Shown here piece by piece: positions 1 to 64,000 of a stretch of DNA of 64,000 nt. Source of the DNA: Streptomyces sp. 6-11-2 (lineage in GTDB: Bacteria; Actinomycetota; Actinomycetes; Streptomycetales; Streptomycetaceae); NCBI RefSeq assembly GCF_006540305.1, contig NZ_BJOR01000001.1:5022001-5086000 (forward strand). Direction: 5' to 3'. Positions within the stretch are counted from its first letter, which is position 1; every line of letters starts with the position of its first letter. The position numbers were made by a program, and so were the translations under genes. Below the pieces are notes generated by a model, which was not told the origin of the DNA, made no database searches, and was given only the letters and a program-made list of their open reading frames with translations.

Positions 1-607
1 CGGCACGGACACCGCGGACGCGCTGCTGACCGGGTGCTCCTCGGTCCACCACGCCCTGTGCTGTGCGCTGGCCATCGCGGAGCAGCGTGAAGAGCCGCAA
101 CCGGACTGGGAGTTGGCGGTCGGCACGCTCCGGCACGCGATCCGCGCGCACCCGGAGCGGTTCCTGGACAAGGACCGCTACTCCATGGACTGGTACTACC
201 CGGTGCTGGGCGGCGCGCTGACCGGCGCGGAGGCGAAGGCGCGCATAACGGAGGGCTGGGACCGCTTCGTGGTGCCCGGACTCGGGGTGCGCTGCGTCGT
301 CCCCAACCCGTGGGTGACGGGCGGGGAGTCGGCCGAACTCGCCCTGACCCTGTGGGCGGTGGGCGAATCCGACCACGCCCTGGCCGTGCTCCAGTCCATC
401 CAGCACCTGCGCGACCCGGACACCGGCCTGTACTGGACGGGCTACGTCTTCGAGGACGACGCCGTGTGGCCCCGCGAACTGACCACGTGGACCGCCGGAT
501 CCCTCCTCCTCGCGGTGGCCGCGCTCGGCGGCCACGAGGCCACCTGCACGGTCTTCGCGGCGGGCGACCGCCTGCCGCGGGGCCTCGACACGGACTGCTG
601 CGGCTGA
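1..607 (+). CDS. C-terminal part of an alpha/alpha-toroid (prenyltransferase-like) protein, cut by the window edge
   Basis: The frame is open from the first bases, so the start lies outside the window; about 200 residues are visible. They alternate aromatic and small residues in helical-hairpin repeats (SMDWYYPVLGGALTG; DPDTGLYWTGY; WPRELTTWTAG). This is the look of the terpenoid-cyclase or six-hairpin fold often labelled 'prenyltransferase' in Streptomyces. No DxDD or other catalytic motif is visible in this part, so an enzymatic role is not shown. It ends in TGA followed by a short spacer before a convergent small gene. The fold call is moderate and the substrate unknown. Confidence 0.6.
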   Translation, partial: GTDTADALLTGCSSVHHALCCALAIAEQREEPQPDWELAVGTLRHAIRAHPERFLDKDRYSMDWYYPVLGGALTGAEAKARITEGWDRFVVPGLGVRCVVPNPWVTGGESAELALTLWAVGESDHALAVLQSIQHLRDPDTGLYWTGYVFEDDAVWPRELTTWTAGSLLLAVAALGGHEATCTVFAAGDRLPRGLDTDCCG

Positions 608-660
608 CGCCGTTCGTCAGCCCGCGCCCGCCCGGCCCGGTCCGGAACGGTCCGCCGTCG

Positions 661-954
661 TCAGTGCCGGTGCATCCGGTTGGCGACGGCATGGCCGACG
701 AAGAGGTACACCACGGCGGCCAGACCGTAGCCGGCGATCACGCGGGCCCAGGGCCTGTCGAAGGTGAAGAGATCCCGGGACCAGCCGGCCAGCCAGTCGG
801 CAGCGCCGTGGACGAACCGGACCAGTTCGTTGGCCCGGTTGGCGTCCAGCAGGTACATCAGGATCCACAGTCCGAGGATGAGGGCCATGACGTCCGCGAC
901 CACCGCGATGACCGTACCGGCGGAGTTGGGACCCGTGCGATATCGAGGGGACAT
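661..954 (-). CDS. Small two-helix membrane protein, unknown function
   Basis: 97 residues from ATG at 954; an upstream in-frame start would add about 32 basic residues with no hydrophobic content, so the later start is preferred. Two hydrophobic segments, about residues 13-35 (VIAVVADVMALILGLWILMYLL) and 65-90, flank an amphipathic stretch with Trp (ADWLAGWSRDLF). The C-terminus is short and basic with His. It probably sits in the cytoplasmic membrane with both ends inside. It is transcribed divergently from the secreted protein at 1106. No family is recognised beyond a conserved Streptomyces small membrane protein. Confidence 0.6.
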   Translation of the reverse strand: MSPRYRTGPNSAGTVIAVVADVMALILGLWILMYLLDANRANELVRFVHGAADWLAGWSRDLFTFDRPWARVIAGYGLAAVVYLFVGHAVANRMHRH

Positions 955-1105
955 GCCCTTGCGTCTGCCCCGGAATCCCGCCGGAAACCCGGTCCGCGCA
1001 CGGGGAGTGACCCGGAGGGTACCTCCAGTGCACTGTTTCGGCGCGGCCACCCCGGATCACACGGATCTTCTCAACACCCGCAGCAACATGTACCGGGAGG
1101 ACACC

Positions 1106-1672
1106 GTGCCCGTACCGATACGGCGCCTCGCCCTGGCGCTGACGCTCTGCTGCGCCCTGCTCGCCGGTTCCACCGGGTGGGCCGTGGGCGCCCAGAGCAC
1201 TCCGCAACACAGTCCGACGGTCGCCGTGCCGGCGGCCACGCCAAGGCCCACCACGCCCGCGGAGAGGCAGCACTTCGCCAAGACCCGGTTCGTGGCGAAC
1301 GCGGCGCTCGCGGCCGGGGCCACCTACGAGTGGATCGTGAAACCGTACAAGCAGGGCAAGTTCAAGAAGGGCGCTCCCCACCGCAGGGGCACCCTCATCA
1401 AGGCGGCCCTCGCGGGCGCCTTCACGTACAACAGGCTCAAGGCCGCCGTGCGCAACGCCCACGGCGACCCCCTGCTGTCGAAGGCACTCGCCCCCCTCAA
1501 CAGGGCCATCAACGACCTGAAGGCCCTGCCCTCCAAGCTGCGCCACGGCGACACCTCGGCGGTCGGTGACTACAACAACGTCATCAACAAGGTGAAGGGC
1601 GCCGGGAGCAGCGCGGGCGCGCCGGTCCACAACAAGGTGCCGACCCACTCGCAGCTCATCCACGGCTCCTAG
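1106..1672 (+). CDS. Secreted small basic protein, unknown function
   Basis: GTG at 1106 is chosen because CGGGAGG lies about 7 nt upstream; ATG at 1088 would leave no room for it. The 188-residue product begins with a Sec signal: a short basic start (PIRR), a hydrophobic core (LALALTLCCALLAGS) and a likely cut after VGA near residue 28. The mature part is Lys/Ala-rich and mostly helical (YKQGKFKKGAPHRRGTLIKA), has no Cys, and ends in a flexible tail. It looks like the small exported helical proteins of Streptomyces. The function is unknown. Confidence 0.65.
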   Translation: MPVPIRRLALALTLCCALLAGSTGWAVGAQSTPQHSPTVAVPAATPRPTTPAERQHFAKTRFVANAALAAGATYEWIVKPYKQGKFKKGAPHRRGTLIKAALAGAFTYNRLKAAVRNAHGDPLLSKALAPLNRAINDLKALPSKLRHGDTSAVGDYNNVINKVKGAGSSAGAPVHNKVPTHSQLIHGS

Positions 1673-1734
1673 GAGCCGTTCCGGGCCGTTCACCGACGGC
1701 CTGCCGGGTCCAGGCCCCGCGTGCGGCACGGCAA

Positions 1735-1764
1735 CGGCCCCCCGCCCGCGAGGGCGAGGGGCCG
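1735..1764. terminator. Bidirectional hairpin terminator
   Basis: A 13-bp stem (1735-1747 with 1752-1764, one mismatch) closes over the loop GCGA. It lies between two convergent genes ending at 1672 and 1788. A second short perfect palindrome, GGCTCCTAGGAGCC, overlaps the stop codon of the upstream gene. Confidence 0.6.
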
Positions 1765-1787
1765 CAGGGCCGGTCCGGCGGACCGGA

Positions 1788-2552
1788 TCAGCCGCGCTGG
1801 ATGTTGGACGCGTCCTGGAGGACACCGCGGCGGCCGTCCTGCATCTCGGTCAGCAGGCCCTGACCGCGCTGCTCCACGGCCAGGTACCACACGCCCGGCG
1901 CCAGCTCGGCGATCGGCGCGGGGGAGCCGTCCTCCGCGAACAGCGGACGCGGCGCCGGCACGGCGAACCAGAACGGCGAGAAGCCGGCCGCGGGCTGCTG
2001 CCCCTGCGAGGCCTGCTGCGGCTGACCACCGCCGAACGACGGCTGGTTCTGCTGCGGCTGCCCGCCGAACGGCTGCTGAGCGCCCGGGTAGCCGTACCCG
2101 CCCTGCGGCTGCGCGCCGTAGGGCTGCGGCGCGGCCGGCCGGGGCGCGGGCGTCAGGGCGGCCTGGAGAGCCGGGACCAGCGGGGTGGCGACGGCACCGG
2201 CGGCCAGGACCAGGGCGGCGATGAAGCCCAGGATCAGGCCGGCGCCCGCGCCGACCTGGGGAGCGTCCACCAGGTTCCAGAACATGATCCACGCCACCAG
2301 TACCGTGAACGCCACTCCCACCGCGCCCAGGTCCAGGCCCGCCACCTTGCGGGGCTGCGGCAGACACCGGTTGACGACGATCAGCGCGGCGCCGATCACT
2401 CCGCCCATGTAGACGCCCAGGCCCAGACCGAGCGCGTCCCAGGCGTTGCTGGTCAGGTAGCTCGAGTAGGTGTGGAGGAACGATGCGATGAACAGCAACA
2501 CCGCTGCTCCGATCACCACGCCGTCGCCCCGAGTGAGGGAGCGGATATTCAC
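1788..2552 (-). CDS. DUF5336-type membrane protein with Gln/Gly/Pro-rich tail
   Basis: 254 residues; GTG start at 2552 with GAAGGA about 6 nt upstream. Four hydrophobic segments fill about residues 10-135. A disordered stretch rich in Q, G, P, Y and F follows (about 140-195, e.g. YGAQPQGGYGYPGAQQPFGG), then a compact hydrophilic domain (VPAPRPLFAEDGSPAPIAEL; GVWYLAVEQRG). This order matches the DUF5336 membrane family of mycobacteria and streptomycetes. The role is unknown; the C-terminal domain is probably cytoplasmic. It stands alone, with a terminator downstream and a divergent-free intergenic region upstream. Confidence 0.75.
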   Translation of the reverse strand: MNIRSLTRGDGVVIGAAVLLFIASFLHTYSSYLTSNAWDALGLGLGVYMGGVIGAALIVVNRCLPQPRKVAGLDLGAVGVAFTVLVAWIMFWNLVDAPQVGAGAGLILGFIAALVLAAGAVATPLVPALQAALTPAPRPAAPQPYGAQPQGGYGYPGAQQPFGGQPQQNQPSFGGGQPQQASQGQQPAAGFSPFWFAVPAPRPLFAEDGSPAPIAELAPGVWYLAVEQRGQGLLTEMQDGRRGVLQDASNIQRG

Positions 2553-2706
2553 GTCAGGTCCTTCTGGTTCGTCGTCTCGTCGGTGGAGGCGTCGCTGTCA
2601 CCATCTCGCCGTCAGGCCGCGGTGCGAAGCGCGGGGGTAGCGCCTCATCGTACGGATGACACTATCGTCCGTACGGCCACGATGTCCGCCGGGACGAGTG
2701 CCCTGA

Positions 2707-3687
2707 TCACGACTCGCGCAGGAAACTCACGATTCCCTCAGAGATCCCCTCTGCCGCCTTCTGTCGCCAGCCGCCGTTGGTGAGCGATGCCGCGTCCTTG
2801 CTATCGCGCATGTTGCCGCACTCGATGAACACCTTGGGAACCGTTGACAGATTGAGACCGCCCAGGTCCTTCCGCGTGACGAGGCCGGTGCCGCCGCCGA
2901 TGTAGTTGGACGGCGCCTCGCCCGTGACCCGCACGAAGTTGCCCGCGATGCGCTCGCCCAGATCGCGGGAGGCGGACACGATCGGGCGGGTGTCGGCGGA
3001 GCCGGCGTGCACGGCCCCCGGGAGGATGACGTGGAAGCCGCGGTCACCGGACGCCGCGCCGTCGGCGTGGATCGACACGGAGGCGTCCGCGTGCGCCTCG
3101 TTGCCGATCCGGGCGCGCTCGTCGACGCACGGGCCCCAGGCCGGAGAGTCGCCGTCGTGGGTCAGCTTCACCGTCGCGCCCTGTGCTTCGAGCAGCGCGC
3201 GCAGCCGGTGGGCCACGTCCAGCGTGAACCGGGCCTCGGTGTAACCGGCGTTGGTGGACGTGCCGGTGGTGTCGCACTCCTTGCGGTTGGTGCCGATGTC
3301 CACCGTGCGGTTGATCTCCGCCGTGTGCCGGAAGTTGCCCTGGTTGTGGCCCGGGTCGATGACGACGACCTTGCCCTTGAGCGGGCCGGAGGCGGCGGGC
3401 GTCCGCGAGGCGGACTGGCCGGCCCCCTCGTCGGCCTGTCCGGGATACGAGGGCAGGAGCGGCCCCTCGGACCCCGAGGGGGAGCCGGACCCCGAGGGGG
3501 AACCGGTCGCCGACGGCGGTGCCGCCGTGTCCGAGCCGCCGCCCGGGTCGCCCACCGCCTCGTACACCAGCCAGCCCAGCAGCGCGCCGGGCACCAGTGC
3601 CGCGAGGGAGACGGTCAGCAGCCCCCGGCGGAGGCGGCCGGGGCGCTCGGGCTGCGGGACATCGAAGTCGGGGCCTTGGTACGACAC
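2707..3687 (-). CDS. N-acetylmuramoyl-L-alanine amidase (Amidase_3), membrane anchored
   Basis: 326 residues. A single N-terminal membrane helix (about 22-45) is followed by a Ser/Gly/Pro linker with a short repeated (GSPSGSGSPSGS) motif. The catalytic domain starts near residue 103 with VVVIDPGHNQGN, the zinc-binding entry motif of Amidase_3. Later ligands and the catalytic Glu are in SVSIHADGA and KVFIECGNMR. The enzyme cleaves the lactyl-amide bond between MurNAc and the stem peptide outside the membrane. GTG at 3687 lies 7 nt after TAGAGT, a good -10, so the mRNA is probably leaderless. It may be co-transcribed with nothing else; the next gene on the strand is separate. Confidence 0.88.
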   Translation of the reverse strand: MSYQGPDFDVPQPERPGRLRRGLLTVSLAALVPGALLGWLVYEAVGDPGGGSDTAAPPSATGSPSGSGSPSGSEGPLLPSYPGQADEGAGQSASRTPAASGPLKGKVVVIDPGHNQGNFRHTAEINRTVDIGTNRKECDTTGTSTNAGYTEARFTLDVAHRLRALLEAQGATVKLTHDGDSPAWGPCVDERARIGNEAHADASVSIHADGAASGDRGFHVILPGAVHAGSADTRPIVSASRDLGERIAGNFVRVTGEAPSNYIGGGTGLVTRKDLGGLNLSTVPKVFIECGNMRDSKDAASLTNGGWRQKAAEGISEGIVSFLRES

Positions 3688-3697
3688 GCCTGCGACT

Positions 3698-4360
3698 CTA
3701 ACGGCGGGCGCGGGCGGCTGCTTCCGATCGCCGCAGGACGCGCAGCGATCCGGCCGCCGACACCTCGGTGAACCCGCCCGATTCCAGGGCCCGGAGGTAG
3801 ACGCGGTACGGGGCCTGTCCGGTGAACTCGTCGACCGGGTCCGGGAACACGTCGTGGATGACCAGCAGGCCGCCCTCGGCCAGGTGCGGCGCCCACCCCT
3901 CGTAGTCGGCGGTCGCGTGCTCGTCGGTGTGGCCGCCGTCCACGAAGACCAGGCCGAGCGGGGTGTTCCACAGGGCGGCGATCTGCGGCGAGCGGCCGAC
4001 GAGCGCCACCACGTGGTCCTCGAGACCCGCCCGGTGCAGGGTCCTGCGGAAGGCGGGGAGCGTGTCCATCAGCCCGATCTCCGGGTCGACCGTCTCCGGG
4101 TCGTGGTACTCCCAGCCGGGCTGCTGCTCCTCGCTGCCGCGGTGGTGGTCCACGGTGAGCGCGGTGACCCCGGCCCGCCGGGCCGCGTCGGCGAGCAGGA
4201 CCGTCGAGCGCCCGCAGTACGTGCCGACCTCCAGCAGCGGCAGCCCCAGCTGCCCGGCCGCCACGGCCGCCGCGTACAGCGCGAGCCCCTCGTCGGTGGG
4301 CATGAACCCCTTCGCGGCCTCGAACGCGGCGAGGATTGCGGGCTCAGGTGCCGCGGGCAT
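3698..4360 (-). CDS. Class I SAM-dependent methyltransferase (Methyltransf_24 type)
   Basis: 220 residues, ATG at 4360 with GGAAGGACC upstream. The SAM-binding glycine motif is LLEVGTYCGRSTVLLA (about 45-60), followed by an acidic motif in LTVDHHRGSEEQQ. VFVDGGHTDEHATADYEGW and the later LLVIHDVF are typical of the cephalosporin/rhamnosyl O-methyltransferase-like Methyltransf_24 group. The substrate cannot be read from the sequence. The MFS exporter gene lies upstream on the same strand, 134 bp away, which hints at a shared small-molecule context but does not prove it. Confidence 0.8.
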   Translation of the reverse strand: MPAAPEPAILAAFEAAKGFMPTDEGLALYAAAVAAGQLGLPLLEVGTYCGRSTVLLADAARRAGVTALTVDHHRGSEEQQPGWEYHDPETVDPEIGLMDTLPAFRRTLHRAGLEDHVVALVGRSPQIAALWNTPLGLVFVDGGHTDEHATADYEGWAPHLAEGGLLVIHDVFPDPVDEFTGQAPYRVYLRALESGGFTEVSAAGSLRVLRRSEAAARARR

Positions 4361-4494
4361 GGAGGGTCCTTCCGATCGGTCGTCTCTGTCGGTCGTCTCG
4401 GTCGTGCGTCCGTTCAGGGCGCCATGCTGCCGCACCCCCGGCCGCGCGGGCGACCGGGGGTGCGGTGGTGCTTCTCTCCGGCGTACGTCTCGTT

Positions 4495-6234
4495 TCAGGC
4501 GGTGACCGACTCGCCCGGCAGGGACAGGTCCAGATCGACCGAGTGGTCCTCGCCGGGGTGGGTCGCCGCGCTGGCGTGCGGGCCGTGCCCGGCGGCGCGG
4601 GCGGCCAGGACGTACGGGCCCCGGGCCGGGACCGCGAGGACGTAGCTGCCGTCCTCGGCGGAGAGCGTGGCGCCCGCCTGGCGGCCGCGGCGGTCGATCA
4701 GCGTGACCTTGGCACGGGCGACCGGGGCGCCGCCGGCGTCCAGGACCCGGCCGCGGAAACCGCGCAGGACCGCCTCGGCCCGTGCCAGGTTGGCGTCCTC
4801 CTCGCTGCTCGCGCGCAGTCGCGGGCCCGTCGAGAGGTTCGGCCGGGGCAGGCACAGGGCCAGCGCCAGGCCCACGAGGACGGCGGCCGTGGCGATCAGG
4901 AAGGAGACGCGGAAGCCGTGCATGGTGGGGATCGCGAGGCCACCGGTGTGGTGTGCGGTGTTGGCCAGCACCATGCCGATCACGGCGCTGGACACCGACG
5001 TGCCGATGGACCGCATCAGGGTGTTGAGGCCGTTGGCCGCGCCCGTCTCGGAGGCCGGGACCGCGCCGACGATCAGCGCGGGCAGCGAGGAGTACGCCAG
5101 TCCGATGCCGGCGCCCAGGACCACCGAGACGACGACGGTCTGCCAGGCCGCGTTCATCAGGCCGAGGCCGGCGGCGTATCCGACCGCGATGATCAGCAGG
5201 CCGATGATCAGGGTGGTCTTCGGGCCGTAGCGGGCGGACAGGCGGGCGTAGACCGGCGCGGTGAACATCATGGTCAGGCCCAGCGGGGCCACGCACAGAC
5301 CGGCGACGACCATCGACTGACCGAGCCCGTAGCCGGTGGCGGCGGGCAGCTGGAGCAGCTGGGGCAGGACGAGGGAGACGACGTAGAAGCTGACGCCGAC
5401 CATGATCGAGGCGAGATTGGTCAGCAGCACCTCGCGGCGGGCGGTGGTGCGCAGGTCGACCAGCGGGGCCGCGACGCGCAGCTCCATCAGGCCCCACAGG
5501 AGCAGGACGACGACGGCCGCGGCGAACAGGCCGAGCGTGGTGGGCGACGACCAGCCCCAGTCGCTGCCCTTGGTGACGGGCAGCAGGAGCAGGACCAGGC
5601 CGCCGGACAGGCCCAGCGCGCCCGGCAGGTCGAAGGAGCCCTCGGCACGCGTCGGGGACTCCGGTACGACGAGGAGGGTGAGGCCGATGGAGAGGACGCC
5701 GAGGCCGGCGGCGCCGTAGAAGAGGCTGTGCCAGTCGGTGTGCTGGGCGACCATGGCCGCGGCGGGCAGGGCGAGACCGCCGCCGACGCCGATCGAGGAA
5801 CTCATCAGCGCCATGGCGGAGCCGAGCCTCTCGCGCGGCAGCATGTCCCGCATCAGGCCGATGCCGAGCGGGATCGCGCCCATCGCGAAGCCCTGGAGCG
5901 TGCGGCCCGCGATCATGGGCAGCAGGGCGGAGGTGAACGCGCTGACCAACGCGCCGACCACCATCACGGCGAGGCTGGCGATCAGCATGCGGCGCTTGCC
6001 GTACAGGTCGCCGAGGCGGCCCATGATCGGCGTGGCCACCGCGCCGGACAGGAGGGTGGAGGTCAGGACCCAGGTGGCGTTGCTGGGCGAGGTGTCCAGC
6101 AGTTGCGGCAGGTCCTTGATGACCGGGACGAGCAGGGTCTGCATCACCGCGACGACGATCCCCGCGAAGGCGAGCACCGGGACGACGGCCCCGCTCGCTC
6201 TCCGTTCGGGCCGTCCGGTCGTCGTGAGCGTCAT
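4495..6234 (-). CDS. DHA2-type MFS drug exporter fused to a carboxypeptidase-regulatory-like domain
   Basis: 579 residues from ATG at 6234, chosen because GGAGG lies 9 nt upstream; an earlier in-frame ATG at 6276 has no ribosome site. Fourteen predicted membrane segments fill about residues 1-480, with the MFS loop signature GRLGDLYGKRRMLIA near residue 68 and motif C-like glycines in helix 5 (VGGGLALPAAAMVA). This is the proton-driven exporter layout of the EmrB/QacA group. About 90 extra residues follow: RGRVLDAGGAPVARAKVTL and DGSYVLAVPARGPYVLAA, the pattern of a beta-sandwich carboxypeptidase regulatory-like domain, probably cytoplasmic. This fusion is unusual. Confidence 0.85.
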   Translation of the reverse strand: MTLTTTGRPERRASGAVVPVLAFAGIVVAVMQTLLVPVIKDLPQLLDTSPSNATWVLTSTLLSGAVATPIMGRLGDLYGKRRMLIASLAVMVVGALVSAFTSALLPMIAGRTLQGFAMGAIPLGIGLMRDMLPRERLGSAMALMSSSIGVGGGLALPAAAMVAQHTDWHSLFYGAAGLGVLSIGLTLLVVPESPTRAEGSFDLPGALGLSGGLVLLLLPVTKGSDWGWSSPTTLGLFAAAVVVLLLWGLMELRVAAPLVDLRTTARREVLLTNLASIMVGVSFYVVSLVLPQLLQLPAATGYGLGQSMVVAGLCVAPLGLTMMFTAPVYARLSARYGPKTTLIIGLLIIAVGYAAGLGLMNAAWQTVVVSVVLGAGIGLAYSSLPALIVGAVPASETGAANGLNTLMRSIGTSVSSAVIGMVLANTAHHTGGLAIPTMHGFRVSFLIATAAVLVGLALALCLPRPNLSTGPRLRASSEEDANLARAEAVLRGFRGRVLDAGGAPVARAKVTLIDRRGRQAGATLSAEDGSYVLAVPARGPYVLAARAAGHGPHASAATHPGEDHSVDLDLSLPGESVTA

Positions 6235-6655
6235 CGAGTGGGGCCTCCGGGCCGTGAGGGTGGAACGTGCGGTCATCCGTGCGGAACGGGCGCCGGGTCA
6301 ACCCCGTAGGCCGAGGCAACTATTCCGATGCTTTGGCGTACTAACGATTTCTTGACCGTTCCGTGAGGATCTGAACGCCCGTCAGGCCGCCTGTGGCTCT
6401 GGGGGAGTGGAGGAGAAAAACCAGGGCCGGCCCGGCCGTGGAAGCCCTTCTCAGGGGCCTGGGCGCAGGTGCGGGCGGGGTTTCGCACCGGGCCCGGGGT
6501 GAGGCCCTTACGGCGCCCGCCGCGACCCCGCAGCCGCCGGGACAGCGCCTCTGCCCGACCCCGCACATAGCCGCTGACCTGGGCTTTCATGGTGTCCGGC
6601 CCTAGACTCGACCCACTTGGCCCACTTGGGTACGTCGAATACGGAAGGGGGCCGT

Positions 6656-7390
6656 ATGGAGCGGGACATTCGCACGGTCGACGATGTGCTGGTGCTGCTG
6701 GACGGGCTGTTCGCGCCGGACGCCGACCGGTGGACCGGTGGTGCGGCCGGGTGGTGGGACGGGTTCTACGCGGACCGGACACGGCCGGTGCCGTTCTTCG
6801 TGGACAAGCCGGACGAGAACCTCGTCGAGTGGCTGGAGCGGGGGCTGATCGACGGGCGCCGGGCACTGGACCTGGGCTGCGGGCCGGGGCGCAACGCCCT
6901 GTACCTCGCCGAGCGCGGCTTCGAGGTGGACGCGGTCGACCTGTCGCCGCAGGCCATCGGCTGGGCCCGGGAGCGGGCCCGGGAGACGGGGGCCGAGGTG
7001 CGGTTCCTGTGCCAGGACGCCTTCGGTTCCGCCGGCTCGCCCCTCACCGGCCCGTACGACCTGGTGTACGACTCCGGCTGCTTCCACCATCTGCCGCCGC
7101 ACCGCCGGATCAGCCACCTGGCCCTGCTCGACCGGGTCCTGGCCCCCGGCGGTCACCTGGCCCTGACCTGTTTCGCGGCCGGAGCCATGGGCTGCGAGCT
7201 GTCCGACGCGGAGCTGTACCGCACCTCCCGGCTGCACGGCGGGCTCGCCTACACGCCCGAGTCGCTGCGGCGGATCTTCGCGGACCTGACGGAGGTGGAG
7301 CTGCGCCGGATGCGGGGCGAGCCGGAGGAGGCACCGCACTTCGGGGAGGCGTTCCTGTGGGCGGGGCTGTTCCGGCGGGAGCCGGTGTAG
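6656..7390 (+). CDS. Class I SAM-dependent methyltransferase
   Basis: 244 residues, ATG at 6656 with GAAGGGG 6 nt upstream. The SAM site is ALDLGCGPGRNALYLAERG (about 60-78), with the acidic end of strand 2 at VDAVDLSPQAI and the post-motif YDLVYDSGCFHHLPPHRR. FHHL plus LLDRVLAPGGHLALTCF is typical of Methyltransf_25/11 and tellurite-resistance TehB-like enzymes. The substrate is unknown. Upstream, TAGACT at 6603-6608 can serve as -10. Two adjacent copies of CCCACTTGG (6612-6629) then lie at the likely transcript start, where a repressor could act. Confidence 0.82.
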   Translation: MERDIRTVDDVLVLLDGLFAPDADRWTGGAAGWWDGFYADRTRPVPFFVDKPDENLVEWLERGLIDGRRALDLGCGPGRNALYLAERGFEVDAVDLSPQAIGWARERARETGAEVRFLCQDAFGSAGSPLTGPYDLVYDSGCFHHLPPHRRISHLALLDRVLAPGGHLALTCFAAGAMGCELSDAELYRTSRLHGGLAYTPESLRRIFADLTEVELRRMRGEPEEAPHFGEAFLWAGLFRREPV

Positions 7391-7411
7391 CGGACGCCCG
7401 GGGCGCGTCCG
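7391..7411. terminator. Short GC hairpin between convergent genes
   Basis: A 7-bp perfect stem (CGGACGC with GCGTCCG) and 7-nt loop start 1 bp after the stop of the methyltransferase and precede the stop of the response regulator on the other strand. It can act in both directions. Confidence 0.45.
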
Positions 7412-7421
7412 GGCGGCGGGG

Positions 7422-8063
7422 TCACAGCCAGCCCTGACGGCGGGCCTCCCGTACGGCCTCCATGCGGTTGCGGGTGCCGGTCTTGCCGATCGCGGCGGAC
7501 AGGTAGTTGCGGACGGTGGACTCCGACAGGTGCAGCTTCGCGGCGACGTCGGCGACGGTCGCCCCGTCGGCGGAGGCCCTCAGCACATCGCACTCGCGGG
7601 CGGTGAGCGGACTGGGGCCCGCGCTGAGGGCGGCCGCAGCGAGCACCGGGTCGACCACCGTCTCCCCGGCCAGCACCCGGCGGATCGCGGCCGCCAGTTC
7701 CTCCACCGGCCCGTCCTTGACCAGGAAGCCCCCGGCCCCGGCCTCCATGGCCCGGCGCAGATAGCCGGGCCGTCCGAAGGTGGTCAGGATCAGCACCCGG
7801 CAGCCGGGAGCCTGCTCGCGCAACTCGGCGGCGGCGTCCAGACCGCTCATCCCGGGCAGTTCGATGTCCAGCAGCGCCACGTCGGGGCGGTGGGTCAGCG
7901 CGGCGTCCACGATGGCGTCGCCCGCCGAGACCTGGGCGACGACCTCCATGTCGTCCTCCATGCCGAGCAGCAGGGCGAGCGCGCCCCGCATCATCTGCTG
8001 GTCCTCCGCGAGAAGGAGGCGGATGATCTTGGCGGGCCGGCGGTCCCCAGGCATCTTGTTCAC
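7422..8063 (-). CDS. NarL/LuxR-family response regulator
   Basis: 213 residues. The receiver domain has the acidic pair AEDQQ near residue 20, the phospho-acceptor Asp66 in VALLDIELPG, and the Lys in FLVKDG near 118. The C-terminal LuxR helix-turn-helix spans about 150-205 (LTARECDVLRASADGATVADVA; SESTVRNYLSAAIGK). It should regulate the adjacent operon in response to the kinase encoded just upstream. GTG at 8063 follows TACCCT closely, which suggests a leaderless start; ATG at 8054 is an alternative. The short gap to the kinase gene (49 bp) means it may also be read from the kinase operon. Confidence 0.88.
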   Translation of the reverse strand: MNKMPGDRRPAKIIRLLLAEDQQMMRGALALLLGMEDDMEVVAQVSAGDAIVDAALTHRPDVALLDIELPGMSGLDAAAELREQAPGCRVLILTTFGRPGYLRRAMEAGAGGFLVKDGPVEELAAAIRRVLAGETVVDPVLAAAALSAGPSPLTARECDVLRASADGATVADVAAKLHLSESTVRNYLSAAIGKTGTRNRMEAVREARRQGWL

Positions 8064-8112
8064 GGGCCAAGGGTATTGACCCGGCGCCCCACGGGCGGGG
8101 CGCGCGGGCCGG

Positions 8113-9336
8113 TCACCTCGACGACGAGCCGAGCCGGACGCCGTCCTCCACCGGTTCCCCGCTGTCCACGGGCACCTCGGCGGTCACCGTGAAACCGCCG
8201 CGGGGCGAGGGGCCGGCCCGCAGCGAACCGCCCGCCGTCGTGAGACGTTCGGTCAGCCCCTTCAGACCGGTGCCGCCCACCCCGGCCGGGTCCGCGTCCC
8301 CGGCCGGACCGGCGGACGTGGCGTACCCGTTGTCGACGACGGTCAGCCGGGCCCGCCCGGCCGTGCCGGTGACGCTGATCTCGCAGCGGCTCGCGCCGCT
8401 GTGCCGTACGGCGTTGGTGACCGCCTCGCGCACCACCCAGCCCAGCAGCGCCTCGGCCTCCGGCGTCAGCGGAGGGCCCGACCGGCGCACCACGGGCTCG
8501 ATGCCGGCGGCGGTGAGCGCCGAGCGGGCCCGGTCCAGTTCCGCGCCGAGGCCGCCGTCGCGGTAGCCGGTGACCGCCTCGCGGATCTCGGTGAGCGCCT
8601 GCCGCCCCACGGACTCGATGTCGGTGATCTGCGTCAGCGCCGCCCCCATGTCGCGGGGCGCCAGCCGCCGGGCCGCCTCCGACTTCACCACGATCACCGA
8701 CAGCGTGTGGCCGAGCAGGTCGTGCAGGTCCCGGGAGAAGCGCAGCCGCTCCTCCTCCACCGCGCGGCGGGCCAGCTCCTCACGGGCGGCGCGCAGTTCC
8801 CGCACGGCGTCGGACAGGCTGAGGATCACTGCCGTCACCACCGTCGACAGGAACGTGCCATAACCGATGTTGATCCCGTTCCAGCCCTCGCGCAGCCCGG
8901 CGACGACCCCGGCGAACAGGCCAAGACCCACACCGATCCGGCCGAGCAGCGGCCCGCGCAGGGCCGCGCCCGTCGCCAGGCCGAACAGCGGCAGGAACAG
9001 CAGCCAGGTGCCGCCGTACCCGATGGCCAGACCGCACGTCACCAGGAACAGCAGCAGCAGCGCGAGGCGGGTGGAGCGGGCCGTGCGCGCTCGTTTGTCG
9101 AAGGCGCGGAGCACCACGTAGATGTAGAGGGAGTTGAAGGCCAGCAGGCCCAGGCCGCCGATCCACGGGTTGGCGGTCTTGCCCTGGAAGAGGTGTGAGA
9201 AGGCGCCCATCCCCATCAGCAGCCAGGGCAGCAGGGAGAAGCCAGTGGGCGGCGGCCCCGGGTACTCGGACTCCCGCCCACCCCCGCGCCCCATCCGGTG
9301 TTCCATGCGGCAGGAGATCCTGCGTGACCAGTTCAT
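8113..9336 (-). CDS. NarL-type sensor histidine kinase (DesK-like)
   Basis: 407 residues, ATG at 9336 with GGGGAG upstream. Five to six membrane helices span about residues 33-178 with almost no extracytoplasmic domain, as in intramembrane-sensing kinases. The HisKA_3 dimerisation segment holds the phospho-accepting His205 in RFSRDLHDLLGH. The ATPase domain follows, with the N box WVVREAVTNAVRHSG and the G1 box TVVDNG. It sits 15 bp after the ABC permease gene and 49 bp before the response regulator gene, so it most likely senses the state of the exporter or of membrane damage, as DesK and BceS do. Confidence 0.87.
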   Translation of the reverse strand: MNWSRRISCRMEHRMGRGGGRESEYPGPPPTGFSLLPWLLMGMGAFSHLFQGKTANPWIGGLGLLAFNSLYIYVVLRAFDKRARTARSTRLALLLLFLVTCGLAIGYGGTWLLFLPLFGLATGAALRGPLLGRIGVGLGLFAGVVAGLREGWNGINIGYGTFLSTVVTAVILSLSDAVRELRAAREELARRAVEEERLRFSRDLHDLLGHTLSVIVVKSEAARRLAPRDMGAALTQITDIESVGRQALTEIREAVTGYRDGGLGAELDRARSALTAAGIEPVVRRSGPPLTPEAEALLGWVVREAVTNAVRHSGASRCEISVTGTAGRARLTVVDNGYATSAGPAGDADPAGVGGTGLKGLTERLTTAGGSLRAGPSPRGGFTVTAEVPVDSGEPVEDGVRLGSSSR

Positions 9337-9351
9337 GTTCGCGCTCCCCTA

Positions 9352-10080
9352 TCAGACCTTGCCGGCATGACGGCGGTAGGACAGCACAGCGTACGAACCG
9401 AACAGCGACAGCCAGCCCGCCAGCACGAGGATGGCACCCGCCGCCGGGGCGTGGCCCTGCGTGACCGACACGCCGAGTTCGGCGATCCCGCGCGTGGGCG
9501 TGTACCCGGACAGGGTGCGCAACCAGCGTGGGAACAGCTCGACGGGGAACCACAGGCCGCCGAGCACCGCGAGCCCCAGGTTGCACACCATGTTGACCAC
9601 GCCCGTGGTCTGCGCGGTCAGCCCGTAGCCGTTGCCCAGGCCGAGCAGCGTGAACGGGATCGAGCCGAGCCACAGCAGCAGCGCCGTCGAAGCCCACTGC
9701 CACGCCGCCAGCCGTACGCCGTTGAGCAGGCCGCCCGCAAGCAGCACCGCGCAGATCGCGGGCAGCACGGTCACCGAGGCGGTCAGCGCCCGCCCGGCGA
9801 CGACCTGGCGCGGGGTCATCGGGGTCAGCCTCAGCTGCCGCAGCCAGCCGACCGTACGGTCCTCGGCGACCCCGCCGCCGGTGTTGAGGGCCGAGCCGAC
9901 CGCGCCGTAGGCGGCCATGCCGACCATGGAGGCGGTCCGCCAGCCCCGGTCTGCGCCGTCGCCGAGGTTGGTGAACAGCAGGTACATCATCACCGGCATC
10001 GCGATCCCGCCGATCACGAAGCCCGTGTCACGCAGGGTGCGGCGCACCTCCAGCCGCAGGTAGTCGAATATGTCGCGCAT
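9352..10080 (-). CDS. ABC-2 type exporter permease
   Basis: 242 residues, ATG at 10080 sharing its A with the TGA of the ATPase gene, so translation is coupled. Six membrane helices are visible. The first follows the amphipathic N-terminus MRDIFDYLRLEVRRTLRD, and the LRQLRLTPMTPRQVVAGRAL segment is the cytoplasmic coupling region typical of ABC-2 permeases such as those in daunorubicin-type exporters. The conserved GLWFPVELFPRWLRTLSGYTP motif precedes the last helices. With the ATPase it forms a two-gene exporter; the substrate is unknown. Confidence 0.86.
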   Translation of the reverse strand: MRDIFDYLRLEVRRTLRDTGFVIGGIAMPVMMYLLFTNLGDGADRGWRTASMVGMAAYGAVGSALNTGGGVAEDRTVGWLRQLRLTPMTPRQVVAGRALTASVTVLPAICAVLLAGGLLNGVRLAAWQWASTALLLWLGSIPFTLLGLGNGYGLTAQTTGVVNMVCNLGLAVLGGLWFPVELFPRWLRTLSGYTPTRGIAELGVSVTQGHAPAAGAILVLAGWLSLFGSYAVLSYRRHAGKV

Positions 10081-11018
10081 CACGCCGCCTCCCATTCGCG
10101 CTCCGTGGCCGCACGCGCGCCCGTCAGGGCCAGGAACGCGTCGTCCAGTGAGGCCGGTGCGACCTCCAGTCCGTGCACGGCGCCCAGTCCGACCAGGGCG
10201 ATCACGGTCGCGTCCGGGTCGTCGGTGCGCAGCCGCGCCCGGTCCCCGCGCACCTCCAGCGACCGCACGCCGGGCAGGAGTTCCAGGCCCTCGGTGCCCC
10301 GCCCGGCCAGGTCGAAGGCGACCAGGCCGCCGCCCGCCGCCCGCCGCAGTTCCTCGCCGGTGCCGTCGGCGACCAGCCGGCCGTGGTCCAGGACGAGGAT
10401 CCGGTCGGCGTGGGCGTCGGCCTCCTCCAGGTAGTGCGTGGAGAACAGCACCGTGCGACCGCCGCGCGCGTAGGCCCCCATCGCGTCCCAGAAGGCGTGG
10501 CGCGCCTCCACGTCCAGGGCCGCCGTCGGCTCGTCCAGCACGAGCAGCGCGGGGTTGCCGGCCACCGCGACCGCGAACCGCACCCGCTGTGTCTGGCCGC
10601 CGGAGAGCCGGTCCACCCGCCGTCCGGCCAGGTGGGCGATCCCGGCCAGCTCCAGGGCGCGGTCGACGGAGAGCGGCGCGGGGTAGCGGCCGGCCACGAA
10701 GGTCACCAGCTCGCGGAGGGTGACCCGGGGGACCGCCCGCGCCTCCTGGAGCATGGCGCCGACCAGACCGGCGCGCACCGCCCGTTCGGGCGGCCCGCCG
10801 AACAGCTCGACCGTGCCCGCGTCGGGCGGGTGCAGGCCGAGCAGCAGCGAGATCGCCGTCGACTTGCCGGCGCCGTTGAGGCCGAGCAGGGCCACCGTCT
10901 CGCCCCGCTCGATGGTCAGGTCGACGCCGTCGACGGCGCGCACGGCGCCGAAGGCCTTGACCGCCCGTGTGAAGGACACAGCACGTCCCGTCTGTGTCAT
11001 GTCTGCGACCTGTGTCAT
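10080..11018 (-). CDS. ABC transporter ATP-binding protein (drug-exporter type)
   Basis: 312 residues. Walker A is GLNGAGKS (46-53), the Q loop is near AMLQEAR, the signature is LSGGQ (138-142), Walker B is LLVLDE (158-163), and the switch His is in STHYLEE. A C-terminal domain of about 90 residues is the usual DrrA/CcmA-type extension. It pairs with the overlapping permease gene downstream. The first codons contain a short near-duplication (MTQVADMTQT), so the true start may be the second ATG at 11000. The gene is divergent from the MaoC gene, and the shared 183-bp gap should hold both promoters. Confidence 0.88.
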   Translation of the reverse strand: MTQVADMTQTGRAVSFTRAVKAFGAVRAVDGVDLTIERGETVALLGLNGAGKSTAISLLLGLHPPDAGTVELFGGPPERAVRAGLVGAMLQEARAVPRVTLRELVTFVAGRYPAPLSVDRALELAGIAHLAGRRVDRLSGGQTQRVRFAVAVAGNPALLVLDEPTAALDVEARHAFWDAMGAYARGGRTVLFSTHYLEEADAHADRILVLDHGRLVADGTGEELRRAAGGGLVAFDLAGRGTEGLELLPGVRSLEVRGDRARLRTDDPDATVIALVGLGAVHGLEVAPASLDDAFLALTGARAATEREWEAA

Positions 11019-11201
11019 GTCTACGACGGTACGAACTCCCGTGCCCCGCCCGGCAGATGCGCTTGTACGGACTCCGGCAGGACAAATGTCACGGCCGGCG
11101 GACCCACGTCCTGCCCGCCTGACTGGGCGTCAGGTTTCTTCACAGCCGAAGAGCGCTGGGCTATACAGGGGAGTGCCAGGAGACTCTGATTCCGGAGACC
11201 C

Positions 11202-12059
11202 ATGCCCATCGACGCAGCCCAGGCCCTCGCCGCCGAACCCCGTACCGTTGAGATCTCCTGGACCCCCAGGGACGTCCTGCTCTACCACCTCGGGATCGGC
11301 GCGGGCCTGCCGGCCACCGACCCCGGCGAACTGCGCTACACCCTGGAGACGCGGCTGCACGTCCTGCCGAGCTTCGCCACCGTCGCAGGCGGCGGTTCGC
11401 CCGGCGTGATCCGAGGTCTGTCCATGCCCGGCGTCGACGTCGACCTCGCCCGCGTCCTGCACGGCGGCCAGTCGCTGACCGTGCACCGCCCCCTCCCCGT
11501 GGCGGCCACCGCCACCGCCACCAGCCGCATCGCCGCCGTCCACGACAAGGGCACGGCGGCCGTCCTGGTCATGCGCACCGAGGTCGCCGACGGCGACGGC
11601 CCGCTGTGGACCGATGACGCGGAGATCTTCGTCCGGGGCGAGGGCGGCTGGGGCGGCGACCGAGGTCCCTCCGCCCGCCCCGCCGAGCCGGCCGGCGAGC
11701 CGGACCGCACCGTCGAGCGGACGGTCCGCGAGGACCAGGCACTGCTCTACCGTCTGAGCGGTGACGGCAACCCGCTGCACGCCGACCCGGAGTTCGCCGA
11801 GCGCGCCGGCTTCGAGCGGCCCATCCTGCACGGGCTGTGCACCTACGGCATGACCCTCAAGGCGGTCGTCGACACACTGTTCGGTGGGGACGTGACCCGC
11901 GTACGGTCCTGTACCACGCGTTTCGCCGGGGTGGTGTACCCGGGCGAGACCCTGCGCATCCGCATGTGGCGGCGGGAGGGCAGGGTCCAAGTGACGGTGG
12001 GCGCCGTCGAACGGGACGACGCGCCGGTGCTGACCGGCACGATCGTCGAGCACGGCTGA
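11202..12059 (+). CDS. MaoC-family dehydratase/hydratase (hydratase 2 fold)
   Basis: 285 residues with two hot-dog halves. The C-terminal half carries the hydratase-2 motif YRLSGDGNPLHADPEFAE, with catalytic Asp188 and His193; the N-terminal half (about 10-150) lacks it and is the usual non-catalytic substrate-binding half, as in eukaryotic-type MFE-2 and mycobacterial double hot-dog hydratases. The reaction would be hydration of a trans-2-enoyl thioester. No other beta-oxidation gene is adjacent, so the acyl substrate is open. A strong hairpin follows at once. Confidence 0.87.
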   Translation: MPIDAAQALAAEPRTVEISWTPRDVLLYHLGIGAGLPATDPGELRYTLETRLHVLPSFATVAGGGSPGVIRGLSMPGVDVDLARVLHGGQSLTVHRPLPVAATATATSRIAAVHDKGTAAVLVMRTEVADGDGPLWTDDAEIFVRGEGGWGGDRGPSARPAEPAGEPDRTVERTVREDQALLYRLSGDGNPLHADPEFAERAGFERPILHGLCTYGMTLKAVVDTLFGGDVTRVRSCTTRFAGVVYPGETLRIRMWRREGRVQVTVGAVERDDAPVLTGTIVEHG

Positions 12060-12065
12060 CACGAA

Positions 12066-12099
12066 ACGGCCCCGCCCGTCAGCAGACGGGCGGGGCCGT
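12066..12099 (+). terminator. Strong intrinsic-type hairpin terminator
   Basis: A perfect 15-bp stem (12066-12080 with 12085-12099) with a 4-nt AGCA loop begins 7 bp after the MaoC stop codon. There is no U tract, as is common in Streptomyces. It also lies just beyond the 3' end of the small gene on the other strand and can serve both. Confidence 0.8.
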
Positions 12100-12115
12100 G
12101 GCGTTCGACGTGCCG

Positions 12116-12271
12116 TCAGGCCGCCGATTCGTTCTGCTCCGCAGGCCTGCGGTGGCGGCCGCTGGGTGCGGCCTCACCGTCGCCGACCGAAACCGGACCC
12201 CGGTGCTTTCCGTGACCCGCGGACTCTTCGACGTCGGCGGCGGACGGCTGGGTCGTGCTGGCGTCGCTCAT
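12116..12271 (-). CDS. Small hydrophilic protein of 51 residues, unknown
   Basis: ATG at 12271 opens a 51-residue frame ending in TGA, with acidic and basic patches (SAADVEESAGHGKHRGP; APSGRHRRPAEQNES) and no hydrophobic segment, Cys or aromatic residue. It looks disordered. It ends 17 bp from a strong hairpin that could terminate it. There is no clear Shine-Dalgarno; a GGGG run 12 nt upstream is weak, and TTGACG lies a little further upstream. Codon third positions are GC-rich in this frame. It is supported by frame and context only. Confidence 0.5.
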   Translation of the reverse strand: MSDASTTQPSAADVEESAGHGKHRGPVSVGDGEAAPSGRHRRPAEQNESAA

Positions 12272-12369
12272 CGGAAGAAATTCACCCCGTCAACAATGAT
12301 CTTTCGTACAGCCGGGCGAGTCTAACCGGCACACCTCGGGTCGAATCCAGCCGGGCACGCCAACCGGCA

Positions 12370-14550
12370 CTACTTCGTTACAAGCCGTCCCAGCGGGGCC
12401 TGTTGAAGCGGAACGGGGCGGGGGGCGGGGCGGGGGCCGTGGGAGGTCGGAGGGCCGGGTTCCGGTGCGGGTTCCGGTGCGGGGACGGGGGCGGGGGCGG
12501 AGTGCGGGCTGGGTACGGATTCGTCTTCGGGGCCGGGGTGAGGTCCGGGGCCGGGGTGAGGTCCGGGGCCGGGGTGAGGTCCGGGGCCGGGGTGAGATCC
12601 GGGGCCGGGGTGAGATCCGGGGACGGGGGATCCGGCGTGCGGTGGGGCTTCGTGAGCGGGGTGGGGCTCGGGTCCGGGGCCGATGCGGAATCCGGTTCCG
12701 AGTGTGGTGTGGGTTCTGGCTCTGGGTGCGAGGTGCTGGTGCGGGCCGGCTTCGCGCGGGTCGGGGGGCCCGCTCTCGGGCCCGACGGGCGGCCCGGCCT
12801 CGGGCGTGGCGTAAGAGGCGGCTTCGGGACCGGCGTGGGGGCCGGCTTCGGGAATGGCCTTGGGCGTGGCGCGGGGGCCGGCTTCGGGTGCGGGGTGCGG
12901 TCCGATTCCGGGTGTGGCGTAGGGCCTGGGTTCGGTTTGCGGTCCGGGAACGGCTAGTGGTCCGGGTTCGGTTTGCGGTCCGGGAACGGCTAGTGGTCCG
13001 GGTTCGGTTCGTGGTCCGGGTTCGGTTCGTGGTCCGGAGTCCGTCTTCACCCCGCTCGGCGGGTCCACGGTGACGACGGTCGCCCCGGAGCGTGCCGCGT
13101 GCTCGGCCAGCGGCATGGTGTCGGCGTGCAGGCCGCTCTTGCCGAGTGGTCCGGAGTCGGCGGGTGGGGCGGATCCGGCGGGTGGTCCGGGTTCGGCGGG
13201 TGGTCCGGGTTCGGCGGGTGGTCCGGAATCCGTCTTCACCCCGCTCGGCGGGTCCATGGCGACGGCGGCTGCCCCGGAGCGTGCCGTGTGCCCGGCCGGC
13301 GGCGCGCTGTCGGCGTGCAGGCCGCTCTTGCCGAGTGGTCCGGAGCAGGCGGGCGGTCCAGGTTCGGTGCGTGGTCCGGAGTCGGCGGGTGGGGCGGATT
13401 CGGCTTGTGGTCCGGGCTCGGTTCCGGGCCGTGGTCCGGGTACCGTCGCCCGGTCCGGCGCGTCGGGCGGGGCGGGGACCGGGATGCGCGTCCCCGCCCC
13501 CGCCAGTCCCGGTCCCGGCTCCGACTGCCTCGTCGGAGCCGTCCACCGCGCCACACCGCACGGCACCGCGCTCGTGGCGTAGGGCAGACGAAGTACGCCG
13601 TCGCCGGTCCACAGTCCGGACCCGGCCAGCCACCCCTCGGGCGCGGGGAGATGACGTACCTGCCGCTCGGCGGGCCGCCACACGGCCACCCAGCTGCCGG
13701 CCGCGCCGTCGCAGCGCAGCGCCACCCCGCACTGCTCCGGAGTGAGCACCTGCCCCGGCTGGATCGCGAACGGCGTCACCACGCAGTCCGGCAGCCGGAG
13801 GCTCTCCGGGAAACGCACCGGCTGCGTGCTGCCCAGCACGCCCCAGCCCAGCCGTTGCCGGCCGGGGGAGGGGGCGTCCGAGCGGATCAGCAGAAGTCCG
13901 CTGTCGGGGTCGGCGAGCAGCAGCCGGTCGTTGCTGGCGGCCGCGATCTGGAGCAGTGGCGACGTCTCGCCGCCGCGCTCAAGGTCCACCACGACCGCCT
14001 TGGTGCGCCCACCGGTCTCCCGGTCCAGGGCCAGCATCCGCCCGGCGCGGTCCAGCCAGACCCCGCCCGAGCAGCGGCCCGGCACCTCGGCCAGGTGCTC
14101 GGGCCCGAAGGCGCCGCCCACCACCAGCCACACCGCCGAGGACCGCTGGCCCACGGCGAGCGCGTAGGCCCGCTCGCCGCCGGGCGCCGGGGGCAGCAGC
14201 CGCAGCCCGGTGCCCTCCGGGCACTCGATCGCGCCGAGCGGCAGCTCGCCGGTGCCCGGTCCGGTCGGATACAGCAGCGAGAAGGTGTGGCGGCCGTCCA
14301 CCAACCGCCGGATCAGCACCCGGCCGTCGCCCATCGGCAGCACCTCCGTGCCGGGCTCCTCGGGCTGGTTGCCGGGCAGCGGCACCGCGTACGGCTCGGG
14401 GCCGTCCAGCGTCCAGCGCTCCGGGTACCAGGAGTCGCCGCTGCGTGCGAGCCGGGCGGCGTAGGCACCGTCCGTCGTGATCGTGCAGCCCGCCCGCGGG
14501 ATACTGTCGTCCTCGCCGGCCGCCGAAGTCTCGACAATGCAGGCTGTCAT
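12370..14550 (-). CDS. Large protein: propeller-like N-terminal domain plus long Pro/Gly-rich repeat tail
   Basis: 726 residues, ATG at 14550 with GGAGGTG 7 nt upstream; the frame runs open further upstream, but that part is a shadow of other genes. Residues 1 to about 345 are a folded domain with repeated strand-turn units (SGLWTGDGVLRLPYA; SSAVWLVVGGAFGPEHLAE), resembling a WD/beta-propeller-like region, with no signal peptide. From about 345 to 726 it is almost only P, G, A, E, S, H and T, built from tandem repeats at DNA level. The tail has no predicted fold and may be length-variable. The function is unknown; it is divergent from the Nif3-like gene. Confidence 0.7.
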   Translation of the reverse strand: MTACIVETSAAGEDDSIPRAGCTITTDGAYAARLARSGDSWYPERWTLDGPEPYAVPLPGNQPEEPGTEVLPMGDGRVLIRRLVDGRHTFSLLYPTGPGTGELPLGAIECPEGTGLRLLPPAPGGERAYALAVGQRSSAVWLVVGGAFGPEHLAEVPGRCSGGVWLDRAGRMLALDRETGGRTKAVVVDLERGGETSPLLQIAAASNDRLLLADPDSGLLLIRSDAPSPGRQRLGWGVLGSTQPVRFPESLRLPDCVVTPFAIQPGQVLTPEQCGVALRCDGAAGSWVAVWRPAERQVRHLPAPEGWLAGSGLWTGDGVLRLPYATSAVPCGVARWTAPTRQSEPGPGLAGAGTRIPVPAPPDAPDRATVPGPRPGTEPGPQAESAPPADSGPRTEPGPPACSGPLGKSGLHADSAPPAGHTARSGAAAVAMDPPSGVKTDSGPPAEPGPPAEPGPPAGSAPPADSGPLGKSGLHADTMPLAEHAARSGATVVTVDPPSGVKTDSGPRTEPGPRTEPGPLAVPGPQTEPGPLAVPGPQTEPRPYATPGIGPHPAPEAGPRATPKAIPEAGPHAGPEAASYATPEAGPPVGPESGPPDPREAGPHQHLAPRARTHTTLGTGFRIGPGPEPHPAHEAPPHAGSPVPGSHPGPGSHPGPGPHPGPGPHPGPGPHPGPEDESVPSPHSAPAPVPAPEPAPEPGPPTSHGPRPAPRPVPLQQAPLGRLVTK
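12531..12620. repeat. 18-bp tandem repeat, five copies
   Basis: Five head-to-tail copies of an 18-bp unit (GGCCGGGGTGAGGTCCGG, the last two with one base changed) encode the repeated hexapeptide (PGPGPHPGPGSH-like) of the Pro/Gly-rich tail. Period 18 keeps the frame, so copy-number change would not disrupt the gene. Confidence 0.85.
13041..13347. repeat. In-frame 189-bp-period duplication
   Basis: A block of about 110-120 bp beginning CCGTCTTCACCCCGCTCGGC at 13041 recurs from 13230 with scattered substitutions. In protein terms DPPSGVKTDSGP and SGPLGKSGLHAD occur twice, 63 residues apart. Between the copies lie three units of an 18-bp GGTCCGGGTTCGGCGGGT-type repeat. Confidence 0.8.
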
Positions 14551-14748
14551 CGTTCGGTCACCTCCTGCCAGGACGGTAGTTTTCCTACACACACCGGACG
14601 GACCGGCGGGCGGCTGCTTCACACATACGGGTGGCCGAAAAACGATTCGCCTGTGGAAACCGAGACCGATGTGCTGGACGGCCCCGGTCCGGACGTGGGG
14701 CGACGGCACCGGTTCAGCCGTGGCGAACACCCAGGTAGCCTTGCACCC

Positions 14749-15636
14749 GTGCCCCGTCTGTCTGAAGTCATCGCCGCGCTGGAGAACCTGTGGCCCGCCG
14801 AGCGGGCCGAGTCCTGGGACGCGGTCGGCACCGTCGTGGGCGACCCCGAGCAGGAGGTCGGCCGGGTCCTGTTCGCCGTCGACCCGGTCCAGGAGATCGT
14901 CGACGAGGCGGTGAAGCTGGGCGCGGACCTGCTGGTCACCCACCACCCGCTCTACCTGCGCGGTACGACGACCGTGGCGGCCTCCACCTTCAAGGGCCGC
15001 GTGGTGCACACCCTGATCAAGAACGACATCGCCCTGCACGTGGCCCACACCAACGCGGACACCGCCGACCCGGGAGTCTCCGACGCGCTGGCCGGGGCGC
15101 TGGACCTCAGGGTCGTACGCCCGCTGGTGCCGGACGCCACCGACCCGGAGGGACGCCGGGGTCTGGGCCGGGTCTGCGAGCTGGACCACCCGCTGACCCT
15201 GCGTGAACTCGCGGCCCGCGCCGCCGAGCGGCTGCCCGCCACCGCGCAGGGCATCCGCGCGGCCGGCGACCCGGAGGCGCTCGTCCGCACGGTCGCCGTC
15301 AGCGGCGGCTCCGGCGACAGCCTCTTCGACGACGTACGGGCGGCCGGCGTCGACGCCTTCCTCACTGCGGACCTGCGCCACCATCCGGCCTCCGAGTTCA
15401 TCGCGGACCGCGCCCACAGCCCTCTCGCGCTGCTCGACGCGGCGCACTGGGCCACCGAGTGGCCCTGGTGCGAGCTGGCCGCCGCCCAGCTCGACGAGAT
15501 CTCCGACCGGAACGGATGGGGCCTGCGGGTCCACGTCTCCAAGACGGTCACCGACCCCTGGACCGCCCACGCGGCGTCCGCCACCCTTCCGAAGAGCGCT
15601 TCGCGCGCCCCTTCCCCTACTTCCTCTACTAGCTAA
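14749..15636 (+). CDS. Nif3-like dinuclear metal centre protein (YbgI/YqfO family)
   Basis: 295 residues from GTG at 14749; no strong ribosome site is visible. Metal-ligand motifs of the family are present: LLVTHHPLYLRG (about 64-75), VAHTNADTADPGVSDALA, and near the C-terminus FLTADLRHHPASEF and LALLDAAHWATE. Members are toroidal hexamers with two metal ions, often annotated 'GTP cyclohydrolase I type 2 homolog'; the true reaction is unsettled. The following zinc-ribbon and RNase H genes are conserved neighbours in Streptomyces, which suggests a shared nucleic-acid-linked role. Confidence 0.9.
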   Translation: MPRLSEVIAALENLWPAERAESWDAVGTVVGDPEQEVGRVLFAVDPVQEIVDEAVKLGADLLVTHHPLYLRGTTTVAASTFKGRVVHTLIKNDIALHVAHTNADTADPGVSDALAGALDLRVVRPLVPDATDPEGRRGLGRVCELDHPLTLRELAARAAERLPATAQGIRAAGDPEALVRTVAVSGGSGDSLFDDVRAAGVDAFLTADLRHHPASEFIADRAHSPLALLDAAHWATEWPWCELAAAQLDEISDRNGWGLRVHVSKTVTDPWTAHAASATLPKSASRAPSPTSSTS

Positions 15637-15649
15637 CGGGAGCCCCCAA

Positions 15650-16393
15650 CTGAACGCCGCGCCCGCCGACCAGATCCGACTCCTCGACGTCCAGGCCCTC
15701 GACGTCCGCCTCCAGCAGTTGGCCCACAAGCGGAAGTCGCTCCCCGAGCACGCCGAGATCGAGTCGCTGAACCGGGACCTCACGCAGCTGCGCGACCTTC
15801 TGGTCGCCGCGCAGACCGAGGAGAGCGACTGCGCCCGCGAGCAGACCAAGGCAGAGCAGGACGTGGACCAGGTGCGCAAGCGCGCCGTCCGTGACCAGCA
15901 GCGCCTCGACTCCGGCGCGATCACCTCGCCCAAGGACCTGTCGAACCTTCAGCACGAGATCGTGTCCCTCGCCAAGCGGCAGGGCGACCTGGAGGACGTC
16001 GTCCTGGAGGTCATGGAGCGCCGCGAGTCCGCGCAGGAGCGGGTCACCGAGCTGACCGGGCGCGTCGCCTCCGTCCAGGCGAAGGCCGACGACGCGACCG
16101 CGCGCCGGGACGCGGCCTTCGAGGAGATCGACGGCGAGGTGGCGTCCGTGACGAAGGAGCGCGAGGTCATCGCCGGCACCGTCCCCGCGGACCTGCTGAA
16201 GCTCTACGACAAGCTGCGCGAGCAGCAGGGCGGCATCGGTGCGGCCAAGCTGTACCAGCGCACCTGCCAGGGCTGCCGGCAGGAGCTCGCCATCACCGAG
16301 CTGAGCGAGATCCGCGCCGCCGCCCCCGACACGGTCGTACGCTGCGAGAACTGCCGTCGCATCCTGGTGCGCACCGCCGAGTCCGGTCTGTAG
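15650..16393 (+). CDS. Coiled-coil protein with C4 zinc ribbon; probable CTG start
   Basis: 247 residues if translation starts at CTG 15650, 7 nt after ACGGGAG. No ATG, GTG or TTG gives the conserved N-terminus (LNAAPADQIRLLDVQALDVR), so CTG is the best choice. Residues about 15-185 form long heptad-rich helices, an antiparallel coiled coil like that of CT398/HP0958. The C-terminus has a C4 zinc site, CQGCRQEL ... CENCRRIL, with spacing CX2C-X(26)-CX2C. It begins 13 bp after the Nif3-like stop, so it is in the same operon. A role in nucleic-acid or protein binding is inferred. Confidence 0.88.
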   Translation: MNAAPADQIRLLDVQALDVRLQQLAHKRKSLPEHAEIESLNRDLTQLRDLLVAAQTEESDCAREQTKAEQDVDQVRKRAVRDQQRLDSGAITSPKDLSNLQHEIVSLAKRQGDLEDVVLEVMERRESAQERVTELTGRVASVQAKADDATARRDAAFEEIDGEVASVTKEREVIAGTVPADLLKLYDKLREQQGGIGAAKLYQRTCQGCRQELAITELSEIRAAAPDTVVRCENCRRILVRTAESGL

Positions 16394-16452
16394 GCCGGTC
16401 TCCGGTCGGGTCGGTGGTCGCGTCTGTAGACGGTCGGTAAGGAGCGAGCGGC

Positions 16453-17727
16453 GTGCGGGAGTTCATCGTCGAGGCCGACGGCGGGTCGCGGGGCAATCCG
16501 GGGCCCGCGGGCTACGGCGCGGTGGTGCTCGACGCGGCGACGGGGGAGACCCTGGCCGAACACGCGGAGTACCTGGGCGTGGCCACGAACAACGTGGCCG
16601 AGTACCGGGGCCTGCTGGCCGGCCTGCGCAGCGCGCACGCCCTGGACCCGTCGGCGGCCGTGCACGTCCGCATGGACTCCAAGCTCGTCGTCGAGCAGAT
16701 GTCGGGCCGCTGGAAGATCAAGCACCCCGACCTGAAGCCGCTCGCGACGGCGGCGGCCCGGGAGTTCCCGGCCGACCGGGTCACCTACGAGTGGATCCCC
16801 CGCGAGCGCAACAAGCAGGCCGACCGCCTGGCCAACGAGGCGATGGACGCGGGCGCCCGCGGCGAGCAGTGGTCCGGTCCGTCCCTGGACGCGTTGGGCG
16901 GCCCGAGCGGTGGCCCGGTCCCCGGCACCGGTACGGACGCCTCGTCGATCTCCGGGAGTCCCGCTTGCGCCGACACCGGCGCGGGCGCCGACGTCCGGGC
17001 TGCGCGTGCCGCCGCCGCTGGCGGCGGGACGGCTTCCGGTGCCGGTGGAGGCCCGGGGCCCGCTGAGGCGGTCGCCACGCCCGGCTGGGCGCCCGCCGAT
17101 CTCGGTGCGCCCGCCACCTTCGTGCTGCTGCGGCACGGGGAGACGCCGCTGACGCCGCAGAAGCGTTTCTCGGGCAGTGGCGGCACCGATCCGTCGCTGT
17201 CCGGAGTGGGCCGCGAGCAGGCCGAGAAGGTCGCGGCGGCGCTCGCCCGGCGTGGCACCATCCAGGCCGTCGTGTCCTCGCCGCTCGCCCGCACCCGCGA
17301 GACCGCCGGTGCCGTCGCCGCCCGCCTCGGTCTCGACGTGACCGTGGAGGAAGGCCTGCGCGAGACCGACTTCGGTGCCTGGGAGGGGCTCACGTTCGGC
17401 GAGGTGCGCGAGCGCTACCCGGACGACCTGAACGCCTGGCTGGCCTCCCCGGACGCCGAACCCACCGGCGGCGGCGAGAGTTTCGCGGCCACCGCGGTCC
17501 GGATCGCCGCCACCCGGGACAAGCTGGTCGCCGCTCACGCGGGCCGCACGGTGCTGCTCGTCACGCACGTGACCCCGATCAAGACGTTCGTCCAACTGGC
17601 CCTCGGCGCACCGCCGGAGTCCCTGTTCCGCATGGAGCTGTCGGCGGCGTCCCTGTCGGCGGTGGCGTACTACGCGGACGGCAACGCGAGCGTCCGCCTG
17701 TTCAACGACACGTCCCACCTGCGCTGA
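16453..17727 (+). CDS. Bifunctional RNase HI / acid phosphatase (phosphoglycerate-mutase-like)
   Basis: 424 residues, GTG at 16453 with AAGGAG upstream. Residues 1-130 are RNase HI: the DEDD residues are Asp9 (EADGGSRGNPGPA), Glu50 (NNVAEYRG), Asp75 (RMDSK) and Asp124 (QADRLAN). An Ala/Gly-rich linker (about 135-220) joins a histidine-phosphatase domain with RHG (227-229), Arg280 (SSPLARTRE) and His372 (LVTHVTP). The same fusion in S. coelicolor (SCO2299) has both activities. It should remove RNA from RNA-DNA hybrids; the phosphatase substrate is unknown. It is the last gene of the Nif3-zinc ribbon-RNase H cluster. Confidence 0.93.
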   Translation: MREFIVEADGGSRGNPGPAGYGAVVLDAATGETLAEHAEYLGVATNNVAEYRGLLAGLRSAHALDPSAAVHVRMDSKLVVEQMSGRWKIKHPDLKPLATAAAREFPADRVTYEWIPRERNKQADRLANEAMDAGARGEQWSGPSLDALGGPSGGPVPGTGTDASSISGSPACADTGAGADVRAARAAAAGGGTASGAGGGPGPAEAVATPGWAPADLGAPATFVLLRHGETPLTPQKRFSGSGGTDPSLSGVGREQAEKVAAALARRGTIQAVVSSPLARTRETAGAVAARLGLDVTVEEGLRETDFGAWEGLTFGEVRERYPDDLNAWLASPDAEPTGGGESFAATAVRIAATRDKLVAAHAGRTVLLVTHVTPIKTFVQLALGAPPESLFRMELSAASLSAVAYYADGNASVRLFNDTSHLR

Positions 17728-17964
17728 CCGCCACGGCCGCGCGGGCGGGCCGCTCGACCCGGGCCCCGTCCCCGGCGGCCGGCGCCGACGCCGTGGACGA
17801 CTCCGGCAGCCTGCCGCGCCCACGACCGCGTCCGGCACCGCGTCGGCGATCGTCCGGGGCGCGTCGAGCGCGGCCTCGCGTCACGGCCTCGTGTCCGCGG
17901 TGTCGCCTCGATCGCGGGCGGCCCGCCGGCCACCAGCGCCCGTGCCCCGGCGGTACGGCGCCGG

Positions 17965-18012
17965 GTGGATCCCCGTGTCAGTGGATCTCCGTGTCAGTGG
18001 ATCTCCGTCACC
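17965..18012. repeat. 16-bp tandem repeat, three copies, at the 3' end of yaaA
   Basis: GTGGATCYCCGTGTCA is repeated at 17965, 17981 and 17997; the third copy departs in its last three bases. The repeat spans the yaaA stop codon: the third copy encodes the last residues (TEIH) and the second carries the stop. The rest of the 17728-17993 gap shows no supported gene. Confidence 0.75.
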
Positions 18013-18794
18013 ACCACGTCCAGTGCCCACGGCCGCCCCGCCCTGCCCGGCGGCTCCGCCTCCACCACGTACCCGAGGTCCCGCAGCGCCTCCACCAGTC
18101 CGGCCGGGTCCTTCGGGGCGGCCCCCTCGGTCAGCAGGGCGCGCACGATCCGGCCCTTCGTGGCCTTGTTGAAGTGACTGACCACGGACCGCTTCTCCAC
18201 CCCGTCCACGATCTGGGAGTGCAGCACCCGCACGGTCGCCGTCCGGCCCGCGACCTCGCCCTTCGGCTTCCACGCCGCCGCGTACGCCGAGGACCGCAGG
18301 TCCAGCACCAGACCGTCACCGGCCGCCTCGGGCAGCACCGAGGCCATCGGCGTACGCCAGTACGCCGCCAGTGCGCCCGGTCCGGGCAGCTTCACACCCA
18401 TCGAGCAGCGGTAGGAGGGGATCCGGTCGGTCACCCGCACCGCACCCCACAGCCCGGAGAAGACCAGCAGCGAACGTGCGGCGCGCCGCTTGGCCGACGG
18501 GTCGAGGGAGGCCAGGTCCAGGGCGTCGTAGAGCACACCGGTGTAGATCTCCCCGGCGGGCCGCGTCCCCGCCGTGCGCAGCCCGGCGTTCTTGGCGACC
18601 TCGCCGCGCAGGCCCTCGCTCAGCCCGAGCACCTCGCGTGCCTTCCCCTCGTCCCCGGTGCACAGCTCCACCAGCTCCGTCAGCACCGTCTCGCGGGCGG
18701 CGGCCAGCCCCGGCAGCGACAGCGACTCGGGCCTCAGCGGGGCGCCGCGGCCGGCGGCGGCCTTGCCTTCGGACGGGGGCAGCAGCACAAGCAC
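17994..18794 (-). CDS. yaaA: Peroxide stress protein YaaA (UPF0246/DUF328)
   Basis: 266 residues from GTG 18794, which gives the family N-terminus VLVLLPPSEGK with GGAG 10 nt upstream; longer frames add unrelated sequence. Family motifs are LPPSEGKAAAGRG, GEIYTGVLYDALDL, LLVFSGLWGAVRVTDRIPSY, and the C-terminal SHFNKATKGRIVRAL. The E. coli protein lowers intracellular iron-driven damage during peroxide stress and binds DNA. Streptomyces homologues carry the same core. It is divergent from the RNB nuclease gene. Its 3' end carries a short tandem repeat. Confidence 0.9.
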   Translation of the reverse strand: MLVLLPPSEGKAAAGRGAPLRPESLSLPGLAAARETVLTELVELCTGDEGKAREVLGLSEGLRGEVAKNAGLRTAGTRPAGEIYTGVLYDALDLASLDPSAKRRAARSLLVFSGLWGAVRVTDRIPSYRCSMGVKLPGPGALAAYWRTPMASVLPEAAGDGLVLDLRSSAYAAAWKPKGEVAGRTATVRVLHSQIVDGVEKRSVVSHFNKATKGRIVRALLTEGAAPKDPAGLVEALRDLGYVVEAEPPGRAGRPWALDVVVTEIH

Positions 18795-18871
18795 GGGGGT
18801 TGCTCCTTCGGGTAGCGCTCCGCGACAGCGTACGGCGTGCCGCCCGTGCGCCTCCGCCCTACGCTCGCTGT

Positions 18872-20353
18872 ATGCCCCGTCGCCCGCTCCGCGCGACCGG
18901 CGCCCCCGAAGGACTCCTGAGGGCCGCCCTCGCCGCACTGCGCACCACGCCAGGCGTGCCCGGAGGCTTCCCGCCCGCGGTGCTCGCCGAGGCGGAACGG
19001 GCCGCACGGGACCCCGCCCTCCCCCTGCACGACGCCACCGACATCCCGTTCTTCACCCTCGACCCGCCCGGCTCCGCCGACCCCGACGGGAACGGCCTCG
19101 ACCGGGCGACGCACCTGTCCCGCCGGGGCGGCGGCTACCGCGTCCGCTGCGCCGTCGCCGACGTGGCCGCTTTCGTCGTACCGTCGGGCGCCGTCGACGC
19201 CGAGACGCACCGGCGGGCGAGCACCCTGTACCTCCCCGACGGTCCGGTCCCGCTGTACCCGGCCGTCCTGGGCCGGGGTGCCGCGAGCCTGCTGCCCGGG
19301 CAGACCCGGCCCGCCGTGCTGTGGACGGTCGACCTGGACGCGGAGGGCCGCACGCGGGCCGTCGACGTCCGCCGCGCCCTGGTCCGCAGCCGGGCACAGC
19401 TGGACCGCGCCGGGGTGCAGAAGGAGATCGACGCCGGGACCGCCGACGAACCGGTCGCGCTGCTCCAGGACGTGGGGCGGCTGCGGGAGCGGCTGGAGGC
19501 CGAGCGCGGCGGCATCTCGCTCGTGGTGCCCGAGCTGGAGGTCGTGGAGCATCCGGCGGACGTGCCCGGGGGCCGCGCGTACGAGCAGGCGTACCACGCC
19601 CCTCTCCCGGCCGACCGCTGGAACGCCCAGCTCTCCCTGCTCACCGGCATGGCCGCCGCCGAACTGATGCTGGCCCACGGCACCGGCGTGCTGCGCACCC
19701 TGCCGGCCGCCCCCGACGGCGCGGTCGGCCGGCTGCGGCGCAGCGCGCACGCCCTGCGCGTCGACTGGCCGCACCACGTGTCGTACGCCGCCCTGCTGCG
19801 CACCCTCGACGCGGACCGGCCGCGGCACGCGGCCTTCCTGCGGGAGTGCGCGACCCTGCTGAGCGGCGCCGGCTACACCGTCTTCCGGGACGGCGGGCTC
19901 CCGGCGATCACCACGCACGCCGCCGTCGCCGCGCCCTACGCGCACTGCACGGCACCCCTGAGCCGTCTCGCCGACCGGTACGCCACCGAGATCTGCCTGG
20001 CCGCCGCGGCCGGCCGGGACGTGCCCGAGTGGGTGCTCGCCGCGCTGGACACGCTGCCGGAACGGATGGCCGAGGGCGCCCGGCGCGCGGCCGCCGTGGA
20101 GCGGGAGTGCCTGGACGTGGTGGAGGCCGCGCTGCTGAAGGACCGCGTCGGCGAACTCTTCGACGGCTGTGTCATCGACGTCGACGAGCACCGTCCCACC
20201 ACCGGCACCGTCCACGTGGAGTCCCCGGCCGTCGTCGCCCGCGTCGAGGACGGCACCGCACCACTGCCGCTGGGCGAACGGCTCCGGCTCCGGCTCACCC
20301 GGGCCGACCCGTCCGCCCCACCACCGGCGAGGGTGCGCTTCACCCCCGCGTGA
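18872..20353 (+). CDS. RNB-domain ribonuclease (RNase II/R-like catalytic core)
   Basis: 493 residues from ATG 18872. TACGCT at 18860-18865 is a good -10 only 6 nt upstream, so the transcript is probably leaderless. The product is an RNB core without cold-shock or S1 domains. The catalytic acidic cluster is in DATDIPFFTLDPPGSADPD, where the RNB motif normally places Mg-binding Asp residues, followed by VADVAAFV and HRRASTLYLPDG. The C-terminal APYAHCTAPLSRLADRYAT is the typical RNB end motif. It should degrade RNA 3' to 5'. Actinobacteria carry several such short RNB proteins; the target RNAs are unknown. Confidence 0.88.
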   Translation: MPRRPLRATGAPEGLLRAALAALRTTPGVPGGFPPAVLAEAERAARDPALPLHDATDIPFFTLDPPGSADPDGNGLDRATHLSRRGGGYRVRCAVADVAAFVVPSGAVDAETHRRASTLYLPDGPVPLYPAVLGRGAASLLPGQTRPAVLWTVDLDAEGRTRAVDVRRALVRSRAQLDRAGVQKEIDAGTADEPVALLQDVGRLRERLEAERGGISLVVPELEVVEHPADVPGGRAYEQAYHAPLPADRWNAQLSLLTGMAAAELMLAHGTGVLRTLPAAPDGAVGRLRRSAHALRVDWPHHVSYAALLRTLDADRPRHAAFLRECATLLSGAGYTVFRDGGLPAITTHAAVAAPYAHCTAPLSRLADRYATEICLAAAAGRDVPEWVLAALDTLPERMAEGARRAAAVERECLDVVEAALLKDRVGELFDGCVIDVDEHRPTTGTVHVESPAVVARVEDGTAPLPLGERLRLRLTRADPSAPPPARVRFTPA

Positions 20354-20754
20354 GCGCCCGCACGAGCACCCCGGCGTCCTCGGCGTGGAACCGCCCGAGC
20401 CGCACCCGCCTGCGCCTGCCGAGGAGGGTGACGTGCTCGACCGGCGCGGTCAGTTCGAGGGTGACGGAGGTCTGCGAGCCGACGGGGCGTGGATCATCTG
20501 CGTCTACGGCACGCCGTGCACGTGGATCCGCGCATCCCGCTGGACCGGATCGCGTTCGTGCGCCGCGAGACGCGCGCGACGCACGAGCGGGCCGAGGGCG
20601 AGCCGGACGTCCCTCCCGGAGCATCCGCGGGTCCTGCCGGATCGCCTCGGCCTGGATGGTGTTCCTGTGCACGATCGAGGGAAGGTCCCCGATCTCTTGA
20701 AAAGGTGATCTTGGAATGTCCCAGTCTGGTAAGCGACCAAAGGAGGGGCGTGAC
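20354..20754. other. Intergenic region with decayed reading frames
   Basis: No intact gene is supported. On the minus strand a frame ending at 20340 reads like a real C-terminus (TSVTLELTAPVEHVTLLGR ... FHAEDAGVLVRALTR), and another minus frame carries AAHERDPVQRDARIHVHGVP. The two are out of frame with each other, which suggests a broken gene of unknown family. At 20740-20746 AGGAGG serves the next gene. GC content falls from about 20680 onward. Confidence 0.4.
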
Positions 20755-21327
20755 ATGACTGCCGTGGCTCATGAACCCACCACGCCGGCTGAGGGCCTGC
20801 TGGAGATCTTCCTGTCCCTCGACACCCCGGAGGGTTTCCGGGCCGAACTGACCGAGGGGGAGATCGTCGTGACGCCGCCGCCGGACGGGGAGCACGAGAA
20901 GTACATCAGCCGGATCGTGCGGCAAGTGATCAAGCGGTCCAGGATCGACATCCTCGGGGAACAAGGGACTGAAACTGACGAAGGGCGGCGGGTGCCCGAA
21001 GAACTACGCGGTCCCGGACGTCACGTTCGCTGCCCTGAAGCTTGATCTCTTCGGGGGCGCCGACTGCTGGATGCCCTGCTACGGGCTTGCCATGGTGCTG
21101 GAGGTGACGTCCACCAAGCCGGAGGCCGACCGCGAGGCCAAGCGCCGCTGCTACGCGCGAGAGGGCATCCCCTCCACCTGCTCGTCGATCGCGAAGCCTC
21201 CATGGTCACGCTGTTCGGCGAGCCGGAGAAGGACGACTATCTACGGCTGCTCAAGCGCTCATTCGGCGATCCTCTGTCTCTCCCCGAGCCCTTCGCCTTC
21301 GACCTGGACACCGCAGACTTCCTCTGA
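20755..21327 (+). pseudogene. Uma2-family (DUF820) protein, broken by two frameshifts
   Basis: ATG 20755 follows a perfect AGGAGG. The first 66 residues (FLSLDTPEGFRAELTEGEIV) are the DUF820/Uma2 N-terminus. Near 20960 the frame must shift to continue into LKLTKGGGCPKNYAVPDVTF and MVLEVTSTKPEADREAKRR, which holds the PD-(D/E)XK-like core (PDVTF; EVTSTK). Near 21175 a second shift leads to LLVDREASMVTLFGEPEKDD and the end at 21327. Joined, the three parts make one full-length protein of about 190 residues. Either it is dead or the assembly has two errors. Uma2 proteins are putative nucleases of unknown role. Confidence 0.8.
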
Positions 21328-21373
21328 CCAGGCCGGAAACGGCGCGGTCCGTGCGACCGGTACCATGGTGCCT

Positions 21374-21789
21374 ACGGCAGACGAGCCGGGCGGACGGCCG
21401 CGTGGAGCCCCTGGGGCTTCCCGAGGAACGTCCGGGCTCCACAGGGCAGGGTGGTGGCTAACGGCCACCCGGGGTGACCCGCGGGACAGTGCCACAGAAA
21501 GCAGACCGCCGGGGATCTCGGTCCTCGGTAAGGGTGAAACGGTGGTGTAAGAGACCACCAGTGCCCAGGGTGACCTGGGCAGCTAGGTAAACCCCACTCG
21601 GAGCAAGGTCAAAAGGGGCCGCTGTAAAAGGCGCGCTCTGCGCGGACGTTCGAGGGCTGCCCGCCCGAGTCCGCGGGTGGACCGCACGAGGCCGGCGGCA
21701 ACGCCGGCCCTAGATGGATGGCCGTCGCCCCGGGCTCCGCGAGGAACCCGGGGAACAGAACCCGGCGTACAGCCCGACTCGTCTGCCGC
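21374..21789 (+). ncRNA. rnpB: RNase P RNA, class A
   Basis: The conserved core is plain: GAGGAACGTCCGGGCTCCAC (CR-I) near 21422, AGGGTGAAACGGTGG near 21530, and at the 3' side AACAGAACCCGGCGTACAG. The P1 helix pairs GGCAGACGAG (21376-21385) with CTCGTCTGCC (21778-21787), ten perfect base pairs, which fixes both ends within a few bases. The length of about 415 nt suits Streptomyces. It is the catalytic subunit that removes 5' leaders from pre-tRNA. TACCAT at 21361-21366 is a plausible -10. Protein frames drawn through this region are not genes. Confidence 0.96.
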
Positions 21790-21811
21790 CACCTGCGGCT
21801 TTGCCTGGGAG

Positions 21812-21839
21812 AGGGCCTCTGACCTGTGTCGGAGGCCCT
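21812..21839 (+). terminator. rnpB terminator
   Basis: An 11-bp stem (AGGGCCTCTGA with TCGGAGGCCCT, one G-U pair) and 6-nt loop, followed by TTT, lies 22 bp after the RNase P RNA P1 helix. Confidence 0.75.
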
Positions 21840-21842
21840 TTC

Positions 21843-22202
21843 CGGCCTTTCGGGGGCTTGCAGCCTCAGGCCGCGAAAGGACCCTCGAAAGTCCCTCGGA
21901 CAGAGCTGAAAGCCCCTGAAAAGTCCCCGGAGCGGAGGGGCGGGCGATGCCTCTGGGCTGGTTCGGATCGATGGGGCATGACGTTGTTGCTCTACTGTCA
22001 ACCCCCGCGGCTTTGCAACTGCCCAGACGTGTCGCTTTTACCTGCGGTAGAACTTCTGGTCGGGCTGATCGGAAGCGACGATCATCAAGACCAAGGAAGC
22101 GCTTAGCGACAAGTGGGGGTGGGAGAACGGGATCTCGGCAAGGTCGTGTGGTGCGAGGGGGAGGCCGATACCTTGGAGATCTGGATGACCTAGGGGGACG
22201 GG
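21843..22202. other. Intergenic region, no gene supported
   Basis: The 360 bp between the rnpB terminator and the ATPase gene has lower GC and no convincing frame. A stretch near 22081-22140 (TIIKTKEALSDKWGWENGIS) reads like a gene fragment but matches no family known to me. This is the left side of the decayed island. Confidence 0.4.
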
Positions 22203-23996
22203 ATGGCCGACGGTCCAGTGCTCGCGCACTTGCACTTCGGGCGGGAGGATGCCGAACGGGATGTGACTGAGGGGCTGTTGCTGCGGGGTGGGTTCCTGCC
22301 CAACGCCGCGTATCGGGGTGCTCTCAGTGGGCGCAAGATGCTGATCATCGGGCGTAAAGGCTCCGGCAAGAGCGCCATTTGCATGCAGCTGATGGCGGAC
22401 GGACCCGGTGGGCACGGCGGCGGCAAGGTGCTTGTCACGCCCGACGAGGCCGCGGGGGAGGAGATCCGGCGGTTCGAATTGCAGGGCTTGCCCGGGGACT
22501 CGGCCAAGGCGTTGATCTGGCGGTATGTGCTTGCTGTGCACGCGGCTCGGCATCTCGTGACGCATGCCAAGGACGCCCACGGCAAGAGGCCCAACTCCGT
22601 GAAGGCGCTTGGGCGGTTTCTCAAGCAGAACGGGGAGGCGACGGACAGCGGCCGGCTGGTGGAGCGGCTGGCTCAAGGGGCGCGTGGGTTGCAGACCTCC
22701 CTGTCTCTGGAGGCCTTCGGCGTCAAGGCGAGCGTGGATCTCGCGCAGTCGCCGTCAGAGGGGGCGAGGGCCGCGCGGCAGCTGGAGATTGTCGAGCAAG
22801 GGGTGGCGCGGACCTTCGCCGATCTGGGGTGCGACGGTGTCGTGCACCCTCCGTTGCTGTTGATGGTGGATCAGCTGGAGCAGGTGTGGTCCGCGGAGCC
22901 GGACAGCAACTCCATGGTGATTGGGCTGCTGTTGGCGGCGAAGCACGCGGCGAGTCTATACGGCCGGTCGGTGCGGTTTCTGCTGTTCCTGCGGGCCGAC
23001 ATCTATGACTCTCTGTCCTTCGGGGAGGGCGACAAGCTCCATGGCGACGAGCTGCGGATCGTTTGGACCGAGCAGGCTCTAAGGGATCTTGCGCTGACCC
23101 GGGCGCGGGCGTCCGTCGGGGAGGAGCTGGGTGAGGAGCGGCTGTGGAAGGAGCTGTTTCCGGGGACTGTCGGTGGCGAGGAAACCGTGAAGTATCTCTT
23201 CCGTCACTTTCTGCCACGGCCGCGTGACGCCATCCAGTTTCTCAACCTCTGCCAGGAGAAGGCCTGGCTGGAGCACCAACAGGAATGGATCACCGAGGCG
23301 GACGTGCAGCAGGCGGGCCGGCAGTTCTCGGAGTGGAAACTCAAGGATCTGAGCTCGGAGTATCTGGTCGCGCACCCCTTCCTCAATCATCTGCGCCCGC
23401 TTTTCCAGAACACCGGATACGTCGTCACGCGCGCCGCGCTCGCACGCCGGTTCGAGGCTGCTGCCGAGACCCTCCACCATGATTTCCCCGCGTACGCCAA
23501 CGCGTTGACCCTCCCCGGAGTCATCGATGTGCTCTACGGCGTCGGCTTCCTCGGGGTGCGGCGTGGGAACGACGTAGTGTTCGCGGGCGACGACGTCCTG
23601 CCGGTCCAGCCGCACGAGACGGAGTTCCACGTCCACGCGTGTTTTCGGGCGGCGCTCGGCGCGACCAGGCCTTTCGACCTACGGCCCTATGAGGCGCAGT
23701 TCGCGGACGTGCGGAACACGCCGGGCGACTTCAGCCCCACGACGTCCGGGACCACCCCCCTCAACCGTGACGACCGGCTGCTGTGGGAGCTTAAGCGCCC
23801 CGGAACCACCGGCCGCCCACGTCGAAGGTCTTCCCGTCCCGCTGAACGACCTCATCCTGAGTCTCCTCGCCAAGCGCCCGGAGGACCGCCCGGCGGACGC
23901 GTCCACCGTTTACGAGACACTGGGCACGCTTCTCGTCGACCATGCCGTCACCGAGCCCGGCGGCAGCATCCTGGAGGTCACGCAACTGGGGCATAG
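22203..23996 (+). CDS. Sll1717-like P-loop ATPase with a foreign 3' end
   Basis: 597 codons; ATG 22203 with GGGGGA just upstream. Walker A is GRKGSGKS (50-57), Walker B is LLLMVDQLE (218-226), and sensor-1-like FLLFLRADIYD follows; this is the STAND/KAP-like P-loop type annotated 'Sll1717 family'. Helical and winged-helix-like regions continue to about residue 530. The last 67 residues (after LLWELKRPG) are Arg/Pro-rich and are an out-of-frame reading of a kinase-gene tail, so the natural C-terminus was lost at a junction near 23795. It is probably still translated. A role in mobile-element or phage defence is possible but not shown. Codon use is less GC-rich than in neighbours. Confidence 0.7.
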   Translation: MADGPVLAHLHFGREDAERDVTEGLLLRGGFLPNAAYRGALSGRKMLIIGRKGSGKSAICMQLMADGPGGHGGGKVLVTPDEAAGEEIRRFELQGLPGDSAKALIWRYVLAVHAARHLVTHAKDAHGKRPNSVKALGRFLKQNGEATDSGRLVERLAQGARGLQTSLSLEAFGVKASVDLAQSPSEGARAARQLEIVEQGVARTFADLGCDGVVHPPLLLMVDQLEQVWSAEPDSNSMVIGLLLAAKHAASLYGRSVRFLLFLRADIYDSLSFGEGDKLHGDELRIVWTEQALRDLALTRARASVGEELGEERLWKELFPGTVGGEETVKYLFRHFLPRPRDAIQFLNLCQEKAWLEHQQEWITEADVQQAGRQFSEWKLKDLSSEYLVAHPFLNHLRPLFQNTGYVVTRAALARRFEAAAETLHHDFPAYANALTLPGVIDVLYGVGFLGVRRGNDVVFAGDDVLPVQPHETEFHVHACFRAALGATRPFDLRPYEAQFADVRNTPGDFSPTTSGTTPLNRDDRLLWELKRPGTTGRPRRRSSRPAERPHPESPRQAPGGPPGGRVHRLRDTGHASRRPCRHRARRQHPGGHATGA

Positions 23997-24420
23997 CCAC
24001 TCCGTGTCAGGGCTGATCCTGAAACGGGCATGGGAGCTCCTGGAGGAGGCCCGCGCGGAGGCCGGGCAGATCATTGCGGGTGCCGAGGAGGTCAAGGCCG
24101 AGTCGATCCTCGAAGCCAAGCGCGCGGTCAAGGTTGTCAGGCGTGAGCTGGAGGTCCTCGTCCGGCGCAGTGAGGACCTGGATGCCAAGATCGAGAGGGT
24201 CGCCGGGCGGGCGTGTCAGGAGGAGCCCCAGCCGAGCGAGGAGGACTATTACCAGGCCTTCAAGCAATCGATCAATGGCAGCCTTCCCACTCCTCGAGAG
24301 TTCGGCGACAGCTTGAGGGCCTTGTACGGCATCTCGCTCCCCGACGAGGAGACGAAGCGCATGGTCTCCCACTTCTCCAACCGCTTCAACGCGGAACTGG
24401 AGGTGGATCACATCGCGTAG
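23797..24420 (+). pseudogene. Tail of a Ser/Thr kinase-type gene, joined by deletion to the ATPase gene
   Basis: This frame differs from the ATPase frame and has no start of its own near the junction. It reads VEGLPVPLNDLILSLLAKRP then EDRPADASTVYETLG, the subdomain XI end of a Hanks-type kinase with its conserved Arg (LAKRPEDRP). A long charged coiled coil follows (RAWELLEEARAEAGQIIAG; RAVKVVRRELEVLVRRSEDL), DivIVA-like in pattern, then a soluble tail (FGDSLRALYGISLPDEETKR). Everything N-terminal to subdomain X is missing, so it cannot be an active kinase. GTG 24005 could start the coiled-coil part alone. Confidence 0.65.
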
Positions 24421-24471
24421 GCCGACAGACATCAGGGCTGGGGAGCTCTCCCGGCCCTGATCACGAACAGG

Positions 24472-24627
24472 TCAGAGCCGCTCAGGCGTCCTGACTCCAG
24501 CAGAGCTATGCCCTGGTGCAGGGTGCGTGCCCTGACGTCGCAGAGGAACAGGCGGGTCGCGACCGCGGCTCTCGGCCTTGAGGACCGGGCACTTGTCGTA
24601 GAAGGACGTGTAGAGGGAAGCCGGTTG
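24472..24627 (-). pseudogene. Fragment of an arginyl-tRNA synthetase gene (DALR anticodon-binding end)
   Basis: In two alternating frames the minus strand reads PASLYTSFYDKCPVLKAE, then ATRLFLCDVRARTLHQGIAL, then GVRTPERL and stop. This is the usual end of class I ArgRS: Phe-Tyr ... CPVLKAE ... SRL.LC..TA..L..GL.LLG...PERM. The match needs two frameshifts and covers only about 50 residues, so it is a dead fragment. The chromosome must carry a working argS elsewhere. It sits beside other debris, probably left by an integration or deletion event. Confidence 0.6.
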
Positions 24628-24759
24628 GTAGTGATAGGCCGCACAGTTTGTGCGGGGCGTATTCCGTCGCAGCCTCGGACACCGTCTCCGCTCAGGTGGG
24701 CAGGGCTGTGCTGAGCGGCAGCGAGTCGGAGGTCTCCGCCGACCCGGCATCGCACTGCG

Positions 24760-25152
24760 TCAGATTTTGATGATGTGGACGCCGGGGCCGCACAGCATCT
24801 GGAGGTCCTCGGGATCTGACGTTAGGACGGTCACGAGGGAGGGGGAGGCCAGTGCGGTGGCGGCCACGAGGGCGTCGAGGGCGTATTTGTGGCCGTGTAG
24901 GCCGGCTGCCGCGAGCAGCTTGCTCGCGTGTCGTGCGATGGCTTCGGTGGGCGGGACGATGTTGACGCGCGAGACGGCATAGTCGAAGCGGGCCTGGTTG
25001 ATCTTGGGGTCGCGGGCTTCAACGAGGGTGACGGAGCTGGTAATGATGCGGATGTCCTCTGCCTCTGCCGCAGCCAGCCACTCGGTGAGCTCGGGTGAGC
25101 GGCGTACGAGTTTGGACAGGCCCTCGCAGTCCAGGACGAGGGTGCCGCTCAC
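24760..25152 (-). CDS. vapC: VapC-type PIN-domain toxin
   Basis: 130 residues from GTG 25152, which overlaps the antitoxin stop by 4 nt (GTGA); the frame upstream of this is only a shadow. The PIN acidic residues are visible: LVLDCEGLSKLV (first Asp), SSVTLVEARD (Glu), ALDALVAATAL (Asp), and VTVLTSDPEDL (last Asp). VapC toxins cleave specific tRNAs or rRNA and are held inactive by VapB. The pair is intact and has its own operator-like palindrome upstream. It lies inside the decayed island, as toxin-antitoxin modules often do. Confidence 0.85.
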   Translation of the reverse strand: MSGTLVLDCEGLSKLVRRSPELTEWLAAAEAEDIRIITSSVTLVEARDPKINQARFDYAVSRVNIVPPTEAIARHASKLLAAAGLHGHKYALDALVAATALASPSLVTVLTSDPEDLQMLCGPGVHIIKI

Positions 25153-25427
25153 GCGGCGTCCGCCGAGCCCGCGGTGTCGCCACGCAGGACGGCTCGCTTG
25201 GCCTCGACCGCTGCCTGGTCGACGGGGCCGTGTTCGGCTTCTGCGTCTTCGATGAGTTCGCGTAGGCGGTCGCGCTCCAGCTGGCGCTGGATGAGGGCTT
25301 CGACGTAGGCGGACATGCCGCGCTTGCCGGTGCGTGCCTTGAGGGCAGCGATGGTGCCTTCGTGGAGGGAGACGGAGACCGGGCGGACAGGGCCTTCGCC
25401 GGGAGCGGGCTCGGGAATGGTAGCCAT
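25149..25427 (-). CDS. vapB: VapB-type antitoxin, ribbon-helix-helix
   Basis: 92 residues. The N-terminal part has the ribbon-helix-helix pattern: a beta strand VRPVSVSLHE, helix GTIAALKARTG and helix MSAYVEALIQRQLERDRLR. The acidic C-terminal half (LIEDAEAEHGPVDQ) should wrap the toxin. Order antitoxin then toxin with a 4-nt overlap is standard for vapBC. The perfect 17-bp palindrome 10 bp upstream of its start is the likely autoregulatory operator. Confidence 0.82.
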   Translation of the reverse strand: MATIPEPAPGEGPVRPVSVSLHEGTIAALKARTGKRGMSAYVEALIQRQLERDRLRELIEDAEAEHGPVDQAAVEAKRAVLRGDTAGSADAA

Positions 25428-25437
25428 AGATCCATGT

Positions 25438-25454
25438 TAACAAAACTTTTGTTA
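25438..25454 (-). promoter_or_regulatory. Operator-like palindrome of the vapBC pair
   Basis: TAACAAAA-C-TTTTGTTA is a perfect inverted repeat of 8 bp around one central base, strikingly AT-rich in this genome. It lies just upstream of the antitoxin start, where the VapBC complex usually binds to repress its own promoter. Confidence 0.7.
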
Positions 25455-25523
25455 TTGGGGTGGAGTGATTCTGTCGCGTGCCTGGAGGCAGTGGCGGGTT
25501 GCCTCGCGGGGTACGGATCCTCT

Positions 25524-25800
25524 GTGATCACCAAGCGCGACTACGCTTCCCGTGGGCTGACGCGCGAGGAACTGCTCGCGCTGCCTGCGGCCGTAGCCCT
25601 GGAGACGGCGAACCGCGCGCTGTCCGCCGACCGCACCACGGGGGTACGACCTCGCCAAGCGCGGCCGGTATCCGTGCACTGCCCTGCGTCTGGGCAACGC
25701 CGACGGGGTCGTCACCGCCGACCTGCTCAAGCTGCTCCACATCGACGTATCCGAGCGCACAGGTGTCGAAGAGCTGGCGGCCGTGACACCCGAGGCCGAA
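25524..25800 (+). pseudogene. Remnant of an excisionase/helix-turn-helix gene (xis of an integrative element)
   Basis: From GTG 25524 the frame reads ITKRDYASRGLTREELLALP and AVALETANRALSADRTTG; it then needs a shift near 25643 to continue YDLAKRGRYPCTALRLGNAD and ADLLKLLHIDV. Joined, this is the small MerR/excisionase-type DNA-binding protein that precedes the integrase in many actinomycete integrative elements. One frameshift breaks it. The integrase remnant follows directly, in the usual order. Confidence 0.65.
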
Positions 25801-25878
25801 ACGGACCGCAGCTGTACTTCGGCCCGCCCAAGGGCGGCAAGGAGCGCGACGTGCCTCTGCCGAAGGTGCTCGCGGGGC
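25801..25878 (+). pseudogene. Short remnant of a tyrosine integrase gene
   Basis: PQLYFGPPKGGKERDVPLPK is the conserved segment between boxes I and II of actinomycete tyrosine integrases, where the Lys of the beta hairpin lies. Nothing recognisable of the catalytic HxxR...Y region follows, so most of the gene is gone. From 25879 to about 26260 no gene is seen; a GACTGGCTG-TT-CAGCCGGTC hairpin lies at 26172-26191. Confidence 0.6.
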
Positions 25879-26264
25879 GTGCCGTTCTGCCGCCGGCCGG
25901 GGTTCCTCTCGGTCGCCGTTTTCTCGGGCGTCGCCGGCCTTGTCGCAGGCGACCTTGCCGTCGTCGTCGTACTCGCCGGATGTCCCAACAGTCTTGGATG
26001 GTGGGTGTGTTCGGCTTCGGCTTCCGTGTGGTTGGCTGGAAAGCGGCTACTGGTGTGCGGAGTTGATGTTTCAGGGACGTTCATTTTTGCAATTTTGACA
26101 CTTCGTCAACACATTTGGCAGCCTGTGTTTGTGCGTCAGCCCGGTTGAGGTGGTGTCAACTCCCTTATCATGACTGGCTGTTCAGCCGGTCGGTTCGCGA
26201 CGAACTTGCGTCGTTGGCGGACTGCGCAGCTAGTCAGATCTTCTCGCGCAGAAGGATGGCTAGC

Positions 26265-26303
26265 ATGAGCCAGTACCCGGTCGGAAGATCGTCGTCCTCT
26301 TGA
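26265..26303 (+). CDS. Possible 12-residue leader peptide ending in four serines
   Basis: ATG 26265, with GAAGGA about 8 nt upstream, opens MSQYPVGRSSSS and stops. The four Ser codons (TCG TCG TCC TCT) form the left arm of a hairpin followed by CCCCCTTT. It is 78 bp upstream of cvnA. The layout resembles a translated attenuator leader, but a chance frame is quite possible. Confidence 0.3.
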   Translation: MSQYPVGRSSSS

Positions 26304-26313
26304 CGACCCCCTT
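26291..26313 (+). terminator. Hairpin with C/T run, possible attenuator upstream of cvnA
   Basis: GTCGTC pairs with GACGAC around a CTCTT loop and is followed by CCCCCTTT. It lies between a possible leader peptide and cvnA, or may simply end transcription from the island side. Confidence 0.4.
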
Positions 26314-26381
26314 TCCGGCCTGCGGCCGCCGAGTGTCGGCTGCCCCGTTTCTTCTGATCTCATGGACCGAGGGACCGCGGA

Positions 26382-28172
26382 ATGTCAGTGCCTGCACCGC
26401 CCAGTCAGCACCGGTCGGCGAAGGCGCCGCACACCTCGCCGACCGCGCCCCTGGTCGTGCTGGTGGTGAGCGCCGCGGCCGGCGGTGCGGCCGTCGCCCT
26501 GGCACCGTCCGGCGCCCGCACCTGGGCGCTGACCGTGGCGGCGGTCGCCTGGGTGTGTGTCGCCGCGGTCGTCGTCGTCAGCCACCGGCTCGTCCGCCGG
26601 GCCCGGCGCACGGCCGCCGCGCAGGCCTCCGAGACCGGCCGTCTCAAGGCGCAGTCGGCGCAGTTGTCCGCGGAGACCGCGCACCTGGTCAACGTGACGC
26701 TGCCCGCCGTGGCCGAGCGGCTGCGGGACGGCACGAGCGCGGCCGACGCGGTGGGCGGCGCGACGCCGCCGTCCGACCCGCAGCTGGGCCGGATCGTGCA
26801 CACCTTCGCCGACGCCGTCGAGGAGGGCGTACAGCACGCGGCCGCCCTGGACGGCGAGCGGCGGCAGGCCCGGCACGAGCTGAACGAGGCGGCAGCCGCG
26901 CTGGAGCGGCTGGCGCAGGAGACGCTGCCCGCCGCGGTCGCCCGGCTGCGCGAGGGCCAGTCCGCCGACACGGTGCTCGCCGAACTCGACCTGCCGCGGC
27001 TGCTCATGGTCCGCACCCCGACCGAGTCGTTCATCCGCGAACTCGCCCACAGTGAGCGGCGCGCAGCCGCGGCACAGGCCGCCTCCGCCAAGGCGCTCAG
27101 CCGCGTCCAGGCCAAGTCCGTCAGCATGCTCGCCGACCTGCGGGAGATGCAGGAACGACACGGCGAGGAGGTCTTCGGCGACCTGCTGAAGCTGGACCAC
27201 AGCACCTCCCAGCTCGGCCTGATGACCGACCGGCTGGCGCTGCTCATGGGCGGCCGGTCCAGCCGCGCCTGGAACAAGCCGATCGTGATGGAGAGCATCC
27301 TGCGCGGCGCCGTCGGCCGTATCGCCGCCTACCAGCGGGTGCGCCTGCACTGCTCCACCACCGCCGCGATCTCCGGCTTCGCCGCCGAGGGCGTCATGCA
27401 CCTGCTCGCCGAGCTGATGGACAACGCCGCGAACTTCTCCCCGCCCATCGACGAAGTGCACGTCTACGTCGAGGACCGCAGCGCCGGCATGGTCGTCACC
27501 ATCGAGGACAGCGGCCTGAAGATGGCCGACGCGGCGATGCGCCGCGCCGAGGAGGCGGTGTCCGGTCACATGACCGACCTCGCCTCGCTCCAGGGCACCC
27601 GGCTCGGCCTCGCCGTGGTCGGACGGCTCGCGGGGAAGTACGGCATCAGCGTCAACTACCGCCCCTCGTCGCGCGGCGGCACCGGCGTCGTCGTCCTGCT
27701 GCCGCCGCAACTGCTCGCCCAGCAGCGCGAGTCGGTGTCGCGTGAGGCGACCGGCCGCCCCGCCGCGGGCACCGCGCCCACGCCGGGCCCCGCCCCGGCC
27801 GTGGCACCCGCCCCGGCCCTGGTGCCCGAGGCCACCTCGCGTCCCGACGCCCCGGAGCGGTCCGCCGCCCGGCCGGAGCCGCCCGAACAGGGGCAGCCCC
27901 GAAGCGCCACCGACTCCACGCTGAACGGCCTGCCCGTCCGCGCCCCCGGCCGCACCATGGCCGAGGCGGAACGGGAGCGCGAGCAGCGCCGGTCGGCGTC
28001 CGACGCGGCATCCGGGGCGGCGTCCGAGGCAGCGGACGGAGCCGGCCCGGAGCAGCGTCCGGCACGCGACGCCGGTTCACGGTTCGGCGCCTTCCACCGC
28101 GGGCGCCGGTCCGCGGGCGGCACCGCCGGACCGGATGCCCGGCCCGGGTCCGCGCCGCCGGCCGCCCCGTAG
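26382..28172 (+). CDS. cvnA: Conservon sensor-like histidine kinase (CvnA)
   Basis: 596 residues, ATG 26382 with GAGGGA upstream. Two membrane helices (about 25-70) with a very short loop precede a long cytoplasmic coiled-coil region (about 80-260). An ATPase domain follows: HLLAELMDNAANFSPP (N box), VVTIEDSGLKM (G1), GTRLGLAVVGRLA (G2). A disordered Pro/Ala/Glu tail runs from about 450. CvnA proteins lack an ordinary phospho-acceptor His box and are thought to relay signals to the CvnB-C-D complex on the inner membrane face. It is the first gene of a tight five-gene operon. Confidence 0.92.
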   Translation: MSVPAPPSQHRSAKAPHTSPTAPLVVLVVSAAAGGAAVALAPSGARTWALTVAAVAWVCVAAVVVVSHRLVRRARRTAAAQASETGRLKAQSAQLSAETAHLVNVTLPAVAERLRDGTSAADAVGGATPPSDPQLGRIVHTFADAVEEGVQHAAALDGERRQARHELNEAAAALERLAQETLPAAVARLREGQSADTVLAELDLPRLLMVRTPTESFIRELAHSERRAAAAQAASAKALSRVQAKSVSMLADLREMQERHGEEVFGDLLKLDHSTSQLGLMTDRLALLMGGRSSRAWNKPIVMESILRGAVGRIAAYQRVRLHCSTTAAISGFAAEGVMHLLAELMDNAANFSPPIDEVHVYVEDRSAGMVVTIEDSGLKMADAAMRRAEEAVSGHMTDLASLQGTRLGLAVVGRLAGKYGISVNYRPSSRGGTGVVVLLPPQLLAQQRESVSREATGRPAAGTAPTPGPAPAVAPAPALVPEATSRPDAPERSAARPEPPEQGQPRSATDSTLNGLPVRAPGRTMAEAEREREQRRSASDAASGAASEAADGAGPEQRPARDAGSRFGAFHRGRRSAGGTAGPDARPGSAPPAAP

Positions 28173-28250
28173 CCGCCCCTTTCCCGTACGGCGCCCGGGG
28201 CGTCGGCGCCCACTTCCCGCTCGCATTCCTGAGATTGGAGGAACGGGCCG

Positions 28251-28709
28251 GTGACCGGTCAACCGGGCACCACCGTCCCATCACCCATCATGCAGACCAC
28301 CGACAACAGCCTCACCTGGCTCCTCAAGAGCCTCCTGGAGCGCACCCGTGGCACCCGGCACGCTCTCGCCCTGTCCCGCGACGGCCTGAAGCTCTGCTGG
28401 ACCGAACACCTGACACTCGACCAGGCCGACCAACTCGCCGCCATCTGCTCCGGCATCCAGGCCCTCGCCCAAGGCGCGTCCATGGAGTTCGGCGACGGCA
28501 CCGGCGGCGTCCGGCAGTCCATGACCGAGTTCCACGGCGGCCTGCTGTTCATAGTGGAGGCCGGAGAGGGAGCGCATCTGGCCGTCCTCGCCGAGGAGGA
28601 CGCCGACCCCGGCGTGGTGGGCCACCAGATGTCGGAGCTGGTGGAGCAGATCGGCGAGCACCTGCGCGCCGAGCCCCGAGAGCCCGTTCCGGGAAGTGCC
28701 GCGTCGTGA
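28251..28709 (+). CDS. cvnB: Conservon roadblock/LC7 protein (CvnB)
   Basis: 152 residues, GTG 28251 with GGAGG about 8 nt upstream. The roadblock/LC7 fold spans about 18-125: SLTWLLKSLLERTRGTRHAL, LALSRDGLKLCW, DQADQLAAICSGIQALA and a final LVEQIGEHLR helix. In cvn9 (rar) of S. griseus and S. coelicolor the homologue regulates the CvnD GTPase and interacts with CvnA. It ends in TGA overlapping the CvnC start. Confidence 0.92.
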   Translation: MTGQPGTTVPSPIMQTTDNSLTWLLKSLLERTRGTRHALALSRDGLKLCWTEHLTLDQADQLAAICSGIQALAQGASMEFGDGTGGVRQSMTEFHGGLLFIVEAGEGAHLAVLAEEDADPGVVGHQMSELVEQIGEHLRAEPREPVPGSAAS

Positions 28710-29062
28710 TGCGCAAGCCCGTGGACACCGGTGACCCCGACCGGCTCTACACGGTCACGGCCGGCCGGAGCCGCGCCGACGAGTCCTTCGACCTGGTCAC
28801 CCTCATCGTCAGCGAGTGCCGGCCCACCGCGGGAATGCAGTCGGAGCACGCCCGGATCCTGGAGCTGTGCCAACACCCCACGGCCGTCGTCGAGATCGCC
28901 GCGGAGCTGAAGCTGCCGATCACGGTGGTGCGGATCCTGCTCGGCGACCTGCTCGACACGGGCCGCATCACCGCCCGCCACCCGCGTGCGGCGCGGTCCG
29001 TCGCCTCCCTCCCCGATTCCGCCCTTCTCAAGGAGGTGCTCCATGGGCTCCGCAACCTCTGA
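28709..29062 (+). CDS. cvnC: Conservon DUF742 protein (CvnC)
   Basis: 117 residues from ATG 28709, overlapping the cvnB stop as TGATG; GTG 28706 directly before it is an alternative. DUF742 features are visible: DRLYTVTAGRSR near the start, then a winged helix-turn-helix-like part (QHPTAVVEIAAELKLPITV; LLGDLLDTGRITAR). The domain is thought to be a protein-protein adaptor rather than a DNA binder. Its end overlaps cvnD by 20 nt. Confidence 0.9.
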   Translation: MRKPVDTGDPDRLYTVTAGRSRADESFDLVTLIVSECRPTAGMQSEHARILELCQHPTAVVEIAAELKLPITVVRILLGDLLDTGRITARHPRAARSVASLPDSALLKEVLHGLRNL

Positions 29063-29660
29063 GCTGCCCTCCCACCGCACGCCACTGGACGACGCGGCGG
29101 AGACCGGCCTGAAGATCGTCATCGTGGGCGGTTTCGGTGTCGGCAAGACGACCCTGGTCCGCTCGGTGAGCGAGATCCGGCCGCTGAACACCGAGGAGGT
29201 GATGACGCAGGCCGGCGTGGGCGTCGACGAGACCAGCGCGGTCGCGACGAAGACGACCACGACGGTGGCGTTCGACTTCGGGCGGATCAGCCTCAACGAG
29301 CGGATGGTGCTGTACCTGTTCGGCGCGCCGGGCCAGGAGCGCTTCTGGTTCCTCTGGGACAGGCTGTTCTCCGGGACGCTGGGCGCCGTGGTGCTCGTGG
29401 ACACGCGCCGGATGAACGACTCCTGGTACGCGATCGACCGGCTGGAGCACCACAGGACGCCGTTCGTGGTGGCCGTCAACCGGTTCGACGACGACACCAA
29501 CCGGTACTCCCTGGAAGAGATCCGCCAGGCGCTCGCGCTGCCCGAGCACGTGCCGATGCTCGACTGCGACGCGCGGGTCCGGCAGTCCGGCAAGGATGTG
29601 CTGGTCACCCTCGTGGACCACCTGTACGAACTGGCCATGGCCCAGGAGGCGACACCGTGA
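29043..29660 (+). CDS. cvnD: Conservon small GTPase (CvnD)
   Basis: 205 residues, ATG 29043 with a perfect AAGGAGG. G1 is GGFGVGKTT (about 29-37), the switch II region is LFGAPGQERFW, and G4 is NRFD (NKxD-type). The family is the bacterial MglA/Ras-like ATP/GTP-binding group, in which the G3 Asp is replaced as here. It should cycle between GDP and GTP under CvnB/CvnC control and pass the signal to targets that govern development or secondary metabolism. The next gene, a P450, overlaps by 4 nt. Confidence 0.93.
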   Translation: MGSATSELPSHRTPLDDAAETGLKIVIVGGFGVGKTTLVRSVSEIRPLNTEEVMTQAGVGVDETSAVATKTTTTVAFDFGRISLNERMVLYLFGAPGQERFWFLWDRLFSGTLGAVVLVDTRRMNDSWYAIDRLEHHRTPFVVAVNRFDDDTNRYSLEEIRQALALPEHVPMLDCDARVRQSGKDVLVTLVDHLYELAMAQEATP

Positions 29661-30916
29661 CCGACCCCTCTTCCGCGCAACCGGCTCCGCCGGGCTGCCC
29701 CGCCCACCACGCCGACGCGGTGCGCCTGGGAGGCCTCGAGTACCAGCAGACCCCGTCGCAGCTGTACCGCGCGCTGCGCCGCGAGCACGGCGCGGTCGCG
29801 CCGGTGCTGCTCGACGGGGACATCCCGGCCTGGCTGGTGCTCGGCTACTCCGAGGTCACCTACGTGACCAGCCACGACGAGCTGTTCGCACGGGACTCCC
29901 GGCGCTGGAACCAGTGGGAGAACATCCCGGCGGACTGGCCGCTGATGCCGTACGTCGGATACCAGCCGTCGGTGCTGTTCACCGAGGGCGACGAGCACCG
30001 GCGGCGGGCCGGGGTGATCACGGAGGCGCTGGAGGGCGTCGACCAGTTCGAGCTGGCCCGCAACTGCCAGTTGATCGCCGACCGGCTCATCGCCGACTTC
30101 GCGGGCAGCGGCCAGGCGGAGCTGATGACCGGTTACGCGCACGCCCTGCCGATGCGGGCCGTGGTGCAGATGTGCGGGATGCCGACCTCGGGTGAGGACA
30201 CCCGGCAGCTCGTCGAGGACCTGCGGATCTCGCTGGACGCCGCGGAGGGCGACGATCCGGTGGCGGCGTACGGGCGCGTGGGCGAGCGGCTGCGGCAGCT
30301 GGTGAAGGACAAGCGGGTCAGCCCCGGTCCGGACGTCACCTCGCGCATGCTGCTGCATCCGGCGGGGCTGACGGACGAGGAGATCGTCCAGGACCTGATC
30401 TCGGTGATCGCCGCGGCGCAGCAGCCGACGGCGAACTGGATCTGCAACACGCTCAGGCTGCTGCTGACGGACGAGCGGTTCGCCGTGAACGTGTCGGGCG
30501 GCCGGCTCAGCGTGGGCGAGGCGCTCAACGAGGCGCTGTGGCTGGACACGCCGACGCAGAACTTCATCGGGCGCTGGGCCGTTCGGGACACCCAACTGGG
30601 CGGGCGGCAGATCCGGGCGGGCGACTGCCTGGTGCTGGGGCTGGCCGCGGCCAACACCGATCCGCAGATCTGGCCCGATTCGCACGTGGGCGCGGAGAAC
30701 GCCGCGCACCTGTCGTTCAGCAACGGCGAGCACCGCTGTCCCTATCCGGCACCGCTGCTGGCGGACGTGATGGCGCGGACGGCGGTCGAGACGCTGCTGG
30801 AGCGCCTGCCCGACCTGGTGCTGTCGGTGGAGCCCGAGGAGCTGTCCTGGCGCCCGTCGATCTGGATGCGGGGGCTGACGGCGCTGCCGGTGCAGTTCAC
30901 ACCGGTGGTGCACTAG
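29657..30916 (+). CDS. Conservon-linked cytochrome P450, CYP157-like, without ExxR
   Basis: 419 residues; GTG 29657 overlaps the cvnD stop (GTGA), AGGAGG upstream. The haem-thiolate loop is FSNGEHRCPYP, with the proximal Cys present but the usual final Gly replaced. The K-helix motif ExxR reads EALW, so the normally invariant Arg is missing. The I-helix AAAQQPTAN also lacks the usual acid-Thr pair (AGxET). Loss of ExxR is a known trait of the CYP157 family, which is found in conservon operons. Its activity and substrate are unknown; it may be a haem-based part of the signalling complex rather than an ordinary monooxygenase. Confidence 0.88.
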   Translation: MTDPSSAQPAPPGCPAHHADAVRLGGLEYQQTPSQLYRALRREHGAVAPVLLDGDIPAWLVLGYSEVTYVTSHDELFARDSRRWNQWENIPADWPLMPYVGYQPSVLFTEGDEHRRRAGVITEALEGVDQFELARNCQLIADRLIADFAGSGQAELMTGYAHALPMRAVVQMCGMPTSGEDTRQLVEDLRISLDAAEGDDPVAAYGRVGERLRQLVKDKRVSPGPDVTSRMLLHPAGLTDEEIVQDLISVIAAAQQPTANWICNTLRLLLTDERFAVNVSGGRLSVGEALNEALWLDTPTQNFIGRWAVRDTQLGGRQIRAGDCLVLGLAAANTDPQIWPDSHVGAENAAHLSFSNGEHRCPYPAPLLADVMARTAVETLLERLPDLVLSVEPEELSWRPSIWMRGLTALPVQFTPVVH

Positions 30917-31053
30917 GGCGGCCGCCTGGCGGTGGTGCTACAGGGCGGGCGCCCGACAGCGTGGTGGACGGCGCCTGGTGACGCGGCGGCGCGGGCGGGC
31001 ACATGGGCCCCTGGGTGGGGCCCATCACCTCGGCGGTGGTGCCGGTCGGGCGG

Positions 31054-32280
31054 TCAGGCCGTCACGGGCGTGAACCGCACCGGCAGGCGCTGCGGGCCGC
31101 GGGTGAAGACGCCCTCCTCCACCGGGTCGAAGCCGTCGGCCAGGCGCATGTCGGGCATGGCGTCCAGCAGTTGGCCGACGCCGATCTCGACCTCCGCCTT
31201 GGCGAGCAGCGCGCCCACGCAGAAGTGCCGGCCGAGCGCGAAGGCGAGGTGGTCGGCGGCGGCGGAGAAGGCGGTCGTGGTGGTGAGGTCGTCGCGGAAG
31301 ATGTCGAAACGGTCGGGGTCGTGGTAGCGGCTCTCGTCGCGGTTGGCGGCGCCTATCAGGCAGGTGACGGTGACGCCCGCGGGTATGGTCCCGCCGCTGA
31401 GCTTCACCTCGGTCGCGGACTGCCGCATGATCATGTGGACGGGCGGGGTGTAGCGCAGGGTCTCGGCGAAGGCCCGCGGGATCAGGTCGCGGTCCGCGCG
31501 GACCGCGGCGAGCTGGTCGGGGTGGAGCAGCAGGTTCGCGAAGATGCTGGCGATCGCCTTGTCGGTGGTCTCGCCGCCCGCGGCGAGCAGCAGGCTGCAG
31601 AACGCCTTGATGTCCTCGTCGCTCATCCGCACGCCGTCGACCTCGGCGGCGCACAGCGTGGACAGCAGGTCGTCGCCCAGGTTCTCACGGCGTTCGCGGA
31701 TGATCGGCAGCATGTACTCGGCGAACTCGACACGGGTCCGCTCGCCCGCGGCGGCTACCTCGGGGTCGCCCGAGAGGTTGCCGAGGAAGGCGATGACGGA
31801 CGTGTACCAGCGGTGGAAGCGCGCGTGGTCGGCCTTGTCGAGGCCCAGCATGTCGGCGATCACGTTGACCGGGAAGCGGGTGGCGTAGTCGTTGACCAGG
31901 TCGGCGGAGCCGGAGTTCCGGAAGGCGTCGATCAGTTCGCGCGAGTTGCGCTCGATGACGGGCAGGAACTTCTCCTGGAGGTCGGCGCCGCGGAAGGCTG
32001 GAGCCACGAGGGCGCGGCGCACGGCGTGCTCACGACCGCTGAGCTGGAGGATCGTCTTGCCGTGCACGGGCTCGATCTGCCAGTCGTAGTTGTCGGTGGT
32101 GAACTCGCCGCTCTTGTCCTTGAAGACGCGCTCGACGTCCTCGTAGCGCGAGATGATGTAACTCTGCGTGGCCTCGTGCCAGATGAGGGGCGCGGTGTCG
32201 CGCATCAGACGGTACGCCGGGTAGGGGTCAGCGGCGAACTCGGGCGAGAGGATGTCGGGCACCTGCTGCGCGGTGGACAT
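31054..32280 (-). CDS. Cytochrome P450, complete motif set
   Basis: 408 residues. I-helix LLLAAGGETTDKA, K-helix ExxR as ETLR, and haem loop FALGRHFCVGALLA are all intact, so unlike its neighbour it looks catalytically normal. It converges on the conservon P450 with 137 bp between the two stops. Redox partners are not encoded nearby. No biosynthetic cluster surrounds it, so the substrate is open; a P450 often sits next to CYP157 genes in Streptomyces conservons, which suggests a functional pair even though this one is on the other strand. Confidence 0.9.
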   Translation of the reverse strand: MSTAQQVPDILSPEFAADPYPAYRLMRDTAPLIWHEATQSYIISRYEDVERVFKDKSGEFTTDNYDWQIEPVHGKTILQLSGREHAVRRALVAPAFRGADLQEKFLPVIERNSRELIDAFRNSGSADLVNDYATRFPVNVIADMLGLDKADHARFHRWYTSVIAFLGNLSGDPEVAAAGERTRVEFAEYMLPIIRERRENLGDDLLSTLCAAEVDGVRMSDEDIKAFCSLLLAAGGETTDKAIASIFANLLLHPDQLAAVRADRDLIPRAFAETLRYTPPVHMIMRQSATEVKLSGGTIPAGVTVTCLIGAANRDESRYHDPDRFDIFRDDLTTTTAFSAAADHLAFALGRHFCVGALLAKAEVEIGVGQLLDAMPDMRLADGFDPVEEGVFTRGPQRLPVRFTPVTA

Positions 32281-32603
32281 GGGGCTCCCTCAAAGTCAGT
32301 GACTGGCTTACGCCACAAGGTAATTGATGAACCATCAACCAAGACAGCCCCCACCGTCTCACCGGCCGCCCCATCAACACCCGTTGGCCGAAAACCATGC
32401 CGTGAACTTGGCCGAAGTGGCCAGGTCGTGGCGTTACGGCAGCTCGACGGGGCCGTACGGGGCGACGGACCGCCGGGTCCGCAACACCCAGTACCGGTCT
32501 CCGTACGACCAGTGCCACCATGCGGTCGGGTGGTTGACCAGCCCGGCCGCGGACAGCGCGGCACCGAGGACGGCCCGGTTCGTCCTGGCCGGGACGCAGC
32601 TTC
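32281..32603. other. Intergenic region upstream of the P450 gene
   Basis: The region holds the P450 promoter and the downstream end of ureD. It contains a short palindrome (TTGATG-AAC-CATCAA at 32324-32338). No gene is supported. Confidence 0.5.
32324..32338 (-). promoter_or_regulatory. Operator-like palindrome upstream of the P450 gene
   Basis: Two 6-bp arms, TTGATG and CATCAA, flank a 3-bp centre about 45 bp upstream of the P450 start codon. Position and symmetry fit a repressor site; no cognate regulator gene is adjacent. Confidence 0.35.
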
Positions 32604-33491
32604 TCAATTGCCGGACGTCACACGGCCTTTGGACGTGAGGGTTTCGGCCGGTTCGGGAGGCCCGCTGCCGCGCTGTATGGCGCAGTCGGCCGGCGGGCCG
32701 GTCATGCCCCGGTCGAGGTGCCGGCGCAGGGTGAGGGCGTCGTCCGCCAGGACGGTGAGCAGGGTGGCGGTGGGGGTGAGGCGCATGACGGCCGCGTCGG
32801 CGTCGGCGTCGGTGGGGGTGGGGGTGAGGGTGGGGCTGGAATTCGGGCGGGTGTCGGGCGGACTGTCGGGGGCGATGACGAGCAGGGTGCCCAGGGCTCG
32901 GTGGCCGCCGGTCACGGCTGGGCCGTGCCAGCCCGGGACGTCGGGGCCGACGGCGAATTCCTGGTCGTGGAGGGGACGGCCGGCGAGGGTCACCCGGAGG
33001 CGCTGGTGGACCGTGCCCGGGGTTTCGTTGTGGCGGCCCAGGAGCAGTTCCTCGCGGGCGAGCAGGCGGGCCCCCGGCTCCAGGTCGATGCGCGTCGTGG
33101 CGTGGTGGTCGCAGCGGCCGGCGGCGATGACCGGTTCGGGCAGCCAGACCAGGGTGCCGGCCGGCGCGACCCGCAGGTGGGTCTCGGTGCGTGAGGGACG
33201 GCCGTGCGGCCCCGGCAGCACCAGGGTCGCCGCCACGCTGCGTACGACGAGCGCCGCGCCCGCCGCGACCTCGACGTCCAGCCGTAGGTGGTCCCCGCCG
33301 ATCGGGCCCGCGGCCGCGGCGGCCAGCGCCACGTGGGCGGCGCCGTGCGGGTTCCACCGGCCCGTCGGCTCGACGGCGGCGGTGGGGCGCAGGACCAGTG
33401 GCGCGTCGGAGCGGAGCCGGCTGATCCGGGTCCTGACCCGGCCGGACCGGTCCCGGTCCGCCGTCACCTCGAGGCGGGCGTGGGCGCGCAT
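32604..33491 (-). CDS. ureD: Urease accessory protein UreD (UreH)
   Basis: 295 residues from ATG 33491, which shares its A with the ureG stop (TGATG). UreD features: LEVTADRDRSGRVRTRISRL at the start, HGAAHVALAAAAAGPIGGD, and LRVAPAGTLVWLPEPVIAAG. A Thr/Pro/Asp-rich insertion (PTLTPTPTDADADA) lies before the C-terminal part. UreD binds urease apoenzyme and, with UreF and UreG, opens the path for nickel. It is the last gene of the ure operon. Confidence 0.9.
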   Translation of the reverse strand: MRAHARLEVTADRDRSGRVRTRISRLRSDAPLVLRPTAAVEPTGRWNPHGAAHVALAAAAAGPIGGDHLRLDVEVAAGAALVVRSVAATLVLPGPHGRPSRTETHLRVAPAGTLVWLPEPVIAAGRCDHHATTRIDLEPGARLLAREELLLGRHNETPGTVHQRLRVTLAGRPLHDQEFAVGPDVPGWHGPAVTGGHRALGTLLVIAPDSPPDTRPNSSPTLTPTPTDADADAAVMRLTPTATLLTVLADDALTLRRHLDRGMTGPPADCAIQRGSGPPEPAETLTSKGRVTSGN

Positions 33492-34189
33492 CACCGGGCG
33501 GGAACGCCGAGGCACTGCCGCACCCACGCGGCGACGTCGGCCGCGGTGGGGTCCTGGACCAGGGAGGTGAACAGCACGGGCAGGTCACCGCGCTTGGCAC
33601 GGGCGTCGTGGTCCATGACGGCGAGGTCGGCGCCGACCTGCGGCGCCAGATCCGTCTTGTTGATGACCAGCAGGTCGGCCGAAGTGACACCCGGGCCGCC
33701 CTTGCGGGGCACCTTGTCCCCGCCGGCGACGTCGATGACGAAGATCTGGTGGTGGACCAGTCCGCGGCTGAACGTGGCGGTGAGGTTGTCCCCGCCGCTC
33801 TCCAGGAGGACGAGGTCGAGCGGCGGCAGGGTCGCCTCCAGCTCCTCCACGGCTTCGAGGTTGGCGGAGATGTCGTCCCGGATCGCCGTGTGCGGGCACG
33901 CCCCGGTCTCGACGGCCCGGACCCGTTCGGCGGCCAGTACGCCATTGCGCAGGAGGAAGTCGGCGTCCTCGGTGGTGTAGATGTCGTTGGTGACCACGGC
34001 CAGGGAGAGTTCCGGGGCCAGTGTGCGGCACAGCGCCGCGACCAGTGCGGTCTTGCCGGAGCCGACCGGGCCGCCGATGCCGATGCGCAGTGCCCGGCCG
34101 GGTCGGCGGGGCAGGGCTCCCGTCCCCCGCCCGCCGGCGTGCGGGTGATCGTGGGAGTGGGCGGGTCGTGGTGTGGGGTCAGGACGCAA
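33491..34189 (-). CDS. ureG: Urease accessory GTPase UreG
   Basis: 232 residues with a TTG start at 34189, overlapping ureF by 11 nt; GGGAGG lies about 8 nt upstream. The His-rich N-terminus HSHDHPH may bind nickel. P-loop [22 protein letters not shown], the Cys-Pro-His metal motif [22 protein letters not shown], and NKTD are all present. UreG hydrolyses GTP to deliver nickel to UreC. No ureE gene is found in this operon, so the His-rich tail may take part of that role. Confidence 0.93.
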
Positions 34190-34922
34190 AGAGACGCACC
34201 TCCCAGGCGGCGTGGTGTTCGGCGCGGATGTCGAGGAGAGGTCCCGCGCGGGCCGGCAGCGCCTCGGGTGCCGTGTGCGCGTGGCGCGCCGCCTCGGCGG
34301 CGACGGCGGCGATCCGTGGTCCCAGCCGGGCGACCGTGGCGTGGACCGCGAACGGGTCGAGCCCGAGCAGCCGCACGGCGGCCGTCGCCGGGGTGAGTAC
34401 CGCGTCGTGGGCGGCGGCCAGCGCGGCGGCGTCCGGACCCAGGCCCGCCGCCGCGGCCACCGCGCCCAGGGCCACCGGCTGATGGGGGCCGTGCCGCGGC
34501 GCGGCGCTCAGTTCGTCCAGGCGGGGGTGGGGCCAGATCGTACGGCCCGCCCGCAGCAGTTGGCGTCCCAGGCGGCGGGAGGCGGTCCGCAGCGCCGGTG
34601 ACGGGGTCCTCGCGGCGAACTCGCGGTCCAGCGTCTCCAGCGCCTCCACCACCTCGGTGGCCCGGCGGCCCGTACCGCCGAAGACGGCACACGCCGCAGC
34701 CGTGAACGCGGCGGTCACCACGCCGGTCGTCGCCAGGCGTCCCCGCAGGAACTCCTCCAGCGCGGCCAGGTCGTCCACGCCGTCAAGGGCGGCCGCAGCC
34801 TCCAGACCGCCGGAATGGGCGTGCCCGCCGGAGGGGAAGCGACCGTCGGCGAGCAGCAGCAGCGCCGGCAGCGTCGCCTGCGGCTGCCGGTCCTGGGGTT
34901 CCTGGGATTCCTGGGCGTTCAT
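34179..34922 (-). CDS. ureF: Urease accessory protein UreF
   Basis: 247 residues, ATG 34922, 21 bp after ureC. The all-helical UreF pattern is visible: [19 protein letters not shown] at the N-terminus, then [15 protein letters not shown] and the conserved C-terminal [16 protein letters not shown]. UreF docks UreG on UreD-apo-urease and improves the fidelity of nickel insertion. It is part of the ureABCFGD operon. Confidence 0.9.
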
Positions 34923-34943
34923 CGGAGGGTTGGTGGCGGGGGG

Positions 34944-36653
34944 TCAGAAGAGGAAGTAGCGCTGTGCCATCGGCACTTCGGCCGCGGGCTCGTGCTCGAT
35001 CAGCTCGCCGTCGACCCGCACGCTGTACGTGTCGGCGTCGACCTCGATGCGTGGAGTGGCGGTGTTCTCCGGAAGGTCCCGCTTGCCGCGGCCGCGTACG
35101 TTCTCCACCGCCACGAGCCGCCGTCGCAGCCCCAGGCGGTCGGCGAGCCCGTCCTCGACGGCCGCCGGCGCGACGAAGGCGACGCCGCTCGCGGCGGCGG
35201 CCGGGTTGCCCACGTTGAAGCCCAGCCGGTGCAGCACCGGTTGGGGCGTGGGGATCGACGCGTTCGGGTCGCCGAGGGCGGCGCTGGCGGCCATGCCGGC
35301 CTTGAACACGACCGTGGGCCGGACCCCGAACAGGGCGGGCTGCCACAGCACCAGGTCGGCCAGCTTGCCGGGCTCCACGGAACCGATCTCGCGTTCGAGG
35401 CCGTGGGCCACCGCCGGGCAGATCGTGTACTTGGCGACGTAGCGGCGGGCCCGCTGGTTGTCGGCCCGGCTGTCGCCGGGCAGTGAGCCGCGCAGCTCCT
35501 TCATCCGGTGGGCGGTCTGCCACGTCCGCGTCACGACCTCCGCGACCCGGCCCATCGCCTGCGCGTCCGACGACATGATCGAGAGCGCTCCGAGGTCGTG
35601 CAGCACGTCCTCCGCGGCGATGGTCGTGGGACGCACCCGGCTCTCGGCGAACGCGAGGTCGTTGGGCACCTGCGGGTTGAGGTGGTGGGCCACCATCACC
35701 ATGTCCAGCGCCTCGGCCACCGTGTTGACGGTGAACGGGCGGGTGGGGTTGGTCGAGGCGGGCAGTACGTTCGGCTCGCCGGCGATCCGGATGATGTCCG
35801 GCGCGTGGCCGCCGCCCGCGCCCTCGGTGTGGTACGCGTGGAACGTCCGGCCGCCCACGGCGGCGAGCAGATCCTCCACGAAACCCGCCTCGTTGAGGGT
35901 GTCGCTGTGGATCGCGACCTGCACCCCGGCCTGGTCGGCCACGGTCAGCGCGGCGTCGACCGCGGCCGGGGTGGCGCCCCAGTCCTCGTGCACCTTGAAC
36001 CCGCCCGCGCCGCCGCGCAGTTGCTCCCACAGGGCCTCGGGGGACACGGTGTTGCCGCGGGCCAGGAACAGCACGTTCAGCGGCCAGGGCTCGCAGGCCT
36101 CCAGCATCCGCCGCAGCCACCAGGCGCCCGGCGTGGCCAGGGTCGCCTTCGACCCCTCGGTCGGCCCCGTGCCGCCGCCGACGAACGTGGTGGTGCCCGC
36201 CGCGAGGGCTTCCTCGAACATGTCCGGGCCGACGAAGTGCACATGGGTGTCGACCGTGCCCGCCGTCAGGATCAGCCCGTTGCCGGCCGCGATCTCCGTG
36301 GAGGGGCCGATGACGAGGCCGGGGTGGACCCCGTCCATGGTGTCGGGGTTGCCCGCCTTGCCCAGCGCCACGATCCGGCCGTCCCGGACGCCGACGTCGG
36401 CCTTGACCACTCCCCAGTGGTCCAGGACCACCGCGCCGGTGATGACCAGGTCCGGTGTTCCCTCGCCGCGGGTGGCCCGCGACTGGCCCATGGACTCCCG
36501 TACGGATTTGCCGCCGCCGAAGACGGCCTCGTCACCGCCGCCGCAGAGGTCCCGCTCGACCTCGATGAACAAGTTGGTGTCGGCCAGGCGGACACGGTCC
36601 CCGGTGGTCGGTCCGAACGAGGCGCCGTACTCCCGCCGGCTGATCTCAGCCAT
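34944..36653 (-). CDS. ureC: Urease alpha subunit UreC, with Ala in place of the flap Cys
   Basis: 569 residues, ATG 36653, overlapping ureB by 8 nt. Counting shows every nickel ligand at a constant +3 offset from Klebsiella urease: His137 and His139 (DTHVHF), the carbamylated Lys220 ([10 protein letters not shown]), His249 (AIHSD), His275 ([14 protein letters not shown]), and Asp363 (SSDAQAMGR). The catalytic His323 is present. The mobile-flap Cys (Klebsiella Cys319) is Ala322 in MVAHHLNP. Urease hydrolyses urea to ammonia and carbamate. The enzyme should be active but may be less open to thiol-directed inhibitors. Confidence 0.95.
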
Positions 36654-37137
36654 CGAGTTCACCTCCGCACAGACCCCGCAGTCCGGCCACGATCCGCCGC
36701 CCCCCGATCGGGACCAGCTCCACCTCCTCCACGGCCCCGGGTTCGAAACGCACCGAGCCGCCCGAGAGCACATTGAGCCGGCGCCCCCACGCGGCCTCGC
36801 GGTCGAACTCCAGCGCGGCGTTGACCTCCGCGAAATGGAAGTGCGAACCGACCTGGACGGGCCGGTCGCCGGTGTTCTCCACCCGCAGCCGGGTGACCTC
36901 CTTGCCGGCGTTGATCACGACCGGGTCGTCGCCGTAGAGCACTTCGCCCGGGATCAGGGGCTCGTCGGCCTCCGGCCGTCCCCCCGTGTAGTGCCGCCGG
37001 GCCGCCTGTCGCGCCCCGGTCCCGCTCCGCCGTGGCGGGCTGGGGCTGCCGACGCCGCTGGAGGGGTGGAGCACCGAGCCGTGCTGGTCCTGCCTGCCGG
37101 GGTCGTCGCTGGGATGCTCGCCGCTCTTCATGATCAT
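36646..37137 (-). CDS. ureB: Urease beta subunit UreB, with N-terminal extension
   Basis: 163 residues; ATG 37137 overlaps the ureA stop (ATGA). The UreB domain is residues about 60-163: [44 protein letters not shown] and [10 protein letters not shown]. About 55 Ser/Gly/Arg/His-rich residues precede it, which most bacterial UreB proteins lack. A later start is not suggested by any ribosome site. Confidence 0.92.
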
Positions 37138-37436
37138 GAGATCGGCCCCGTCACCGTGATCAGCTTCGTGCCGTCGGGGAAGGTCGCCTCGACCTGCACC
37201 TGCCCCAGCATCTCGGGCACCCCCTCCATCACGTCGTCGTGTCCGAGCACCGTCCGTCCGGACTCCATGAGTTCGGTGACCGTACGGCCGTCGCGCGCAC
37301 CCTCCAGCAGGAACGACGTGATCACCGCGGTGGCCTCCGGCAGATTCAGCTTCAGGCCCCGCTCCCTGCGCTCCTGGGCCAGCTTCGCCGCCGTGTAGAT
37401 CATCAGGCGCTCACGCTCGTGCAACGTCAGAAGCAT
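37134..37436 (-). CDS. ureA: Urease gamma subunit UreA
   Basis: 100 residues, the standard UreA length, starting [17 protein letters not shown] lies 8-9 nt upstream. Family motifs [19 protein letters not shown] and [20 protein letters not shown] are intact. It is the first gene of ureABCFGD, all linked by short overlaps or gaps. The 97 bp upstream contain an AT-rich spot (TTTGGGATTAACT) and should hold the promoter. Confidence 0.95.
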
Positions 37437-37533
37437 CGGCCGTCTCCACGGGGTGAGGGGAAGAACCACGCGCTCTTGCAGTTAATCCCAAACGTGCTCC
37501 CGTCGCAGAGCGAGAACTCGCCCAGGGTGACGA

Positions 37534-38025
37534 TCAGCGGGTCCTTCCGACGCGTCGGACGTCCTCCGCGCGCACACCGCCGGCCTGGGCGTCCGCCACG
37601 GTCGCCCGCCACGGCCGGCCGTGCAGGGTCAGATAGAAGATCTGGAGGGAATCCCGTGCTCCGCCCGTCTCGAAGCGGTTGAGGACCTTGCCCAGCGGGT
37701 TCCACAGACGCCCGTCCTGCATGCGGACGCCGACCGGCTGGCCGAAGTAGGCCCGCAGGTCGGCGTCGAAGTCCACCCAGGTCGCGCCGCCGTGGCGGAC
37801 CAACACCTCACCCACGTACGCTCCGAGGCCGAGCAGCGGCCCGCGTACGCGCTCGCGCGAAGCACCGCCCTTGCGCATGCCGTCGATCAGGAAGTCGACG
37901 ATCCGCAGACTGGCCACGGAGTAGTCCAGAGGCAGCCGGCTGCGCCCCGTGAGACGGGCGACCAGGGTTGCCGCGTGCAGGTGCATTCCCTCCGCGTCCG
38001 GGTTGCTCTCGTCGGCCTCGGCCAT
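37534..38025 (-). CDS. Conserved Streptomyces protein, unknown
   Basis: 163 residues, ATG 38025. It has no signal or membrane segment. Recognisable stretches are SLRIVDFLIDGMRKGGASRE, LLGLGAYVGEVLVRHGGATW and PLGKVLNRFETGG. The pattern LGAYVGEVLVRHGGA.WVDFD recurs in several actinobacterial unknown proteins. It lies upstream of the urease genes in the same direction, 98 bp from ureA, but nothing ties it to urease. Confidence 0.65.
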   Translation of the reverse strand: MAEADESNPDAEGMHLHAATLVARLTGRSRLPLDYSVASLRIVDFLIDGMRKGGASRERVRGPLLGLGAYVGEVLVRHGGATWVDFDADLRAYFGQPVGVRMQDGRLWNPLGKVLNRFETGGARDSLQIFYLTLHGRPWRATVADAQAGGVRAEDVRRVGRTR

Positions 38026-38204
38026 GGAATCCCACCCCTTCGCTTGCTGTGGGGGCCTTGACGGGCTCCCCGGTTAGCAAGCGGATTCCATCGCCGGAAC
38101 GTCACGCGACGCCGGTACGACGACCGGTGCCGCCGCCCCGGCCGACGGGGACGGGCCGGCCGATGGGAGTCGGGGCGGCGGCGTGGCCGGGCGGGGCGGG
38201 CGGG

Positions 38205-39932
<1,728 letters not shown>

Positions 39933-40486
39933 GGTCTTCCCTCGGTGGTGTCGAGTGCGTGCTCTTCGCGATCAGGCAGCGCGCGGGGAATGCCGGTCGG
40001 CGGATTCGAATGCGACGCGGCTCGATGTCGTGCCGTCGTCATTTCCGTCCTCTCGCACATGCCCTTTCGCTGTTGCGTAAGCCGGCGTTTATACCCGGCA
40101 CGGGAACGGCTGTCCAGCGAACGGAAGTAACGGACATTCGGCACTCCTGCTTCGTTCGGAGTGTCAGTGAAGTCGGTCAAGTGCCGGTAATGTCCGGTCA
40201 CTTGACAAGGCATCCGTAGGATGGCTAGAAATCCGGGCGCGGCCGCCCGTGGCGTTGACCGCCGGAATCACGGAGCGGAAATGCGTCGCAGGGCGCGAGG
40301 CGATCTGGAAAAGGGGGATCTAATTCCCGGAACGCGGAATTCATGGTTCCGGAGAATCCGGCGACGAACGGCCGATCCGCGTCACTCCGTGGCGAGCGGG
40401 ATCCGGAGGACTTCACCGGGCTCGACAAGGACCAACCTGCGCTAAAGTAGGTCGAATTCGGGCTGTTTCACCCCTGGGAGACTCCC
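39933..40486. other. Intergenic region with a promoter-like site but no supported gene
   Basis: GC content is lower than average. TTGACA at 40202-40207 is followed after 18 bp by TAGAAA (40226-40231), a good vegetative promoter reading right. It could give the TetR gene a 5' leader of about 250 nt or make a short RNA. The frame at 40221-40445 has no ribosome site and looks random. Confidence 0.45.
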
Positions 40487-41176
40487 GTGGCTCAGCAGGA
40501 GCGTGCCATCCGGACCCGCCGTGCGGTGCTCGACGCGGCCGCCGCGGTCTTCGCCGAACGGGGTTACGCCGCGGCCACGGTCGCCGAGATCCTCAGCCGG
40601 GCCAAGGTGACCAAGGGCGCCCTGTACTTCCACTTCGACTCGAAGGCCTCCCTCGCCCGGGGCGTGCTCGCGGCGCAGGCAGGCATCGAGCACCATGTGC
40701 CCCGCGAACTCAAGCTCCAGGAATGGGTGGACGCGGGGATGACGCTCGCCGCCCGCCTCCCCGGGGAACCCCTGCTCCTTGCCGGTGTGCGGCTCTCCGT
40801 CGATCTCCAGGGCCGTGACGTCTTCGGCAGCGTCTGGCCCGCCTGGACGCAACGCACCGCGGACTTCCTCGAGGAGGCCAAGCGCCGCGGCGAAGTGCTG
40901 CCGCACGTCGTGCCGGAGACGACCGCGCACCTCTTCCTCGGGGCCTGGATCGGTGTCCAGTTCGTCTCCCAGGCGGTCGCCGGATGGGCCGATCTGGAGC
41001 GGCGGATGGCCGATCTCTTCGAGCACGTGCTGCCGGCCATCGCCACTCCGGCGGTACTGGCCCGGCTCGACACGGCTCCCGATCGGGGAAGCCGTGTCAT
41101 CGCCGAGGCGGAGGCGGAGGCGGTGTCGGTGTCGGAGGCCGTGCCGGTGACCGCCGTGGCCGCCGGCGGCGGCTGA
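40487..41176 (+). CDS. TetR-family regulator, gamma-butyrolactone-receptor-like
   Basis: 229 residues, GTG 40487 with CTGGGAG upstream. The DNA-binding domain (about 1-60) reads QERAIRTRRAVLDAAAAVF and AKVTKGALYFHFDSKASLA, very close to ArpA/ScbR-type receptors. The ligand-binding part contains the Trp-bearing FGSVWPAWTQRTADFLEEA and LGAWIGVQFVSQAVAGW seen in that group. The C-terminal about 25 residues are Ala/Glu/Val low complexity. The ribosome site lies inside a small palindrome (GGGAG-A-CTCCC), so binding there could control it. No butyrolactone synthase gene is in the window. Confidence 0.85.
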   Translation: MAQQERAIRTRRAVLDAAAAVFAERGYAAATVAEILSRAKVTKGALYFHFDSKASLARGVLAAQAGIEHHVPRELKLQEWVDAGMTLAARLPGEPLLLAGVRLSVDLQGRDVFGSVWPAWTQRTADFLEEAKRRGEVLPHVVPETTAHLFLGAWIGVQFVSQAVAGWADLERRMADLFEHVLPAIATPAVLARLDTAPDRGSRVIAEAEAEAVSVSEAVPVTAVAAGGG

Positions 41177-41201
41177 ACGGCGGGGCGTCCGCCGCTCGGC
41201 C

Positions 41202-41246
41202 GGTCGGAACCGGTCAGTTGGAACCGGCCGATCGGAACCGTTCCGG
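41202..41246. repeat. Three GGAACCG repeats, 14-bp period
   Basis: TYGGAACCG occurs at 41204, 41218 and 41232, exactly 14 bp apart, between the TetR stop and the 3' end of the split MazG-like gene. The last copy extends into CGGAAC-C-GTTCCG. It may serve as a transcription stop or a binding array. Confidence 0.5.
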
Positions 41247-41397
41247 TCAGGCCTCCCCGCCCGGCCCCAGTGACCGCTGCTTGACCCGCTCCAGATGCCG
41301 GGTGAAGACCTCCCGGGTCCGAGGGGTCAGGGTGCGCAGGGCCACCAGAGCGGTGATCACCACGTCGCACAGTTCCGCCTCGACGTCGTCCCACCTG
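41247..41397 (-). pseudogene. 3' fragment of the split MazG-like gene
   Basis: Minus-strand codons from the element edge to TGA 41247 read WDDVEAELCDVVITALVALR, TLTPRTREVFTRHLERVKQR and a short tail: the C-terminal 48 residues of an actinobacterial MazG-like protein. The N-terminal 74 codons lie beyond the transposon at 49202-49423. Joining the two across one CACCTG core gives ...GTTHR|WDDVEAEL... without any loss or gain. Confidence 0.92.
41392..41397. repeat. Left CACCTG core at the transposon boundary
   Basis: CACCTG directly precedes the left end of the element; the same six bases follow its right end at 49200-49205. In Tn554-type transposition a 6-bp core is exchanged at the crossover. 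One copy belongs to the original MazG-like gene. Confidence 0.85.
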
Positions 41398-41489
41398 TTA
41401 TCTGGGGCTGTGCTCAAATACATGCTGGTCAGAGTGCTCTATGGATGTAAGTTGCGTGAGGCACGTCTTCTCCTGGTGGCCGGAGGTCG

Positions 41490-42158
41490 TCACCGCTTGC
41501 TCCTGCGGAGGGCCAGCAAGCTCATTAGCTTCCGAGCGAATCGGTGCATGTGGGGGTCGAGGGCGCCCTCTGGCGTGGCGAGGACCTGGTCCAAGGAGAG
41601 CCACTTGATCGCGTCGAACTCTGCTTCGTCGAAGGAAGCGACCTGGCCCGCCTCTCCCCGCAGGACGTACCACAAGGACACGTCAGTGTGCTGCCCCTGG
41701 CCGCGAGTCCGTGTGACGGTGAGGAAGATCGGGCGGTCCCCGATGATCGAGGCGGGTACGGCTTCGATGTGCAGCTCTTCGCGGCATTCACGACGGACCG
41801 TGTGCCACGGATCCTCTGTCGGCTCGACGTGGCCGCCGTTGGGAAGCCACAAGCCGGCCTTGCGGTGGGCAACGAGTAGGAGCTCCTCGCGCGTCTCATC
41901 GAGCACGACGAAGTAGCTGACCAGGTGCTTCGCGGGGGTGGCAGGCTTCAGCGTCCTGTAGAGAGGCGCTCCGCTGGTGATCCACTCTGCTGTTGCAGCG
42001 AGGTGTGTCTGCTCCTGATCGTCCCAGGGTTCGATGCCGCTGAGCACCTGCATCAGCTGGGCGCGGAGTAGTTGGTCGGGGGCGTTTGAGGAATCCATGG
42101 TGACCACGGGCACATGATGGCAGGGGAGCCACAACCGCTCGCTGGCCAAGTCGGCCAT
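41490..42158 (-). CDS. NUDIX hydrolase
   Basis: 222 residues. The NUDIX box is GGHVEPTEDPWHTVRREC then REELHI, matching GX5EX7REUXEEXGU apart from the last Gly. The N-terminal about 70 residues include a hydrophilic helical segment (DQEQTHLAATAEWITSGA). It would cleave a nucleoside diphosphate linked to another group; the substrate is unknown. The ATG at 42158 lies only 2 bp from the IS982-type unit, and no ribosome site is seen, so the insertion may have removed its native promoter or the true N-terminus. Possible internal start: ATG 42098. Confidence 0.85.
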   Translation of the reverse strand: MADLASERLWLPCHHVPVVTMDSSNAPDQLLRAQLMQVLSGIEPWDDQEQTHLAATAEWITSGAPLYRTLKPATPAKHLVSYFVVLDETREELLLVAHRKAGLWLPNGGHVEPTEDPWHTVRRECREELHIEAVPASIIGDRPIFLTVTRTRGQGQHTDVSLWYVLRGEAGQVASFDEAEFDAIKWLSLDQVLATPEGALDPHMHRFARKLMSLLALRRSKR

Positions 42159-42279
42159 TGCTAGATGATCAATTCCAAGGGATGCCTGCAGGGGGTGTGG
42201 GGTGGGCGGCGGCCGAAGCCACCGCGAAACGGTCAGGCGGCGGGCTGCCGACCCTGGTTGTCAAGGTGGCAGTGGGCGG

Positions 42280-42669
42280 TCAGGCGTCAGGGTCGACTTC
42301 GGGGTGCGTGAACCGCACGGGCTTGCCCAGCGACCGGGCGTAGGCGATTTCGGCTCGGGTGCTGTCTCCGATGTAGTCGCCGACTACGAGCACCTCATCA
42401 GCGAGCCGGATCTTCGCTCGGTGCAGATCGTCGAGTCGAACCTTCAGCGCCTCAGCCTCGACAGGATCGGACCAAAGTTCGTGCGGCGACTTCATGTCAC
42501 AGCCCGGCTTGACGACAATCTTTCCGATTTTAGTCTCCCGCAGATCGGCCTCGGTCATCTCGGTCATGAAACGGGTGGAGCCGCAGATCACGACGATACG
42601 CGGGAGGCTCAGCTGCTTCTTCGCGTCGGCGAGCTTCTCCTCGGGGGTGAGCGGTTGCGGGTATGACAC
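42280..42669 (-). CDS. Small Rossmann-type protein, nucleoside 2-deoxyribosyltransferase-like
   Basis: 129 residues, GTG 42669 with GGAGG 7 nt upstream. PRIVVICGSTRFMTEMTEAD resembles the first strand-loop of nucleoside deoxyribosyltransferase/YtoQ folds, and ADEVLVVGDYIGDSTRAEIA the later active-site region, where a Glu follows a Ser (STRAEIAYA). KPVRFTHPEVDPD ends the protein. Similar small proteins are common in Streptomyces plasmids and prophages, but their activity is not established. Here it sits inside the inverted repeats of an IS982-type unit. Confidence 0.65.
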   Translation of the reverse strand: MSYPQPLTPEEKLADAKKQLSLPRIVVICGSTRFMTEMTEADLRETKIGKIVVKPGCDMKSPHELWSDPVEAEALKVRLDDLHRAKIRLADEVLVVGDYIGDSTRAEIAYARSLGKPVRFTHPEVDPDA

Positions 42670-42739
42670 TGGTTCCTCCTGGTGGTGTGGTCCAAGGGGT
42701 GCCTGCGGAGACGAGAACGAGGGTGTCCAAGATCGTCTT

Positions 42740-43654
42740 ATGGCGAACGACGTGGACACCCTCGCGACGCACTCTATGCGACGACCGATGACATGCTGAA
42801 AGCAGCATCCCGACCTGGCGCCGTGGTGCCCGCCGGTCGGCATTACGCCCCGCCTGAGCGATGCCGAACTGGTCACCCTCGCCATGATGCGGGCCATACT
42901 CGGCTTCACCTCCGAGGCCAAATGGCTCCGCCTTGCCCGTGCCCACCTGCGCCACCTCTTCCCCTGCCTGCCCCAGCAGCCCGGCTACAACAAGCGGCTG
43001 CGCAAGGCCGCCGGTCTGATGCGAAGCGTCAACCGGATCCTGGCCACCACTACCTCGGTGTGGAGCGACGACGTATGGGTCGTGGACTCCACCCCGGTGG
43101 AATGCGGCCGCTCCCGCGAGACCGTCAAACGCTCCGACCTGGCAGGCTGGGCCGAATACGGCTACTGCGCCAGCCACAGCCGCTTCTTCTGGGTCCTGCG
43201 CCTGCACCTGGCCTGCACCTCTCAGGGCCTGCCCATCGCCTTCGTGCTGACCGGAGCCAAGGCCGACGAACGCGAGACCCTCCTCGACCTCCTGGCCGCC
43301 GAATGCGAGCTTCTGCGAGAGCGCCCCCGACAGACTCTCATCGGCGACAAGAACTACTTCGGCCGTGGTTTCGAACGCGAACTGTCCGAGCATGAAGTCC
43401 AGTTGCTGCGGCCTGCCCGTAAAGGTGAACGGGAACGGCCTGGTGCGGCCCTGTTCAAGCCGCTGCGGCAGGTCATCGAATCGATCAGCGAGACCTTCAA
43501 GGGAGAGCTTGACCTCGAACGGCACCGAGGGCGCACACCCGGAGGTGTCATAGCCCGCGTCATGCAACGCGTCCTCGCGCTGACCGCCGCGATCTGGCAC
43601 AACGACGCGACCGGACAAACCGTCCTACGCTCACTGATCGCCTACGATCACTGA
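42740..43654 (+). pseudogene. IS982-family transposase with two frameshifts
   Basis: The start MANDVDTLAT at 42740 shifts near 42768 into ALYATTDDMLKAA and near 42840 back to LSDAELVTLAMMRAILGFTS, then reads to the stop. The C-terminal 257 residues are intact: VDSTPVECGRS (first Asp), LIGDKNYFGRGFE (second Asp), QVIESISETFKG (Glu) and the family end LTAAIWHND...RSLIAYDH. These define IS982. The two compensating shifts make it likely inactive unless translation slips. Confidence 0.85.
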
Positions 43655-43672
43655 CCCCTTGGAATAGATCAT

Positions 43673-44137
43673 CTAGCGGACGGGGCCCTGCTCGTCGATG
43701 ACGAAGTCAGGCGTTCCAAAGAACAGGAGGTCAGTGGTCACCGGTCCGTAGGCGATATTGAAGGTGTCCAGCCAGTAGGACCAGTCCCAGATCCCCAGTG
43801 CGCTGCTGAAGCGGTAGTTCAGCTGCCAACGGACCCACTGCCCAGGAACAAGTCGCACGGCTGGCAGGCGTCGTCGCCGCGGCGGCAGGGCAAACAAGGG
43901 CTGCACTCGCGGGAAGACTCGCAGGCGTCCTTCGGCTTCACAGAGTTGGACATCGACCTTGCCCAGGTCCTCAAGAGTGTCATGAGGCTGAAAACCGTCC
44001 TCCTCACGCATGCGCACCACGTGCGCCAGCGACCTCGATGCACGGGGAAGAGGAAACCCGATCGGGGCGGCATTCCTGCGCGCGGCACTCTCACCTCCCC
44101 GCGACTCCTTGGTCAACGAGATCCGTACCCATTGCAC
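43673..44137 (-). CDS. Unknown protein; stop codon lies in the IS inverted repeat
   Basis: 154 residues from GTG 44137, 18 bp after the gene above, so probably in one transcript. It contains an Arg/Pro-rich middle and an aromatic C-terminal half (GQWVRWQLNYRFSSALGIWD; SYWLDTFNIAYGPVTTDLLF). No family is recognised. Its TAG stop is the CTAG of the IS982-type end, so the natural 3' end may have been replaced by the insertion. Confidence 0.55.
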   Translation of the reverse strand: MQWVRISLTKESRGGESAARRNAAPIGFPLPRASRSLAHVVRMREEDGFQPHDTLEDLGKVDVQLCEAEGRLRVFPRVQPLFALPPRRRRLPAVRLVPGQWVRWQLNYRFSSALGIWDWSYWLDTFNIAYGPVTTDLLFFGTPDFVIDEQGPVR

Positions 44138-44155
44138 GGTGATCTCTACGCCGTC

Positions 44156-44695
44156 TCACTCCCCGCTCAGCTCGTCGAGGATCTCGCCGTAGTAGCGGTG
44201 CCGCTGGCTCAGTGTCTGGGCGACCTGCTCGTCTGTGACCTGGGACATCTTCCCGAGGTGCTCCAAGAGGTTGTCCTGCTGGGGATGGGCAGAGTCTTTG
44301 ACGTACTCCGTGGTGATGGACACCCCGGCGGCGAGCAGCAGGTGGTGGGGAAGTCCGCACCAGGTGTCGAAGCTCCGGCAGACGGCTTCCCACAGGAGCC
44401 AGACGTCCTCGACGTGGCGTTCTTCGGCGACCCGCAGGGCGGCGAGTTCGATGCTGTGGCTGAATCCCCAGGAATGCCCATGCCACCGTGTCTCCTGGAG
44501 CAGCAGGAACCGGGCGAAGTTGCCGTCTTCCTGGCGAGGATCCCGGACCAGGGCTTCGAGAACCTGCTGCCTGTCCTCCCAGCGGGCGTCCATGGGCAGC
44601 CCATCCTCAGTATGCTGCCCGTCGAACTCCAGAAGTTCCCATCGCTCGGCGTCCCCGCGCCACCAGGCCAGGTCGGGTATCGCGGGACGGCTCAT
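44156..44695 (-). CDS. Unknown soluble helical protein
   Basis: 179 residues from ATG 44695, chosen over an upstream start because GGAAG lies 8 nt before it. It is Trp- and Glu-rich (LAWWRGDAERWELLEFDG; RWHGHSWGFSHSIELAAL; EDVWLLWEAVCRSFDTWCG). A His/Trp cluster in the middle is notable, but no family is recognised. It is cargo of the Tn554-like element, directly downstream of tnpC on the same strand with a gap of 127 bp. Confidence 0.6.
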   Translation of the reverse strand: MSRPAIPDLAWWRGDAERWELLEFDGQHTEDGLPMDARWEDRQQVLEALVRDPRQEDGNFARFLLLQETRWHGHSWGFSHSIELAALRVAEERHVEDVWLLWEAVCRSFDTWCGLPHHLLLAAGVSITTEYVKDSAHPQQDNLLEHLGKMSQVTDEQVAQTLSQRHRYYGEILDELSGE

Positions 44696-44822
44696 TGGTG
44701 TGTCTTCCGTGCGGGGGAGGGGCGACGTCGTTGCTTGTGCGCGATCAGCGTCGGGAGGGAGACTCCAGCTTCGCATGGCTGCTGCTGGTTCTCGGCCGCC
44801 TGCGAGCCACCTGGGGGGCCGA

Positions 44823-45398
44823 TCACGTTGAGTCGCGGTTCTGGTCGCGCATCATGCTCCGCAGGGCCGTCCGGGCGGCAGCCAGGTCGTCCTGTGCCTC
44901 AGTCAAATCGTCCTGGAGGCCGTCGCGGTCTGCTTCGGCTCGGGCCAACTCCGCGGCGAGCCGTTGGTTGGCGATGGTCAGCTCCTGAACACGGGCGAGC
45001 AAGTCCTTGGCCGAGACAGCATCGACCCGCTCGCCGAGGCTGCGCTGCACCGCAGCCCTGAGCCGGTCACGTTCCTCGATGAGCGCCCGGACCTGGGCAC
45101 GCGCGAACTCGAGGTCGGTGGCCAGACTCGCGGTGCTGGCCGCCGACCCTTCCTTGCACTGCCGGGTTGAGGCGACCGCTTGGCCCGCGCGAGCTGCTTC
45201 GATGTGCTCGCGGACCCCTTCGGCGTAGACGAGCCAGTTCGAGACATCCGCTCTCTTGGCGACTGCGAGAAACGTGATCGGGTCGCCGTCGGCCTTCATC
45301 TCGTCCACTACAGCGAGCACCCTGGCGCGCTTCTCCCGGCTGGCCTTCTGGCGGGATTCAAGCAGCACTTGGGCTGGCGTGCGCGGCTCCTTGGTCAT
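44823..45398 (-). CDS. tnpC: TnpC-like coiled-coil transposition protein
   Basis: 191 residues; ATG 45398 overlaps the tnpB stop by 4 nt (ATGA). The N-terminal part (AQVLLESRQKASREKRARVL; FLAVAKRADVSNWLVYAEG) looks like a small helix-turn-helix. The rest is a long coiled coil (DLLARVQELTIANQRLAAEL; DDLTEAQDDLAAARTALRS). Tn554 TnpC is a similar small coiled-coil protein that raises transposition frequency and biases orientation. This one is longer (Tn554: about 125). Confidence 0.8.
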   Translation of the reverse strand: MTKEPRTPAQVLLESRQKASREKRARVLAVVDEMKADGDPITFLAVAKRADVSNWLVYAEGVREHIEAARAGQAVASTRQCKEGSAASTASLATDLEFARAQVRALIEERDRLRAAVQRSLGERVDAVSAKDLLARVQELTIANQRLAAELARAEADRDGLQDDLTEAQDDLAAARTALRSMMRDQNRDST

Positions 45399-47935
45399 GC
45401 GCCTACCTCCGGAGGACCGAATGCGGGCATACCCAGGCTCACAGCACTCTTCTGTCCGGCACGGAGCTTGCGCAGAACCTTGCTGGCCTCCTCGACCTCC
45501 TGCCGCATTTCATTGGGCATCGAGGCCAGCTTCTCCTTCTGGTTCTCGCGGACGGTCTGGAACGCAGTGATCTGATCGTCCAGGTTCCGGATGACGAACT
45601 CGGCTGCGCCCATAGCGGCAGCGACCTCGCGATCCGCCTTCAACGCACGGATGTGCTCCTCAACGGCGGGCAGGTAGGACGGATCGGGCCGGTAGGAGCC
45701 GCAGCCGGCGCACTGGAACCGGATGGGGCATGCCTTCCCACCTGCCTTCACGTTCGAGGGTTCGACGCAGTTGCCGAACGCCACTGCCACTGACCGCATC
45801 TCGTACGCCGTGCTCGACCCCATCGGAGCAGGCTTTCCGAAGCGGTCGGTGGTCAGGCTTTTGATGGTGTTGATGGCCTCCCGCTTCATTTTGATGCTCA
45901 CCTTGTAGTAAGACGCGGTGGTATCAGCGGACTTGTGGTCCATCAGATCTTGGAGGACGTGCTGCGGCATACCGGCGTCGGCGTACCGCTGACAGTACGT
46001 GTGGCGAAAGGCGTACGGGTAGATCAGTGACCGGTCGAAGGGCAGCGGCGTGCCGTCCGGGCCGAGTTCCTCAGAGTGGATCTCCGGGATTGCGTCGGCC
46101 CACTTCCGGATGGCAGCGCCGATTTTCTCGGTGGTCAGATGGCCATTGGCGCCGTTATTGGTGATAGCCGGGAACAGGAAGGGATGTGCCCGAGAAGGCA
46201 GGTCGAGGCCGTCTCGGATCGATGTCCACTGTTTGATCGCGGTGACAGTGTCCCTGTCGAGGGGGAGGCGTCTCCGGAGTCTTCCTGCCTTGGTGTTGTC
46301 CCAGATCAGCTGGTACTCGCCGCCGTCGTACTCCAAGCAGTCCCGGCCGAGAGAACCGATCTCGTTGGGGCGGCGTCCGGTGTCCCTCAGCAACACGTAG
46401 ACGGTCCGGAACATGGCCTGGACGCAGTGGGCCGGCATGTTGCCGTAGGTCGTGCGGGTACCGATGAGGGCGAGGTGCTTGTCTAGCTGGGTGATGACCG
46501 ACTCGGGGAGCGCCTTACCGATGTCGCCCTCATCGACTTTGTCCCGCTTGATGCGGTGCTCGTTCGGATGGAGGACGAATCGGGGAGAGAGTTCATCGAG
46601 GATTCCTTCGATGCGGCCGAATTCCAGGAGTTCTCCGAAGAGCTTCAGCAGCCGGGCTCGGGAGTCATTGCTGCGGGGCTCCCCGTCGCTGCGAAGGGCC
46701 ACCCTGAACTCGTTGACGACGGCGGTCATGTCCGCGAATCCCAATGCGGATGGGTCATCATCGGCGTCTCGCGTGGCGAGGGCCAGAGAGGCGATCCTGC
46801 ACGCCAACAGCCGATCACGAAGAGCCGAGGATCGTGGGGTGGTCGTCCGAGCCCAGTGCATGGCTACATCCCGAAGCCACGGCTGGAGGATGGGCGTGAA
46901 GTTGATCTCACCCTCTCGCGTGCGGAACCCGGTATGTGTGCGCGCAGGAAGAGGGGTGTCGAGTGCTTGCACGTCCCACACCGGTTTGGTGGTCTCGTTG
47001 ATTCCGCGGTACGCGTCGAGGCCCCTGGTGATGTCCCGCTTGACCTCCTTGATCAGAGACTGAGTGGCTGTGCACGTGGTGTCCGCGGGGCCAGGTGTGG
47101 CGCCAACCGCGAGAGCCACGGAGGGGATGCCGGTGAACAGCTTGACGATCTTCCTGACCAAGGTCGGACGGAGGACCTTGCCACGTGCGTCCCGCCTCTG
47201 GAGGGCGTACAGCAGTTCAAGGCGCGTCGTTCCCTCAAGGGGGACGAGGCTGAACTCGTTCTGGAGGAGGAACGGCACTCGTGCCTCGGTCCACTTGGCG
47301 AGGTCCTCGCTGCTGTCCCGGCCGTTCTCGCGACTGTATGCCGTCCACAGGTTGCGGTGTTGGTAGCAGAGATGCGTCGGGAGGCTTTCCTCGCTTCGAC
47401 ATCCTCGAACCGCGCAGAGCTGCAGCCCGGCAAACGGCTCCTGGGCGGTAGCCCAGGTTTCGCGCTCAACTGCGTAGCGGCTGATCCGAGCGTCGCTGCC
47501 GTAGGTCCTACGTACATGATCGCGCCAGATCGAATAGTGGCTGTGACAGAGCCGTCCTTTGATCCCGTCCCGTCCGCAAGCGGGGACAGCGCACCGCGCA
47601 GGCGTGGCGTGGAACCGCCGGTTGCGTAGTGGGACGAAGGCCTGGTCGAACTCTGATGCAGTCAGTTTCGACTTGCGATGATCGATGCTGCAGCTTCCGC
47701 AGTACATCGGGCCCTCGGTCGGGGAGTTGCAGCGCGGATGACGGCACCGTCGAGATCCGGTGAGCGGGTTCTCCGGGTCTCCGACGAACAGCAGATCATG
47801 AAGATGCCATTCCCCAGGCCGCCATTTCATGTCGACGGCATCCTGAAGCCAGGCGTTCCAGGACCGGAGATGGTGATCATCAGTCGGTAGAGTTGCGACG
47901 CCTGCGTCCCTCGACAAGCCAGCCCTGACCGTCAC
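45395..47935 (-). CDS. tnpB: TnpB-like tyrosine recombinase with three zinc-finger-like repeats
   Basis: 846 residues, longer than Tn554 TnpB (about 630). GTG 47935 overlaps the tnpA stop (GTGA). Near the N-terminus are three repeats of CX4CX9-10CX2(C/H): Cys64-69-79-82, Cys115-120-130 with His133, and Cys174-179-190 with His193. The recombinase domain holds Arg521/522 (DTGRRPNEIG), FRHTYCQRYADAG with Arg644 and His645, His667 (LMDHKS) and Tyr676 or 677. A further Cys cluster (CPIRFQCAGCGSYRPDPS) and a coiled coil end the protein. It should act with TnpA in excision and integration. Confidence 0.9.
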   Translation of the reverse strand: MTVRAGLSRDAGVATLPTDDHHLRSWNAWLQDAVDMKWRPGEWHLHDLLFVGDPENPLTGSRRCRHPRCNSPTEGPMYCGSCSIDHRKSKLTASEFDQAFVPLRNRRFHATPARCAVPACGRDGIKGRLCHSHYSIWRDHVRRTYGSDARISRYAVERETWATAQEPFAGLQLCAVRGCRSEESLPTHLCYQHRNLWTAYSRENGRDSSEDLAKWTEARVPFLLQNEFSLVPLEGTTRLELLYALQRRDARGKVLRPTLVRKIVKLFTGIPSVALAVGATPGPADTTCTATQSLIKEVKRDITRGLDAYRGINETTKPVWDVQALDTPLPARTHTGFRTREGEINFTPILQPWLRDVAMHWARTTTPRSSALRDRLLACRIASLALATRDADDDPSALGFADMTAVVNEFRVALRSDGEPRSNDSRARLLKLFGELLEFGRIEGILDELSPRFVLHPNEHRIKRDKVDEGDIGKALPESVITQLDKHLALIGTRTTYGNMPAHCVQAMFRTVYVLLRDTGRRPNEIGSLGRDCLEYDGGEYQLIWDNTKAGRLRRRLPLDRDTVTAIKQWTSIRDGLDLPSRAHPFLFPAITNNGANGHLTTEKIGAAIRKWADAIPEIHSEELGPDGTPLPFDRSLIYPYAFRHTYCQRYADAGMPQHVLQDLMDHKSADTTASYYKVSIKMKREAINTIKSLTTDRFGKPAPMGSSTAYEMRSVAVAFGNCVEPSNVKAGGKACPIRFQCAGCGSYRPDPSYLPAVEEHIRALKADREVAAAMGAAEFVIRNLDDQITAFQTVRENQKEKLASMPNEMRQEVEEASKVLRKLRAGQKSAVSLGMPAFGPPEVGA

Positions 47936-49164
47936 CGCTGTGCGGCCCTTCGCATCTCCGAGACCGCCGTCACGGCGTCACGCTTTTCCTGGTCGCTGGC
48001 GTGCAGGTAGACCTCCATGGACTGCTCGCTGACATGACCGAGCAGGTTCTGCACCACGTGTCGCTGCTTGCCTTGGCGAATCCACCGGGTCGCCGCCGAG
48101 TGCCGGAACATGTGTGGCCGGGTGGTAAAGCCCGCCCGCTTGGCGAGCCGCACGAACAGGTCGTACGTGGATTGGTATTTCATCGGCGAGCCCAGGGGGC
48201 CACGGAAAAGGTTGACGAACGCCAAGTCGCAGGATGCGGCCTCGGGCACGGCGTCCCGCTCCCACTGGTATTCGGCGTAGAGACCGACCAGGTCGTTGCT
48301 GACGGGAATCGATCGAGGCTGCCGGGACTTGGCCAGGGCTCCATTGGAGTTCTGCCGCCGGCGCACATGGATGTGAGGCCCGGCTGTGGGACATCCCAGC
48401 GTCGTCGAGCTCGACAGGAGGTGCATGTCCTCCCGTCGCAAGCCCAGGGCTTCTCCGATGCGAACACCTGTTTCTGCAAGGAGGGTTACGAGGAAACGGT
48501 CGCGAGCATGGCTCGTGAGGTCGATGATGTGGAGGATCTGCTCGTCGGTCAGGTACTCGTAGCCGGAGACCGCGACTTTGAACTTCAGCTTCCGTGCGCG
48601 GATCGTGCGGTACTGGTCATCCTCGCCCGTGTTGTACCCAGTCGGCATGTGATGCAGAAGCCTCGGCTCGGTCAGCAGGGCGATCAGGTCTGCGGCGACC
48701 CACCCGTGCAGGGAGCAGTGCCTGAGGAACTGGCACGAGGTGGTCATGATCGCGTTCGCAGTCTTCTTGCTGCGGTGCCGAGGTTCGGCGAGCACCCTCT
48801 GACTCCTGGCCGGAAGCGGTTCGTCAACCAGCCAGTGCAGGAACTTGGCAAGCTGCACGATGGTGGGTGCCGACCAGCAGATGCCGAACTCTGCACAGTA
48901 GGACAGGTACAGCGCCACCCGGCCCGCGTAGCTGCGCAGTGTATTGACCGATGCGTCCTCCTGGGAGGCCAGTGCCGTCAGGTACGAAGTCGCCTCAGGG
49001 TGGAGCTCGTAGTCCTGGCTAATGACGATCCACGTCGTTGCCCCGTCGCCGGGCCTGATGGCCTTCTCGGCTCGGTAGGCGCGGGGCTCGGAAGAGAGTC
49101 CGGGTAACGTCACTGAAGTCCCCCAAGATAGTTGTCTGTCACGTAGAGAACGCGCAAACGTCAC
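47932..49164 (-). CDS. tnpA: TnpA-like tyrosine recombinase
   Basis: 410 residues from GTG 49164. A SAM-like core-binding domain (about 55-175) includes DASVNTLRSYAGRVALYLSY. The catalytic set is complete: Arg235 (AETGVRIGEALGL), HMFRHSAATRW with His351 and Arg354, His377 (NLLGHVSE) and the nucleophile Tyr386 (MEVYLH). It starts 35 bp inside the right end of the element, so no promoter of ordinary size fits between; read-through from the split MazG-like gene, on the same strand 22 bp upstream, is the likely source of its mRNA. Confidence 0.92.
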   Translation of the reverse strand: MTFARSLRDRQLSWGTSVTLPGLSSEPRAYRAEKAIRPGDGATTWIVISQDYELHPEATSYLTALASQEDASVNTLRSYAGRVALYLSYCAEFGICWSAPTIVQLAKFLHWLVDEPLPARSQRVLAEPRHRSKKTANAIMTTSCQFLRHCSLHGWVAADLIALLTEPRLLHHMPTGYNTGEDDQYRTIRARKLKFKVAVSGYEYLTDEQILHIIDLTSHARDRFLVTLLAETGVRIGEALGLRREDMHLLSSSTTLGCPTAGPHIHVRRRQNSNGALAKSRQPRSIPVSNDLVGLYAEYQWERDAVPEAASCDLAFVNLFRGPLGSPMKYQSTYDLFVRLAKRAGFTTRPHMFRHSAATRWIRQGKQRHVVQNLLGHVSEQSMEVYLHASDQEKRDAVTAVSEMRRAAQR

Positions 49165-49186
49165 TTAGGTAACTGAACTTCAGGAC

Positions 49187-49423
49187 TTACTGGAGATAAC
49201 ACCTGTGGGTGGTGCCCTTGCGCGGGTTCCGGCCGGTCGCGCCGATCACCGCCTGGGCGACCTCGCCGACCTCCTCCGACAGCTTCAGGACCCGGGGCAG
49301 TACCGCCGCCTCCCGGCCCTCGTCGAGGGGACGGTGCCCGTCCAGCCAGGCCCACAGGTCGTCGACGGTGGACCAGATGTCCTCGGGCGGTGCCGGCGCG
49401 GTGCCGGGGTGCTGATCGCTCAT
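49187..49423 (-). pseudogene. 5' fragment of the split MazG-like gene
   Basis: ATG 49423 opens EDIWSTVDDLWAWLDGHRPL and LKLSEEVGEVAQAVIGATGR, the MazG-type helix pair with the metal-binding EEVGE motif. At codon 74 the transposon core is reached, and four foreign codons (CYLQ) then a stop follow. The 48 missing residues lie at 41247-41393. The intact protein (122 residues) would hydrolyse or sense nucleoside triphosphates; the two ligand halves are now separate, so the function is lost. Confidence 0.92.
49200..49205. repeat. Right CACCTG core at the transposon boundary
   Basis: This is the second copy of the 6-bp core that flanks the Tn554-like element. Excision between the two copies would restore the MazG-like gene. 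Confidence 0.85.
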
Positions 49424-49533
49424 GCAGCGCAGCCTGCCACGACCGCCGGCTCCTGTTCCGGGCCCTGCGGCGGCCCGCCATGGCCGTCGGACCTGTTCCC
49501 GCCCGCACCGCGGCCCGCCACGACCGCCGTGTC

Positions 49534-50079
49534 CTACTCCTCGAAAAGCGCCTCCTGCTCCCCCTCCTTCTCCCTGCGGAGCCGCCGCACCCGCGTGCCC
49601 AGGACCACGGACGTCGCCGCGGCCACCGTCGCGAACGCCACCGGGACCATCCAGCCGCGGTTGACGGTGTGTCCGAGGGCGTGGTCCACGGAGAGCCGGC
49701 CGGGGCCCGTGATCGCCAGGCCCGCGGAGGTCAGACCCAGCGAGGCGGCGTACTCGTAGCCGCCGCTCTGGGCGAAGAAGCCGCTGGGCGCGTGCACCGC
49801 CGCCGCACCCGCCATCGCGCCGGCCGCAGCCGCGCCCGCCGCCGGGGTCGCCAGGCCCATGGCCAGCAGCAGACCGCCGCCGGCCTCCGACAGCCCGGCC
49901 GCCATCGCGCTCGCCTTCCCCGGCCGGTATCCCACGGACTCCATGAACCGCCCGGTCCCCTCGATCCCGCCCCCGCCGAACCAACCCAGCAGCTTCTGCG
50001 CGCCGTGCGCGGCCAGCACACTGCCGGTACCCAGCCGGAGCAGCAGCAGGCCCAGATCGCGTCGGTCGTAACAGGTCAC
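49534..50079 (-). CDS. DoxX-family membrane protein
   Basis: 181 residues from GTG 50079, chosen for the GGGGAG upstream; an earlier start at 50154 adds 25 residues without a ribosome site. The four-helix DoxX pattern is clear: LGLLLLRLGTGSVLAAHGAQ KLLGWFGG at the start and VGYRPGKASAMAAGLSEAGG in helix 2. A basic and acidic tail (RVRRLRREKEGEQEALFEE) follows a fifth hydrophobic segment. DoxX proteins join thiosulfate:quinone oxidoreductases or redox-balance complexes; the exact role here is not shown. Confidence 0.8.
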   Translation of the reverse strand: MTCYDRRDLGLLLLRLGTGSVLAAHGAQKLLGWFGGGGIEGTGRFMESVGYRPGKASAMAAGLSEAGGGLLLAMGLATPAAGAAAAGAMAGAAAVHAPSGFFAQSGGYEYAASLGLTSAGLAITGPGRLSVDHALGHTVNRGWMVPVAFATVAAATSVVLGTRVRRLRREKEGEQEALFEE

Positions 50080-50222
50080 GGTGACTCCCCAGGCAGACGG
50101 CGGAAGAACAGCGGCATCGGACTCTTTCCGGGTGTCCACCGTCGCACCGGCCACGCCCGCCGGGCCCGTCCTGCGCTCCGTTCGGGTGGCGGGGTCCGGG
50201 GACCGGTGTGACGCTGGCCGAC

Positions 50223-50549
50223 ATGACGATTCAGACCGCCAGACTGAGCGACCCGGCCGTCCGTGCCTTCGTCACCGCCGTCAACGCCCACGACCGCGAG
50301 GGCTTCATGCAACTCCTCGCGCCCGGCGCGACCATGGCGGACGACGGAACCGACCGCGATCTCGCCGAGTGGATCGAGGAGGAGATCTTCTCCACGCACG
50401 GCCACATGGAGGTCGACAAGGAGTCCGCCGGCGGCCGCGCCCTCCTGGCCCGCTACTGCAACGACACCTGGGGCGAGATGCGCACCCGGTGGTCGTTCAC
50501 CATCGCCGGCGACGGCCGGATCTCGCGGTTCGAGACCGGCCAGGCGTAG
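50223..50549 (+). CDS. SnoaL/NTF2-like protein
   Basis: 108 residues from ATG 50223; GTG 50208 is an alternative start. The cone-shaped NTF2-like fold is indicated by VRAFVTAVNAHDREGFMQLL, ADDGTDRDLAEWIEEEIF and TRWSFTIAGDGRISRFETGQ. Members include small hydrolases, isomerases and binding proteins. It stands alone and ends in a clear hairpin. Confidence 0.75.
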   Translation: MTIQTARLSDPAVRAFVTAVNAHDREGFMQLLAPGATMADDGTDRDLAEWIEEEIFSTHGHMEVDKESAGGRALLARYCNDTWGEMRTRWSFTIAGDGRISRFETGQA

Positions 50550-50560
50550 AGCGCCAGGAA

Positions 50561-50583
50561 TCCCCTCCCCTACAGGGAGGGGA
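50561..50583 (+). terminator. Hairpin terminator of the SnoaL-like gene
   Basis: TCCCCTCCC pairs perfectly with GGGAGGGGA around a CTACA loop, 11 bp after the stop codon. Confidence 0.75.
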
Positions 50584-50752
50584 GCAGTCAAAAGGACGCT
50601 GCGACGCGGCGGCGGGGGGCGGGGAGCCGACGTCCAGCCGGCGGTGAGCGCAATCCGACAGGGCATTCGGTGACCTGTCCTTTGATCATCTTTTGATCAG
50701 GCTTTGAGGACATGTCGCGCACGGGGTCGGGCTGGCTTTGTACGGTCCCCGG

Positions 50753-51973
50753 GTGTGTGATTCCTCTCGGTCCCCCCACCTGTCCCGGCGTTCCCTGCTC
50801 ACCCTGGCCACGGCCGCCCCGCTGACCGCCATGACCGCCACCGGCCCGGCCACGGCCGCCACCCCGGCCCGCTCCGCGACCCCCGCCCGCGCCGCCACCG
50901 TGATCGGCGGCGAACAGCTGGCCCGTCCGGGGGTGCAGGTGAGCGGCGCCACCGGCCTGCCCGGCCGCCTCACCGCCCGTGCCTGGCTCCTCGCCGACTG
51001 GGAGACGGGCCACGTGCTCGCCGCCCACCGCGCGCACCAGCCCCTCGCGCCCGCCTCCACGCTGAAGATGCTGTTCGCGGACACGGTGCTGAGGAAGTTC
51101 CACCGCGCCGAGCGGCACACCGTCACCGACGCCGAGCTGGCCGACATCCCCACGGGCTCCAGCCTCGTCGGGATTCAGGCCGGGACCACCTACACGGTGG
51201 AGCAGCTGTGGCAGGGCGTGTTCCTGCGCTCGGGCAACGACGCCGTGCACGTGCTCGCCCACATGAACGGCGGGGTGGCGAAGACGGTCGCCGAGATGCA
51301 GGCCAGGGCGGAGGACCTCCAGGCCCTGGACACCCGCGTGGTCAGCCCCGACGGCTTCGACCACCCCGGTCAGCTGTCCTCGGCGTACGACCTGACGCTG
51401 ATCGCCCGGCACGGGCTGCGCAACGCCGACTTCCGCGGCTACTGCGGCACGCACGACGCCGACTTCCCGGCCGGCCGGAACAAGAGCTTCCAGATTCAGA
51501 ACACCGACCGCCTGCTGACCGGCGCGTGGGGCCTGAGGGCGTACAAGGGCCTGATCGGGGTGAAGAACGGCTACACCAGCGACGCCGGAAACACCTTCAC
51601 CGGCGCGGCCGTACGCGGCGGCCGGACCCTGCTGGCCACGGTGCTGAACCCCGCGAACGGCAGCAACGCCGTCTACGAGGAGACCGCCGCCCTGCTCGAC
51701 TGGGGCTTCGGACAGGGGCGTTCCGCGCATCCCGTCGGCACGCTGGTCGAGCCGTTGAGCGAGGGCGGGGCGAAGGCGGACGCGGGCGCCCCGCCCGGGA
51801 AGCAGGCCGCACCGGCCGCCGCCGGGCCGCTGGGCGCGGCGGCCGACCGCCCCTCGGCCTGGCGGCTGCTGGAAGGCGCGGGCGGGACGGTCGCGCTGCT
51901 GGCCGGCGGTATGTGGGCGCTGCGCCGGCGCCGGGCCGCGGCCGCCGGCTCCGGAGGCCGCCACCGGCGCTGA
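50753..51973 (+). CDS. D-alanyl-D-alanine carboxypeptidase (PBP5/DacA family)
   Basis: 406 residues if started at GTG 50753; TTG 50738 is an alternative. The N-terminus (HLSRRSLLTLATAAPL) is a Tat/Sec-type signal. Active-site motifs counted from this start: Ser102-x-x-Lys105 (ASTLKM), Ser160-Gly-Asn (RSGNDAV), and Lys271-Asn-Gly in the place of KTG. A Pro/Ala linker and a C-terminal membrane helix (GTVALLAGGMWAL) with RRRR anchor it outside. It trims pentapeptides in peptidoglycan. Its stop codon lies at the start of a 30-bp tandem repeat. Confidence 0.9.
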   Translation: MCDSSRSPHLSRRSLLTLATAAPLTAMTATGPATAATPARSATPARAATVIGGEQLARPGVQVSGATGLPGRLTARAWLLADWETGHVLAAHRAHQPLAPASTLKMLFADTVLRKFHRAERHTVTDAELADIPTGSSLVGIQAGTTYTVEQLWQGVFLRSGNDAVHVLAHMNGGVAKTVAEMQARAEDLQALDTRVVSPDGFDHPGQLSSAYDLTLIARHGLRNADFRGYCGTHDADFPAGRNKSFQIQNTDRLLTGAWGLRAYKGLIGVKNGYTSDAGNTFTGAAVRGGRTLLATVLNPANGSNAVYEETAALLDWGFGQGRSAHPVGTLVEPLSEGGAKADAGAPPGKQAAPAAAGPLGAAADRPSAWRLLEGAGGTVALLAGGMWALRRRRAAAAGSGGRHRR

Positions 51974-52090
51974 GCCGCAGCCGTCCGTGCGGCAGCCGTC
52001 TGAGTTGCAGTCGTCCGTGCGGCAGCCGTGTGAGCCGCAGTCGCCCGTGCCGCGGTCGTCCGAGCCACAGCCGCCCGTGCGGCAGCCGTT
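51971..52090. repeat. 30-bp minisatellite, four copies
   Basis: Four consecutive units beginning YGAGCCGCAG/TGAGTTGCAG occupy 51971-52000, 52001-52030, 52031-52060 and 52061-52090 without a spacer. The first unit begins with the carboxypeptidase stop codon. In one plus frame the repeats read EPQPSVRQPS-like decapeptides, but no start supports translation. The rest of the gap to 52360 shows no supported gene. Confidence 0.85.
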
Positions 52091-52360
52091 CCACGCACCG
52101 GTGCGCACCCCGCGGTCCCCCCACGGGGTCCACCCCCGACCGGTGCCGTGGAACGGCTGCCGCCTCCCCCCTGAGATGTGGCTCTGGGCCCGGCCGGCGG
52201 AAGCAAGCCGCTCCAACTGTGAAGCTCTGATGGAGGAGATGTCGAGCATAGGTGGACTACCGGCCCGATGGTGCGGAGTTGGGATTCCGTTTGTGCAGAT
52301 TGCCCGTCGGTGGCCCGTTCCGCCGTCCGTTCCGGCCCGTTCGGCTCCGTTCCGGGCCGC

Positions 52361-53119
52361 TCAGCCCCGCCCCACGTACGGCATCGTCGTCGCCAGCACC
52401 GTCGCGAACTGCACGTTCGCCTCCAACGGCAGCTCGGCCATGTGCCGCACGGTGCGCGCCACGTCGGCGACGTCCATCACCGGTTCCGGGACCACCTCCC
52501 CGTTGGCCTGGAGGGCGCCCGACTCCATCCGGGCCGTCATGTCGGTGGCCGCGTTGCCGATGTCGATCTGCCCGACCGCGATCCGGTACGGCCGCCCGTC
52601 CAGGGAGAGCGCCTTGGTCAGGCCGGTCAGGGCGTGCTTGGTGGCGGTGTAGGGCGCCGAGTGGGGCCGGGGCGTGTGCGCCGAGATCGAGCCGTTGTTG
52701 ATGATCCGGCCGCCCTGCGGGTCCTGCTCCTTCATCTGCCGGTATGCCGCCTGCGCGCACAGGAAGGCCCCGTTGAGGTTGGTGTCCACCACGTGCCGCC
52801 ACGCCTCGTAGGACAGGTCCTCCACCGGCACGCCGCCCGGCCCGAACGTGCCCGCGTTGTTGAACAGCAGGTCGACGCGCCCGAACCGCTCGACGGCGGC
52901 GGCGAACAGCGCGGCCACGTCCTTGGGCCGGGCCACGTCGGTGCGTACGGCGAGGGAGGCGGTCTCCGGGGCGAGCGCCGCCGTCTCCTCCAGCGTCTCG
53001 GGGCGCCGCCCCGCCAGGGCCACGGACCAGCCCGCGCGCAGCAGTTCCACGGCGACGGCCCGCCCGATGCCCGAGCCGGCGCCGGTCACCACGGCGATCT
53101 TCGATTGCCTGTCGGTCAT
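52361..53119 (-). CDS. Short-chain dehydrogenase/reductase
   Basis: 252 residues. The cofactor motif TGAGSGIG (12-19), the structural motif NNAG, the catalytic Ser in NNGSISAHT, and YTATK (Tyr-x-x-x-Lys) are all present, which defines a classical SDR. An Arg after the second strand (LAGRRPE) suggests NADP(H). The C-terminus [20 protein letters not shown] fits the SDR group close to 3-oxoacyl-ACP reductase or sorbitol-type enzymes. The substrate is unknown. It is 79 bp from the Gfo/Idh/MocA gene in the same direction. Confidence 0.88.
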
Positions 53120-53198
53120 GGCACCGGAGCGTACGAGGGCGGTCCGTCACGCGGAATCCACTGTCCGCCATACGGATGCCCGCCCCGTGCCGCGGGGC

Positions 53199-54257
53199 TC
53201 AGGCGAGCGCGGGCTCCCGGTCCTGACCGGCCTCCGGTCCGCCCGCCTCCCCCGGATACCGCACGCCGATCCGCTCCCGCACCGCGTCCAGCGTCCGCAT
53301 CACCGCCAGAGTGCCCTCCAGTGGTACGAGCGGCGACTCCGTCTCGCCGGCGCGCAGGGCCCGCATTACCTCCAGCGCCTCGTGCCGCAGACTGGTGCGC
53401 GGACCGTCGGCCGGGTCCGCGGTGAACTCCTCCGGCTCACGCCCGTGCCGGCGCAGCACGAATCGCTCCGGGTGGAAGAAGCCGGAGGGCACGTCGATCC
53501 GGCCCTTGGAGCCGGTGACCGAGGCGCAGGTCGCCGTGGAGCCCGTGATGGAGCAGTGCAACTGGGCCAGCGCGCCGCCGTCCCAGGAGAGCAGCGCGCC
53601 GGTCTGGAGGTCGACGCCCTCCGCGGAGAGCACCGCCCTGGCCGTCACGTCCGACGGCTCGCCGAGCAGCAGTTGCGCGAACGACACCGGGTACACGCCG
53701 AGGTCGAGCAGCGCGCCGCCGCCGAGGTGCGGGTCGCGCAGCCGGTGCGAGGGCGGGAAGGGGCCGGCGAGCCCGAAGTCAGCTTGAACGGTGCGTACTT
53801 CGCCGATCGCGCCGTCCTCGACCAGTGCCTTCAGACGCCGTACCAGTGGATTGCAGTACATCCACATGGCCTCCATCAGGAAGCGGTCGTGCTCCCGGGC
53901 GAGCGCGACGAGTTCCCGGGCCTGCCGCAGGTTCAGCGTGAACGGCTTCTCGCACAGCACGTTCCGCCCGGCCTCCAGGCACAGGCCGGCGGCCGCCCGG
54001 TGGGCCGCGTGCGGGGAGGCGATGTAGACGACGTCGACGTCCGGGTCGTGGGCGAGCGCCTCCCAGTCGCCGTAGGCCCGCGGGATCCCGAACCGTTCCG
54101 CGAACGCCCTCGCCGGCTCCTCGGCGCGCGAGGCCACCGCCACGACCTCGGCGTCCGGCAGGTCCACCAGGTCCGCGGTGAACGCGGCCGCCATCTGGCC
54201 GGTCGCCAGAATCCCCCAGCGCACCGTCTGTCCCGCCACCCCGGACACTTCCGACAT
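53199..54257 (-). CDS. Gfo/Idh/MocA-family oxidoreductase
   Basis: 352 residues from ATG 54257; GTG four codons upstream is possible. The dinucleotide-binding start is WGILATGQMAAAFTADLVD, followed by VVAVASRAEEPARAFAERFG and the family motif EKPFTLNLRQARELV with the conserved Lys. The C-terminal domain has GGGALLDLGVYPVSFAQLL, with the catalytic-type Asp and Tyr. Such enzymes oxidise or reduce sugars, inositols or dihydrodiols. The upstream 54280-54400 region holds short GC-rich imperfect repeats. Confidence 0.87.
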   Translation of the reverse strand: MSEVSGVAGQTVRWGILATGQMAAAFTADLVDLPDAEVVAVASRAEEPARAFAERFGIPRAYGDWEALAHDPDVDVVYIASPHAAHRAAAGLCLEAGRNVLCEKPFTLNLRQARELVALAREHDRFLMEAMWMYCNPLVRRLKALVEDGAIGEVRTVQADFGLAGPFPPSHRLRDPHLGGGALLDLGVYPVSFAQLLLGEPSDVTARAVLSAEGVDLQTGALLSWDGGALAQLHCSITGSTATCASVTGSKGRIDVPSGFFHPERFVLRRHGREPEEFTADPADGPRTSLRHEALEVMRALRAGETESPLVPLEGTLAVMRTLDAVRERIGVRYPGEAGGPEAGQDREPALA

Positions 54258-54407
54258 CCCGGACCCCACCCTCGCTCGCGCGTTCCTCGGCTCGGTGTAC
54301 GAGCTGAGAGCATAGGCGGCGGATCAGACGGAGAGGGCCGGAGAAGGCCGAAGACGGCCGGGGAAGGTCGAAGACGGCCGGTGAGGGCCGGAGTGGGAGG
54401 GGCACAC

Positions 54408-55715
54408 ATGTCGGAGGGTGGGGCGCCGGCGCCGCACGCGCCGCGGACGGCCGTACCGGAGCGAGGACTCGCCGGACCACCGGCGCGCGCGGCCCGCCGT
54501 GCCGGGCTGCTGGTGACCCTGATCCTCGGCGGGCTGACCGCGACGCCTCCGCTCGCGATGGACATGTACCTCCCGTCGCTGCCGGAGGTCACCCGGTCCC
54601 TGCACGCCCCGGCCGCGACCGTCCAGCTCACGCTGACCGCCTGCCTGGCCGGCATGGCGCTCGGGCAGATCGTGGTCGGCCCGATGAGCGACCGGTGGGG
54701 GCGCCGCCGCCCGCTGCTGGCCGGGCTGGCCGTCTACGTCCTCGCCACCGCGCTGTGCGCGCTCGCCCCGAACGTCGAGACGCTGGTCGCCTTCCGGCTG
54801 GCCCAGGGCCTGTCGGGCGCGGCCGGCATCGTGATCGCCCGCGCGGTCGTCCGGGACCTGTACGACGGCGTGGCCATGGCCCGCTTCTTCTCCACCCTGA
54901 TGCTGATCTCCGGGGTCGCCCCGATCGTGGCGCCGCTGATCGGCGGGCAGATCCTGCGGGTGACGGACTGGCGGGGCGTGTTCGTCGTCCTCACGGTGGT
55001 CGGGGCGCTGCTGGCCGTGGTCGTCTGGACCCGGCTGCCGGAGACCCTGCCGCCCGCCCGGCGGCACGGCGGCGGGGTGGGCGAGACGCTGGGTTCGATG
55101 CGCCGGCTGCTCGCCGACCGCGCCTTCACCGGGTACCTGCTCGCGGGCGGCTTCGCCTTCGCCGCGCTGTTCGCGTACATAGCGGCCTCGCCGTTCGTGA
55201 TCCAGGAGATCTACGGCGCCTCCCCGCAGACGTACAGCCTGCTGTTCGGGCTCAACTCGGTCGGGCTGGTCGTCGTGGGCCAGATCAACGGCCGGGTGCT
55301 GGTCGGCCGGGTCCGCCTGGACCGGGTGCTGGCCGTCGGCCTCGCCGTGGTCATCCTGGCCGCGACCGGCCTGCTGCTGATGGCCGCGGGAGTCTTCGGG
55401 GACGTGGGCCTGGTGCCCGTGGCCGCCGCGCTGTTCGTGCTCATGTCCGCGATGGGCATCACCCTGCCCAACACCCAGGCGCTCGCCCTGATGCGCACCC
55501 GGCAGCACGCCGGCTCCGCGTCCGCCCTGCTCGGCACGTCGTCCTTCCTCATCGGCGCGGTCGCCTCCCCGCTGGTCGGGATCGCCGGGGAGCACACCGC
55601 CGTGCCCATGGCGCTGGTCCAACTGGCGGCCGCACTGGTGGCGCTGGTCTGCTTCATGGGAATGTGCCGTCCCTGGAGGCCACGTGCGGCCGGGAGCCCG
55701 GGGGAGGAGAGCTGA
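54408..55715 (+). CDS. Bcr/CflA-type MFS drug exporter
   Basis: 435 residues, ATG 54408 with GGGAGGGG. Twelve membrane helices are visible. The Bcr/CflA hallmarks are present: LAMDMYLPSLPEVTRSL in the first periplasmic loop, GPMSDRWGRRRPLLAG in the 2-3 loop and RAVVRDLYDG near helix 5. This group exports bicyclomycin, chloramphenicol and similar drugs with proton antiport. The stop TGA overlaps the probable CTG start of the serine hydrolase, so the two are translationally coupled. Confidence 0.92.
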   Translation: MSEGGAPAPHAPRTAVPERGLAGPPARAARRAGLLVTLILGGLTATPPLAMDMYLPSLPEVTRSLHAPAATVQLTLTACLAGMALGQIVVGPMSDRWGRRRPLLAGLAVYVLATALCALAPNVETLVAFRLAQGLSGAAGIVIARAVVRDLYDGVAMARFFSTLMLISGVAPIVAPLIGGQILRVTDWRGVFVVLTVVGALLAVVVWTRLPETLPPARRHGGGVGETLGSMRRLLADRAFTGYLLAGGFAFAALFAYIAASPFVIQEIYGASPQTYSLLFGLNSVGLVVVGQINGRVLVGRVRLDRVLAVGLAVVILAATGLLLMAAGVFGDVGLVPVAAALFVLMSAMGITLPNTQALALMRTRQHAGSASALLGTSSFLIGAVASPLVGIAGEHTAVPMALVQLAAALVALVCFMGMCRPWRPRAAGSPGEES

Positions 55716-56851
55716 GCGCACCGAGACTGCGTGGGGACACACCGGAGAAGGCCGGACTGGACCCCGCCGAGCTGCGTCACCTCGTCCGTGAGGTCCACGA
55801 CCTCACCATTGGGGAGCACCCCTGGGCGGCGGGCGCCGTCGTCATCGCCGGGCGTGGTCCGGTGGTCGCCGTCGCCGAGGCGGCGGGCTGGGCGGTGCGG
55901 TACGCGTCCTACGACCCCGCCACCGACCGGGGGGTCGAACTTCCGCCCGCCCAGCGGGTGCCGATGACCCTGGACACGCCGTTCGACCTGGCCTCGCTCA
56001 CCAAGCTGTTCACCGCGGTCGCCGCCGTGCAGCAGATCGAGCGGGGCACGCTGGGCATCGACGCGCGGGTAGGGGCGTACCTGCCGGAGTTCCAGGCGGC
56101 CGCCGCGCACGGCGTCACCGTACGGCAGCTGCTCACCCACACCTCCGGGCTGCGCCCCGAACTCCCGCTGTACGACTGCCCCGACGCCGCCTCCCGGTCG
56201 GCGATGCTGCGCGCGGAGGCCCCGGTGGGCGAACCCGGCACCTACACCTACTCGGACCTCAACCCGCTGCTGCTCCAGCGCGTCCTGGAGCGGATCACCG
56301 GCCGCCCCCTGGACGTTCTGGTCCGCGACGGGATCACCCGCCCGCTGGGCATGGCGTCGACCCGCTTCGGCCCGTGCCCCGGCGCGGCGGCGACCGAGGA
56401 CCAGCGGCGGCCGTGGGCCAAGGCGGACCGGGGGATGCTGCGCGGGGAGGTCCACGACGAGAACGCCTGGGCGCTGGGCGGTGTGGCCGGGCACGCGGGC
56501 CTGTTCTCGACGGCCCCCGACCTCGCGGTCTTCTGCCGCGCGCTCCTCTCGGGCGGCTCCTACGGCCCCGCCCGGATCCTCGGCCCCGACTTCGTCGAGC
56601 TGCTGCTCGCCCCGCCGGGCCTGGGATTCGCCGTGGACCAGCCGTGGTTCATGGGTGAACTGGCGGGCGGCGGCGCGGCGGGCCACACGGGCTTCACCGG
56701 CACGTCCCTGGTCCTCGACCCGGCCACGGACACCTTCCTGGTCCTCCTGGCCAACACGGTCCACCCCCGCCGCCGCCCACCGACAAGCGCCCCGCGCACG
56801 GCAGCCGCAACCCGCCTGGCACGAGCGGTACGAGCAGCCCGCCGGGCCTGA
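55712..56851 (+). CDS. Serine hydrolase, beta-lactamase/PBP4* family; probable CTG start
   Basis: 379 residues from CTG 55712, which overlaps the exporter stop as CTGA and lies just after GGGGGAGGAGAG; no ATG, GTG or TTG is suitably placed. The active-site Ser-x-x-Lys is in FDLASLTKLFTA, the Tyr-x-Asn analogue is YSDLNPL, and HTGFTG replaces KTG. LLTHTSGLRPELPLYD is also typical of class C beta-lactamase-like esterases. No signal peptide is seen, so it is probably cytoplasmic. Coupling with the exporter hints at detoxification of an exported compound, which is inference. Confidence 0.88.
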   Translation: MSAPRLRGDTPEKAGLDPAELRHLVREVHDLTIGEHPWAAGAVVIAGRGPVVAVAEAAGWAVRYASYDPATDRGVELPPAQRVPMTLDTPFDLASLTKLFTAVAAVQQIERGTLGIDARVGAYLPEFQAAAAHGVTVRQLLTHTSGLRPELPLYDCPDAASRSAMLRAEAPVGEPGTYTYSDLNPLLLQRVLERITGRPLDVLVRDGITRPLGMASTRFGPCPGAAATEDQRRPWAKADRGMLRGEVHDENAWALGGVAGHAGLFSTAPDLAVFCRALLSGGSYGPARILGPDFVELLLAPPGLGFAVDQPWFMGELAGGGAAGHTGFTGTSLVLDPATDTFLVLLANTVHPRRRPPTSAPRTAAATRLARAVRAARRA

Positions 56852-56874
56852 GGGGCGTGGGCGGTCCGGGTGGT

Positions 56875-57006
56875 ATGCCAGGCCTGGGAGGCGCGGGCGG
56901 TCCAGGCGGCCCGCCGAAGCTGAGAGGTGCGGCCGGACCACGGGAGCTGGGGGGCTCGGGCGGTCCGGGGGGCTCGGGGGAGCTGAGAGAATCGGACGGT
57001 GAATGA
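56875..57006 (+). CDS. Possible Gly/Pro-rich 43-residue ORF
   Basis: ATG 56875 to TGA 57006 reads MPGLGGAGGPGGPPKLRG and GGSGGPGGSGELRESDGE, collagen-like in composition. No ribosome site precedes it, and it overlaps the start of the next gene. It arises from short GGGCGGTCC repeats and may be chance. Confidence 0.2.
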   Translation: MPGLGGAGGPGGPPKLRGAAGPRELGGSGGPGGSGELRESDGE

Positions 57007-57994
57007 CGTCGTACCCCCGTCGGAGACCCTCCGTGCCGCGCTCTCCGGGCTGCTCGACGGGCTGCCGCCCCGGCAGGCCGCGGGTGCCGTGGAGCGGCTG
57101 ATCGCCAACTACCGGGGAAGCACCCCCACCGACGCGCCGATCCTGCGCGACCGCGCGGACGTGGTCGCCTACGCCGCCTACCGGATGCCGGCCACCTTCG
57201 AGGCGGTCCGCTCGGCGCTGGAGGCGTTCGCGGAGGCCGCGCCCGAGTGGACGCCCGCCAGTCACACCGACGTCGGCGGCGGGACCGGCGCCGCCGCCTG
57301 GGCCGTCGGCGCCACCTGGGACGGCATCCGGCCGGTGACCGTGCTCGACTGGGCCGAGCCGGCGCTCGCCCTCGGCCGGGAGATCGCCGAGGCCGACCCG
57401 GCCCTGCGGGACGCCCGCTGGCAGCGCGCCCGGATCGGCGCGGCGCTCACCCTCGACGACACCGACCTCGTCACCGTCTCCTACGTCCTGGGCGAGCTGA
57501 CCGAGGCCGACCGCGCGGCCGTCGTGGCCGCCGCCGCGGCCGCCGCCCGCGCCGTCGTGGTCGTCGAACCCGGCACACCCGACGGCTACGCCCGCGTCAT
57601 CGAGGCCCGGGACCGGCTGATCGAGGCCGGTTTCCAGGTCGCCGCGCCCTGCCCGCACAGTGCCGCCTGCCCGATCGTGCCCGGCACGGACTGGTGCCAC
57701 TTCTCGGCCCGGGTCAGCCGGTCCTCCCTGCACCGGCAGGTCAAGGGCGGCTCCCTCGCGTACGAGGACGAGAAGTTCAGCTACGTCGCCGCCACCCGCT
57801 TCCCGGTCGCCCCGGCCCCCGCGCGCGTCGTCCGCCGCCCTCAGATCCGCAAGGGCCAGGTCCTGCTGAACCTCTGCACGCCCGACGAGGGCCTGCGACG
57901 CGAGACGGTCACCAAACGCCACGGCGACCTGTACAAGGCGGCCCGCGACACCAACTGGGGCGACCCCTGGCCGCCTCCCGACACGACGCGCTAG
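56999..57994 (+). CDS. Rsm22-like small-subunit ribosomal methyltransferase-family protein
   Basis: 331 residues, GTG 56999. The class I SAM site is HTDVGGGTGAAAWAVGATWD, followed by VTVLDWAEPALALG. The Rsm22 cysteine signature CPHSAACPIVPGTDWCHFSA is complete; in mitochondria it binds an iron-sulfur cluster. YDEKFSY-type and RPQIRKGQVLLNLCTPDEG motifs follow. The mitochondrial protein is needed for ribosome assembly; the bacterial role is inferred to be similar. The start codon sits in a GC repeat stretch with GGAGCTGAGAG a short way upstream. Confidence 0.88.
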   Translation: MNDVVPPSETLRAALSGLLDGLPPRQAAGAVERLIANYRGSTPTDAPILRDRADVVAYAAYRMPATFEAVRSALEAFAEAAPEWTPASHTDVGGGTGAAAWAVGATWDGIRPVTVLDWAEPALALGREIAEADPALRDARWQRARIGAALTLDDTDLVTVSYVLGELTEADRAAVVAAAAAAARAVVVVEPGTPDGYARVIEARDRLIEAGFQVAAPCPHSAACPIVPGTDWCHFSARVSRSSLHRQVKGGSLAYEDEKFSYVAATRFPVAPAPARVVRRPQIRKGQVLLNLCTPDEGLRRETVTKRHGDLYKAARDTNWGDPWPPPDTTR

Positions 57995-58063
57995 CAACCG
58001 CCCCCGCACCGTCCGGGAGGAGTGGCGAGACGCACCGTCTCACGCCCCTGCTACCGTCGGCGC

Positions 58064-58693
58064 ATGCCCGACAAGCCCGCCCCCGACGCCAGCCGCCGCA
58101 GTGAGAAGTCCCGCCGCGCGATCTACGCCGCCGCCCTCGCGCTCGTCGCGGAGACCGGGTACCCGAAGACCACGATCGAGTCGATCGCCGCGCGGGCCGG
58201 AGTGGGCAAGCAGACGATCTACCGCTGGTGGCCCTCGAAGGCGGACGTGCTCATGGAGGCGTTCCTCGACCTCGGCGAGCAGGCGGCGGCCCGGCAGGGG
58301 GACGCGCGAGAGGACGGGCAGCCGGACGGGATCCCCGACACCGGCGACCTCGCCGCCGACCTCAAGGCCGTCCTGCGCGCCACCGTCGACGAGCTGTTCG
58401 ACCCGGCGTTCGAGGCGCCCGCCCGGGCCCTGGCCGCCGAGGGCGTGGTGAACGAGCAGCTCGGCCGCGAGTTCGTGGCCAAGCTGCTCCAGCCGCAACT
58501 GGAGCTGTACGTCCGCAGGCTGCGCTCGGCCCAGGACGCCGGCGCCGTACGCCCCGGCGTCGACCCGCGCATCGCCCTGGAGCTCTTCGTCTCCCCGCTC
58601 GCCCAGCGCTGGCTCCAGCGCACCGCGCCGATCTCCTACGAGTACACCGACACCCTCGTCGACTACGCCCTGTACGGGCTCGCACCGCGCTGA
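58064..58693 (+). CDS. TetR-family transcriptional regulator
   Basis: 209 residues from ATG 58064. TACCGT at 58051-58056 is 7 nt upstream, so a leaderless start is likely; GTG 58022 lies too close to GGAGG to use it well. The HTH is TTIESIAARAGVGKQTIYRW (about 38-57), followed by WPSKADVLMEAFLDLGE, the common TetR form. The C-terminal TetR_C part contains ELFVSPLAQRWLQRTAPISYEY. Ligand and targets are unknown; no divergent partner gene adjoins it. Confidence 0.88.
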   Translation: MPDKPAPDASRRSEKSRRAIYAAALALVAETGYPKTTIESIAARAGVGKQTIYRWWPSKADVLMEAFLDLGEQAAARQGDAREDGQPDGIPDTGDLAADLKAVLRATVDELFDPAFEAPARALAAEGVVNEQLGREFVAKLLQPQLELYVRRLRSAQDAGAVRPGVDPRIALELFVSPLAQRWLQRTAPISYEYTDTLVDYALYGLAPR

Positions 58694-58814
58694 GCGCCGC
58701 CTCGGCCACTCCGGAGGCGGGCGCGGCCACCCCGGTTGCGGGCTCCGGCCCCCCGAGGCGGAGGATGGTGGGACCATGGGGCATGCTGTCCACACCAGCG
58801 AGGTCAGGGGATAG

Positions 58815-59552
58815 ATGAGCGCGGAGTTCGGCGACCGCACCGGCCGGCAGGGCAAACTCACCAGGTGGTTGCGGGGACGCCGCCCCAAGGAGACGGCCGG
58901 CGACGGCGGTCGTGAGGACCTGCTGCTCGCCGCCGCCACCGCGGGACTTCCCCTCGCGCCCGCCGCGCACCCGGCCACCGCGTATGGCTGCTCCTGTGAC
59001 CGCGTCGGCTGCCCCACGCCCGCCCGCCACCCGGTGTCCTTCGCCTGGCAGACGCAGTCGACCACCGACCGCGCCCAGATCGAGCGCTGGGCCCGGCACC
59101 AGCCGCAGGCCAACTTCATCACCGCGACCGGAATGGTGCACGACGTCCTCGACGTGCCCCTGGAGGCCGGCCGCGAGGCCCTGGAGCGGCTGCTCGCCGA
59201 GGGCGTCGAGGTGGGTCCGGTCACCGAGAGCGACGACGGTCGCATGCTGTTCTTCACCCTCACCCGCGGCACGCCCGAGGACGAGGACGAGTGGTGGCCC
59301 TGCGAGCTGGACTGCCATCCGGAGACCATGGACGAGCACCCGGGCCTGCGCTGGCACTGCCGCGGCTCCTACGTCCTGGTACCGCCGGCCCGCCTGCCCG
59401 GCGACGACGACCAGCAGGTGCGCTGGCTGCGCGGCCCCGAGCACGCCCTCCCGGACCCGCTGAGCCTCCTGGAACCCCTCACCGACGCCTGCGCCCGCCA
59501 CGCCGCCCAGGCACCGGACCCCCACTCCACGACCTGGCCCCTGCACCACTGA
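58815..59552 (+). CDS. Bifunctional DNA primase/polymerase-like (Prim-Pol) protein
   Basis: 245 residues, ATG 58815. The Prim-Pol N-terminal pattern is present: AAATAGLPLAPAAHPATAYG, then CSCDRVGCPTPARHPV, a Cys/His cluster typical of this group, WARHQPQANFITATG, and LRWHCRGSYVLVPPARLPG, where the family has a conserved His-Gly-Ser. The Asp-x-Asp catalytic pair of active Prim-Pols (usually VVDID) reads VLDVPLEAG, with only one acid, so catalysis is uncertain. In Streptomyces chromosomes such lone proteins are common. Its exact function is unknown. Confidence 0.75.
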   Translation: MSAEFGDRTGRQGKLTRWLRGRRPKETAGDGGREDLLLAAATAGLPLAPAAHPATAYGCSCDRVGCPTPARHPVSFAWQTQSTTDRAQIERWARHQPQANFITATGMVHDVLDVPLEAGREALERLLAEGVEVGPVTESDDGRMLFFTLTRGTPEDEDEWWPCELDCHPETMDEHPGLRWHCRGSYVLVPPARLPGDDDQQVRWLRGPEHALPDPLSLLEPLTDACARHAAQAPDPHSTTWPLHH

Positions 59553-59682
59553 GTCCCCGGCACCGCTGAACTCCCGGGCACCACCGAAGCCCCGGGCACC
59601 ACCGAACCCCCGGCGGCGGAACCCCGTGGCCCGGGGACCCCGTTCCGGACACGGTGTGCGCGGTCCGTGCGGGTCCCGGACC

Positions 59683-60684
59683 CTACTCGCCCTGGGCCGA
59701 GGTGAGGCCCTGGACGCGGGCCAGTATGGACACCCGCTGTCCGGCCGCGCCCCTCGGCGGATCGAGGGCCACCTCGTTGGAGACGAACTCCATCGTCAGG
59801 GACTGCTTGACCTCGCCCGTGGTGAGGGCCTGGACGTCCTTGTTGGGGGTGGGGACGGAAGCCCCCTGCGCGGCGGTCTGCTTCTCGTAGTGGCGGGTGG
59901 TGAAGAACACCAGCGCGCCGCCGTCCGCGGTGCGCAGCGCCAGAGGGGCGTAGGCGCCGTCCGTCAGGGGCTGGTCGATGTACTGCCGCGCCAGCCCCGG
60001 CCGGCTCGCGGCCCTGGTACGCAGCTTGCGCCAGCCGGTGGTGTGGGTGCCGTCGGCGAAGGCGTCCCCGCCGCTGCCCAGGGACGCCGCGTAGTCCTTG
60101 CTCAAGTCGCCGGGCGCGACCGCCAGTTCGGTGCTGCTCTCAGGCAGTGCCTCGGCCAGGCCGTCCGCGTCCTTCCGGAACTCCGGTACGTCGCCGGGGG
60201 ATGCCAGCGTCAGAAACGCCACCCGCCACTGCTCGGTGACGCCGTAGCGCAGGAACACCAGCAGCCACCGCTGGTCGCCGCCCTTGTTCCCCTTGGCGTC
60301 GGCGAGGAACCAGCGCGGCCAGCCCGCCTTCTTGGGGATCGTGAACTTCGCGTCCGTCAGCGTCAGCGGCGTGTGCGCGGAGTTGCCGCCCGGGTTGTTG
60401 GTGCGCCCCGCCTTCAGCCGCGCCCCGTCGATGGCGCCGAGCGCGCCGGTGACGAAGTCCGCGTCCAGGGTGCGGTCGTAGGCCTTGTCGGCCTTGTTGT
60501 AGGCGTCGGTGAACCGTGCCAGCGCCTTCGCGGCCTCCGCGGGGGTGGTGGCCGGGAGCACCTCACGCTCTCCGTGCACCACCACGCACCCGCTCGCCGT
60601 CAGTGTCAGCGCGGCCGCCGTGACCGCCGCCGTCGCCCAACGCTCAAGCCTGCGAAGCCTTTGAGGGTCGCGAACCCTGCTCAT
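59683..60684 (-). CDS. Lipoprotein of unknown function at the end of the efe operon
   Basis: 333 residues, ATG 60684, overlapping efeU by 41 nt. The signal peptide has a basic start, a hydrophobic core and the lipobox LTASGC, so Cys33 should be lipidated. The mature part is soluble with repeated hydrophobic strand patterns (RWLLVFLRYGVTEQWRVAFL; GALVFFTTRHYEKQTA). No domain is recognised. Overlap with efeU suggests a link to iron uptake, or only shared transcription. Confidence 0.75.
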   Translation of the reverse strand: MSRVRDPQRLRRLERWATAAVTAAALTLTASGCVVVHGEREVLPATTPAEAAKALARFTDAYNKADKAYDRTLDADFVTGALGAIDGARLKAGRTNNPGGNSAHTPLTLTDAKFTIPKKAGWPRWFLADAKGNKGGDQRWLLVFLRYGVTEQWRVAFLTLASPGDVPEFRKDADGLAEALPESSTELAVAPGDLSKDYAASLGSGGDAFADGTHTTGWRKLRTRAASRPGLARQYIDQPLTDGAYAPLALRTADGGALVFFTTRHYEKQTAAQGASVPTPNKDVQALTTGEVKQSLTMEFVSNEVALDPPRGAAGQRVSILARVQGLTSAQGE

Positions 60685-61516
60685 CAGCCACCGTCACCTT
60701 CCTCTTCCCGGAGGCGAACCCTACCGGGGCGAAGAAGACCGTGAGCGTCGGGACCAGGTACAGCAGCCACACCGTGACCTGGATGACCGTCGGGTCCGGC
60801 TGGAAGTTGAACACGCCCTTCAGCAGCGTGCCGTACCAGCTGTCCGGCGGGATGGTGCCGCTGATGTCGAAGGCGAGGTTGCCCAGCCCCGGCACCCAGG
60901 CGGCCTCCTGGAGGTCGTGGACGCCGTACGCCAGCACACCCGCCGCGACGACGACCAGCATGGCGCCGGTCCAGGTGAAGAACTTGGCGAGGTTGATCCG
61001 CAGCGCGCCCCGGTAGAACAGCCAGCCCAGGAGGACCGCTGTGGCCAGGCCGAGGGCGACCCCGATCAGTGGGCGCGGGGTGCCGTCGGAGGCCGCGTGG
61101 ACCGACGCCCACACGAACAGCGCCGTCTCCAGGCCCTCACGGCCCACGGCCAGGAACGCGGTGGCGACCAGCGCGCCCGTGCCCATCGCCAGCGCCTGGT
61201 CCAGCTTGCCGTGCAGCTCGGACTTCAGATGCCGGGCGGTGCGCCGCATCCAGAAGACCATCCAGGTCACCAAGGCGACGGCGAGGACCGACAGGCCACC
61301 GCCGAGTGCCTCCTTCGCCTCGAACGTCAGCTCCTGGGAGCCGAATTCGAGGACGCAGCCGAAGCCCATGGCGATGGCGACCGCGATGCCGATACCGGCC
61401 CAGACGGGCTTCAGGGCGTCCCTGCGGCCGGTCTTGACCAGATAGGCGATGAGGATGCACACGACGAGGCTGGCTTCCAGCCCCTCGCGCAGGCCGATCA
61501 GATAGTTGGAGAACAC
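60644..61516 (-). CDS. efeU: Iron permease EfeU (FTR1 family)
   Basis: 290 residues; GTG 61516 with GGAGG 9 nt upstream, just after the efeB stop. Seven membrane helices are visible. Two REGLE iron motifs are intact: LREGLEASLVV in helix 1 and VGREGLETALFVW in helix 4. EfeU moves ferric iron across the membrane after oxidation by partners, with EfeO as the binding lipoprotein and EfeB as the peroxidase. The gene is the third of efeOBU and overlaps the next lipoprotein gene. Confidence 0.93.
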   Translation of the reverse strand: MFSNYLIGLREGLEASLVVCILIAYLVKTGRRDALKPVWAGIGIAVAIAMGFGCVLEFGSQELTFEAKEALGGGLSVLAVALVTWMVFWMRRTARHLKSELHGKLDQALAMGTGALVATAFLAVGREGLETALFVWASVHAASDGTPRPLIGVALGLATAVLLGWLFYRGALRINLAKFFTWTGAMLVVVAAGVLAYGVHDLQEAAWVPGLGNLAFDISGTIPPDSWYGTLLKGVFNFQPDPTVIQVTVWLLYLVPTLTVFFAPVGFASGKRKVTVADEQGSRPSKASQA

Positions 61517-61519
61517 GGG

Positions 61520-62779
61520 TCACGCCTCCTCGGACAGCAGGGTGCGTCCCCACCAGTCGCGCGCGTCACGCACGCCGGGCGGAACCGCGAAGATCGCCGA
61601 ACCCACGTGCTGGATGTACTGGTTGAGCGCGTCCGACGCCGCCAGCTTGCGCTGGAGCGGGATGAACCCGTTGCGTGGGTCGCGCTGGTAGGCCAGGAAG
61701 AACAGTCCGGCGTCCAGGCGGCCGAGGCCGTCGGTTCCGTCGGTGAAGGAGTAGCCGCGGCGCAGGATCGTGATCCCGCCGTTGGCGTCGGGGTGCGAGA
61801 GCCGTACGTGTGCGTCGGGCTTCATCGCCTTCAGGAACGGCTCGTCGTGCTCCTTGGCCCTGCCGACCGGCGCGCCCTCGCCCTTGTCCCGGCCGAAGAT
61901 GTCCTCCTGCTCCTGGAGCGGAGCCCGGTCCCAGGTCTCGATGTTCATCCGGATGCGCCGGGCGACGACGTACGAACCCCCGTGCATCCAGGCGTCGTTC
62001 GCGCCGCCGTCCTTGTCGCCGACCCATACGAACTTGTCCAGCCGGCCGGTCTCGGTGCCCGCGATGTTGCGGGTGCCGTCCTTGAACCCGAAGAGGTTGC
62101 GCGGGGTGTGGGCGTCCGGGGTGGTGGAGGAGGTCTTGCCGAAGCCGAGCTGGGACCAGCGGACGGCGACCTTGCCGAAGCCGATGCGGGCCAGGTTGCG
62201 GATCGCGTGCACGGCGACCTGCGGGTCGTCCGCGCAGGCCTGGATGCACAGGTCGCCGCCGGTGCGGGAGCGGTCCAGGTTGTCGCCGGGGAACTTGGGC
62301 AGGTCCACCAGGGCGGCCGGCCGCTTGTCCCGCAGCCCGAACTTCTCGAACAGCGACGGCCCGAAGCCGATGGTCAGCGTCAGCCGCGAGGGCTTGAGGC
62401 CGAGCGCCTCGCCGGTGTCGTCGGGCGGCGCCTCGGCGAGTCCACCGTACGCGCCCTCACCGACCTCCTTGCCGGCGGTCATCCGGCGCGCGGCGGCCGT
62501 CCAGTCCTTCAGCATCCGCACGAACTCGGCGCGGTCGTCGGTCTTCACGTCGAACGCGGCGAAGTGCAGACGGTCCTGCACGGGCGTGGCGATGCCGGCC
62601 TGGTGGGCGCCGTGGAACTCCACCGCGCCGCCCGCCTCCGCGCCGACCGGGTCGAGGTCGGAGCCGGCCTTGGTCATCGCCACCGCGCCGCCGGCCGCGA
62701 CGGCACCGAGCGCGATCCCGGCCCCGCCCCAGCCGATCACGGCACGGCGGGACGGAGTGCCGCCCTGGGTCTCGGTCAT
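61520..62779 (-). CDS. efeB: Deferrochelatase/peroxidase EfeB (DyP type, Tat exported)
   Basis: 419 residues, ATG 62779. The Tat signal PSRRAVIGWGGAGIALGAV fits SRRxVIG. DyP motifs: FGFKDGTRNIAG (GxxDG with the catalytic Asp), the distal Arg region and the proximal haem His in SHPDANGG or nearby. EfeB uses haem to oxidise iron or recover it from haem outside the membrane. It is 10 bp after the efeO stop and 3 bp before the efeU start region, so all three are one operon. Confidence 0.93.
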   Translation of the reverse strand: MTETQGGTPSRRAVIGWGGAGIALGAVAAGGAVAMTKAGSDLDPVGAEAGGAVEFHGAHQAGIATPVQDRLHFAAFDVKTDDRAEFVRMLKDWTAAARRMTAGKEVGEGAYGGLAEAPPDDTGEALGLKPSRLTLTIGFGPSLFEKFGLRDKRPAALVDLPKFPGDNLDRSRTGGDLCIQACADDPQVAVHAIRNLARIGFGKVAVRWSQLGFGKTSSTTPDAHTPRNLFGFKDGTRNIAGTETGRLDKFVWVGDKDGGANDAWMHGGSYVVARRIRMNIETWDRAPLQEQEDIFGRDKGEGAPVGRAKEHDEPFLKAMKPDAHVRLSHPDANGGITILRRGYSFTDGTDGLGRLDAGLFFLAYQRDPRNGFIPLQRKLAASDALNQYIQHVGSAIFAVPPGVRDARDWWGRTLLSEEA

Positions 62780-62789
62780 GTCCCGCCCT

Positions 62790-63926
62790 CTACTTCACAA
62801 CGGCCGCGGCGAGCTTGGACAGCGGCTCGGCGAGCGCGTTCACCGCGTCCGAGAGCTCCTTGCGCTCGTCCTTGCCGACCTTGTCGTAGGAGACGAACTC
62901 GTACGACGTCCTGTCCGTGCGGTACTTGTCGAGAAGCGTTTCGAGCGCGGCGAACTGCTTGTCGAGCTCCTTGGCCAGCGCCGGGTCGTTCTTCGCGGCG
63001 ACCGGCTTGAGGAGTTCGTACGCCTTCTGCGCGCCCTCGACGTTGCCCTTGAAGTCGACCAGGTCGGTGTGGGCGTAGCGGTCCTCCTCGCCGGTGACCT
63101 TGCCCTGGGCGACCTCGTCGAGGAGTTCCTTGGCGCCGTTGGCCATGGAGGTCGGGGTGATCTCGGCGGTGCCGACCCGCTTCTGCCAGTCCTGGAGGTC
63201 GGTGAGGAGCTGGTCGGCGAGCGCCTGCTCGCCGGCGCCGATCCTGCCGTCCTTCCACAGCGACTTCTCCAGGCGGTGCCAGCCGGTCCACTTCTGGCCG
63301 TCCTCCAGGCCGTCCTCGCGGACGTCGACCTTGGGGTCGATGTCGCCGAAGGACTCCGCGACCGGCTCGGTGCGCTCCCAGCCGAGGCGGGAGATCGCGT
63401 ACGCCTTCTTGGCGGCCGGCACGTCGCCCGCCTTGATCGCCTTCACGAAGGCCTCGACACGGGGCAGGGTCTCGTCGGCCTGCTCCTGGACGTACCGGCG
63501 GTAGTCGGCGACGGCCGCGTCCAGCTTCGGGTCGCGCTTGGCGACCGTGCCGCCGGTCGCCTTGACCTCCTGGCGGATGCCCTTGCCCTTCATGCCCGGC
63601 TTGCAGGCGATGACGTACTCGCCGGCCTTCACCTCGGCGGTGACCTTCTGCTTGATGCCGGGGCCGATGTTCTCGCGCTCGGCGACGATCCGGTCGTCCG
63701 GGAAGAGGAGGTAGACCTCGGTGACCTTCGAGCCCTTGTTCTCGATGGCGAGCTCGACGTGTCCGGCCGGGAACGCCTTCTTCGAGACCTCGCAGGAGTC
63801 GTCCTTCGCGGTCACGTCGACCACACGGCCGGCGTCCTGCGTGCCGCTTTTCTGCGTACAGGCCGTCACGGCGGTCAGCGCGACCGCCGCCGCGGCGGTG
63901 ATGACGGAGAAGCGGACGGCTCGCAC
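62790..63926 (-). CDS. efeO: Iron-uptake lipoprotein EfeO (cupredoxin plus M75)
   Basis: 378 residues from GTG 63926 with CGGGAG 6 nt upstream. A lipobox (LTAVTACTQ) ends the signal. Residues about 30-125 are the cupredoxin-like domain (HVELAIENKGSKVTEVYLLF), and from about 130 the M75 helical domain begins, with the GWHRLEKSLW (HxxE) iron motif. EfeO binds iron at the membrane face and feeds EfeU. It is the first gene of the operon, directly downstream of an iron box. Confidence 0.93.
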   Translation of the reverse strand: MRAVRFSVITAAAAVALTAVTACTQKSGTQDAGRVVDVTAKDDSCEVSKKAFPAGHVELAIENKGSKVTEVYLLFPDDRIVAERENIGPGIKQKVTAEVKAGEYVIACKPGMKGKGIRQEVKATGGTVAKRDPKLDAAVADYRRYVQEQADETLPRVEAFVKAIKAGDVPAAKKAYAISRLGWERTEPVAESFGDIDPKVDVREDGLEDGQKWTGWHRLEKSLWKDGRIGAGEQALADQLLTDLQDWQKRVGTAEITPTSMANGAKELLDEVAQGKVTGEEDRYAHTDLVDFKGNVEGAQKAYELLKPVAAKNDPALAKELDKQFAALETLLDKYRTDRTSYEFVSYDKVGKDERKELSDAVNALAEPLSKLAAAVVK

Positions 63927-63977
63927 GAGGGCTCCCGGAAGTGGCTGGAAGGTGACCTGACACCCCACGACCCTTGG

Positions 63978-63996
63978 TGAGGCTTGCCTAACTTAA
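63978..63996 (-). promoter_or_regulatory. DmdR/IdeR-type iron box upstream of efeO
   Basis: On the minus strand the site reads TTAAGTTAGGCAAGCCTCA, 15 of 19 matches to the DmdR1/IdeR consensus TTAGGTTAGGCTAACCTAA. It is 51 bp upstream of the efeO start, so iron-loaded DmdR should repress the operon. Confidence 0.8.
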
Positions 63997-64000
63997 CCGA

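What the first reader, a model, noticed from the sequence alone, without database searches (positions are those of the whole stretch)
41392..49205. Tn554-like transposon has split a MazG-like gene; the empty site can be rebuilt exactly
The minus strand carries the first 74 codons of a MazG-like gene at 49202-49423 and the last 48 at 41247-41393. Joined across one CACCTG they give an unbroken 122-residue protein. CACCTG flanks the element on both sides, TTATCT/AGATAA form its inner ends, and tnpA-tnpB-tnpC overlap by 4 nt each. The Tn554 family is best known from staphylococcal resistance elements; this one has no recognised resistance gene and carries a NUDIX hydrolase and unknown genes.
Basis: partly seen in the sequence, partly recalled or inferred. 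Interest (0 to 1): 0.85.

Follow-up and report, generated by a model that had tools for sequence, protein, structure and literature searches.

The report
Transposon that lands inside mazG genes
A mobile DNA element of the Tn554 family has split a nucleotide-cleaning gene in a Streptomyces; close relatives sit at the same codon of mazG-like genes in three other genomes, once backwards, and six bases at their edges keep a trace of where each one came from.

Summary
A 7,802-bp element (41398-49199, TTATCT...AGATAA) lies inside a mazG-like gene between two CACCTG copies; the joined flanks give an open 122-residue protein. TnpA, TnpB and TnpC are homologous to those of Tn554. Three relatives (TnpB 84-85%) in other Streptomyces sit at exactly the same codon of mazG-like genes, one in reverse. 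Thirty loci in other genomes read through that point uninterrupted. An actinobacterial Tn554-related class was described in 2012; this is a new member with a target that my searches found in no paper.

Two corrections. The hexamer is not a target duplication: in 14 of 15 non-mazG relatives with both ends assigned the two edge hexamers differ, and two identical copies in one genome carry each other's hexamer, as Tn554's rule (far hexamer = previous home's) predicts. And the empty site cannot be rebuilt exactly: both hexamers here read CAGGTG (Arg) in the gene's sense, the reverse complement of the usual CACCTG (Thr); a pattern search of 392 Streptomyces found no Arg there. The hexamer was probably turned over by passage through a reversed insertion like G040's. 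About 1.5 kb is a nested insertion sequence absent from the relatives.

The parts
41398..49199 (-). Tn554-family transposon, 7802 bp; tnpA end at 49199 (reads TTATCT inward on the minus strand), far end at 41398; 6290 bp without the nested IS and one CTAG
49200..49205 (.). hexamer at the tnpA end, CACCTG on + (CAGGTG in mazG sense); by Tn554's rule this is the target's own hexamer
41392..41397 (.). hexamer at the far end, CACCTG on + (CAGGTG in mazG sense); by Tn554's rule it is brought in from the previous site
49202..49423 (-). mazG-like gene, 5' part, codons 1-74 (holds the EE motif, residues 50-51)
41247..41393 (-). mazG-like gene, 3' part, codons 75-122 and stop (holds the ExxD motif, residues 81-84)
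47932..49164 (-). tnpA, tyrosine recombinase, 410 aa, Phage_integrase E 1.7e-25; 29% identity to Tn554 TnpA
45395..47935 (-). tnpB, long tyrosine recombinase, 846 aa, Phage_integrase at 506-680; 20% identity to Tn554 TnpB
44823..45398 (-). tnpC, 191 aa, DUF6262; 28% identity to Tn554 TnpC over 123 columns
44156..44695 (-). cargo h4, 179 aa from the start used in the relatives; predicted mostly helical (pLDDT 91), no family match
43673..44137 (-). cargo h5, 154 aa here, 157 aa in three relatives; no family match
41490..42158 (-). cargo NUDIX hydrolase, 222 aa; present in all four mazG-clade elements, with a frame break near its C-terminus in G040
42165..43672 (.). nested insertion sequence, 1508 bp, with imperfect inverted ends; CTAG at 42161-42164 and 43673-43676; absent from the three relatives
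42884..43654 (+). DDE transposase ORF of the nested insertion sequence (DDE_Tnp_1)
42280..42921 (-). passenger ORF inside the nested insertion sequence; weak nucleoside deoxyribosyltransferase match (phrog_355, E 0.035)
49534..50154 (-). neighbouring ORF, called DoxX-like from recall only; a relative lies in 28 of the 29 uninterrupted mazG loci (not in L024; nor in L065, fetched separately)

Best explanation
This is a Tn554-family transposon of a Streptomyces branch whose attachment site is the stretch of mazG-like genes that encodes N-P-R-K-G-x-x-H-x-W. Shown here: two tyrosine recombinases with recognisable active-site motifs plus a TnpC homologue, TTATCT/AGATAA ends, a 6-bp hexamer next to each end, the same codon hit in four genomes, both orientations used. 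Inferred: TnpA and TnpB cut at the hexamer, join the element into a circle that carries the hexamer lying next to its tnpA end, and insert that circle into another mazG site. The target's own hexamer then stays at the tnpA end and the travelling hexamer goes to the far end. Because the hexamer is nearly symmetric (CA..TG), reversed insertion works and reads CACCTG as CAGGTG. The insertion separates the two metal-binding motifs of the MazG-like enzyme (motif roles from general knowledge), so the host protein is most likely inactive while the element is present. The window's two CAGGTG copies mark descent from a reversed insertion of the G040 type, plus one more step: excision leaving the turned hexamer, or repair of a mismatched junction.
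For: Junctions and joined frame. Three relatives, TnpA 91-93% and TnpB 84-85% identical, at the same codon of mazG-like genes; G040 reversed, with CACCTG at the tnpA end and CAGGTG at the far end in mazG sense, as the rule predicts. TnpA/B/C homologous to Tn554's: E 7e-42, 3e-11, 8e-11. The same locus is uninterrupted elsewhere, with the DoxX-like relative nearby in 28 of 29. Elements are 89-94% identical in DNA while the DoxX-like neighbour is only 67-80% identical in protein to the window's, so the element probably spread horizontally. Rule outside the mazG clade: in 9 of 9 elements in a DUF4244 gene with both ends found, and in 5 of 6 at other sites, the two hexamers differ; two 7774-bp copies in G493, identical letter for letter, have exchanged hexamers. 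Left/right behaviour of Tn554 and SE elements: PMC10214605 and PMC12486829, passages.
Against: In the window the tnpA-end hexamer should be the native one, yet it is CAGGTG, a form seen at none of the 30 comparison loci and not found by the Arg pattern in 392 genomes; this needs an extra step that I cannot show. The pattern misses diverged mazG genes. The element quartet gives only mixed support for a G040-like parent. Only four mazG-clade elements are known, so specificity rests on four insertions. For three of the six non-mazG, non-DUF4244 elements (L076, L077, L082) the far boundary rests on the end motif alone. Excision, a circle and movement were not tested. The MazG assignment is just under Pfam's cut-off (20.7 against 22 bits).
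Confidence: 0.86

Rival explanations
1. The lineage's mazG already had Arg (CAGGTG) at codon 74, for instance by one change from CAGCTG (Ser), and the element came from a CAGGTG donor; nothing was turned over at this site.
For: CAGCTG is a frequent native hexamer (the 22 pattern matches are 21 AGC and 1 AGT) and is one base from CAGGTG. Under the transfer rule the tnpA-end hexamer is simply the target's.
Against: No Arg at this codon in 30 comparison loci or among pattern matches in 392 genomes. The far-end CAGGTG still needs a donor with that hexamer, most simply a reversed insertion like G040.
Confidence: 0.3
2. CACCTG on both sides is an ordinary target-site duplication made on insertion.
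For: The two copies are identical here and in G275 and G172, and in one of 15 non-mazG elements (L078).
Against: In G040 the flanks are inverse (CAGGTG/CACCTG). Of the 15 non-mazG elements with both ends assigned, 14 have different hexamers, and the G493 copies have exchanged theirs. No DDE transposase belongs to the core element.
Confidence: 0.03
3. A RIT element or another tyrosine-recombinase island (GInt, SE) rather than a Tn554-family transposon.
For: Overlapping recombinase genes; a 6-bp footprint is shared with SEs (PMC10214605, passages).
Against: Only two of the three proteins are recombinases; the third matches DUF6262 and Tn554 TnpC. No fourth core gene of the GInt/SE kind was recognised, and the order tnpA-tnpB-tnpC with a long TnpB is that of Tn554.
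Confidence: 0.03
4. The insertion is maintained as a regulated switch: excision would restore mazG, and the NUDIX cargo stands in for the lost pyrophosphohydrolase meanwhile.
For: Joined frame open; NUDIX present in all four mazG-clade elements.
Against: No excision data; the restored gene would carry Arg at codon 74; G040's NUDIX has a frame break near its end.
Confidence: 0.07

Closest known systems
Tn554 (Staphylococcus/Enterococcus)
   Same: tnpA-tnpB-tnpC order, homology of all three proteins, fixed site inside a chromosomal gene, 6-bp hexamer carried from donor to far end (PMC10214605 and PMC12486829, passages)
   Different: host phylum, target (mazG-like, not radC), no resistance gene recognised, TnpB longer (846 against 630 aa); reversed insertions are frequent in this branch (1 of 4 in mazG, 4 of 11 in DUF4244), whereas Tn554 is recalled to insert almost always one way
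Actinobacterial Tn554-related class of PMC3414803 (2012)
   Same: one long and one short tyrosine recombinase, often with a TnpC homologue, in Streptomyces, Rhodococcus and Mycobacterium (passages)
   Different: the passages seen give no target genes, ends or hexamers for the actinobacterial elements
Tn552-II / Tn553 of Staphylococcus
   Same: [quoted passage not shown] circle with mainly the left-hand spacer (PMC12486829, passages)
   Different: 7-bp att, yolD-like target, blaZ cargo
Strand-biased circularizing elements (SE)
   Same: 6-bp fingerprint moved from left flank of donor to right flank of new site (PMC10214605, passages)
   Different: four core genes including tfp; Gammaproteobacteria

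Membership tests
Tn554 family | TnpA, TnpB and TnpC homologous to those of Tn554, same order | tested here: met
   BLASTP 28.8%, 20.1%, 27.6% identity, E 6.7e-42, 3.2e-11, 7.6e-11, against the Tn554-annotated genes of L111
Tn554 family | two tyrosine recombinases with R...HxxR...Y motifs | tested here: met
   motifs located in TnpA (233, 351, 374, 385) and TnpB (520, 641, 664, 675); residue roles recalled
Tn554 family | insertion at one specific site in a chromosomal gene | tested here: met
   same codon of mazG-like genes in 4 of 4 elements of the clade
Tn554 family | hexamer from the donor's left flank ends up at the new right end; no target duplication | tested here: met
   G040; 14 of 15 non-mazG elements have unequal hexamers; G493 pair with exchanged hexamers. 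Met for the group; in the window itself the two are equal, so it is not informative alone, and its tnpA-end hexamer is not a native form
Tn554 family | circular intermediate, transposition | not testable with these tools
   needs DNA from the strain
RIT elements | three tyrosine recombinases in trio | tested here: not met
   third protein matches DUF6262 and Tn554 TnpC; no Phage_integrase match
SE / GInt | four core genes including Tfp/GinC | tested here: inconclusive
   no fourth core gene recognised among h4, h5 and NUDIX by Pfam, NCBIfam, PHROGs or PADLOC; not compared directly with Tfp/GinC
MazG-like pyrophosphohydrolase (host gene) | MazG domain with EE...ExxD motifs | tested here: inconclusive
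   PF03819 E 5e-4, 20.7 bits, under the 22-bit cut-off; phrog_1247 MazG-like E 1.5e-4; EE at 50-51 and ExxD at 81-84

The most novel reading that the evidence does not exclude
Streptomycetaceae Tn554-like elements carry a six-base record of their previous home and insert in either direction, so orientation and hexamers together let one read hop histories from genomes alone. G493 records a round trip between two replicons, and the window records passage through a reversed mazG insertion followed by excision or junction repair that changed the host gene's codon 74 from Thr or Ser to Arg.
Probability: 0.5. Interest if true: 0.6.

Novelty: new member of a known kind. Interest (0 to 1): 0.5.

Why it matters
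It extends Tn554's unusual hexamer-transfer behaviour, described in the papers I saw for Staphylococcus and Enterococcus, to actinobacteria with natural evidence, and gives hosts in which the open questions (does it excise, is there a circle, which strand is used) can be tested. Sites in mazG-like and DUF4244 genes, each used in both directions, give two natural series for studying how TnpA, TnpB and TnpC choose site and orientation.

Full report
What is there. The element runs from 41398 to 49199 (7802 bp), begins TTATCT and ends AGATAA on the + strand, and has CACCTG outside both ends. The mazG-like gene lies on the minus strand; joined over one hexamer it gives an open 122-residue frame with a sub-threshold PF03819 match (20.7 bits against 22), an EE motif at 50-51 and an ExxD motif at 81-84. 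The break at codon 74 lies between these motifs, so neither half should work alone (inference from the known MazG fold, recalled).

Same gene elsewhere. A protein search in 246 genomes of the genus matched 207 at E 1e-3 or better. Of that call's 30 fetched loci, 29 are from other genomes; with L065, a partial match fetched, that makes 30, and all 30 read through the insertion point. The hexamer there is CACCTG in 19 and one of six other forms in 11; the residue is Thr in 25, Ser in 4, Glu in 1. The neighbour that I call DoxX-like (name recalled) has a relative in 28 of the 29 loci, so this is the same locus.

Same element elsewhere. In 392 genomes of the genus, 39 have a TnpB relative at E 1e-80 or better, the window's own included. 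Three of them (G275, which appears to be S. hyaluromycini NBRC 110483, since its contig has the same length as L061's and the element the same place; G172; G040) are 84-85% identical in TnpB, and each splits a mazG-like gene at the same codon. G172's target is a more distant mazG-like gene (47% identity in the 5' part), and its DoxX-like relative lies about 4 kb away. G040's element is reversed. Elements are 89-94% identical in DNA, whereas the DoxX-like protein of the same three hosts is 67-80% identical to the window's; this points to horizontal spread and separate insertions.

Family. TnpA, TnpB and TnpC match those of a Tn554 copy that lies beside a UPF0758 (RadC-family, name recalled) gene at 28.8, 20.1 and 27.6% identity. 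The class is known in actinobacteria (PMC3414803, passages); the passages name Streptomyces but no target for these elements. A protein search with TnpA found 545 proteins with E up to 1e-100 among 7993 scored candidates, the best 120 listed.

The hexamers. For Tn554 and the SE elements the hexamer beside the left end is the target's, and the one beside the right end is copied from the left flank of the previous home (PMC10214605 and PMC12486829, passages). I tested this on related elements. I read the tnpA-side flanks of 59 loci (52 distinct places; the loci returned, the window once): a TTATCT, TTATCC or ATATCT was found in the 260 bp around the tnpA start in 54 (47 distinct places) (no chance control). 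The mazG site appears in the four elements above only. Eleven distinct elements lie at one position of a DUF4244 gene (PF14029), seven forward and four reversed. Several of the forward matches are only 12 residues long and rest on their exact position; Pfam was run on three of the flanks or joins, two above and one just under the cut-off. Both ends were found in nine of these eleven: forward G255, G068, G296, G264, G469; reversed G289, G332, G493, G557. In 9 of 9 the two hexamers differ. At other sites both ends were assigned in six, and five differ (L073, L076, L077, L082 and the second G493 copy; L078 equal). L073 and L078 are backed by a Pfam match across the join and the G493 copy by an open frame across the join; for L076, L077 and L082 the boundary rests on the end motif. 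In L069 (G255) and L073 the foreign hexamer would give a plausible variant of the same protein (MGTVAAV for MGIIAAV, GDTVMV for GDHVMV), as if brought from another copy of the same gene; in L074 (G068) it would not. In G493 one copy on contig C1 has CGATGG at the tnpA end and ATTGAA at the far end, and a second copy on the 325-kb contig C2 has ATTGAA and CGATGG; the 7774-bp copies are identical. That reciprocal pair fits movement from one replicon to the other and back.

The mazG clade under the same rule. G275 and G172, forward, have CACCTG at both ends: target CACCTG, donor CACCTG. G040, reversed, has the native CACCTG at the tnpA end and, read in mazG sense, CAGGTG at the far end: a CACCTG carried in by the element and now lying backwards. 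The window, forward, has CAGGTG in mazG sense at both ends. The far end fits a donor of the G040 type. The tnpA end should be native but gives Arg, which 0 of 30 comparison loci have and which a pattern for Arg codons did not find in 392 genomes (22 matches, 21 AGC and 1 AGT, all Ser; the pattern misses diverged genes). I therefore think that the central hexamer was turned over: either an earlier reversed insertion excised and left CAGGTG, or a CACCTG/CAGGTG mismatch at the junction was repaired to the donor form. A native AGG arising from AGC is the main rival. The element quartet gives mixed support (67 sites with G040, 48 with G172, 26 with G275).

Cargo. All four mazG-clade elements carry h4, h5 and a NUDIX hydrolase on the tnp strand. 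h4 gave 54 proteins at E 1e-3 or better among 185 candidates, named ones from actinobacteria, with no precomputed Pfam domain, and a confident, mostly helical model without a specific structural match. The window alone has a 1508-bp insertion sequence between h5 and NUDIX with CTAG on both sides; it includes a DDE transposase ORF and a passenger ORF. Elsewhere in the genome two places match only its last 958 bp, at 83%, and one a 127-bp piece. Whether NUDIX offsets the loss of the MazG-like enzyme is open.

Verdict. A well-supported new member of a known kind, with a target gene that my searches found in no paper, insertion in both orientations and readable donor hexamers. The function of the cargo and actual mobility remain untested.

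Noticed in passing
L152 (G493:C1) and L153 (G493:C2): Two identical 7774-bp Tn554-like copies in one genome carry each other's site hexamer at the far end.
   Followed up: partly
window 42165-43672: Insertion sequence with CTAG on both sides and a passenger ORF; two places elsewhere in the genome match only its last 958 bp, without the passenger part.
   Followed up: partly
L036, L038, L040, L041, L044, L049, L120, L121, L126, L127, L128: A DUF4244 gene is a repeated insertion site of other Tn554-like elements in Streptomycetaceae, used in both directions.
   Followed up: partly
L076 and L077 (G370:C9): Two near-identical copies (99.9%) in one genome share the far hexamer CGCCAG but have different tnpA-end hexamers, as if both came from one lost donor.
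   Followed up: no
L073 (G067) and L112 (Embleya plasmid): One element sits in a ligA-like gene; on an Embleya plasmid a related tnpA starts about 80 bp from an annotated ligA gene.
   Followed up: no
L111 (OL539428.1): A plasmid record labelled E. coli holds a Tn554-annotated transposon with UPF0758, dihydrofolate synthase and YfhO-like genes, which looks Gram-positive to me; possibly a mislabelled or chimeric record.
   Followed up: no
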